Virus record (IMG/VR): IMGVR_UViG_3300010399_000072
Coordinates: 1-28,344 of that record
DNA length: 28,344 nt
Source: a virus
Direction: 5' to 3' (one strand)
Shown here: piece after piece, positions 1-28,344 of the stretch
Numbering within the stretch: position 1 is the first letter of the stretch
How the letters are laid out: every line of letters begins with the position of its first letter
Notes under the pieces: model-generated
Seen by the model: the letters and a program-made list of their open reading frames with translations, nothing else
Told to the model about the DNA's origin: nothing
The model's database searches: none
Program-made: the position numbers and the translations under genes

Positions 1-58
1 ATCCTTGACGAAATCCGCATCCTCACCCGGCGGGCGGCAGGGCCTTCAGGAGATCTGC

Positions 59-343
59 ATGGAAGTCATCTGGACCATTCGCAGCGAGCTCGAATCAGGG
101 CATCAGATCGAGGCCTGGTGCCCAAGATGCGGCCGCCGCCCAAAAAGCGGGACTCTGTTCAGCCGTGGCCGAATCAGGGCTGAGGCGGCTTTTGTGCGTT
201 CGTGTTCTGCACGCCGCGCAGGATCGTCAGGATGCCGGCGACAGCCGTGGCATATGAGACGCCCTTCGGGCCGAGCGCAGATGCCAGCACTGCCGGATCA
301 ACCGTGCCCAGTACGCCGACGACCGTGGTCGCGCCGCCAATGA
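59..343 (+). CDS. possible small ORF converging on the lysis genes
   Basis: A 94-residue rightward ORF with a good ribosome site (AGGAG, six bases before the ATG). Its first 30 residues look protein-like and include a CPRC pair (residues 16-19) that could be half of a zinc ribbon. The second half is Arg/Pro/Cys-rich and lies entirely antisense to the holin-like gene, so it may be a chance continuation, or the gene may have lost its proper end. No second CxxC pair is seen. The frame is weakly supported, and nothing convincing is seen on the minus strand between 1 and 173, including no clear terminator for the late operon. Confidence 0.2.
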   Translation: MEVIWTIRSELESGHQIEAWCPRCGRRPKSGTLFSRGRIRAEAAFVRSCSARRAGSSGCRRQPWHMRRPSGRAQMPALPDQPCPVRRRPWSRRQ

Positions 344-374
344 TTTTCGTGCCGTGATTTTTCCACCAGCTCAT
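174..374 (-). CDS. holin-like small membrane protein
   Basis: A 66-residue protein with two short hydrophobic, Gly/Ala/Val-rich segments (about residues 10-26 and 38-54) and a polar, Pro/Lys-containing tail. This is the size and layout of small phage holins, which permeabilise the inner membrane so that endolysin reaches the cell wall. It starts inside the stop of the endolysin gene (ATGA overlap) and is the last gene of the leftward late operon, so the two are probably translationally coupled. Function is inferred from size, hydrophobicity and the neighbouring endolysin; no holin family signature is recognised. A non-lytic small membrane protein is the alternative. Confidence 0.55.
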   Translation of the reverse strand: MSWWKNHGTKIIGGATTVVGVLGTVDPAVLASALGPKGVSYATAVAGILTILRGVQNTNAQKPPQP

Positions 375-712
375 GCTCGTACTCCATCAGGTGATATCGA
401 GTAGTGATTGAAATCTTTCTTCCTGAAGTCACCGCCCCACCGATACGCAGGACCAAGCGACTTCCACCAGATGCCGAGCATGTGGTGTCCCTGGTCGTCC
501 GTGATGTAGACGCCGTCCTTGAAGAGATTGAGATCGACGGCCAGCCGCTCCGTATGCAGGCTGTTGCCGATGCCTAAGCCCTTCGCGGCGTTCAGCGCCG
601 CTTGCTCTGGCGTGCGATAGGCTTCACCGAAGGTGACCCCATAGCCAAGCTGGCTCGCCTTCTGAATGAGCCTCGCGGCGCTCTGCGCGAATTCTTCCTG
701 GAGCCGCGACAT
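371..712 (-). CDS. M15-family peptidoglycan peptidase (endolysin)
   Basis: A 113-residue protein matching the phage L-alanyl-D-glutamate/D-Ala-D-Ala peptidase M15 pattern, a zinc enzyme that cleaves peptidoglycan cross-bridges during lysis. Visible motifs are GEAYRTPEQ (residues 29-37), the zinc-binding H-x6-D in SLHTERLAVD (His53, Asp60) and the C-terminal D-F-N-H-Y with His103 as third ligand. It is short but holds the whole catalytic core. There is no signal peptide, so export probably depends on the adjacent holin-like protein. It overlaps the upstream gene by TGATG and the downstream gene by ATGA. The family assignment is secure; bond specificity is inferred. Confidence 0.85.
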   Translation of the reverse strand: MSRLQEEFAQSAARLIQKASQLGYGVTFGEAYRTPEQAALNAAKGLGIGNSLHTERLAVDLNLFKDGVYITDDQGHHMLGIWWKSLGPAYRWGGDFRKKDFNHYSISPDGVRA

Positions 713-1110
713 CAGCCACCCTGCGCCCTGCAGGGCAATTCCGGATACCGTTGGCCGGCGATACGCTCGTACTCGTTCTGCAGGCTATCGATATACCGCG
801 TGAGCGAATCGGCAATCGTCTGATCCGTGGTCGAGCATCGCGTCCGGATTTGCGCTCGGATCTCCTGCGAGAGAGTCACGCGAGCCGAAGCATTCACGGT
901 CTGCTGAATCTGTGAGACCTCGTTCGCTCGAGCGAAGCCGACGAGACCGAGAATCGACAGCCACCCGCAGGCCCATGCGATGTGAATGCTCACGGTGAGC
1001 ACCCACAAGATGCGCAGCACGAGCGCTTGCTGTCTTCGGTTGAGACCGAATCCTGCGGAGAGCGCGGAAAATGCACCTGTAACATCGGGTGGGTCCTCAT
1101 GTGATCTCAC
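712..1110 (-). CDS. membrane-anchored coiled-coil protein of the lysis cassette
   Basis: A 132-residue protein starting at GTG with AGAGG five bases upstream. Residues about 27-58 form a long hydrophobic stretch (one or two membrane segments). The C-terminal half is polar, helix-prone and carries two cysteines. It lies between the fibre genes and the endolysin. A membrane anchor followed by a helical periplasmic domain at this spot would suit an inner-membrane spanin (Rz-like), but no lipoprotein Rz1 partner with a lipobox was found nested or adjacent, so that role is a guess. Similar membrane proteins of unknown function occur in lysis regions of other podoviruses. Confidence 0.5.
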   Translation of the reverse strand: MRSHEDPPDVTGAFSALSAGFGLNRRQQALVLRILWVLTVSIHIAWACGWLSILGLVGFARANEVSQIQQTVNASARVTLSQEIRAQIRTRCSTTDQTIADSLTRYIDSLQNEYERIAGQRYPELPCRAQGG

Positions 1111-1127
1111 TCTCGCCTCTCTTCATC

Positions 1128-2903
1128 TCATCTACGCCACTGATCGTTGCCTTCGAGCGCTGCAACTCGCGCTGAAAGCTTCTGGAGCGCGAAAAGTAGC
1201 GGGAGCAGGAGTTTCCCGGGCGTGGCCTCCCAGCGCTCGGGAACAGTCTTGTCCACGAGCTGCAGCCACGTGAGGCCCCACTTCACTTGCCAGGCGTCGA
1301 TACCCTGCGCAATCACACCAACCTGTGGCCCAGGCGGCATGCCGTCGTTGATCCACTCGAAGATAACGACAGCGATATCTTCGATCGCCCCGTCTGGGAT
1401 GTCGAAGAGCCGCACGTTCTTCTTGAAGCGGATATCCGAAAGTGCGGTGATCGTCGTCACCTGCGCTCGAATTACAGAGATGCTGGCATTGCCGAGCGTG
1501 ATTTGGTTGGAGGCCGTACAGACTGCAGCGTTGCCAATCGCTGTGGTGTTCGTGTAGTTGCCCGCATCCGCATCGGCCGTATAGCCAATAAATGTGTTCG
1601 TGCTTCCGGTAGTGTTCGTAAGCCCGGCGCTATGACCGATGGCCGTATTCGCCGCACCCGTCGTCGCGCCAAGTGCATTTTTCCCAACGGCGGTGTCGAA
1701 ATCGGCAGTAACGTTCGCAACCAGCGCATCTTCGCCGACTGCGGTATGCCCGGCTCCGGTCGTATTGTTGGCGAGCGCTCGATGGCCGCACGCGGTATTG
1801 GCCGTACCGGTGCTGTTTGTGGTCAGGGAGGCCTGACCAACAGCGGTGTTTCCGGCGGCTGTATTGAAGCTGAGCGCGCCATGACCAACAGCGGTGTTCT
1901 CGCTCGCTGTCGTGCAATTGTTGAGCGAGTCCTTGCCGACAGCGGTGTTCTCGTGGCCCGTTGAGATATTGAGACCAGCGTTTCGACCCACGCCCACATT
2001 GTTTGCACCCGTGCAGTCTTCCAGCGCATAGGCACCGCAGGCGGTGTTGTCGTTTGCCGATACATTCGTGAGCAGTGCGTGTTCACCTACCGCTGTGTTT
2101 TGGCTGCCGGTCTCGTTGCGGAACAGCGCGCCTTGCCCAACAGCCGTGTTCTCGTCGCCCGAAGTGTTGAAGTCGAGGCAGTTTTCTCCGACCGCCGTAT
2201 TGAAGCTGCCATCGACATTCGACTCCATGTTGTGGGAGCCGATCGAGGTATTCTTTTCCCCCGTAGTATTCGCCCTGAGTGAACCGAATCCCACGGCTGT
2301 ATTGTCACCACCGGTTGTGTTGACTTCGAGGGCGCTCTTGCCAATTGCTACGTTCTCGGAGCCGGTCGTGTTGAGCGTCAAAGCAGCGCGGCCTAACACC
2401 ACGTTGCTTGAGACAGAGCCTGAGCCCAGCCCCACGAGCGGCAGCAGTGCCTGGTCCGACACGGCCACAGCATTCGCGATGGTGGCGTATCGCTCTTGTA
2501 GGACGATGCCGATCACGTTGCTTGGTACGGCGTAATCCACAATCACCGCGCCGGCCGCCGTTTCCTCTGGCGTCTTCGGATACAGCAACTGCCCGATAGT
2601 GGAGCTCGACACGAGTGTCGAAATGTCATCCACCGACCAAATCGGGTTCGTCGGCGGATCCGTATCGTTCGGCGGAGACAACACAAACTTGTAGCTGAGC
2701 GCGGGATCTAGCCAGATTCGGCACTCCCCGCGATAGTCGAGCACAATGGGGTTCGTGTTGACCGATCCGCCGGTCTCATCTGTGTACGTAGCAACCTTGG
2801 TGGTTGTACCGGCGGTGTAGGTAAACAGAAGCCCCTTCACCAAGGGCTCTCCATTGTTGGAGAAGAATTTCTGAACTGGCAGCGGTGAAAGAACAGTGCT
2901 CAC
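1128..2903 (-). CDS. tail fibre with YadA-head-like repeats and S74 chaperone domain
   Basis: A 591-residue trimeric-fibre protein. Residues 1-95 are an anchor domain shared with the gene upstream (motifs NNGEPLVKG, LDYRGE, NDTDPP). Residues about 167-465 are some 17 repeats of about 17 residues with the pattern N-T-A-V-G-x-x-A-L-x-x-N-T-T-G, the motif of trimeric autotransporter (YadA) heads, which fold as left-handed beta-rolls. Residues 480-591 are a Peptidase_S74 intramolecular chaperone: LSDIRFKKN places catalytic Ser489 and Lys494 five residues apart, as in endosialidase K1F, followed by a helical end. It presumably drives trimerisation and then cleaves itself off. GTG start, overlapping the upstream stop (GTGA). 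Probably the receptor-binding protein. Confidence 0.85.
   Translation of the reverse strand: MSTVLSPLPVQKFFSNNGEPLVKGLLFTYTAGTTTKVATYTDETGGSVNTNPIVLDYRGECRIWLDPALSYKFVLSPPNDTDPPTNPIWSVDDISTLVSSSTIGQLLYPKTPEETAAGAVIVDYAVPSNVIGIVLQERYATIANAVAVSDQALLPLVGLGSGSVSSNVVLGRAALTLNTTGSENVAIGKSALEVNTTGGDNTAVGFGSLRANTTGEKNTSIGSHNMESNVDGSFNTAVGENCLDFNTSGDENTAVGQGALFRNETGSQNTAVGEHALLTNVSANDNTACGAYALEDCTGANNVGVGRNAGLNISTGHENTAVGKDSLNNCTTASENTAVGHGALSFNTAAGNTAVGQASLTTNSTGTANTACGHRALANNTTGAGHTAVGEDALVANVTADFDTAVGKNALGATTGAANTAIGHSAGLTNTTGSTNTFIGYTADADAGNYTNTTAIGNAAVCTASNQITLGNASISVIRAQVTTITALSDIRFKKNVRLFDIPDGAIEDIAVVIFEWINDGMPPGPQVGVIAQGIDAWQVKWGLTWLQLVDKTVPERWEATPGKLLLPLLFALQKLSARVAALEGNDQWRR
1509..2405 (-). 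repeat. about 17 tandem coding repeats of roughly 51 bp (YadA-head motif)
   Basis: Degenerate in-frame repeats encoding the N-T-A-V-G-x-x-A-L motif. The period is mostly 17 codons, with a few units one codon shorter. Bases are diverged between units while the Gly, Asn and Ala/Leu positions are kept, pointing to selection on the protein fold rather than recent slippage. Confidence 0.8.
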
Positions 2904-3850
2904 GAGAAGTTACTCGACACAGGGTAGGTGATCACGAAACCATCCATCGATTTAGTGCCGGCCGCGGTCCAAGAGCCCCCTTTATGAAAGAAGTTGAAGC
3001 TTCCGCTCGCAGCGGAAAGCCCCACGCTTCCTGCGGCGTACGTTGCAACGCCGTTGTCTATCGCTCCCATGCCATAGATGCCGACCCCAGTCGCACCAAC
3101 CCCTAGCTGCAAACTCGCAGGAATGCCGCTGTATCCAAAACTGGTCGAGTTGCTGACGAGGAATCCGGTTGCAGGGACAACGATCGTGACGATGCGTCCT
3201 GAACGAGCCCATGTGGCGGTTTTTGTGGGGGCTGTGGTACACCCCACAACGGTCAGCGTGAATGTGCCACCGGTATTCAGCGATGCGGGTGTTGTTAGGA
3301 TGAACGTGCTTCCCTGATACAGGATCGTCGCTGGTACGTTCGCTTGGATCTCGTTCGCACTCAGCGGAGAGCCATCGGCATTGATGATCGGCACCGCCCC
3401 CAAACCATTGACGTTGATCGTGCTTGCGCCAGTATTCGAGTTCGATGGAATCCAATAGATGACGATGCCATCGGTGTATGCGGTGAAGTTCGCGGTGAAG
3501 TTCAGGACGTACGCATTTGCGATGCCGGTATCGATACCGCCGTAGAGCGTCAGTAGCTGGCTCGAGATGACGTTGTCGACCGACCAGAACGGATTGCCCG
3601 GCGGATCAGTATCGTTCGCGGGCGCCAACACGAACTTGTACCCGACGTTCGGCGGAAGCCAGACATTGGCCTCGCCGCGGAAGTCCAGAATGACGGGATT
3701 CGCGTTTTGCGTGACGCCGGCAGAATCTACGTACGTCGCCTGTTTCGTTGAGGTCCCAGCGATGTAGGCGAACAGTTTCCCGCCAACGAGGGGATTCCCG
3801 TTATTGTCAAGGAACTGCTGTTTTGGCAGTGGGGATAAGACGGCGGTCAC
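2900..3850 (-). CDS. tail fibre/anchor protein, paralogous N-terminus
   Basis: A 316-residue protein. Residues 1-95 match the N-terminus of the neighbouring fibre almost motif for motif, so both probably attach to the same tail site. Residues 100-190 are a beta-rich region with GASTINVNGLG, of a type common in phage fibres. Residues about 193-316 (GCTTAPTKTATWARSG through GFVITYP) resemble the C-terminus of the 266-residue protein at 11894-12694, and may be an exchangeable fibre-tip domain. No S74 or hydrolase motif is visible. It starts at GTG behind a weak GGTGA and overlaps the next fibre by GTGA. It could be an adaptor that carries or alternates with the longer fibre. Confidence 0.7.
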   Translation of the reverse strand: MTAVLSPLPKQQFLDNNGNPLVGGKLFAYIAGTSTKQATYVDSAGVTQNANPVILDFRGEANVWLPPNVGYKFVLAPANDTDPPGNPFWSVDNVISSQLLTLYGGIDTGIANAYVLNFTANFTAYTDGIVIYWIPSNSNTGASTINVNGLGAVPIINADGSPLSANEIQANVPATILYQGSTFILTTPASLNTGGTFTLTVVGCTTAPTKTATWARSGRIVTIVVPATGFLVSNSTSFGYSGIPASLQLGVGATGVGIYGMGAIDNGVATYAAGSVGLSAASGSFNFFHKGGSWTAAGTKSMDGFVITYPVSSNFS

Positions 3851-3886
3851 AGCGTCACCGGGCTAATCCAGCTACAATCTCCACGC

Positions 3887-4003
3887 ATGAACACCGAGCG
3901 CGAAAGGCTGTTTCGGCTGATCCGGCAACTCATCATCTGGGGGGTATGCCTATTTGTTGGAGCCTGGGCACTCGGATTCATCTGGCTCGCCTTCAACCAC
4001 TGA
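3887..4003 (+). CDS. 38-residue single-pass membrane peptide, opposite strand
   Basis: A short rightward ORF exactly filling the 154-bp gap between two leftward late genes and stopping two bases before the convergent ejection gene ends. The first 14 residues are basic and polar (NTERERLFRLIRQ), followed by one hydrophobic helix (about residues 15-36, Trp- and Leu-rich). This is positive-inside topology. No Shine-Dalgarno site is seen, but a -10-like TACAAT (3873-3878) ends eight bases before the ATG, which would give a leaderless message. No good -35 is present. Placement, charge pattern and complete lack of overlap with flanking genes argue for a real moron-type gene; function is unknown. 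Confidence 0.45.
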   Translation: MNTERERLFRLIRQLIIWGVCLFVGAWALGFIWLAFNH

Positions 4004-4004
4004 A

Positions 4005-6056
4005 TCATGGCGGCACCTCGTCACCTTCCCTTCGGCGAATACCAGCGCCCGGCTCCGTTGCCTCTCTGATCAGCTTTCGCTCTGAACGCTGCTGGAATTT
4101 CTTGCGCGCGAACGTCCCCACTGGAATTCCGCCAGCCTGAACATTTGCGTAGCCCTCCAGGATGTTTGCCGCATGCTCTCTTGCCGCGGCTACAAACGTG
4201 TTGGAGTTGTTAACGAATGCTCCGCGCGGCTGCGCCTGCGTGTAACGCGCGACATTTCCGAGTGCCTGCGCCCGTTCGGCGACCTGCTCACCGAGGAGGA
4301 ATTCAAGCTTCGGCGTTAGCTCACTGAGCGCTCGGTTGTATCCAGCCTGAGAGAAGTTGCCTTCGTTCGTATACAGGTTTACGCCAGACTTGGACTTCAC
4401 ATAGTTGAGCGCGCCCGCAGCGATCGTCTCGGCTGCCTGCGGATCTGCGGCTAGGTTGTCGCGCATGTTCTTGATGTTCGCGGCCTTGCCTTTGACGACG
4501 TACTTCTGCACGAAGTCATCCGCGAGCGACGAAAGTTCGCCGATCTCTGCTCCATCATCCACCGCCGCCCGATAGGCTGGATCGGCACGCAAGCGATCAA
4601 ACCGCGCCTTTGCCGCCGCACGAGCCGTGTCGGCCAGCGGCTTGATCTTTGCAGCCTCGCCCGTCATGGGAAGCGATTCGAGAGATTCGCGCACAATGTT
4701 CACCGCTGCCGCGGCATTGCCATCTCCACTTCGCTCTGCCTTCCTGGCTTCCGCCGCAAGATTGGTGCGCAGGTTTTCGAACTGCTCAAACGTCATTGAG
4801 CCGGTTTCGCGAAGATCTGCAAGATCGCCCGCAACCTGAGACGGCACGTAACGGCCTTTCAGCTTTTTGGAGAGCGCCCGGTCTGCTGCTTCAACAAACG
4901 TCTTTCCGTCCACTGGGAACTGTCCGCCGTTTGCCTCCTCGAGTGCTTTGTATTTCGCGCGAATGTCCGCAACGATGGGCTCGTCTGCAGTCTTGTACGC
5001 GTCGATCAGGTATTGCCCATTCTGGACATGGTCCTGGCCAACAACATTGGGAGCGGCTTCACGGCGAATCTCATCGAGGTTATCGATCAGATTCTGATTC
5101 TGTTCGTTAAAGATCCGAGCGAGCTCAGGATTCTTTCCACGCGCGTTCTGCTCGATGGATATTTGCGTTGGATCTTGTGTCGCCTGCCCTTTGGTCAAGC
5201 GCATCTTGATGGGCAGCGAGTCGGCCTCTAGGTGCCGAGTCAGTACGTCACGATTGAGGCCACCTTCTTGAGCTGCACGCTGCACGACCGCGCGAATCTC
5301 GGGGCTTGCCGCCACGATATCGGGCGATGCTGCGGCGGCACTCAGCGTGTCACTACCGAACGATGTTGCAGGGGCCGCGCTGGAAGCTGGCATTGGCTCC
5401 TTGCCTGCTGCTCGTAACATGGCATCTGAGGTTGCCTCGCCGGCCTGCGCAACCCTGCGTCCTGCACTGGCGACCGTCGAAGCTGCAGATTTGGCGCCCG
5501 AAGACACCGCGCCAGGCACTTCGCGCAGGATCTGAGTGGCAGGAGAGACGAAAGGCGAAAGGCCCATGATCCCGCTCGCCGCTCCCGCTGCGGCCGGCAC
5601 CTCGCGCAACAAACTCTCTGCGAAGGGGCTTACCGTTCCAACAGAAGACGCTGCACGGTCCGCGATCTTCGCCACCGGACGCATGAGGGTTTGGGTCGTG
5701 AGATCAACATCGGCCTGCGCGGCCTTGCCGCTTTCGCTGATCGGATCGTAGGTGAAGTATTCAGACACATCGGCCATCGTCTGCGCAGGATTCACATTGA
5801 GTCCTAGTGCTCGACCAATTGCCGCCCCTCCATATGCGATGCCGCCAGGAATGCCTGACACTGCGCGCGTAACCATGCGGAGCCCTTCTTCTGCAGCTCC
5901 TACAGGTGCCATAGAGATCGACGGTGTGGACTGGCGCTTGGGCGAGTCTGATGGCTCTGCGCGACCCTCAAGCAACGATATGGCACGCTGGGACGGCGTC
6001 TCCTCCTCAGAGGAGGCGCTATCGTCGTTCAGCAGAGCAAGCGCTGCTTCACTCAT
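4005..6056 (-). CDS. large internal virion / DNA-ejection protein
   Basis: A 683-residue protein, Ala-rich and strongly helical, with an acidic N-terminus (DDSASSEEE), a Gly/Ala-rich hydrophobic stretch (about residues 64-86) and long coiled-coil-like C-terminal helices. It is the last and largest of four consecutive genes between the tail factors and the fibres, the place of P22 genes 7, 20 and 16, whose products leave the capsid with DNA and form a conduit across the envelope. Sequence alone does not show which P22 protein it corresponds to. No lysozyme or transglycosylase motif is visible. It overlaps the upstream gene by ATGA. Confidence 0.65.
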   Translation of the reverse strand: MSEAALALLNDDSASSEEETPSQRAISLLEGRAEPSDSPKRQSTPSISMAPVGAAEEGLRMVTRAVSGIPGGIAYGGAAIGRALGLNVNPAQTMADVSEYFTYDPISESGKAAQADVDLTTQTLMRPVAKIADRAASSVGTVSPFAESLLREVPAAAGAASGIMGLSPFVSPATQILREVPGAVSSGAKSAASTVASAGRRVAQAGEATSDAMLRAAGKEPMPASSAAPATSFGSDTLSAAAASPDIVAASPEIRAVVQRAAQEGGLNRDVLTRHLEADSLPIKMRLTKGQATQDPTQISIEQNARGKNPELARIFNEQNQNLIDNLDEIRREAAPNVVGQDHVQNGQYLIDAYKTADEPIVADIRAKYKALEEANGGQFPVDGKTFVEAADRALSKKLKGRYVPSQVAGDLADLRETGSMTFEQFENLRTNLAAEARKAERSGDGNAAAAVNIVRESLESLPMTGEAAKIKPLADTARAAAKARFDRLRADPAYRAAVDDGAEIGELSSLADDFVQKYVVKGKAANIKNMRDNLAADPQAAETIAAGALNYVKSKSGVNLYTNEGNFSQAGYNRALSELTPKLEFLLGEQVAERAQALGNVARYTQAQPRGAFVNNSNTFVAAAREHAANILEGYANVQAGGIPVGTFARKKFQQRSERKLIREATEPGAGIRRREGDEVPP

Positions 6057-7480
6057 GGAAGCCGACCCGTCTCAGCAAGCGAGTCCAGGTTACGCATCTT
6101 GCGTGCGACTTCCTTACGGCGCGCCGGACTGAGCTCTTCGAGAATCTTTCTTTGCGAGGCCTGATCGCCATCCGCTACAGCGTTCTCGAGCCGGAACGCG
6201 TCGACGTCGAAGTTCTTGGCCCAGTCGGCTTTGAAACGCGGAAGCTGTCCGTAGTCGACGGCGCCGCCTGTTCCTACCGCTTTATCTACGCCCTGACGAT
6301 ACTTCTCGATGCCGGTGTTGGTGGCGTAGTTGAACTCGGTTACGGCCTTGAGGGCCTTGGGATTGAATTCACCCGACCCATTTGCGGCAACTGCGGCGCT
6401 GAGGCGTGCATCGCTTGGCGGACCGCCCATCGCTTGCATGTTGGCGATGGCATTCTTCTCCAGGTACTTGTTCAGTTCCTGGAAGTTGTCACCAAACGCC
6501 TGGCCACCGATTTTCGTTTTCTGCAAAAAGGCGGCTAACGGCCCCGTGCTCGTCTCGTCTGCAAGCTTCAGGATATGCTGGAAGATGTTGCGGTTTGACG
6601 GCGCCTGATCGGCAGTTGCTCGGACCTGCTGCACTTCATGCTGCTGCATTTGAATGTCAGCAGTTTGCCCGACATAGGATGGCTGTTGGAAAGTCGGCTG
6701 ATTTGGTGCTGCACCGGGCGCAGGACCGCCTCGACCCGAACCCACTGGGGTCACAGTGTTTTTCTGTGGGTCGAAGGCAAATTGAGCGCCCTTCTGGTCC
6801 GTTAGAATCTGCACACCAGGACCGACCGACAGTGGAATGTCCCCGCCGCTTCCGATGGCTACGTTCGGATTTACATTGGTCAGCGCGCTTCCCTTGTTAA
6901 CGAGAGTAGGCATCTGCGCTTGCCGCTGCTGCTCGACATCGAGCGCTTGCATTTGGATCATGCGCAGGGCCTGGCTCATCTTGCCCTTGGGGGCATTTTT
7001 CAGCGGACTCGCATAAGCCTGCAGGACTGGCAGCGCCTCATCTCCAAAGAGTTGGCCGTACAGCATCCATGCTTCATTGACCTTCTGGCGCCCCTTCTCG
7101 TTGTCCTCGACCACATCGGAGTCCGCGAGCAATGGATCGAGCGTCTTGGCAAGACCCGAAACCTGATCACCACGCAGATTGAACAGTTTCGATTTCGCCT
7201 CGAGCTGCTGTTGCTTGGCGGCTGCGGCATGCTGTAGGACTTCGAGATACTGATCTCCTGCAGCAGCTCGAAGATCCGGATCCGTGGTCAGGCTATTGAG
7301 ATCAACGGTGCCATCATCTCCGACATGCTTGCCGAAGTCGTATGAGGCAATAGCGGCCCTTTGGCGCTGACTCTGCTCGGCAGATTCAGTCTGCGCGCGC
7401 TGCTGGCGCATGCCCAGAATCTGCGAGAGCTTCTGAATCGTGTTCGGCGGCTGCGCTTGTAGACCGACATACTCCGCCAT
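6053..7480 (-). CDS. internal virion / DNA-ejection protein
   Basis: A 475-residue helical protein. The chosen start (ATG at 7480, MAEYVGLQ) has GGAGG five bases upstream and sits just after the upstream stop; a 45-codon extension is possible but would be read inside the neighbouring gene with no ribosome site. The N-terminal 130 residues are Gln/Ala-rich (QRAQTESAEQSQRQ and similar), the middle has a Pro/Gly-rich linker (about residues 230-260), and the C-terminus is helical and charged. Position and composition match podoviral ejection proteins (the P22 gp20/gp16 group). Exact role is not determined. It is followed by ATGA overlap with the 683-residue gene. Confidence 0.65.
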   Translation of the reverse strand: MAEYVGLQAQPPNTIQKLSQILGMRQQRAQTESAEQSQRQRAAIASYDFGKHVGDDGTVDLNSLTTDPDLRAAAGDQYLEVLQHAAAAKQQQLEAKSKLFNLRGDQVSGLAKTLDPLLADSDVVEDNEKGRQKVNEAWMLYGQLFGDEALPVLQAYASPLKNAPKGKMSQALRMIQMQALDVEQQRQAQMPTLVNKGSALTNVNPNVAIGSGGDIPLSVGPGVQILTDQKGAQFAFDPQKNTVTPVGSGRGGPAPGAAPNQPTFQQPSYVGQTADIQMQQHEVQQVRATADQAPSNRNIFQHILKLADETSTGPLAAFLQKTKIGGQAFGDNFQELNKYLEKNAIANMQAMGGPPSDARLSAAVAANGSGEFNPKALKAVTEFNYATNTGIEKYRQGVDKAVGTGGAVDYGQLPRFKADWAKNFDVDAFRLENAVADGDQASQRKILEELSPARRKEVARKMRNLDSLAETGRLP

Positions 7481-7481
7481 G

Positions 7482-8180
7482 TCAGCCTCCGGTCTTGTAG
7501 CCAGCCGAAGCGGCGCCACCGCCCGCGCCACCGTAGTTCTTCCAGAGCCAGTAGTCGGAAGCACCTTGGCCGATCGCGTTTCCCGCACCGACGATGCCAG
7601 CTCCCGCAGCGCCACCTGCGTTGGTCAACGCTTGACCAGCATTCCCGGCAAGCTGTGTTCCCTGTGAGCCGACGCCCGCAGCGGCGTTCTGACCGAGCTG
7701 CGCGATGCTGGACAGGCGCGAGAAGATGTTGCCCTGCTGGGTCTGGTAGCGATTGAAGGCGTCGTTATAGCCTGTGCGTGCGAAATTCTGGCTGTATCCG
7801 AGAAGATCCTTGAGAGCGGCGCCCGACAACGCACCGCTACCCGCGGCGGCGCTATTCTGTAGCGCCTGCGTTCCCTGCTGAAGTTCGAACGCGTAGCCCG
7901 GATCGGCGTAGTCGTAGAACTGCTCGACGTCGAATGGCTGCGTGAATGACCCATAAGCAGGGTCTGACTGATCTCCGTAGTAGCCGTCCATCTGATCCGC
8001 CGAGGCCATCGCCGGATCAGCAGGCGTGTTGCTGCCCTGTGGGATAATCACTCCAGCTGGATCCAGCAGCCCTTTGCTGGCGTCACCACCATTACGGGCA
8101 GCGGCGATCGTGCCGCCTGCAGGATCAAACGCAACGCGCGTGGCGCTCTTTGGATTCAGCAGCTTTTTCAGGAAGCCCAT
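7482..8180 (-). CDS. ejection protein, C-terminal part of a split family
   Basis: A 232-residue protein. The second half carries DPGYAFELQQGTQALQNSAAA, GALSGAALKDLLGYSQ, NRYQTQQGNIFSRLSSIAQ and a Gly/Ala-rich run ending GIVGAGNAIGQGASDYW, the signature of a phage DNA-transfer protein family. In many related phages these segments follow directly on a QPYIQSGYGAMSRLNTLLGL-type N-terminus in one polypeptide; here that N-terminus is a separate gene upstream. The first 90 residues (MGFLKKLLNP onward) are Gly/Pro/Asp-rich and look like a new leader. It starts at TAATG overlapping the upstream stop, so the two are coupled. There is no sign of recent damage. Confidence 0.65.
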   Translation of the reverse strand: MGFLKKLLNPKSATRVAFDPAGGTIAAARNGGDASKGLLDPAGVIIPQGSNTPADPAMASADQMDGYYGDQSDPAYGSFTQPFDVEQFYDYADPGYAFELQQGTQALQNSAAAGSGALSGAALKDLLGYSQNFARTGYNDAFNRYQTQQGNIFSRLSSIAQLGQNAAAGVGSQGTQLAGNAGQALTNAGGAAGAGIVGAGNAIGQGASDYWLWKNYGGAGGGAASAGYKTGG

Positions 8181-8602
8181 TACGACATCCTCTGCATGAG
8201 GATTCGCGCGGCCTCGGTATCTCCGTTCTGAGCACGCATATTCAAGATGCGGTTAAGGCGCATGTTCTGCGCGTTCTCAGGTATGCCGAAAGAGCCATGC
8301 TGTTGCGGCGGCATCTGTGTCGGTTGCGTGCCCGCGGCTGGAGGCATGTAGGGCTGCCCTACCTGAGTCTGCTGTGGTCGATAGTTCGGATTTGGGCTGA
8401 GGCCAAGTAACGTATTGAGGCGCGACATCGCTCCATACCCGCTCTGGATGTACGGCTGCTGCTGCTGGTTGAGCAGCCTGAACTGATCCATGTTCAGATT
8501 GGCAGCAGCCTGCGAAGCGCCTGACTGCTTCTTACTGCCTGCGTAGGATGCGCCTGCCCCGATCACTGCGGCGCCACCGACCGCAACGGCTACCCATGTC
8601 AT
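8180..8602 (-). CDS. ejection protein, N-terminal part of a split family
   Basis: A 140-residue protein. It opens with a hydrophobic Val/Ala/Gly segment (residues 3-22, possible membrane insertion), then SKKQSGASQAAANLNMDQF and QPYIQSGYGAMSRLNTLLGLSP (about residues 55-76), which is the N-terminal signature of podoviral DNA-transfer proteins. The remainder is Pro/Gln-rich, then helical. It ends at TAATG, where the gene carrying the matching C-terminal signature begins. Probably ejected with DNA or acting as a minor head/tail factor. Overlap with the cupin-like gene is ATGA. Confidence 0.6.
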   Translation of the reverse strand: MTWVAVAVGGAAVIGAGASYAGSKKQSGASQAAANLNMDQFRLLNQQQQPYIQSGYGAMSRLNTLLGLSPNPNYRPQQTQVGQPYMPPAAGTQPTQMPPQQHGSFGIPENAQNMRLNRILNMRAQNGDTEAARILMQRMS

Positions 8603-9078
8603 GACAGCATCTCCAGCGCCTCAATGGGCGCAGGTTCGATCAGTTCTGATTCGAGCTTCGCAAGATCAATCTCTGGTGTGACGTGGACCGTCTGCCAGAT
8701 CATGTCTTCGAGGATCAGTAGGACTTTCTGCACGCCGGCCTTCGAAACGAAGGTCATCGGTGCCTGGAGAATTTCTCTGCGCCCGTCGTCATGAACAATC
8801 AGACACGCGCCCTGAATGAGTATATTGAAATGCTCGGTCTTGTGGATCTTTCCGATGACGCGAGTGTTCGCCGGCATGAAGATCTCGCGCAGGTAAACTC
8901 CGGGGGCGAACCGATGAGTCACCGGGCATTCCACCTGCGGCAGTTTTTGCCCTTCGCGAACAATGTCCGCGAGTTGCTCGCGCATTGAGAATGTCGGCAT
9001 CCCCTCAGCGCGCTCGACGATCTGGCCGTTGTCGGCGATCTCGATATCCACCGGAGACCCGTTTGCGTCGTAGCTCAT
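8599..9078 (-). CDS. cupin-like virion-region protein
   Basis: A 159-residue protein. Residues about 60-135 look like a single cupin beta-barrel: motif 1 is G-K-I-H-K-T-E-H-F-N-I-L-I-Q-G (His79, His83) and motif 2 ends Q-T-V-H (His132), with the usual hydrophobic strands between. Three metal-ligand candidates are present but the usual motif-1 glutamate position is not clear. Comparable small cupin-like proteins of unknown function are found among structural genes of podoviruses. A structural or assembly role is as likely as enzymatic activity. It is coupled by ATGA overlaps to the genes on both sides. Confidence 0.55.
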   Translation of the reverse strand: MSYDANGSPVDIEIADNGQIVERAEGMPTFSMREQLADIVREGQKLPQVECPVTHRFAPGVYLREIFMPANTRVIGKIHKTEHFNILIQGACLIVHDDGRREILQAPMTFVSKAGVQKVLLILEDMIWQTVHVTPEIDLAKLESELIEPAPIEALEMLS

Positions 9079-9419
9079 GAGGGTACGAAGAGCACGTCGG
9101 GCGCGACGGTATAGGTTATTTGAAGCCGGTCGGCCGCCGATAGAGCAAACATCCCGGATGTCTGCCCGACGTCATAGAACGTCGTCCCATCCCGGCTGAA
9201 TTCGATGAGCGAGACCGTACCAGCACTCACGATGAGAGATCCGCGCCGAGGCGCGCTGTAGACAAACGGCGAGCCGGTTGGCGTGACCGGCGATTCGAGC
9301 TCTGGCGCCAGCCCACGCCACAGACCCGCCCAGAAGAAATACCAGTCCTTGCTCGTGACCGAATCCTTCGAGAGAGGTTGGCCGAACTGAGGCAGACGGT
9401 TGAGCTGTTGCTGTGCCAC
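9075..9419 (-). CDS. small virion-region protein of unknown function
   Basis: A 114-residue protein starting at GTG that shares one base with the stop of the gp10-like gene (TAGTG). The N-terminal third is polar with a Trp-rich patch (DWYFFWAGLWRGL); the rest is predicted beta strands (SLIVSAGTVSLIEFSRDGTTFYDVG), rather like a small beta-sandwich. In P22 the gene after gp10 is gp26, the tail needle; this protein is too short and lacks the long heptad coiled coil of a needle, so it is not called that. It is probably a minor tail or head-closure component, by position only. Confidence 0.45.
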   Translation of the reverse strand: MAQQQLNRLPQFGQPLSKDSVTSKDWYFFWAGLWRGLAPELESPVTPTGSPFVYSAPRRGSLIVSAGTVSLIEFSRDGTTFYDVGQTSGMFALSAADRLQITYTVAPDVLFVPS

Positions 9420-10948
9420 TACGCAGCATCTCCCACTTCAGATTGGGCAAAGAGGGTGGCTCCCACGATGTCCCGCCTTACGGGATCTGAAATCGATACT
9501 TCGTAGACTCGGTCCCGGGCATGACCCAGTCGACGCCATAGCGCGCGGTTCTTGTAGCGGCCTGCCGCGCCAATCGTTGTCCAGTGCTCGGTGCCGAAGG
9601 TTGCACCTCCGTCGTCTGACCAACGAAGCATCGCTTGAGGATCTGATCCCTGTCCGGTTTGAAGTCCAACACCCGGCGCGAAGTCCACCTGCAGCGATCC
9701 GTGAAATAGTCGCTTGCGGTCCTGCCGAGACCAAATGTGCGGGGCGCGGCGAAGTGACACGAGAGGCGTATCACCATCCACATAAAACTGTCGGCTCATC
9801 TGATAGCCGATTTGGGCTTGATAGTCCCCAACCATGCGCAGGTTCTGGTAGTTCGCGAAACAGGAGCCCTTGAAGCGGTGAAACGCTCCGGTCGTAGGAT
9901 CGAACGACGCGCGCTCGTGCCACATGTCCGTGGTGGCGTCGTATACCCAAGTCTTGTCGGCTGTTGGAAAAGTCAGCACATAGAACAGATGCGACTCTTC
10001 TTCGTATACAAAGCCGATCGCATCGGAGATCAGGGGATAGCTCGTAATCGCGAACGCCACAGCAGGCGATGCGATGTTTTCGTAGCCGTACTGCTTGGTC
10101 CGAATGACGATGTTCTCGCCACGCTCCGACTTGCCAAGCCACACGAGAGACTCGCCCAGCCTTGCGATCGATTGAGCTGCAGAACAACCCATCTGCGGCG
10201 CCACGCCTGGAATTCGACTGAAGGCGAAGTTCGCGCCGCCCGCGTCGTACCAGACTTCAGAGGTACGCTCCCCGATCAACCATAGCTCTCGGTTATTCTC
10301 GAAGAGCGTGATCAGGTTGTCGCTAGAAGAATCTTTCAGCGCAAAGAACGAGCCGGAGAACGTCGTCGTGTATGGGGTCGGGGCGTTCGTGAAAAATCGC
10401 TGCGTGCCGACGACATTGAAGATCCACCAGCCATCGATAAAGGCCACCCGATCAGCCGGCTCGAATGAGGGATCGGTGATCTGCGTGAGCGTAAAGGTTG
10501 CGATCTCGTAGAGATACCCGAACTCCCCATCGACGATCGCAACAAACCCACCCGGGCCATTGTCACGCATGCACACGGGGCCTGAATTCGTGAGCAGGTT
10601 GCCGATGAACACTTTCGAGAATTGCGCGATGCTGGTCTGCGTCGCGGGCACCGTCGTCTGCGTCAGGATGACGGCCGAACCGATGACCCACAGTGCATCA
10701 GAACCACCCGGCAGCACCCAGATTCCACGCGCCCCGCCGCTATCCGGGATCGCAATGTCACTGCTCGTAGTGCTGAAATCCAGGGTCTCGTTGAGACCAG
10801 GCGCACCGAGTAGCGCAATCTGCTCTTTCGACGCACTATCGGATGAGGCTTCCGGATAATAGTTGAGTGAGCGCTGCCGATCCTGATAGGGATCAGCCAT
10901 CGTGTTCGATGGACCAACGAAGCGGAAGTCTGATCCGACGTAAGCCAT
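9419..10948 (-). CDS. gp10-like tail hub / packaged DNA stabilisation protein
   Basis: A 509-residue protein resembling P22 gp10 (472 residues), a beta-rich ring protein that closes the head below gp4 and carries the receptor-binding proteins. Recognisable elements are the N-terminal SLNYYPE segment following DPYQDRQR, the ALLGAPGL segment, and later VWYDAGGANFAFSRIPG and MWHERASF motifs shared by phage stabilisation proteins. ATG at 10948 is preferred over the in-frame TTG one codon earlier, since it overlaps the gp4-like stop as TGATG. It lies directly after the gp4-like gene, as in P22. Confidence 0.8.
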   Translation of the reverse strand: MAYVGSDFRFVGPSNTMADPYQDRQRSLNYYPEASSDSASKEQIALLGAPGLNETLDFSTTSSDIAIPDSGGARGIWVLPGGSDALWVIGSAVILTQTTVPATQTSIAQFSKVFIGNLLTNSGPVCMRDNGPGGFVAIVDGEFGYLYEIATFTLTQITDPSFEPADRVAFIDGWWIFNVVGTQRFFTNAPTPYTTTFSGSFFALKDSSSDNLITLFENNRELWLIGERTSEVWYDAGGANFAFSRIPGVAPQMGCSAAQSIARLGESLVWLGKSERGENIVIRTKQYGYENIASPAVAFAITSYPLISDAIGFVYEEESHLFYVLTFPTADKTWVYDATTDMWHERASFDPTTGAFHRFKGSCFANYQNLRMVGDYQAQIGYQMSRQFYVDGDTPLVSLRRAPHIWSRQDRKRLFHGSLQVDFAPGVGLQTGQGSDPQAMLRWSDDGGATFGTEHWTTIGAAGRYKNRALWRRLGHARDRVYEVSISDPVRRDIVGATLFAQSEVGDAA

Positions 10949-11889
10949 CAACGGAACCCGCCGTACAGAATCCAGCCCGCGTCAGTACGCGCATGCTGAA
11001 TGAGTTCGGGGTCGTAGTTCGCAACCGGCGTTGGTACAGCGTTCAGCGATTTGACGTAGTCATAGCCCTCTTTGTAGAGCTTCTCCTGCTGCTGCGTCCA
11101 AATGGCTCCGTATTCAGATGCAAGATCACGCGCGAGCGCGCGCTTGAGCGCCCGTGAGTAGCCCTGTGGAAGACCCACTTCCTGCGTCAGTGACGCGAAA
11201 TTCGTGAGCACCGTATCCGAATACAAGTGCAACTGAGCCGTTCCAGAGGGGCTCTGGTAGAAAAAAAGCGTGCCGAGCGGATACGTCGGGTTGTACCAGA
11301 GCACGATAGGCCATGGCGCCTGGATGGCCTTGAAGCCGATGTCCACGTAACGCTTTTGGTCGACGATGGTTATGGGGTAGTCAAGCCCAGACCCTTGGGT
11401 GTAAATGCGCGTAAATGCATTCGTGATCCGCAGCGGGCGATCCATCTTGAAATCGCCCGGAATCGTATAGCCGATCTGCTGAGGCCCCGGTGAAGAGGTT
11501 CCCAGCGCGCTCATAGTCACTGTGTTGGCGCCGGAATTGAACGAGTCAACCGTGGTGCCATCGGGAATACCCGACCCGGACAGATCTCCGCCCTCTACCA
11601 TGTCGGAAGGAACCGTGGCGCCCGTGATAACGGCAGAGCCGCTCGTCACCGTTCCCGCAAATTCACCACCATCGTAATTGCCAATCGTGTACTCGTATTG
11701 ACCCGCAACGTAGTTGAATGTGTTCTCGTTCGAGGCATACACACTCGCCTGGTCCGTACTCCATGAATCGAGCAGATCATTCAGCGTCTGGAGCGCATCC
11801 TGCGCATCCGCAGCCGCAAGGCTCTCACCGGGCGCATATTGGTTGATGAACCGCAGTGCTCCCGTGATGATGTCGTTCGCGGTAGTCAT
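10948..11889 (-). CDS. gp4-like tail accessory factor / head completion protein
   Basis: A 313-residue protein. The N-terminus (TANDIITGALRFINQYAPGE ... DALQTLNDLLDSWS) and the C-terminal helical part (RALARDLASEYG) match the P22 gp4 family, the ring that binds the portal first and seals the packaged head. P22 gp4 is about 166 residues; here an extra beta-rich module of about 68 residues (76-143: SGSAVITGATVPSDM ... SGIPDGTTVDS) interrupts the family core and accounts for part of the added length. It is followed by the gp10-like gene in P22 order. The ribosome site is weak. Family call is good; the function of the insert is unknown. Confidence 0.75.
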   Translation of the reverse strand: MTTANDIITGALRFINQYAPGESLAAADAQDALQTLNDLLDSWSTDQASVYASNENTFNYVAGQYEYTIGNYDGGEFAGTVTSGSAVITGATVPSDMVEGGDLSGSGIPDGTTVDSFNSGANTVTMSALGTSSPGPQQIGYTIPGDFKMDRPLRITNAFTRIYTQGSGLDYPITIVDQKRYVDIGFKAIQAPWPIVLWYNPTYPLGTLFFYQSPSGTAQLHLYSDTVLTNFASLTQEVGLPQGYSRALKRALARDLASEYGAIWTQQQEKLYKEGYDYVKSLNAVPTPVANYDPELIQHARTDAGWILYGGFR

Positions 11890-11893
11890 GGAC

Positions 11894-12694
11894 TCACGTC
11901 ATTGAGTACGTGATAACGCACGAAAGGATTCCTTTCGTACCCGAGGCAGTAAACGCGCTGCCCACCGCATCCGGAAAGAGTGTGATGTTTCCGTCGCTAT
12001 CCACTCGGATCACACCGAAGGCGGTCGCGCTGTTGTTCGTCACGCGACCCACACAGGCCTGTCCGCGAGTGGGAATGAGCGCCGCAGGAAGCCCGGTGAT
12101 AGTCGCCGCCGTGGTATTGCTCGTGGCCGAAAGGCCTGCATCAGCGGTGAGCGTTACAACGTTGCCATTGCGTGCCCATAGAAAGGTCTGCGTCGGTACC
12201 GTCGTACATCCGGTGAGCGACCCGGTGAACGAGCCTGAAGTCGGCGGCACCACGGTGCGGAAATAACCCATACATCGCACGACCCCTGCGGCGTAGCCCG
12301 CAAAGATCGCGTAGTCGCCCGCGACGGTGAGGATGTTCGCACCGCCTGGAAGCACGAGCGATGCGCCGTGAGTGAGCGTCAGCGCGCCGGTAAACCGTAC
12401 GATGCGCCAGTGACCCTGGCTCAGCGTGATCGCGGTGAGCGTCGTGGTGCCGGTGACATCGACGATGTTGCCTGTCGCCGTCTCAAGGTTCAGCGTGCCG
12501 GCGCCAGTCGCGGAGGCGATATCTGCGCCCTGCGCCGTGTTGAGCGGCTGCGCGAGTGCAGGAGCCGCATCGGAACGCATCGCAGTCGTCGCCGAACCAT
12601 TGATTGCAGTTTCACCGACCGAGGCCGAAGGATTGGCAAGCCCGGTGATCCCGCCCGGGCCTACGGAGCCGTTACCCGGCGACTTAACGCTCAT
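11894..12694 (-). CDS. fibre-type virion protein sharing a C-terminal domain with the fibre at 2900
   Basis: A 266-residue protein. ATG at 12694 is chosen since it overlaps the upstream stop (ATGA); a 62-codon extension is Arg/Cys/Gly-rich and lies inside the upstream gene. Residues 1-50 are Gly/Ser/Ala-rich, about 50-150 are repeated beta strands of the kind seen in phage fibre shafts (GTLNLETATGNIVDVTGTTT), and 155-266 resemble residues 193-316 of the fibre at 2900-3850 (GCTTVPTQTFLWARNGNVVTL; GTKGILSCVITY). Probably a virion-surface fibre or decoration. Its position among head/tail genes, well away from the fibre genes, is unusual. Confidence 0.55.
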   Translation of the reverse strand: MSVKSPGNGSVGPGGITGLANPSASVGETAINGSATTAMRSDAAPALAQPLNTAQGADIASATGAGTLNLETATGNIVDVTGTTTLTAITLSQGHWRIVRFTGALTLTHGASLVLPGGANILTVAGDYAIFAGYAAGVVRCMGYFRTVVPPTSGSFTGSLTGCTTVPTQTFLWARNGNVVTLTADAGLSATSNTTAATITGLPAALIPTRGQACVGRVTNNSATAFGVIRVDSDGNITLFPDAVGSAFTASGTKGILSCVITYSMT

Positions 12695-13074
12695 ACACCG
12701 GCTCCACGCGTGAAGATGACGGCGGTGTTCGTTCCCGGAGCCGACCCCAGAATCACCGAGGCCGCATTCACTTCCGGATCGACGCTCACCGCTACCACCG
12801 CACCCGGAGCGACGGGATAGCTTGCTGCAACAGTCGCCGCGGTAACGGCGCCCAATATGCCGAAGTTCACATACGCCCACGCAGTCGTCGTGTTCGCTAT
12901 CTGAATCTGGCAGTTGCCGTTCGGATTGTCGCCAGCGATCACACCACTCGCGGTCGCCGAGGCGTTGGTCGCGGTCACCGTTACGCTTGTCTGCAGCGTG
13001 CCGGCGGTATTGGAGCTGCCCGCATTGATAACAGTGCGCTTGTAGACTGGCGCAAAGGCTTCTGTGTCTTGCAT
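12691..13074 (-). CDS. small beta-rich virion-region protein
   Basis: A 127-residue protein starting at ATG 13074 with AGGAA six bases upstream, which is much better than the longer frame that would read through the DUF115-like gene. Composition is Ala/Thr/Val/Asn-rich (TSVTVTATNASATASGVIAG; AAVTA-type strands) with a single Cys; it looks like a small beta-sandwich of the sort used in capsid decoration or fibre attachment. No family is recognised. It is linked by an ATGA overlap to the 266-residue fibre-type protein, so the two may form one complex. Confidence 0.5.
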   Translation of the reverse strand: MQDTEAFAPVYKRTVINAGSSNTAGTLQTSVTVTATNASATASGVIAGDNPNGNCQIQIANTTTAWAYVNFGILGAVTAATVAASYPVAPGAVVAVSVDPEVNAASVILGSAPGTNTAVIFTRGAGV

Positions 13075-13082
13075 GTTTGTTC

Positions 13083-13913
13083 CTACGCCGGTTCCTGAGC
13101 GGCCAGCGGGTAAGAGGGATTGCCTTCGTACAGGCCCTGTTTGCCGTTGATCTCTTCGAGGTGCGCCTTGAGCCCTGCGGATACGGCGATCACTTCCCAC
13201 GTGTCGGGGTAATCGAGCATGGCTTTCAGAAGCCCGCCGCTGCGATTCTTGAATACGCAACTGAACTCCGTAAAGAGCCTCACGAACTCGATGCACTGGA
13301 CGTAGTAGTCAGGACGTGTGATGTAGTCGCGTCCACCGGCGCGCACGATGAACCGGCGCTGGAATACTTCGTTCAGCTCGGGTCTGGCGCACTCATCCCG
13401 ATCGACGTGATCTGCGCCTTCGAATGAGCCTTCACAGCCGAAAAAATGCACATCTGTGTAACCCATCGACAGCGCAAGGAACGGCGCACGGGTTGCAGAG
13501 CAGGTGCCCCCCGCAAAGCCCAGTGCGTGCGTTTCCACCATGTCGAAAGCGAGCGTGTCTTCGGTGAACATGGCCGGAGGGCATGAAGTTGCCAGCAGCC
13601 GTTTCCTCACCGGAGAGTTCACGGGCCCCGGATCATTCGGATCACCGCCCGGATCCACTGTGAACAGCGTGGACTCGATGCCGTGTGAGAGCAGCCATTC
13701 GGCGGTGTAGTTGATGGCCCAGATATCGCCGGGCCACGCGCGCAGCTCCTCAAGGTCGTGAAGAACCTGAGGACTCCCGCCCACCACTGCCAGGGGACGA
13801 TTGCGTGCCTTGCCGAGTTCCACCCGCGGCCAGTGCGCATTTTCGGCAGCCTGCATCTTCCATGTATCCAGTGGAACAATGCAGTCAGTGGTGAACTGGA
13901 TACGGAAAGGCAT
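13083..13913 (-). CDS. DUF115/MptE-like Rossmann-fold protein
   Basis: A 276-residue protein with a nucleotide/sugar-binding-type fold. Visible signatures are PLAVVGGSPQ (residues 40-49, glycine-rich loop), DIWAINYTAEWLLSHGI (63-79), an acidic strand end TVDPGG (Asp87), GGTCSATRAPFLALSMGY (135-152) and VHFFGCEGSFEG (155-166). This order resembles the DUF115 / 6-hydroxymethylpterin pyrophosphokinase MptE-like domain, which also occurs in bacterial glycosyl- or sialyltransferase-like proteins. It is embedded in the structural operon (TGATG overlap upstream). A role in glycan or capsid modification is possible, but the reaction cannot be read from the sequence. Confidence 0.55.
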   Translation of the reverse strand: MPFRIQFTTDCIVPLDTWKMQAAENAHWPRVELGKARNRPLAVVGGSPQVLHDLEELRAWPGDIWAINYTAEWLLSHGIESTLFTVDPGGDPNDPGPVNSPVRKRLLATSCPPAMFTEDTLAFDMVETHALGFAGGTCSATRAPFLALSMGYTDVHFFGCEGSFEGADHVDRDECARPELNEVFQRRFIVRAGGRDYITRPDYYVQCIEFVRLFTEFSCVFKNRSGGLLKAMLDYPDTWEVIAVSAGLKAHLEEINGKQGLYEGNPSYPLAAQEPA

Positions 13914-14194
13914 CAGGCGCTGCCTTTGAGAAGGCCGAGAGTCACCAGAGAGGCACGCATGTTCTCCAGCAGCGCGGTGAACGAATTGAACGCCGTAAGC
14001 GTTGAGAATCCGTAACCGCCGCCGGTCGCGGTGGTGAGAGTGAGCGCGGCCTGCGCAGCATTGGCGGGCTGAATCACGGGAGTGACTCCAAAGAATCCAG
14101 CCTTCGAGCCGGCGTTCGTCATCGAGATCTGATCGAATTCCATCACGGACATCGCAACGCCGAGTGCGCGTCCGGTACCAACTGGTGCGGCCAT
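13913..14194 (-). CDS. head-fibre/decoration-like protein, paralogue 2
   Basis: A 93-residue protein with GGAGG five bases before ATG 14194. Its last 60 residues (GFFGVTPVIQPANAAQAALT ... ENMRASLVTLGLLKG) closely match the gene just upstream. The F-Y/F-G-V-T-P-V-x-Q-P start followed by a helix ending in ALL-x-N-x-RASLVxLGLLKG resembles the C-terminal part of phage head-fibre proteins (phi29 gp8.5-type). The N-termini differ between paralogues. Located after the coat gene, it probably decorates the capsid or forms head fibres. A hairpin precedes it and could reduce its expression relative to its partner. Confidence 0.55.
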   Translation of the reverse strand: MAAPVGTGRALGVAMSVMEFDQISMTNAGSKAGFFGVTPVIQPANAAQAALTLTTATGGGYGFSTLTAFNSFTALLENMRASLVTLGLLKGSA

Positions 14195-14230
14195 GGGAGC
14201 CTCCGAAAGTGGGGCTCCCGAAGGAGCCCC
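14195..14230 (-). promoter_or_regulatory. UUCG hairpin with alternative fold over the next RBS
   Basis: In the leftward transcript, 14211-14230 forms a perfect 8-bp stem (GGGGCUCC/GGAGCCCC) closed by a cUUCGg tetraloop, one of the most stable RNA loops. It is followed by ACUUUC, not a long U run, so it would be a weak terminator at most. The 3' arm (14213-14219) can instead pair over seven bases with 14195-14201, which overlaps the GGAGG ribosome site (14200-14204) and touches the ATG. The two folds exclude each other. This suggests control of paralogue 2 or mRNA processing; no data on which fold forms. Confidence 0.5.
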
Positions 14231-14238
14231 GTGAGTGG

Positions 14239-14514
14239 TTACGAGCCCTTGAGCAGTCCGAGCAGCACGAGGCTTGCGCGGATGTTCTCGATCTGAGCGA
14301 TGAGCGCGTTGAAACCGGTGCTGGTCGAAAAGCCGTAGCCGGTTGCAGTTGCTGTCGTCAGCGTGAGGGCCGCCTGCGCGGCATTCGTCGGCTGGGTAAC
14401 GGGTGTGACCCCGTAGAAGCCGACTGTGCTCGAGGCCGACGCACCACCGCCCCACGGGCTTGAAAGGCCCGTGATCGTGCTGCCCGTGGTGCTTGCTGGT
14501 CCTGGATTTGCCAT
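14239..14514 (-). CDS. head-fibre/decoration-like protein, paralogue 1
   Basis: A 91-residue protein beginning at ATG 14514 with a strong AAGGAG seven bases upstream; the much longer open frame upstream is antisense-free but out of frame within the coat gene and is not used. Residues 33-91 (GFYGVTPVTQPTNAAQAALT ... IENIRASLVLLGLLKG) match the next gene. The N-terminal 30 residues are Gly/Ser/Pro-rich and probably flexible. It lies 11 bases after the coat gene, the usual position of decoration or head-fibre genes. Expected to be abundant given its ribosome site. Confidence 0.55.
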   Translation of the reverse strand: MANPGPASTTGSTITGLSSPWGGGASASSTVGFYGVTPVTQPTNAAQAALTLTTATATGYGFSTSTGFNALIAQIENIRASLVLLGLLKGS

Positions 14515-14525
14515 GTGTGTTCTCC

Positions 14526-15878
14526 TTAGCCCGCGACCCGCACCGCAGCCGTGCGGTACAGACCCGCATAGCCGTAGAGCACGTCGCAGCGAGTGGGCAT
14601 CGCATCGTTGTTCACCGTGTACTGGGTGACCATGCGCATGCTCATGCCGATGTCGGAATCGTTTGCGCGCGCGGCTTCTTCTACGCCCCGGGGCAGTGGC
14701 AAGTCCGCGAATGCAAGCGCGAAGGCGATCTTGCTCATCGCGATACCCTGTGGAGTCACGGTGCTCGCGTAAGTCGTACCGCCATTCACCGTGAGGGCCG
14801 CGGTGGTCGTGAACGCAGAGGTCGTGACCACGTTCTGGAACTGGCCACCAGTGATGACTACCTCTCCGATGAGTAGCGAAAGGTCCGTGCCACTGTCGGA
14901 GGTGTAGACGCCAGTCGTCTCGTTGAACGTCCCATAGGTGAGTGAGGCCGCGGCGAACTTGAGGCCCGGTGTCGCAGCACCCGTCGGGTTCTGCGTGTAG
15001 CCGCCGGGCGGCAACACGACGAACTGCTTGGTGGCATTGCCATACTGGGTACGGCTCTGCGGATTCGCAGGATATGCACCGGCAATCTGGATGATGTCGC
15101 CGACCTTGACGACCGCCGTCGAGGCGGTCCAGCCGGTCGTCTGCAGAAACCCAGACTGAGCCCAGCCGGTGGAAATGACCGCAGGTTGCGTGACTGCCTT
15201 GAGCGTCGGCGTGCCACCCTGGGCGCCGGTCGTATACGACACGACGTTCTGGTCCTTGTACCAGTCCATGTTCGCGAAGTTCTTCGCGATCATGTTGCGC
15301 TTCAGGAACTCGCTGATCTGAGCCTGGGGATTGAACAGGCCCTTCACGCCATCGACGGCCGTTGCCATCATCTGGGGCGAAAGCAGGATGCAACGACCCT
15401 CTTCGGGGATCGCTTCATCCGACAGGCGTGCGTCAGCAAGCGCGAACGTCAGGTAGTTCGCAGGGTTCACGCCCGGCGTTCCAACACTGTTCGCGGTGTT
15501 CTGGTACGCGAAATACAGGCCATCGCTGTCGACGCGATTGGCGATCGTCGCCATCATCGGCTTCAGAACGCGCGTCTTGAACAGATCCATCGACAGCAAG
15601 AGGTCTGCCGTCGTGAACTGCACGTCGACGTGGAACTGATAGTTCAGCGTGACCGGGACGTACGTTTCATTCGTGTCTTCGACATTCAGCGCGGGGCCGA
15701 AAGTGCCGAGGTAACGCGGGGGCCTGCGCACATTGCAGGTGGCGCCGATCTTCGCGCCCTTGATGGCAAACTCGTCAGCGTACTGACGGTCCACCTTGTC
15801 GGCGAAGACCAGATTGTTCTCCAGCACCAGCAAACCTTCGTTTGTGATGTAGGAGATGGTCAACAGATTGTTGCTCAC
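14526..15878 (-). CDS. major capsid (coat) protein, P22 gp5 type
   Basis: A 450-residue protein (P22 gp5 is 430). The N-terminus (NNLLTISYITNEGLLVLENN, with FADKVDRQYADEFA next) and GATCNVRRPPRY are the signature of the P22-type coat family, an HK97-fold shell protein. The C-terminus ends in DVLYGYAGLYRTAAVRVAG, also typical. The central region (about residues 220-350) is beta-rich and would hold the family's inserted domain. It starts with GTG behind GGAG at eight bases, and follows the scaffold by 33 bp, as in P22. Forms the icosahedral head with the scaffold and portal. Confidence 0.9.
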   Translation of the reverse strand: MSNNLLTISYITNEGLLVLENNLVFADKVDRQYADEFAIKGAKIGATCNVRRPPRYLGTFGPALNVEDTNETYVPVTLNYQFHVDVQFTTADLLLSMDLFKTRVLKPMMATIANRVDSDGLYFAYQNTANSVGTPGVNPANYLTFALADARLSDEAIPEEGRCILLSPQMMATAVDGVKGLFNPQAQISEFLKRNMIAKNFANMDWYKDQNVVSYTTGAQGGTPTLKAVTQPAVISTGWAQSGFLQTTGWTASTAVVKVGDIIQIAGAYPANPQSRTQYGNATKQFVVLPPGGYTQNPTGAATPGLKFAAASLTYGTFNETTGVYTSDSGTDLSLLIGEVVITGGQFQNVVTTSAFTTTAALTVNGGTTYASTVTPQGIAMSKIAFALAFADLPLPRGVEEAARANDSDIGMSMRMVTQYTVNNDAMPTRCDVLYGYAGLYRTAAVRVAG

Positions 15879-15911
15879 GTAGAGGACTCCGGAAAGAGGT
15901 ATGCATGTCCC

Positions 15912-16892
15912 TCACCTCTTCCCCGCAGCGCGCTCTGCCTGTCGGTGGGCGCGCAGCTCCTGAAAGCTCATCTTCGACGGGTCTTTTTCGACCGTCGTTG
16001 ACTTGCCATCGAGCGGGGTAATCGGTGCGGGGGCCCTGGAGACCGCAGCAGTTGCAGCCGGCGAGGCATCAGCCTTCGCGTCAGGCTTTTTCTCGAACTG
16101 CGTTTCCAGTTTGCCGAGCTCCGCGATTGCGCGGATCGGCGACAACTTCTTGATCTGGTCGAGTACTTCGGGATGCTTTGCCAGGTGATACCCCAGGCGC
16201 ACGCCAACATCGCCGCTCTCCACAATGTGAGAAGCGATGTGAGGAGGCACGTCCACCTCGGCAGCTTCGACAACCTCGTAATAGTCCGGGATGTCTTTGG
16301 CTACCGCTGCAACACGCTCTCCGAAGGCCTGCTGTGCGTTCTGGATTGCCTGCGCCTGCCGGGTCTTCGTGCTCTTTTCCTCGCGCGCGGCGAGTTTTTT
16401 CTCGAGCAGGTAGTCCGTCAGTGCATCCGCGTATTCCGCGACCGTCTTGAAGTCTTCCGGCTTGGGTGCATCAGCACCTTTCTCCGGCTTGGGCCCCGAC
16501 TTCGATTTCAGCTCATTGAGCTCGCGCTCAATTGCTGCTGCCCGCTCTTCCGCTGCCTTGCGTTCGCGATATTCCTCTCGTGCGAACTCTTCGGCCTCTT
16601 TCATCGCCCGATGCTTCTTGCCGATTTGGCGCCGTACGCGCTCCGGCAGGTCCGCATCGTCAGAGTCATCATCGTCTGCCGCCTTGGCAACCTCGTCTTT
16701 GGGCGACTTCTCACCGTCAGCCTTCACAAACTTGCCCGTGGTCAGATCGCGCGGCGCATCTTTGGCATCCGCTGCGGTCTCTTTCGCAGGCTCTACAGCT
16801 GCCTCGACCTTCACCTCAGGTGCCTTGAACTCTGGCACCTGACGCGTCTGTATGAGCTGCTGCATGTTTTCGTTCGTGACGACCTGAACCAT
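15912..16892 (-). CDS. scaffolding protein
   Basis: A 326-residue, highly charged protein: acidic tract DDDDSDDAD (about residues 73-81), a long Lys/Glu/Arg coiled coil (about 85-135), another helical stretch with KKLAAREEKSTKTRQAQ, and a basic C-terminal end RAHRQAERAAGKR. In P22 the scaffold's basic C-terminal helix-turn-helix binds coat. Length is close to P22 gp8 (303). It lies between portal and coat, the P22 order. The ATG directly follows the portal stop (TAAATG). No protease is seen in the window, so scaffold is probably released intact as in P22. Confidence 0.8.
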   Translation of the reverse strand: MVQVVTNENMQQLIQTRQVPEFKAPEVKVEAAVEPAKETAADAKDAPRDLTTGKFVKADGEKSPKDEVAKAADDDDSDDADLPERVRRQIGKKHRAMKEAEEFAREEYRERKAAEERAAAIERELNELKSKSGPKPEKGADAPKPEDFKTVAEYADALTDYLLEKKLAAREEKSTKTRQAQAIQNAQQAFGERVAAVAKDIPDYYEVVEAAEVDVPPHIASHIVESGDVGVRLGYHLAKHPEVLDQIKKLSPIRAIAELGKLETQFEKKPDAKADASPAATAAVSRAPAPITPLDGKSTTVEKDPSKMSFQELRAHRQAERAAGKR

Positions 16893-19091
16893 TTACTTAC
16901 CTGCGCCGTTGGGCGCCCTGTCGTTCTGTGCTGCCGAAATGGCCTTGTCTGCGGCCTTTGCTTCGTGGGCCGCCTCTGCATGGGTGTTGAGCAATTGCCC
17001 ACCCACCCGAATCTCTGCTACATCGCGAGCTGTCGCGCCCTGCCTATCCGTGACTTCGAGCTTGGTGCGATTGTTGACGTCGGTATCGTGCATCCACCCA
17101 GCAAAGTCGCGCTCGCTGTTGGCGTTGTCGGCGCCGACCTTCAGTTCGGTGTTGTGGACGGACACGACGCCCTTCATTTGCTCGCGTCGGGTCGCGCCCT
17201 CTTCCTTCATCTGCGCGATGCCCTGGCCGTACTTGATCTCGAGGCTCGCCTGCTGGAGCTGCTCGTCCTTCTGCTTCAGCTGCTGCTGGAGCGACCCGAT
17301 GATGGTCTGCGCCTGCTTGGGCATGCCCTCGATGATCTTGTCGAGCGCGCCGGGGATCGTGACGGCGAGCCGATCAGCCACCTCATCGGCACCGTGGAAA
17401 TCCATGTTGCGGATGACGATGTCGCCGCTCGTCTGCGCCACTTGTTCGCCCAAAGGCGTGCTCAGAAGCTCGACGAGGTTCTCGGCGGCTTCCTCGCGCT
17501 TGGTCGCGTAGCCTGGCCCGGTGTCCATGACGACCGCGTATCGGCCCACGCTCATATCGTTCTTCACGACCTTCACGCCCGGGCTCTCCGGGTGATCGCC
17601 AGGCGCGTTGAGCTCTACGAGCTCTGGCACACCGTCTTCCCCGATGATTCGCTGCATGCGTTTGGTGTCGTAGTAGAACGGGATGCGCTCAAGCAGCAGC
17701 GAACCGGTCCATGCGATCGCAAGCGTCTGGTTGTCGTAGTACTGGAAGTGCGTGAGGTCCTGCATGCCCTGCCGGCGCTGCAGATACTTGTTTCCGCCGA
17801 CGACACGCGCGGCGATCTCAGGGTTCTCCTGCGGCATGCCTGCAACAGACATGAGGTCATGCTCGGCGCCCTGAGCCGCTTCCGACATGCCCGCCTCGAC
17901 CTGCGCCGGCGCTACGCGCTGCGGAGGTGGAAGCGGTGTGACGCCATCAGGCCCGGCGATCGGCTTGTAGACGAGCGTGGAGTACGACTTCTGGTTCGCG
18001 TCATTCCACTCTGGATGGCCCTCGATCTGCCCTTCTGCGACCACCCACGGTGCCTTGGGCGTCAACGCATAGCGCTCGGTCTGCGCCGTGCGCCAGTAGT
18101 TGAACATCTGCGCGGGGTCTTTCAGGTCTTCGACCATGCCCTTGCGCAAAACGAGCCCGTTCACGTCCTGAACGTTGCCCTCGCACCGAACCACAGGGAT
18201 GTGCTCACCCGGATCATCACGACGATCGACGACTTCCGTCCCATTCAAGCGGAACCACTGCACCACACGGCGGGTGGTGGGACGCTCAGCGATAATCGTG
18301 AGCCCCATCGCGGAGATGACTTCAGGGTCGACGAGTTCGGATCGAAGCTTGGTCTGTCCATCGGAAAGCTTCACGAGTGAATCCTTCACCTCGTGGATGC
18401 GGAAATACTCCGCAAGCCGCACCTCTTCCTTGGTCTCCCACATCATCTGCAGGTCGCCAGGCGCGTCCACGTATCGCCATTCGGTGTTCGTAGCCTTCGG
18501 GTAGCGACGCTTGTACTCGGCGCGCTTCATCGTCTCGCTGATGATGCACCAGTACTGATCACGCCCATCCGGCATGACTGAACCCGGATCCATGTACACC
18601 GTAAACGGATTACGGATCGGCTTGATGAGCAGCTCCTGATCGAAGCTCATCGGGTCGATATATTCGGAAACGATGCGCCAATAGCCCCAACCGATGTCGA
18701 TGGCGTTGGCGACACCCGTGTCATACGCGACAGAGGCCTTCGAACGGTCTTCGATGTGTCGGATGAGTCCGTTCACCGTGGCCGCGGTGTCCACATTCGC
18801 GCCATCGCCTACTGGGTGGCACTTGATGCGCGGGCGCTGCTGCCTGAGCGTGTTCTCGAGCCGTGCGCAGAACGTGTTCGTGTGATTGATGGTGAGCGCG
18901 GGTCGGCCATCGATCTTGCGCGAGTTACTGACATCCGCATCCCACTGGTCACCCCAGCGGAAGCGCTTGGCATTGATGCCCTTGATGCGGTTCTCCGACT
19001 CGGCCGCCGTACAGATGCGCAGGCGTTCGGCGCATTCGCGCCAGATGCCCTCGTCTGTGGTGGCGTCCTTGTCGAAGTCGGTGGCGTTCAC
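16893..19091 (-). CDS. portal protein, P22 gp1 type
   Basis: A 732-residue protein (P22 gp1 is 725), forming the dodecameric DNA entry ring. P22-type features include RFRWGDQWD followed by RPALTINHTNTF and LENTLRQQRPRIKCHPVG near the N-terminus, YGWRI-like segment GWGYWRIVSEYIDP, and a long helical C-terminus (about residues 560-732, with QQQLKQKDEQLQQASLEIK) that would form the barrel domain. GTG start overlapping the upstream stop (GTGA). It lies downstream of TerL with one small gene between them. Note that a 735-codon open frame runs antisense to it; that is a base-composition effect. Confidence 0.9.
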   Translation of the reverse strand: MNATDFDKDATTDEGIWRECAERLRICTAAESENRIKGINAKRFRWGDQWDADVSNSRKIDGRPALTINHTNTFCARLENTLRQQRPRIKCHPVGDGANVDTAATVNGLIRHIEDRSKASVAYDTGVANAIDIGWGYWRIVSEYIDPMSFDQELLIKPIRNPFTVYMDPGSVMPDGRDQYWCIISETMKRAEYKRRYPKATNTEWRYVDAPGDLQMMWETKEEVRLAEYFRIHEVKDSLVKLSDGQTKLRSELVDPEVISAMGLTIIAERPTTRRVVQWFRLNGTEVVDRRDDPGEHIPVVRCEGNVQDVNGLVLRKGMVEDLKDPAQMFNYWRTAQTERYALTPKAPWVVAEGQIEGHPEWNDANQKSYSTLVYKPIAGPDGVTPLPPPQRVAPAQVEAGMSEAAQGAEHDLMSVAGMPQENPEIAARVVGGNKYLQRRQGMQDLTHFQYYDNQTLAIAWTGSLLLERIPFYYDTKRMQRIIGEDGVPELVELNAPGDHPESPGVKVVKNDMSVGRYAVVMDTGPGYATKREEAAENLVELLSTPLGEQVAQTSGDIVIRNMDFHGADEVADRLAVTIPGALDKIIEGMPKQAQTIIGSLQQQLKQKDEQLQQASLEIKYGQGIAQMKEEGATRREQMKGVVSVHNTELKVGADNANSERDFAGWMHDTDVNNRTKLEVTDRQGATARDVAEIRVGGQLLNTHAEAAHEAKAADKAISAAQNDRAPNGAGK

Positions 19092-19366
19092 GCAAGTTCC
19101 CTGAACGTCTGCGCGAGCGACGTCATGGTGAGCTTCACCTGACGCGCGATCTCGTCGTGACGGCTCTGGGATGCCATCTGCCCGGCGCTCAGGCGTGATG
19201 CTTCATCGAGCTCGCGGGCTGCGCGGTCGGCAAGCTTCTGCCAGTCCTCAAGCTCCTGCGCGGCCTGGACCAGCGCAGTCTTGATGTGCTTTGGGGCCTG
19301 CGCCTCGAGCGAGCGAAGCAGCGTTGCTGTGTCGGTGCGGTCGGCGGGAAGGACGAAGGCGTTCAC
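19088..19366 (-). CDS. small helical protein between terminase and portal
   Basis: A 92-residue protein. GTG 19366 is chosen because it overlaps the TerL stop (GTGA) and has GGGTGG five bases upstream; a start eight codons earlier is possible. It is helix-rich and polar (ALVQAAQELEDWQKLADRAARELDEASRL, here read as residues about 32-60), with no membrane segment. No family is recognised. Small helical proteins in this position are common in P22-like phages and may assist packaging or portal assembly; that is position-based inference only. Confidence 0.55.
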   Translation of the reverse strand: MNAFVLPADRTDTATLLRSLEAQAPKHIKTALVQAAQELEDWQKLADRAARELDEASRLSAGQMASQSRHDEIARQVKLTMTSLAQTFRELA

Positions 19367-20799
19367 GACATCCACCCCTGTGCCCTGCACTGGCGACCAA
19401 CAGATGTGGCCACCTTGTTCTGCACTTCAGCCTTGCGCTTCATCATCATCGCGTAGCGAGTTGCGCTCATGAGGTCGTCGCCCGACTTCACGATGAGCCC
19501 ATCCTGCCGGTGATACAGGTTGAACTCCTCGAACCAGTGATTCAGGTGTGCGAATACCTTCAAGCGCCCGGTCTGCATGCGGTCGAACATCTCAGCGATG
19601 CCCGCTTCCACACCGAACGAGCCGTCCTCGAAGGTGGCCCGCATCGGCAGCATCTTCAGGCCCTGCGCGCGGTACTGGGCGGCGAGCTGCTCACCCGAAC
19701 CTTTATCGTGCTGAAGGCCGTCATGCGGCCATGCCCAGGGCAGCCAGTCGCCCCACGGTCTTACCGCAGCGGCAAACATTGCAGGCGTCTGCTCACGCGC
19801 TCGATGAGCTGCCATGACGTACAGGCAATCAGCGTCCCGATCCCAAGCCAATCGGACGCCAGCAGAAGGGTGATCCCAGCCGAAGTCCAGGCCTGCGATC
19901 TGCACCCAGTGTGAGGGGATAGAGAACGGCGCAACGGCAAGCTCGTCCTGGTCGATGGGGAACACACGGCCACTTCCCAGTTGCGGAATACCACGCGTAC
20001 GCGCGTCCCGCTCAAAGGCGGGATACGTCGCAATGATTGCGGCGCGCTGCTCAGGCGTGTAGTGCGCGGCGTCCTCGAGCGTCATCTGTGTGACGTGAGT
20101 GCCGGGCACCTTGTCGATGATGAAGCGCTTCACCACACCTGTGATGCCCTTGAGCGGGGTGAACGTGATGAGGTTCGGCATCAGGCCGACATTCGTACGC
20201 GTGAGCCCCTCACTGTAGATGTCTTCGGGCGGCTCCTCGTCGTACCACACTCCACCGAGCGTCTCGCCCTGCCACTTCTCGCGGCCCTGGTCGTAGCTCT
20301 TGAAGGCGAGGGAGCATTCACCCGCTTGAACGTCTCCCCCTCCTCCAAAACGCGTGACAACACTGTCAATGGCGCCCACCACTCCGCGGCGCATTGCAGG
20401 CTCACCCTTCAACGCATCGTGGGGAATCATGCCGGTCCCCCACGCGCCGATGCGCCCCATGAGAATGCGCTGAGGGTTGTCTCGCGTAGATTCGCTGGTG
20501 ACTCCGCCACACCACCAGGCGTGGGGCTTCTCGAATACGTATCCGGCCCACCAGTCGGGATAACGACCCGTAAGGTGCATGGCGACTTCAGCTCCAGCGC
20601 TGAGTGTCTTGCCCACCTGGTTCGCAGCCATGAGCAGACGTTCGCGATGTGTGCGGCCGGCTGCGTGGAACTCGCGCTGCTTTGGGTAGGGGGCATACTC
20701 AGTTAACCGCCGATGAGCTCGGCGCTTCGCCTGCTCCCTCTCGAGCGCCGCCAGAAAGTCGGCTTCGGAGTAAGGCGATGCCAGCGGTGAGTTCTGCAT
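19363..20799 (-). CDS. terL: terminase large subunit
   Basis: A 478-residue packaging motor. ATPase: Walker A AANQVGKT (residues 58-65) and Walker B GGVWYDEE (182-189), with coupling motif around ITFTPLKG (211-218). Nuclease: GLDFGWDHPS (Asp305), PHDG (Asp360) and GDDLMSATR (Asp441/442), three acidic metal-binding sites of the RNase H-like fold. Length matches P22 gp2 (499). It begins at ATG 20799, inside TerS, giving a 101-bp overlap in different frames; no later start is available before the conserved LTEYAPYPKQREF segment. Ribosome site is poor, so translation probably depends on TerS coupling. Confidence 0.92.
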   Translation of the reverse strand: MQNSPLASPYSEADFLAALEREQAKRRAHRRLTEYAPYPKQREFHAAGRTHRERLLMAANQVGKTLSAGAEVAMHLTGRYPDWWAGYVFEKPHAWWCGGVTSESTRDNPQRILMGRIGAWGTGMIPHDALKGEPAMRRGVVGAIDSVVTRFGGGGDVQAGECSLAFKSYDQGREKWQGETLGGVWYDEEPPEDIYSEGLTRTNVGLMPNLITFTPLKGITGVVKRFIIDKVPGTHVTQMTLEDAAHYTPEQRAAIIATYPAFERDARTRGIPQLGSGRVFPIDQDELAVAPFSIPSHWVQIAGLDFGWDHPSAGVRLAWDRDADCLYVMAAHRAREQTPAMFAAAVRPWGDWLPWAWPHDGLQHDKGSGEQLAAQYRAQGLKMLPMRATFEDGSFGVEAGIAEMFDRMQTGRLKVFAHLNHWFEEFNLYHRQDGLIVKSGDDLMSATRYAMMMKRKAEVQNKVATSVGRQCRAQGWMS

Positions 20800-21052
20800 C
20801 GGTCAGATCGTCCAATGGCTGCGATTGCTCCACCTGCTTGGGCATGAGGGAGGCGACCGCCTTGATGTACGCGACAGGATCTTTCTCGCGCGCATCGATA
20901 ATTGCTTTCTTGCCGTGCGCGTCGAAATCGTCCGCCAGGCTGTTCAGGAAGGCGCCCTGCAGGCGATTGCGGGCGGCCTTAGGCTTGCCACCGGGATTGC
21001 CGGACTGGCCCGCAACAAACTGTGTGCGCTCAGGCGGCGGCGGAGTTGGCAT
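20699..21052 (-). CDS. terS: terminase small subunit (DUF5681-type)
   Basis: A 117-residue protein. The N-terminus has FVAGQSGNPGGKPKAARNRL (about residues 12-31), the DUF5681 signature found in small terminase-like phage proteins. The middle is helical (AYIKAVASLMPKQVE), suited to ring oligomerisation, and the C-terminus is Gly/Ser/Ala-rich. It directly precedes TerL. ATG 21052 (AGGA eight bases upstream) is chosen; an extension of 13 codons lies deep in the GroES-like gene. It overlaps that gene by 23 bp and TerL by 101 bp. Expected to recognise phage DNA and regulate TerL cutting. Confidence 0.75.
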   Translation of the reverse strand: MPTPPPPERTQFVAGQSGNPGGKPKAARNRLQGAFLNSLADDFDAHGKKAIIDAREKDPVAYIKAVASLMPKQVEQSQPLDDLTDAELTAGIALLRSRLSGGAREGAGEAPSSSAVN

Positions 21053-21446
21053 TGGCCTGTTCCTGAGGCTGCGTGCGCACGCCCACGACATCCCGCTCCT
21101 GGCAGATCAGGTGCTTCTCGCCGTTGTAGAGCACTTCGGTGAACGAGTAGCCCTGACCATCAAACACGTTGAGGCCATCCAGTTCGATCACTTCGCCCGG
21201 CTTCACTTCGGTTGGGCGGAAGCGCTTGCTGTACTCGATACGCTGGCGACCATCGTTGAGCTTGGTACGCTTCGAGACTGGGTAGTGACCCGGGCCTACG
21301 GCGACTACGCGTCCCCGAAGGGGGCGGCCGTTGCGAATGACTTGGATCCGAGACCCTTCGCCGTGAACGGACTCTCCGTTCCATTCGAGCGGCTTGAGCA
21401 GGATGCGGTCGCTCGTCATGCGCATCTTGCCGTTGATGATTTCCAT
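21030..21446 (-). CDS. GroES-like co-chaperonin
   Basis: A 138-residue protein resembling the Cpn10/GroES fold: DRILLKPLE near the start, a loop region with GEGSRIQVIRNGRPL, then RGRVVAVGPGHYP, VKPGEVIEL, and a C-terminal TEVLYNGEKHLICQERDVVGV, which matches the GroES strand pattern (G-x-V-x-A-V-G-x-G ... I-x-x-x-D-I-x-A-V). It is longer than host GroES (97), with an inserted segment (about residues 55-80). T4 gp31 is the classic phage GroES-like protein, required for coat folding. Placement next to the packaging and coat genes is consistent with this. TGATG overlap upstream. Direct interaction with host GroEL is inferred. Confidence 0.65.
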   Translation of the reverse strand: MEIINGKMRMTSDRILLKPLEWNGESVHGEGSRIQVIRNGRPLRGRVVAVGPGHYPVSKRTKLNDGRQRIEYSKRFRPTEVKPGEVIELDGLNVFDGQGYSFTEVLYNGEKHLICQERDVVGVRTQPQEQANANSAAA

Positions 21447-21718
21447 CAGTGGCTCCGGTTCACGAGCGCAAGGCGCACCGCACCGGCGGCAGTGTCTTCG
21501 GCAGGGGGTGCTACATCCCAATCTGCCGGGCGGTTGAGCGCGAGCTGGAAGTGATCGCAGCCACGGCCACAGGCCATGTGCTTGGCGTACCAGTCGTCGA
21601 GTCGCTTGAGGTTGGGCGACATGTACTGGACGTCGTTTCCACCGCGCTCGCCAATGCAGATCGATTCATCGAGCTTCGGATGGTGCGAACACACGAGAAA
21701 GAGCCGATTGGCGCTCAC
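21446..21718 (-). CDS. small conserved-looking protein, Cys/His-containing
   Basis: A 90-residue protein starting at GTG that overlaps a tiny upstream ORF (GTGA) and overlaps the GroES-like gene as TGATG. It has FLVCSHHPKLDESICIGERGG (residues about 7-26) and HMACGRGCDHFQLAL (about 47-61), giving Cys10, His12/13, Cys20 and then Cys50, Cys54, His56, a spacing that could bind one zinc. No known family is recognised. Function unknown; it lies where the early leftward genes pass into packaging genes. Confidence 0.55.
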   Translation of the reverse strand: MSANRLFLVCSHHPKLDESICIGERGGNDVQYMSPNLKRLDDWYAKHMACGRGCDHFQLALNRPADWDVAPPAEDTAAGAVRLALVNRSH

Positions 21719-21765
21719 TTCTTGGGCCTGGGGCGCTTTGGCTTGAGCAGATCGCAGAGCTTCAT
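21715..21765 (-). CDS. possible 16-residue coupling peptide
   Basis: A tiny ORF (MKLCDLLKPKRPRPKK) with ATGA overlap to the 47-residue ORF upstream and GTGA overlap to the 90-residue gene downstream, and GAGG five bases before its ATG. The basic C-terminus is notable. It may serve only to carry ribosomes across the gap. Too short to judge by composition. Confidence 0.25.
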   Translation of the reverse strand: MKLCDLLKPKRPRPKK

Positions 21766-21905
21766 GAGGCCCTCAGATTCGATATGTGGCCCATGACGTC
21801 ACCACATAGAGCGTCGAACGCTTTCGTTGGTCGGGATTCAGGCGCTTGCCGCGTGTCCAGCAGCGTCTGCAGATCTGTGCGCTCGGTGATTTCCGATTGC
21901 GACAT
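21762..21905 (-). CDS. small protein of unknown function (47 residues)
   Basis: A 47-residue polar ORF: MSQSEITERTDLQTLLDTRQ at the start, then APESRPTKAFDALCGDVMGH. The amino-acid mix is ordinary for a soluble helical protein, and it fits the overlap chain downstream (ATGA). There is no clear Shine-Dalgarno sequence before its ATG, 26 bp after the exported protein's stop. No family recognised. Confidence 0.4.
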   Translation of the reverse strand: MSQSEITERTDLQTLLDTRQAPESRPTKAFDALCGDVMGHISNLRAS

Positions 21906-21931
21906 AGTGGACAGTACGAGTTATCTGCCAA

Positions 21932-22330
21932 TCACGGCGCGTTGACGGTGACCGTAATGGTCACGACGACATTCCCCGGTGCACTTGGAGTGGGCGGAGT
22001 GGGCGGGGAGATCACTTTCGTCACGAGGACCGATGGCGCACTCTCGATGCCCGCGATGGTATCCGTGAGGTACCACTCTTGGGTGCCTACAGCGAGATTG
22101 GTGCGTGTGAAACTGCACGTAGGCGATACAGCCAGCTTCGTTTTTGTCTGGCCCTGCAGTGCTCCGTAGAGTGCATAGCTGTGCACAGTGCCCGTCGCAA
22201 TCGCGGTTCCGTCCGTGTAGGTCGTCGGGCCAGTGCACGTGATGATTGCGTCAGTCGCGTGTGCGAGCTGAGGCAGAAGAATCGCAGCGAATAGAATCGG
22301 CAGCAGACGCAGGATTTTCATGACTCGCAT
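21932..22330 (-). CDS. exported small protein, beta-sandwich (Fn3-like)
   Basis: A 132-residue protein with a clear signal peptide: basic N-terminus (RVMKILR), hydrophobic core (LLPILFAAILLP) and an AHA|T cleavage site after about residue 25. The mature part has two cysteines (TC at 32 and SPTC about 70 residues in), strands LYGALQGQTK, TRTNLAVGTQEWYLTDTIAG and SVLVTKVI, which look like a fibronectin-III-type domain, then a Pro-rich stretch and a Thr/Val-rich tail. Translation may start at ATG 22330 or three codons later at 22321. Periplasmic or surface location is predicted. Role unknown; superinfection exclusion is one possibility. Confidence 0.55.
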   Translation of the reverse strand: MRVMKILRLLPILFAAILLPQLAHATDAIITCTGPTTYTDGTAIATGTVHSYALYGALQGQTKTKLAVSPTCSFTRTNLAVGTQEWYLTDTIAGIESAPSVLVTKVISPPTPPTPSAPGNVVVTITVTVNAP

Positions 22331-22341
22331 TGTCGCGAGTC
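22322..22341. promoter_or_regulatory. perfect hairpin over the start of the exported protein gene
   Basis: GACTCGC-N6-GCGAGTC, a 7-bp perfect inverted repeat. In the leftward mRNA the first ATG (22330-22328) straddles loop and stem and the second ATG (22321) lies just after it. It may restrict initiation or mark an operator. No U run follows, so it is not a normal terminator. Confidence 0.4.
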
Positions 22342-22389
22342 TGAAATGTGTGCGCTCAGCTAAGAATTGACATTTTCTTCACACAATAT

Positions 22390-22596
22390 TCACGTTTCAC
22401 GCGAAACCGAGATTCTCCGCTCGTGATCGCGGCGCTTCTTCGCGATGATGTTCGCGATGTACCCATACGCAAGCCCTGTCTGATTCGCGAGCTCCTTGGT
22501 CTGAGTCCGCTCGCTGATGTGATCTCCCCGCGCGCGCCGATAGGCTTCGTTGTCGAGCAACTTCATCACGTCAGCGGTCATTCGTCCGCGTGTCAT
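22390..22596 (-). CDS. small HTH DNA-binding protein
   Basis: A 68-residue protein starting at ATG 22596 (strong GAGGTGG about seven bases upstream; ATGA overlap with the nuclease-like gene); a 17-codon extension is possible but would lie inside that gene. Residues about 14-55 (VMKLLDNEAYRRARGDHISERTQTKELANQTGLAYGYIANIIAKKRR, described here in parts) read as a basic recognition segment: TKELANQTGLAYGYIANI has the turn and spacing of a helix-turn-helix. It is the last gene of the replication block and may control the change to late genes. No close family known to me. Confidence 0.55.
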   Translation of the reverse strand: MTRGRMTADVMKLLDNEAYRRARGDHISERTQTKELANQTGLAYGYIANIIAKKRRDHERRISVSRET

Positions 22597-22907
22597 GAGC
22601 AATCCACCTCTCGCAGCACCCAGCGCCGCTTCGCGTTTTTGCGCCATCCATGCACATGTATGCGGATTCCGGCTTTCCGAACCGCTCCAACGTTATCGTG
22701 GACGGCAATCTTGTGGACGCGGCTGGCAACGTTGCTGGCGCTCGTAGCCTGCACACCCAGGATCTCGCCGTCGCGTATCGCAAGGATGTCGATGAAGCCG
22801 TAGAGATCCTTTCGGATGAACACCCGCGGAATCGTCTTCTCGACGACTTCGGCGAGATACCCCTGCATGCGAAGGTGCTTGAGCGAGCGCTGCGTGGGGC
22901 TGCTCAC
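22593..22907 (-). CDS. PD-(D/E)xK nuclease-like protein, degenerate active site
   Basis: A 104-residue protein. GTG 22907 is the start: it overlaps the upstream stop (GTGA) and has AGGAGG five bases upstream, whereas an ATG eight codons earlier has none. It has the restriction-endonuclease-like core: Glu20/Glu23, then DLYGFIDILAI (Asp40) and ILGVQATS, where the usual E-x-K is Q-x-T (Gln53, Thr55). A C-terminal basic strand HVHGWRKNAKRRWVLREV follows. This arrangement is common in small phage proteins of resolvase/VRR-NUC type. The unusual Q-x-T leaves catalysis open; DNA binding is likely. It lies downstream of the primase/helicase. Confidence 0.6.
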   Translation of the reverse strand: MSSPTQRSLKHLRMQGYLAEVVEKTIPRVFIRKDLYGFIDILAIRDGEILGVQATSASNVASRVHKIAVHDNVGAVRKAGIRIHVHGWRKNAKRRWVLREVDCS

Positions 22908-23113
22908 GCTCGCCTCCTCTCGCCGCTCCATTGCGTGGGCACGCCCTCTTCCGTGCGCTTGCCAACCTTGAGTGCTGGTGTTTCGAGCCAGTCGAGCTTC
23001 GCGTCGAACTTCTCGCGCAAGGCATCAGCCACGGCGCACATCTGCTGCCCCATCGCGGCCCGAACCCTTTCGGCTTGAGCGATGCGCCATTGATCTCCCA
23101 CCGTCGCGTTCAA
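22904..23113 (-). CDS. small helical protein after the primase/helicase
   Basis: A 69-residue protein, helix-rich (AQAERVRAAMGQQMCAVADA and LREKFDAKLDWLE), ending in a basic tail GERRRA. It overlaps the primase/helicase by four bases and the nuclease-like gene by GTGA, so it belongs to the replication operon. No family recognised; a replication accessory role is suggested only by its neighbours. Confidence 0.5.
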   Translation of the reverse strand: MNATVGDQWRIAQAERVRAAMGQQMCAVADALREKFDAKLDWLETPALKVGKRTEEGVPTQWSGERRRA

Positions 23114-25008
23114 ATTCGCGCTCCGATGTCCGGCGAGTTGTCCAAATTGGGCCCGTCAGAAAACCCCTTCGGGGTTTTTTCGGACGTGCGTCCAATCGGT
23201 ACGGTTTCGGACGTTTTGGACATTTTGGACATGTCCTCGTTGGTCAACCGATACCCTCCAATCGTGGGGGTCAGGTAGAAAGCGGCTATGGCTGCGCAGG
23301 TCTCCTGCGCGGTCTGCCGCTTCATACCAAGCTCACGCGCGATACGGCGCAGCTCGGGTGGTCCCCAAATCAACGGCTTCTCACTCTTGCTCTGGAGGTC
23401 CCTTAGCGCGCCGATCAATTCGCGCTGGCGCAACCCCCTGGGCGCGCGGCCCCGGGTTTCGGTTGCGACGGTCGAGCTGTCCACAGGGGTCAGGGCAAGA
23501 GAGGTCACCGGCCGGTCATCGTCATCGATCTCACACAAATCGATCACGTCTGCCCGGTAGGCCAGCGGGGGGAGATCACCACTGTCCTTGAAACGCTCGC
23601 GACTCACGGTGATGGTCCTTTCACCGGGCGTGCGAGCTATTACGTAGGCTGCGTCCGTATCGGCTTCCAATGCCGATGCACCTCGGGCGCGACCCTTTTC
23701 GACGTGCCCGGTGTGATGCACCAGGAGCACGGTTGCGCCATATCGGCGCTTCAAATGGACATCGAGGTTGCCGATGTAGGCTTTCACCTCGCTGTTGGAG
23801 TTCTCATCGAGGCCGCCTGAGTTCTTCGACAGCGTGTCGATGATGATCAGGACGGGCGGAACCTCCAGCGAATCGATGTCAGCGCAGACCGCAGCAATCG
23901 ATTCGGCGGAGTTGAAGTCTACGCGCATCTCAAGCGCGTAGACGGGAAGGTTCTGCGGATTCACTTTCGGCGCGTTCTTGTTAAGCCACGCGCGAAAGCG
24001 GCGATCGATGCCCCGGCCTTCGGCCGAGATGATGACAATGGGCATACCCTCGATCGCGATAGACATTGCCCAATGGATCGCCACGAACGATTTGTACGTT
24101 CCGCGGGGACCGAGCAGGATGGCGATCACGCCCTGCTCGATCACATCCCGTATCAGCCATTGCGGCCTTGTGGGTTCGGCGATGATTTCACTCAAGCGTT
24201 TCAGTCGCCGTTCGGGCTTCGCCTCTTCTAGCCATCCGCCCACGTCAACGTTGTTCACGAGTGCATCGGCCATATCCCACCCGACTGGAAGATCGGGCAA
24301 GCGGTCGATGGGATCGATGATGCGGATGCTGGCCGCGAGATCTTTCACGTGCTCGCGTACCCAGGCCATTGCCTTGCGGCCAGGCGCATCACAGTCGGGA
24401 ATGAGCGTTAGAGGACGCCCTTTGACAGGCGTCCAATCCGCCTGACCGACTGATTGAGCTCCGCCGGGCCAGGTCGTCGCGATGTAGTCCGGAAACAGTC
24501 GCTGGGCTGCGTGCGCCGCCTTCTCCCCTTCGACAACGATGACTGGCTTGTCCGGGTCGGACGCGAGGCGATCGAGCTGGAATAGCGGACGCGGATTGGG
24601 ATGGTGCTGCCACTTCCATCCTTCCGGTGTCTTCACGATCGGACGAATGTCCTTCCGTCCGCCGGGCTGCTGCCAACGGCATACACGCATGATTGTGACG
24701 CCGTGTGGATCACGATAATCCCAGTGCTGGTGATACTCGCCGAGCTGAAAATGCTCTTCCGGGATTCCTTCCGACTTGCGGGACAGCTCGGCGCCCTTCA
24801 GTTCCAGCGCCTGAGCAATGTCTCGATAAGAGCATCCGGCGTAACACACCAGTGCCAGGCCATCGCGGCCATCGGCCAGAAAGAGAGAAGGATGTCGATC
24901 GTCGTGGGCCGGGCAGCAGGCTTTCCAGCCGGTCGGCGTGCGCTGTGGCTTATTAAGTAGCGCCGCGACCTGCTCTGCTCTCCACGGTTGTGTCATGGCG
25001 TGCAGCAT
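23110..25008 (-). CDS. TOPRIM primase / RepA-type helicase
   Basis: A 632-residue bifunctional replication protein. Zinc finger: C-C-P-A-H (Cys31/32, His35) with C-Y-A-G-C (Cys55, Cys59). TOPRIM primase: VVEGEKAAHAA (Glu160) and LIPDCDAPGRKA (Asp205, Asp207). Helicase/ATPase of RecA fold: Walker A GPRGTYKS (300-307), Walker B VLIIIDTLSK (Asp391), and LVHHTGH (about 429-435). The C-terminal 130 residues contain an HTH-like segment (ELRRIARELGMKRQTAQET) and a short MSKMSKTSE repeat. It starts at ATG 25008 (TGATG overlap); a second ATG four codons on lacks an RBS. It likely opens and primes phage DNA replication. Confidence 0.85.
   Translation of the reverse strand: MLHAMTQPWRAEQVAALLNKPQRTPTGWKACCPAHDDRHPSLFLADGRDGLALVCYAGCSYRDIAQALELKGAELSRKSEGIPEEHFQLGEYHQHWDYRDPHGVTIMRVCRWQQPGGRKDIRPIVKTPEGWKWQHHPNPRPLFQLDRLASDPDKPVIVVEGEKAAHAAQRLFPDYIATTWPGGAQSVGQADWTPVKGRPLTLIPDCDAPGRKAMAWVREHVKDLAASIRIIDPIDRLPDLPVGWDMADALVNNVDVGGWLEEAKPERRLKRLSEIIAEPTRPQWLIRDVIEQGVIAILLGPRGTYKSFVAIHWAMSIAIEGMPIVIISAEGRGIDRRFRAWLNKNAPKVNPQNLPVYALEMRVDFNSAESIAAVCADIDSLEVPPVLIIIDTLSKNSGGLDENSNSEVKAYIGNLDVHLKRRYGATVLLVHHTGHVEKGRARGASALEADTDAAYVIARTPGERTITVSRERFKDSGDLPPLAYRADVIDLCEIDDDDRPVTSLALTPVDSSTVATETRGRAPRGLRQRELIGALRDLQSKSEKPLIWGPPELRRIARELGMKRQTAQETCAAIAAFYLTPTIGGYRLTNEDMSKMSKTSETVPIGRTSEKTPKGFSDGPNLDNSPDIGARI
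23160..23180. terminator. A-stem hairpin inside the 3' end of the primase/helicase gene
   Basis: AAAACCCC-TTC-GGGGTTTTTT: an 8-bp stem, GC core plus A/T flanks, ending in six T on the plus strand and four T on the minus strand. It has the look of a rho-independent terminator, stronger for rightward (antisense) transcription. It lies within coding sequence (residues SEKTPKGF), so leftward transcription must read through. May block antisense transcripts, or act in the putative origin nearby. Confidence 0.45.
23179..23231 (-). repeat. iteron-like direct repeats at the primase/helicase 3' end
   Basis: On the minus strand AYGTCCRAA occurs four times: two adjacent ATGTCCAAA, then ACGTCCGAA, and after a gap of about 18 bp another ACGTCCGAA. 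One near-copy in the opposite orientation (TTGTCCAAA) is at 23138. They are coding (MSK, MSK, TSE, RTSE), but the spacing and a nearby hairpin resemble iterons of phage origins that lie inside initiator genes. Confidence 0.4.
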
Positions 25009-25235
25009 CAGCCTGCAATGAGTCCGAACTCGCGCTCCATGCGCGCGACTGTTTGAGGTGAACGTTGAGCAATCAGTCGGGCAAGCGCCTCCGCGCCAGC
25101 GCGTTGGAACTCAGGGTCGGCTGCGCAAAGAGTCGCGAGCCGCGCCGTCTCAATCATCCGCTCGAGCGCAGCGTCGAGATCAGCCTGGCTTGGCTGTTTC
25201 AGGTCGCACGAAACCGAGGCGCTTTCAGCAGCCAT
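25008..25235 (-). CDS. small helical protein, first gene of the replication block
   Basis: A 75-residue protein with GGTGG four bases before ATG 25235. It is Ala/Glu/Arg-rich and helical (LDAALERMIETARLATL, QRAGAEALARLIAQRS). TGATG overlap to the primase/helicase indicates that it is the first gene of that operon. No family recognised. It begins 11 bp from a possible divergent ORF, so a bidirectional promoter might lie here, but no clear -10/-35 is seen. Confidence 0.5.
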   Translation of the reverse strand: MAAESASVSCDLKQPSQADLDAALERMIETARLATLCAADPEFQRAGAEALARLIAQRSPQTVARMEREFGLIAG

Positions 25236-25246
25236 AAAACCACCCG

Positions 25247-25366
25247 ATGCCCGCGCTCTTCGAGGAGCTGCGTGGCGAAATTCTTCAGTTCAAGCGAAAC
25301 TCAAAGCCCGGCAGCCGCCCGCTACCAACGAAACGGCCGCCGGACTACTCACCAACACAGGAATAG
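25247..25366 (+). CDS. possible 39-residue protein
   Basis: A rightward ORF, MPALFEELRGEILQFKRNSK then a Pro-rich tail (PLPTKRPPDYSPTQE). The amphipathic start and Pro-rich end look like a genuine short protein. It ends six bases before the next gene and contains that gene's ribosome site. No Shine-Dalgarno site precedes its ATG; a weak -10-like TAAAAC is six bases upstream, so it could be leaderless. Otherwise the 136-bp interval between the divergent genes holds nothing recognised. Confidence 0.35.
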   Translation: MPALFEELRGEILQFKRNSKPGSRPLPTKRPPDYSPTQE

Positions 25367-25371
25367 GATTC

Positions 25372-25731
25372 GTGAAACTGACGATCAACGAACGTTCGGC
25401 GTTCACGCTCGGGGAACTGGGCCTGACGATCACTGCTCAAGACCCCGAGGGCTCAACACACGAAATATCTGTGGCGAACGAGACCGCAGATCAACTGGCA
25501 GCAATTCTCCTAAGCGCACGCCCTCCTGAAGTCGGTGAGCAAATGCGCCGGCCTGCGATTCCTGTCCGGGAAGCCGTGGTGGGGCTGGACAAACAGAGCG
25601 GCGCTCACGTCCTGGAGTTGCAACTGTCGGGAGATATCGCAATTCACTTTCTGCTATCCAAACCACTCGTACGTCAGCTAGCGAAAAAGCTAGTCGACCC
25701 GCGCTGGAAGATTCGAGCGACGACGAAGTAG
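25372..25731 (+). CDS. soluble protein of unknown function, opposite to the replication operon
   Basis: A 119-residue protein starting at GTG with AGGAA about eight bases upstream. It has a beta-rich N-terminal half (KLTINERSAFTLGELGLTIT), a charged middle, and a C-terminal helix (SKPLVRQLAKKLVDPRWKI). No membrane segment, signal peptide or recognised family. It is transcribed away from the replication genes and toward the immunity region, opposite to the predicted left promoter, so it may be a moron expressed in the prophage state. Coding character is good compared with the other frames here. Confidence 0.6.
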   Translation: MKLTINERSAFTLGELGLTITAQDPEGSTHEISVANETADQLAAILLSARPPEVGEQMRRPAIPVREAVVGLDKQSGAHVLELQLSGDIAIHFLLSKPLVRQLAKKLVDPRWKIRATTK

Positions 25732-25759
25732 AACTGGCCATCAATTGACCCTCGAAAAC

Positions 25760-25906
25760 ATGGAAAACCATGACCGCGGCATCCAGTTCATGCGGCGCAC
25801 CACAGCTGTATCGGAGCTGGAACAGGAGAAATCCGACTCTCGTCAGCCCAGACCTGTGTTACGTTCAATGCGTCGGAGAAAAACAGCGCACCGCTTGAGG
25901 TCCTGA
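25760..25906 (+). CDS. possible 48-residue basic protein
   Basis: A short rightward ORF: MENHDRGIQFMRRTTAVSEL, an acidic middle (EQEKSDS), then a strongly basic end (LRSMRRRKTAHRLRS). It follows the 119-residue gene by 28 bp on the same strand. No Shine-Dalgarno site. The basic tail could be a nucleic-acid-binding peptide or chance. It is antisense to a leftward 62-codon ORF of similar quality. Confidence 0.25.
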   Translation: MENHDRGIQFMRRTTAVSELEQEKSDSRQPRPVLRSMRRRKTAHRLRS

Positions 25907-25974
25907 CCGCCCTCTCCCGGATAGGAGTGACGCGCGCAGCCATAGGATGGGCACGGGTTACTCGTGTCACTTTC

Positions 25975-26082
25975 ATGGAGAGATCACCACATGCCCCGCA
26001 TTACCTGCCGGCAACGCCGGCTCATACAGTGCTGTATGAAATCGTCCCAACTCGTTCTGTCGAATGGCGAATATTCCGTTAA
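25975..26082 (+). pseudogene. possible transposase-like N-terminal fragment
   Basis: A 35-codon frame (MERSPHAPHYLPATPAHTVL, then YEIVPTRSVEWRIFR) that recalls the N-terminus of IS91-type transposases (pattern Y-x-P-R-x-P-E-x-T-V-L-Y-x-x-V). Only the first 25 residues look right, and no other transposase domain or terminal repeat is present. If correct, it is an old remnant. The similarity is from memory and weak. Confidence 0.2.
26007..26039. repeat. two adjacent inverted repeats
   Basis: GCCGGC-AAC-GCCGGC (26007-26021) is followed at once by TCATACAG-TG-CTGTATGA (26022-26039), a perfect 8-bp-arm palindrome. The first would form a very stable hairpin in RNA; the second looks like a protein-binding site. 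No T run follows. It is located downstream of the left regulator's stop codon. Confidence 0.5.
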
Positions 26083-26170
26083 GCCTTATACCGAGTGGTG
26101 CTTTTGCATAAGCTCGGCGTTGTTGCCCAAAGCTTCCCTGATGCAGCAAGGTGCGCATAGCAACGATGGA

Positions 26171-26407
26171 TTAGGCGCTGAGCGCCGGGATGGCGCGCGT
26201 GGACTGACGAGGCTTTGGGAATGTATCGGCGAGCACGAGCTCCAGCGCACGCAGAGTTTCAAGGCTCGTGTTTGTGGTTTCGCCGGTGGCGATTCGGTTG
26301 ACCGTCGATTGCGAGACGGGCTTACCGAGTTCCTTGCTGCGTTTGGCGATCGCGTACTCGGAAAGTCCGCTCTCTTTCAGCTTGTCGACGATCTGCAGGG
26401 GGTCCAT
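26171..26407 (-). CDS. Cro-sized HTH (XRE-like) regulator under the left promoter
   Basis: A 78-residue DNA-binding protein. After MDPLQIVDKLKESG comes an HTH of XRE type: LSEYAIAKRSKELG, then VSQSTVNRIATGE, with the turn between; then an amphipathic helix LETLRALELVLADTF and a basic tail. ATG 26407 is chosen since it lies seven bases after the -10 TATACT, giving a leaderless mRNA; the six-codon extension MHILRV is the promoter itself. No peptidase domain. It is transcribed leftward from the promoter next to the CI-like gene. It may act as Cro or as an early regulator. Confidence 0.7.
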   Translation of the reverse strand: MDPLQIVDKLKESGLSEYAIAKRSKELGKPVSQSTVNRIATGETTNTSLETLRALELVLADTFPKPRQSTRAIPALSA

Positions 26408-26414
26408 CACCCTG

Positions 26415-26442
26415 AGTATATGCATCCGCGGGACGGCGTCAA
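26415..26442 (-). promoter_or_regulatory. left early promoter
   Basis: On the minus strand: -35 TTGACG (26442-26437), 16-bp spacer, -10 TATACT (26420-26415), then seven bases to the ATG. It contains CGGGACGG (plus strand 26429-26436), repeated at 26451-26458, 22 bp away. The element TATACT...TTGAC region (26415-26446) matches the right promoter at 27 of 32 positions, so both are probably bound by the same repressor. Confidence 0.7.
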
Positions 26443-26466
26443 CCCGATAGCGGGACGGACATGTAT

Positions 26467-26486
26467 TTCGACGGTGATGCGTCGAA
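26467..26486. promoter_or_regulatory. palindrome in front of the CI-like gene
   Basis: TTCGACG-N6-CGTCGAA, a perfect 7-bp-arm inverted repeat ending nine bases before the ATG at 26496. It differs from the CGGGACGG elements, so it may bind a different regulator, for instance autoregulation by the CI-like protein or repression by one of the small HTH proteins. No good -35/-10 for the gene was found here. Confidence 0.5.
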
Positions 26487-26495
26487 GCTTACTGA

Positions 26496-26984
26496 ATGAA
26501 AAGCAAAGAAAAAGACCGCAAGCCGAACGACAAACTTCGGCAGATGATCGAGCTACTGTGCGACGGCATGGAAGAGTTCTGGCGACTCGACGATGCGGGA
26601 AAGAAAGTCGTGAACATCTACGCACTTCACGTTGCACTGAAGCGCTGGGCATCTATGCACGGCCGAACGGCGCCGTCGCAGTCGACCCTCAATCGAAATT
26701 ATGCTGGGGAAACAGACAACTTCAGTCCGGAAACGGCGCAGGTTTTAAGCGACTTTTTCCGTATCCCCAAGGCTGTAATCACGGGCGACCTGAAGGTCTC
26801 CAGTGAGGCATGGGGCGTGGACATAACAACATCAGAGATTCGCTGGATCATGCTGCTTCGTGAGCTAAACACCGATCAGCGTAACGTGATCTATAGCACG
26901 ATCAAGGCGCTCCTCCCGCCGGACATTCCCTCGCCGCCAGTGCCGTCGGGCGTCGCGCCTCTCGTGAAACCCCCCAGGCACTAA
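26496..26984 (+). CDS. CI-like HTH repressor without peptidase domain
   Basis: A 162-residue protein. A basic N-terminus is followed by an XRE-type DNA-binding domain at about residues 39-92 (YALHVALKRWASMHG, PSQSTLNRNYAGET, FSPETAQVLSDFFRI). The C-terminal part (VDITTSEIRWIMLLRELNTD) is a helical region like the dimerisation part of short phage repressors. There is no S24 LexA-type peptidase, so induction would not be by simple RecA-stimulated cleavage. It lies between two outward promoters that share an operator-like element. The ATG has no Shine-Dalgarno site, suggesting a leaderless or poorly translated message. Likely the immunity repressor. Confidence 0.65.
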   Translation: MKSKEKDRKPNDKLRQMIELLCDGMEEFWRLDDAGKKVVNIYALHVALKRWASMHGRTAPSQSTLNRNYAGETDNFSPETAQVLSDFFRIPKAVITGDLKVSSEAWGVDITTSEIRWIMLLRELNTDQRNVIYSTIKALLPPDIPSPPVPSGVAPLVKPPRH

Positions 26985-27035
26985 AATTTCAGGCCGCTCA
27001 ACGTCTGCGCATCGATTTGCTTTGATATATGCAGT

Positions 27036-27069
27036 GACGGGTTGACACCGTCCCGTCCGTGCATATACT
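27036..27069 (+). promoter_or_regulatory. right early promoter with operator
   Basis: -35 TTGACA (27042-27047), 16-bp spacer, -10 TATACT (27064-27069). The inverted repeat GACGGG-N10-CCCGTC (27036-27057) covers the -35, a typical repression arrangement. It is the counterpart of the left promoter, with the same spacer length and common sequence. The first ATG lies eight bases after the -10. Confidence 0.75.
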
Positions 27070-27077
27070 GCTCCCCC

Positions 27078-27116
27078 ATGAGCCCGACGCACCGGGCCAA
27101 TGGGAGCCGAACGTGA
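27078..27116 (+). CDS. possible 12-residue leader peptide (uORF)
   Basis: ATG 27078 opens MSPTHRANGSRT and stops at TGA that overlaps the GTG start of the next gene (GTGA). It would be at or next to the 5' end of the right transcript. It contains the next gene's GGGAG ribosome site, so its translation would affect that start. The minus-strand promoter places its ATG at an equivalent distance, supporting its use. Confidence 0.4.
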   Translation: MSPTHRANGSRT

Positions 27117-27349
27117 CTGCAGAACTCGTCCGCCAGGGAATGAAAGCTCAGATCGCCGCGAGCGTGGCTCGGGCGATGAAGCGCCGCAGACTCACCCAGA
27201 GTGAGCTGGCCCGCCGCATGGGAACCAGCCGCATGGTGGTGCACCGGATGCTAGATCCGGCTGACACCTCGATCACTTTGAGTACGCTCAGCAGCGCCAT
27301 CGTTGCGCTGGGTGCAACGGGCAGCTTCAAGCTGACGGTGCGCACGTGA
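27113..27349 (+). CDS. Cro-like HTH (XRE) regulator under the right promoter
   Basis: A 78-residue protein starting at GTG 27113 (GGGAG six bases upstream). The XRE helix-turn-helix is clear: RRRLTQSELARRMGTSRMVVHRML (about residues 24-47; recognition helix SRMVVHRML), then helices TSITLSTLSSAIVALG and a short basic C-terminal strand. A longer frame starting MHIL is only the promoter read as codons. It is the first full gene of the right operon, the lambda cro position. It would repress the early promoters during lytic growth. HTH antitoxin proteins look similar, but no toxin is next to it. Confidence 0.75.
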   Translation: MTAELVRQGMKAQIAASVARAMKRRRLTQSELARRMGTSRMVVHRMLDPADTSITLSTLSSAIVALGATGSFKLTVRT

Positions 27350-27555
27350 AGATCAGCCTCGCCCTCGCGCTACTGGCTCTCCCGGGCTGTGCCGCCACCG
27401 GTGACTGGGTCGAAACGCACCCGCGCACCTCCACGTTCATTGCGGCGTCACTCGTCGCGTCTGCTGCTCTCAGCTTGGATAGCCACGGCCACGGGCCGAT
27501 CCAGCACGACGTCACCAACCAGCCGGTCGTGTGCGCGAGCGGGAGCTGTAAGTGA
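27346..27555 (+). CDS. small lipoprotein
   Basis: A 69-residue protein. The signal sequence MKISLALALLALPGC ends in a lipobox (L-P-G-C, Cys15), followed by AATGDWVETHP, a second hydrophobic stretch TSTFIAASLVASAALSL, and a tail with two cysteines (VVCASGSCK). GTG start overlapping the HTH stop (GTGA). Small acylated proteins in immunity regions of other phages (Cor/Llp-type) block receptors against superinfection; this is a possible role here. Residue +2 is Ala, which is compatible with outer-membrane sorting. Confidence 0.65.
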   Translation: MKISLALALLALPGCAATGDWVETHPRTSTFIAASLVASAALSLDSHGHGPIQHDVTNQPVVCASGSCK

Positions 27556-27701
27556 ACGAGCACGACGAACTCACCGACACGGGCGTGATCCGCTTTCAGC
27601 GGGCTGACGAGCTGGCGACCGCTCGCTTCATCTCGCACTTTCTGCGCGACCTGAAGACCGAAGATTCACCCGATCTTCTGCCGCAGCAGGTGGCGGCATG
27701 A
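27552..27701 (+). CDS. small acidic protein of the right operon (49 residues)
   Basis: GTG 27552 overlaps the lipoprotein stop (GTGA) and has GGGAG six bases upstream. The product (MNEHDELTDTGVIRFQRADE and LATARFISHFLRDLKTED) is soluble, with a helical centre. ATGA overlap to the next gene. The overlap pattern and ribosome site support coding. No family recognised. Confidence 0.55.
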   Translation: MNEHDELTDTGVIRFQRADELATARFISHFLRDLKTEDSPDLLPQQVAA

Positions 27702-27988
27702 GCACAGATACGCGCTCACAGAGCACGAGCAGAGCCGGGCAGCCGCGCAATTGCATTGGATACATCAGCAGTCGCGGCATCAACGTGAAGTCTGCCTCTG
27801 CGGACGGCCGGTGCCAGATGATCGACGCGCACGGTCACGTGGTTTTCCTGCATGCGACCGGGTCGGCCAACGTTGCTCTCGAAGGTACCGCTGACGGCAA
27901 GCCGTGGTGCCTGACGCGATTTCCATGTGACGGGCCACGCTCCGCATTCGCTCTTGTTCGGGCTGTCGGCATTCGGGTGCTGGCGTGA
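27698..27988 (+). CDS. hypothetical protein of the right operon (96 residues)
   Basis: ATG 27698 has AGGTGG four bases upstream and overlaps the previous stop (ATGA). The N-terminus is Ser/Arg/Gln-rich; the rest is a compact beta-like region (GYISSRGINVKSASADGRC, DAHGHVVFLHATGS) with four cysteines. No membrane segment or recognised domain. GTGA overlap with the next gene. Confidence 0.55.
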   Translation: MSTDTRSQSTSRAGQPRNCIGYISSRGINVKSASADGRCQMIDAHGHVVFLHATGSANVALEGTADGKPWCLTRFPCDGPRSAFALVRAVGIRVLA

Positions 27989-28326
27989 CGCGCTCTCAAG
28001 AAACGACCGCCTCACGCGGTCCGTGGAACGTCGGCAAGGAACTTGACGCCAGAACCTTCGACGCGGAAGCCTCGCGCGTTTTGCTCGTAGAGCTCGGTGG
28101 CCATACCGATATCGCATACGTCGCGTACTTAGCCACTGACGGCGACACGGCCGAGCAGCACGCGAATGCCCGCCTCATCGCCGCCGCTCCTGAACTGCTG
28201 GCCTTGCTGCGTGAGGCCGAAACTCTCGCGGTACTGGGCGACATCGAAGAGGACACGGAAGCGCACGGCTGGGGCGAGTGGCTGAAGAACACTCGGGCAA
28301 TCCTTACCAAGGTGGTGCGGCCATGA
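27985..28326 (+). CDS. hypothetical early phage protein (113 residues)
   Basis: GTG start overlapping the previous stop. The N-terminal half is beta-rich (SRVLLVELGGHTDIAYVAYL), followed by DTAEQHANARLIAAAPELLALLREAE, a segment very common in small early proteins of phages of GC-rich bacteria (ARLIAAAPELL). The function of that family is unknown. It ends in an acidic helix and WGEWLKNTRAILTKV. ATGA overlap to the next gene. Confidence 0.6.
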   Translation: MTRSQETTASRGPWNVGKELDARTFDAEASRVLLVELGGHTDIAYVAYLATDGDTAEQHANARLIAAAPELLALLREAETLAVLGDIEEDTEAHGWGEWLKNTRAILTKVVRP

Positions 28327-28344
28327 GCGCCACATCCGTAGAAG
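28323..28344 (+). CDS. start of a further right-operon gene (cut by the window)
   Basis: ATG 28323 overlaps the preceding stop (ATGA) and continues open as MSATSVE to the edge. Only seven codons are visible; product unknown. It shows that the right operon continues. Confidence 0.45.

Follow-up and report, generated by a model that had tools for sequence, protein, structure and literature searches.

A putative 38-codon membrane-peptide gene set against the late operon of an environmental podovirus, in a slot known from phage P22

In the viral DNA examined here (the window; the whole stretch of 28,344 nucleotides of IMG/VR record IMGVR_UViG_3300010399_000072), a small open reading frame, ORF38, lies antisense to the late operon, between the gene in the position of the last ejection protein and a fibre gene. 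Judged by its sequence, its position and its distribution among related phages, we regard ORF38 as a real gene and as a moron, inserted in a slot that is known from P22. By analogy with the P22 gene in that slot, its function is probably superinfection exclusion, in which the entry of superinfecting DNA would be blocked. ORF38 is set apart from the known genes of the slot by its minimal size, its probable leaderless start and the late-strand "bridge" frame that spans the same gap.

Table 1. Features of the slot and its surroundings in the window
Feature	Position	Strand	Remarks
ORF38, gene for a single-pass membrane protein, running against the late operon	3887-4003	+	ATG to TGA, 38 aa
Slot, gap between the last ejection-position gene and the fibre gene	3851-4004		154 nt
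-10-like hexamer TACAAT, putative leaderless promoter	3873-3878	+	8 nt before the ORF38 ATG
Bridge ORF, 53 codons	3847-4008	-	Spans the gap, with a 4-nt overlap at each neighbour
Fibre/tail protein, first gene downstream of the slot (late strand)	2900-3850	-	phrog_4900 tail protein, E 5e-9
683-aa protein in P22 gp16 (ejection protein) position	4005-6056	-	By position
520-aa protein in P22 gp20 position	6053-7615	-	By position; 5 relatives
DNA-ejection protein in P22 gp7 position	7482-8180	-	phrog_598 "DNA ejection", E 2e-14

Position and product of ORF38

Because the other neighbouring late ORFs in the window's ORF list abut or overlap, from position 1128 to about 11.9 kb, the gap between the fibre ORF and ORF 4005-6056 is the only sizeable one there; ORF38 fills it on the opposite strand, as the original prediction had it. 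That prediction had also described a basic N-terminus, one membrane helix and a -10-like box ahead of the gene, and all of these were found again. The 38-aa product, MNTERERLFRLIRQLIIWGVCLFVGAWALGFIWLAFNH, contains 4 Arg and 2 Glu among residues 1-14 and a hydrophobic core from residue 16 (best 19-residue Kyte-Doolittle [KD] mean, 2.16) with a single predicted helix; the box is the hexamer listed in Table 1. Searches with ORF38 of 50,697 phage records and 72,556 plasmids gave no match better than E 8, and a profile search of Pfam, PHROGs and PADLOC matched 0 families.

Two of the neighbouring genes are assigned by position, and comparison of their products with P22 gp16 (4005-6056) and P22 gp20 (6053-7615) by hhalign was not significant (E 0.12 and E 0.22, respectively). 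The gene with the phrog_598 match sits two genes upstream of the last ejection-position gene. On the other side of the slot, the tandem fibre ORFs 1128-2903 and 2900-3850 have a common N-terminal domain (LSPLPxQxFxxNNGxPL), and the same pair is present in relatives.

Of 20 records searched, 7 have tyrosine integrase genes, those of loci L003, L004 and L006 among them. The 28-kb record of the window, whose ends are not closed, gave no hit to an integrase or to an S24 repressor, and neither a serine recombinase nor an S24 repressor was found in ten records searched. Bacterial genomes searched with the neighbouring proteins gave no match, so that no host or prophage can be named.

A homologue of ORF38 and tests of the coding frame

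Relatives were found through the 520-aa protein (five IMG/VR loci) and then through alignments of both neighbours (more loci). Locus L004, on a 40-kb contig, carries an ORF38 homologue in the same slot, on the same strand and of the same length, with the sequence MDTELSKLLRLIRRLIIGGLGAVVAFWVLAYTWLAFNH. The 2 genes differ at 39 of 117 nt, and the encoded residue is identical at 22 of 39 codons, the stop counted among them; dN is 0.306, dS is 1.30 (near saturation) and dN/dS is about 0.23. We used a BLOSUM codon test on this one sequence pair, with a null in which the same number of changes per codon position is scattered at random, and observed that the plus frame was conserved beyond chance (p=0.007), compared with p=0.48 for the opposing late frame. 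In a control, nine real late gene pairs of the window phage and L004 were cut into 53 blocks of 39 codons; the true frame gave p<=0.007 in 52 of the 53 blocks, and the wobble-sharing antisense frame did so in 3. We take the comparison, on one pair of sequences, to demonstrate protein-level selection on the plus frame of ORF38; the codon test and the 53-block control together disfavour the late ORF as a protein gene.

The expectation that relatives would conserve ORF38 at the protein level held in part: L004 keeps it, and the remaining relatives have other antisense membrane ORFs or none. The frame is thereby retained narrowly, in a single relative. Viral contigs searched with DNA patterns for the conserved ends of ORF38 yielded only L004's contig (8 loci, 7 of them unrelated by translation; 1 locus in a second search).

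Occupants of the slot in related phages

We examined 45 sequences, the window and 44 loci that each come from a different contig; further loci on these contigs were left out, as were two truncated ones (L025, L026). A match to the ejection protein was present in 36 of the 45. In 20 of these a recognised fibre gene follows after a gap, in 3 it follows without one, in 12 no fibre gene was recognised, and 1 runs off its contig. The loci in which the ejection and fibre genes abut without a gap are L005, L012 and L013. Removal of the near-duplicates L002 and L055 left 18 slots. An antisense membrane ORF, defined as an ATG ORF of at least 24 aa with a KD value of at least 1.8, was observed in 13 of the 18 (all except L036, L039, L043, L045 and L058), where the antisense background of those contigs predicts 1.1; late-sense membrane ORFs were found in 0 of the 18. 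Slot contents are mostly unrelated in sequence, and two-helix proteins are encoded in L003 and L007. Since the window and L004 ORFs are homologues and those of L046, L048 and L054 look by eye like one family, the 13 ORFs constitute, by our grouping, about ten families. The slot ORF of L006 has a weak holin-like PHROG match (E 0.056).

These observations, taken with the literature, support well the moron identity that was originally proposed: the gene is inserted between genes that are adjacent in L005, L012 and L013, it is on the opposite strand, the content of the slot varies from phage to phage, and the place corresponds by position to that of the P22 "ant moron" with sieA (PMC2629481, PMC10883804).

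Small antisense ORFs that are lipoprotein-like, with a lipobox recognised by eye, lie in the slots of L042 (8726-9007) and L057 (7678-7911), and on their sequences are candidates for surface exclusion proteins. The L057 ORF has a strong Shine-Dalgarno sequence. In an alignment made for a possible common two-helix "FRK" family (L003, L042, L057, L090 and L143), M1 is the sole invariant residue. In the slots of L043, L046, L048 and L054 a GCCGC...GCGGC hairpin, followed in the late direction by a T-rich run, is located just before the antisense ORF start, and might serve as a terminator ahead of the fibre gene.

A wider scan covered 80 loci. Two of them (L077, L118) are on contigs that had already been covered and were set aside; of the other 78, 76 could be used, and 40 were flagged as near-identical in the region of the stop. 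In most of these loci there is no gap. From this second set, 12 non-duplicate slots of 80-300 nt were obtained; 5 contain an antisense membrane ORF (L090, L101, L102, L117, L143) and 2 a late-sense membrane ORF (L131, L146), and large gaps in the wider scan often contain late-sense membrane ORFs. The antisense-slot pattern therefore belongs to part of the phage group and not to the whole.

Start and transcription signals

No Shine-Dalgarno 5-mer precedes ORF38, and the gene conforms to the pattern that we used for leaderless starts, namely a -10 box located 6-8 nt before the ATG without a Shine-Dalgarno sequence; from these letters, its mRNA may be leaderless. Matches of at least 5/6 to the -10 box at the leaderless position are rare, occurring before 8 of 2250 antisense ATGs on 13 contigs and, in the window's late region, before 2 of 249, with the ATG of ORF38 among the two. 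Within the 40-nt stretch upstream of the gene, 8 of 9 positions of the block GCTAC.ATC are kept in L004, compared with 10 of 31 in the rest (p=0.004). In the segment 3600-4300, neither a promoter containing a -35 element nor a terminator scored above the scan thresholds; a moron's own terminator is often missing in practice.

Slot-wide, we compared 20 antisense membrane ORFs. A Shine-Dalgarno 5-mer was present before 8, at odd spacing in 2 of these (L042, L102), and 3 (window, L003, L047) have a -10 box that matches at 5/6 positions or more at the leaderless spacing. Either start signal was thus seen for 11 of the 20, compared with 62 of 2579 antisense ATGs (2.4%).

The late-strand bridge

The bridge ORF was unexpected and is absent from the original prediction. 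Its start overlaps the stop of 4005-6056 (ATGA), and its stop overlaps the start of 2900-3850 (GTGA). In 10 gap slots a start codon overlaps the ejection stop, and in 6 of them (window, L003, L004, L006, L007, L036) the late frame is open from the ejection stop exactly to the fibre start; it ends within 15 nt of the fibre start in L034, L056 and L058, and does not do so in L042. The chance of an open, in-phase late frame, calculated for eight slots, is 0.003-0.18 per slot. Under less strict limits the count of bridged slots is 20 of 39, compared with 4.3 expected from shuffles. Some of the bridged slots (L084, L088, L106, L131) may hold ordinary late-sense genes. Late-sense ORFs of 67-77 codons bridge the gap in L084, L088 and L106, where there is no antisense membrane ORF. 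Part of the excess of bridges is possibly a by-product, because a hydrophobic ORF in the wobble-sharing phase leaves the opposing frame stop-poor; the match of phase at both bridge ends is not accounted for by that effect.

The slot in named phages

In the slot of Rhodoferax phage P26218 we observed an unannotated 53-aa antisense membrane ORF (17751-17912). This 53-aa family has the same slot in P26218 and in two spring records that are near-identical; ten IMG/VR contigs carry relatives, which their flanking ORFs place in the same position. MW202557 carries a homologue with 58.5% identity, and a late-sense 44-aa ORF annotated opposite this conserved gene (MW202557.1, 29095-29229, minus strand) is probably annotated on the wrong strand. 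For codon analysis of the family we used 9 of the 12 sequences listed, leaving out L160, L164 and L166. The plus frame gave a pn/ps of 0.25; the wobble-sharing opposing frame, open in 9 of 9, gave 0.35. Differences at codon positions 1, 2 and 3 numbered 252, 112 and 544, which is the order expected for plus-strand coding. The P26218 ORF is similar to ORF38 in slot and strand, in being a small membrane ORF and in its purifying selection, but it is 53 aa long, unrelated in sequence, and overlaps the 3' end of the ejection-position gene. Since P26218 has no annotated integrase, occupation of the slot extends beyond phages with an evident lysogeny gene, which argues against the slot in general having a purely prophage role.

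EBPR podovirus 1 gp24 (JF412294.1, 11596-11760) is likewise an annotated antisense membrane ORF, of 54 aa, beside the last ejection-position gene, although unrelated to ORF38 in sequence. There was no convincing antisense membrane ORF in the PBR31 slot, no slot ORF in the stretches scanned of VvAW1 and DSL-LC05, and no antisense gene at the slot in the BA3 annotation table.

Discussion

P22 sieA (NC_002371.2, 13336-13830, minus strand) is antisense and is located 22 nt after gene 16 and before the tailspike gene 9. As described in PMC10883804, SieA resembles the ORF38 product in being a membrane protein encoded antisense to the late operon, between the last ejection gene and the tailspike or fibre gene; the two differ in size, SieA having about 165 aa and ORF38 38 aa with a single predicted helix. 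The SieA motif FxRYPxEAxxFNK, published in the same paper, was absent by inspection from the 38 residues of ORF38. The P22 region has been named the "ant moron" in PMC2629481, which describes it as the sole site for morons within the virion gene cluster and asks whether no other place there tolerates insertion. By the same paper, the "ant moron" is like the window slot in its variable content and in being missing from some relatives (Sf6 and APSE there; L005, L012 and L013 here), but it holds up to six genes, including an antirepressor and repressors, where the window slot holds one minimal gene, and the P22-like phages in question have Salmonella, E. coli, Shigella or insect endosymbionts as hosts, whereas those studied here are environmental podoviruses. 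A search of the open-access literature turned up no paper that describes minimal antisense membrane genes at this site.

The explanation that we favour as a whole, while holding it to fall a little short of probable, is that ORF38 is a very small moron with a leaderless mRNA and a SieA-like exclusion function, across which a late-strand bridge has been kept. RNA polymerase would start at the ORF38 ATG or within 2 nt of it, giving a leaderless mRNA, and the gene would be read at low level in the lysogen while the late operon is silent. The peptide would enter the inner membrane in the N-in/C-out orientation, with its conserved WLAFNH end facing the periplasm, and might there interfere, as P22 SieA does, with the building of an inner-membrane DNA conduit by the ejection proteins of a related podovirus that superinfects the cell. 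The open 53-codon bridge would let ribosomes that end the ejection-protein gene pass to the fibre gene across the insertion, a hand-over that we infer. Counted against this explanation are the retention of ORF38 by one relative only and the other slots, which have late-sense ORFs or are empty. The difference in size from SieA and the missing SieA motif also weigh against it, as do the negative scans for a -35 element, a terminator, an integrase and an S24 repressor, the slot ORF of P26218, and the lack of detected similarity between the 4005-6056 product and gp16.

ORF38 could also be a real gene with another role, for instance in changing the envelope, timing lysis, affecting host fitness or acting as a type I toxin-like peptide, and this we consider possible, with the balance tilted distinctly against it. 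In size and hydrophobicity ORF38 resembles many small membrane peptides; what the slot contains is diverse, ORF38 itself matches no database profile, and the L006 slot ORF has the weak holin-like hit; yet the one slot analogue of known function, sieA, is an exclusion gene, and transcription against the late operon would be odd for a lysis gene. That the plus-strand element is a promoter or an antisense RNA tuning late (fibre) expression, with or without a peptide, we judge improbable: conservation of the -10 block in L004 would fit it, but protein-level selection on ORF38 and the Shine-Dalgarno sequences before antisense ORFs in several relatives do not. A chance ORF in an intergenic gap appears very improbable. 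ORF38 is short and has a single homologue, and antisense ATG ORFs with a KD value of at least 1.8 do exist (52 in 208 kb), but the L004 codon test with its block control, the excess of antisense membrane ORFs in the 18 slots and the frequency of start signals before such ORFs all argue against chance.

The late strand offers one further reading, in which 3847-4008 is the true gene, translationally coupled to both neighbours, and ORF38 is its antisense shadow. The exact 4-nt overlaps at both ends, the slots open exactly to the fibre start, the excess of bridged slots over shuffles and the 44-aa ORF annotated in MW202557 would all agree with this, but the late frame failed the codon test that nearly all blocks of real late genes passed, at first codon positions the bridge has 23 A, 15 C, 7 G and 9 T, unlike the neighbouring gene with its 44% G, and in the P26218 family plus-strand codon position 2 is the most conserved and pn/ps is lower on the plus strand. 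We consider this reading improbable, and as the main product the late-strand ORF was rejected on the codon tests (L004 pair and 53-block control).

Returning to ORF38 as an exclusion gene, one may ask if it stands for a class of minimal exclusion peptides, previously unrecognised, in the SieA slot of environmental P22-like podoviruses (24-66 aa, with one or two helices and often leaderless in this clade), the slot being coded on both strands and its late-strand "translation bridge" preserving ribosome hand-over despite the insertion. This generalisation we regard as doubtful in its full form. The slot is readable by position, so that candidate small exclusion proteins, most of them unannotated, can be catalogued from it, each beside its presumed target genes. 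The bridge, if true, would illustrate how a backward gene insertion can be tolerated in an operon, and it bears on the question, raised in PMC2629481, of why this is the sole moron site in the virion genes.

Elsewhere in the window, the product of 21030-21521 (minus strand) appears GroES-like by eye, and a PHROGs search with it gave no hit; GroES-like genes are annotated near the terminase or portal gene in PBR31, DSL-LC05 and MW202520.

Follow-up and report, generated by a model that had tools for sequence, protein, structure and literature searches.

The window (a virus record taken in full, 28,344 bases) carries a compact gene arrangement that we consider, with a probability of roughly three in four, to be a lambda-type immunity cassette, in which the 162-residue protein P0002 acts as the repressor and the 78-residue protein P0001 acts as Cro; binding, repression, a leaderless start, lysogeny and the induction route are what we infer from it. 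On anatomy, an outward early promoter lies on each side of the repressor-candidate gene, the two having related operators, and the divergent Cro-sized helix-turn-helix (HTH) gene leads into replication genes. The initial annotation had proposed a lambda-type two-promoter immunity switch, whose anatomy holds and is conserved in two phages, while the rightward repressor gene taken as an oddity and the regulators placed on both arms did not survive the comparison. The arrangement is regarded as real because it recurs in two further uncultivated phages. What results is an immunity module that is compact and conserved, occurs in phages having no isolated relative and includes a repressor candidate missed by annotation libraries.

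The shared promoter and proposed operator element

The left promoter-operator (26415–26446, minus strand) has the form TTGACG-16-TATACT within the shared 32-nt element and occupies a PR-like position, and the right one (27023–27069, plus strand) combines TTGACA-16-TATACT with a mirrored upstream copy of TATATGCA in a PL-like position. These were the only two sigma-70-like promoters reported by a scan of 25.0–28.3 kb. The proposal that two promoters share one element was borne out, as the left copy (26446–26415, minus) and the right copy (27038–27069, plus) agree at 27 of 32 bases, both contain hexamers with 16-bp spacers, and the match exceeded that of every shuffle. It was reached in none of 200 dinucleotide shuffles of 25.0–28.3 kb (maximum 26, self-hairpins included), and 200 mononucleotide shuffles of the 1.1-kb neighbourhood gave a maximum of 24. 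The position assigned earlier to the left promoter is retained, and the right start of 27036 is shifted by 2 nt, the matched block starting at 27038. There are exactly three copies of the octamer CGGGACGG in the 28.3 kb, at 26429 and 26451 (plus strand, 22 bp apart) and at 27048 (minus strand), so that its description as twofold at the left and single at the right was accurate.

Over the six sites, the best dyad centre, with 9.7 of 18 pairs where the runner-up had 7.0, was located in the middle of YGGGTTGAC/RNCGTCCCR, and the 18-bp imperfect dyad CGGGACGGCGTCAACCCG (26429–26446 in the left copy) is proposed as the operator core. An extra CGGGACGG half-site is present at 26451–26458 (plus strand), 22 bp from the first, for which TGGGACG is found in the relative L088 and a degenerate version (TGCGACGG) in the relative L089. 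Operator sets of three in the lambda style are absent, as each promoter here has one full dyad and the left one has a single additional half-site. When the alignment was read by eye, a mirrored TATATGCA was seen 4 nt upstream of the right core in all three phages, and the corresponding place at the left was occupied by another CGTCCCR-like half-site.

The two relatives are independent IMG/VR contigs, one of 7.1 kb (containing L088 and L090) that was found by a search with P0001, and one of 52.4 kb and siphovirus type (L089/G001) that was found with a relaxed element pattern. Both keep the order and strands of the cassette, namely 78-aa HTH gene, element, 162-aa gene and element. The element is present in two copies per record only, and in all three phages the left and right copies form the best-matching inverted pair of their neighbourhood, with 27 of 32 matching bases in the window and 24 in each relative, where the shuffle maxima were 23 and 22. 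The conservation to be expected of both elements in an alignment of related phages was therefore observed, both being kept in L088 and L089. Among the six elements, 20 of the 32 columns are invariant, giving the pattern.GG.TTG....CGTCCC......GCATATACT, in which the invariant bases include not only the –10 hexamer TATACT but also, outside the hexamers, CGTCCC and GCA in the spacer and GG upstream. The 4 nt separating CGTCCCR from the –10 region vary freely among the six sites. When the window is compared with L088, identity is 86% over the right promoter-operator, whose flanks give 39–50%, and 77% over the left operator; the neighbouring non-coding DNA gives 39–53%, and TATATGCANTGAYGGGTTGAC in the right promoter-operator is present in all three phages. 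As 20 of 32 positions, spacer included, are invariant when the proteins are only 45–81% identical to those of the window, the comparison points to selection on an operator-promoter pair.

It might be argued that the element is merely a duplicated strong early promoter, in which conservation is due to the host polymerase or to a phage-specific activator, since both hexamers lie inside it and the –10 TATACT is invariant. The spacer sequence of sigma-70 promoters is, however, normally not conserved, which makes an operator the simplest reading of the element; its invariant spacer and upstream bases are not part of the hexamers and are arranged as a dyad, and the left element of L089 retains CGTCCC even though its –35 hexamer is TTGCAG. 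In three phages, moreover, copies of the element stand on both sides of the same candidate HTH gene, and we consider a simple promoter duplication improbable.

Further members were sought without success: searches of viral and genome contigs with the exact 32-mer pattern and with single P0002 sequences gave nothing, a two-sequence alignment search of the genome contigs gave no match, and a three-sequence search of the viral contigs gave no further contig. No match was obtained by tblastn of P0001, P0002, P0003 and the P0002 homologues against phages, or of the L089 homologue against plasmids. The element also offers a means by which related modules in metagenomes could be spotted through their DNA rather than through a protein family.

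The repressor and Cro candidates

P0002 (26496–26984, plus strand) is a 162-aa orphan repressor candidate with a predicted HTH at approximately residues 41–69 and C-terminal helices at 112–139, and its homologues are 59% (L088) and 45% (L089) identical. Of the CI-like HTH gene described between the promoters, the open reading frame (ORF) was confirmed, and the HTH was visible only via the comparison with P0001 and the predicted fold, as P0002 gave no match and no HTH against Pfam and PHROG and its homologues gave no significant match. A comparison of the P0001 and P0002 profiles matched their recognition helices (SQSTVNR / SQSTLNR) with an hhalign probability of 81% (E = 1.2e-5), which may in part represent general HTH_3 similarity. 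The S24 peptidase (PF00717) had no match in the window or G001, neither P0002 nor any of its homologues had a Pfam family above cut-off, and a lambda-like S24 repressor was rejected on the absent S24 match. No conserved promoter or Shine-Dalgarno sequence for the 162-aa gene was seen when the alignment was inspected by eye.

The AF2 model of P0002 (mean pLDDT 77), for which only three sequences were available as for the other AF2 models, was best matched by the N-terminal domain of TP901-1 CI (VIA Z 9.9, 2.0 Å over 73 residues). TP901-1 CI is one among many XRE folds matching this model, including 434 Cro (Z 6.7) and P22 c2 (Z 6.5), and helical folds reach middling Z values easily, though the four TP901-1 entries still ranked above the rest. 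In a sequence search of P0002 against PDB chains, TP901-1 was not matched, and a profile match to the capsid protein VP1 (E = 0.11) was judged to be chance. The structural match raises the alternative of a TP901-1-type switch, in which P0002 would be a non-cleavable CI and P0001 a MOR-like partner working through a CI:MOR complex instead of Cro competition. TP901-1 CI, in which no peptidase domain is detectable, exerts repression through three operators, OR, OL and OD (PMC7250872), and its compact divergent CI/MOR pair of less than 1 kb resembles the present one. Sequence identity in the structural alignment is only about 10%, however, and TP901-1 is a lactococcal phage. The recognition-helix segment common to P0001 and P0002 also favours common operators as in CI/Cro, and such a switch is considered unlikely here, though it is the alternative to which we give the most weight. 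We keep to the CI/Cro reading, with P0002 as a candidate for a new repressor lineage in a known kind of switch.

P0001 (26174–26407, minus strand), the 78-aa HTH_3 protein in the Cro position, is encoded by the first gene of the left, replication-side arm. It matched Pfam HTH_3 above the cut-off (E = 1.8e-5) and the PHROG 6831 transcriptional regulator (1.8e-7), and its homologues are 81% (L088) and 55% (L089) identical. Four helices were predicted in its model, and the PDB matches of P0001 to de novo designed proteins were judged to be chance. The ATG of P0001 (26407) is located 7, 7 and 8 nt past the –10 hexamer in the window and the two relatives, a distance at which transcription usually starts, so that the transcript is probably leaderless with this ATG as its first codon. 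An alternative upstream ATG (26425) overlaps the –10 region and is missing in L089. The leaderless gene of lambda is cI, whereas here it appears to be the one in the Cro position. The immB region of PY54, N15 and phiKO2 likewise contains a CI/Cro pair, and leaderless cro and cI mRNAs have been documented for PY54 (PMC4488713). It differs in having a putative antiterminator gene and in belonging to linear plasmid prophages, and for the Cro of PY54 there is only one binding site, adjacent to cI.

Based on these features, P0002 would serve as the immunity repressor by binding to the 18-bp core (YGGRTTG...CGTCCCR), which overlies the –35 hexamer and spacer of both early promoters. Bound P0002 would thereby shut off the left arm, with its Cro-like gene followed by replication, together with the accessory genes of the right arm. 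P0001, which has a similar recognition helix, would play the part of Cro. Translated from the leaderless mRNA that the left promoter would give, it may occupy the same operators and lower repressor synthesis. RecA-stimulated self-cleavage is unlikely as the means of induction because no S24 domain is detectable in P0002, and an antirepressor or a Cro/MOR-type partner would be the more likely route. The two proposed operators and the two regulators are all mapped at single-base resolution, which opens operator specificity, translation of a leaderless Cro and S24-independent induction to direct testing.

Orientation of the cassette and its two arms

In lambda, cI diverges from cro, cro leads into the replication genes, and cI reads toward PL. 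Here, P0001 diverges from P0002 and leads the left arm, and P0002 reads toward the right promoter. The left arm is the replication arm because a primase/helicase gene (23113–25008, minus strand; PHROG 239 DNA primase/helicase, E = 1.5e-25) is situated there; on the P0001 side of the relatives, primosomal and DnaB-like proteins were found in L095, and AAA/DnaB-like matches as well as weak CHC2-type ones in L090. The cassette is hence a mirror image of PL-cI-PR-cro. The rightward CI-like gene had been viewed as a departure from lambda, but it is no anomaly, since the cassette is the lambda order reflected with the replication arm on the left, and the mirror orientation is that of the record only. 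Lambda is resembled in the placement of the repressor-position gene between outward early promoters with near-identical operators, in the divergent Cro-sized gene that leads into replication genes, and in the repressor gene reading toward the PL-position promoter. The present cassette differs in that its promoters are about 610 bp apart, as compared with about 2.3 kb in lambda, and in a repressor candidate with no detectable S24 peptidase.

The right arm begins with P0003 (27113–27349, plus strand), a 78-aa HTH protein with a GTG start and an upstream GGGAG motif, which matched PHROG 1373 (E = 2.4e-9) and 2339 (E = 1.7e-7) and gave Pfam HTH matches below the curated cut-offs. An HTH protein of 78 residues is thus encoded on each arm of the window, as the initial annotation had noted, both ORFs having HTH family matches. 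That Cro-sized regulators on both arms are a property of the switch is contradicted by the relatives, in both of which the right HTH gene is replaced: the slot holds a non-HTH 101-aa ORF in L088/L090 and a short unrelated ORF in L089. P0003 lies directly behind the right promoter and might for that reason be a third component that binds the element. Its relatives, however, occur in loci that have no element; it aligns only weakly with the P0001 profile (hhalign probability 10%), and its recognition helix is a different one. Such a role is very improbable and was rejected on conservation; the most plausible view of P0003 is that of right-arm cargo, because unrelated ORFs fill its slot in the relatives.

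Among the Pfam matches of the window are a terminase and a portal of P22 type (PF16510, E = 1e-144), the terminase being 44–55% identical to its best matches in phage records, and no match to phage records was obtained for the immunity region at the DNA level. G001 encodes a tape-measure protein and a phrog_21 portal, and because the two records differ in these, the cassette is common to unlike virion types, which suggests that the immunity module has been exchanged between them. It is a far bolder and improbable reading that a repressor family absent from the databases governs a mobile cassette moved between P22-type podoviruses and siphoviruses. On this reading the operator would be bipartite (18-bp dyad, variable 4 nt and TGCATATA), so that the repressor would recognise the –10 region together with the core, and lytic entry would be coupled through the leaderless Cro gene to ribosome state. 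Integrase (PF00589), resolvase (PF00239), and ParA- and ParB-type proteins had no match in the window or G001, either of which may be a fragment, and lysogeny is for these reasons unproven; the switch itself would imply a temperate life cycle.

No Rfam family was found in the window. Just downstream of the Cro-position gene, a segment at 25973–26170 (minus strand) is strongly conserved with L088, has its counterpart at 4290–4410 (minus strand) of L090, and contains the perfect run GCCGAGCTTATGCAAAAGCACCA. The segment, which overlaps a 61-aa ORF, takes the position of nutR/tR1 in lambda. Its substitution pattern does not distinguish a small protein from a cis RNA element, and its predicted folding was no better than that of shuffles. 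At the other end of the window, tandem 48-bp repeats (1834–1953) were observed inside a long ORF (1128–2903, minus strand), whose match to Peptidase_S74 (chaperone of endosialidase) near the end indicates a tail-fibre-like protein.
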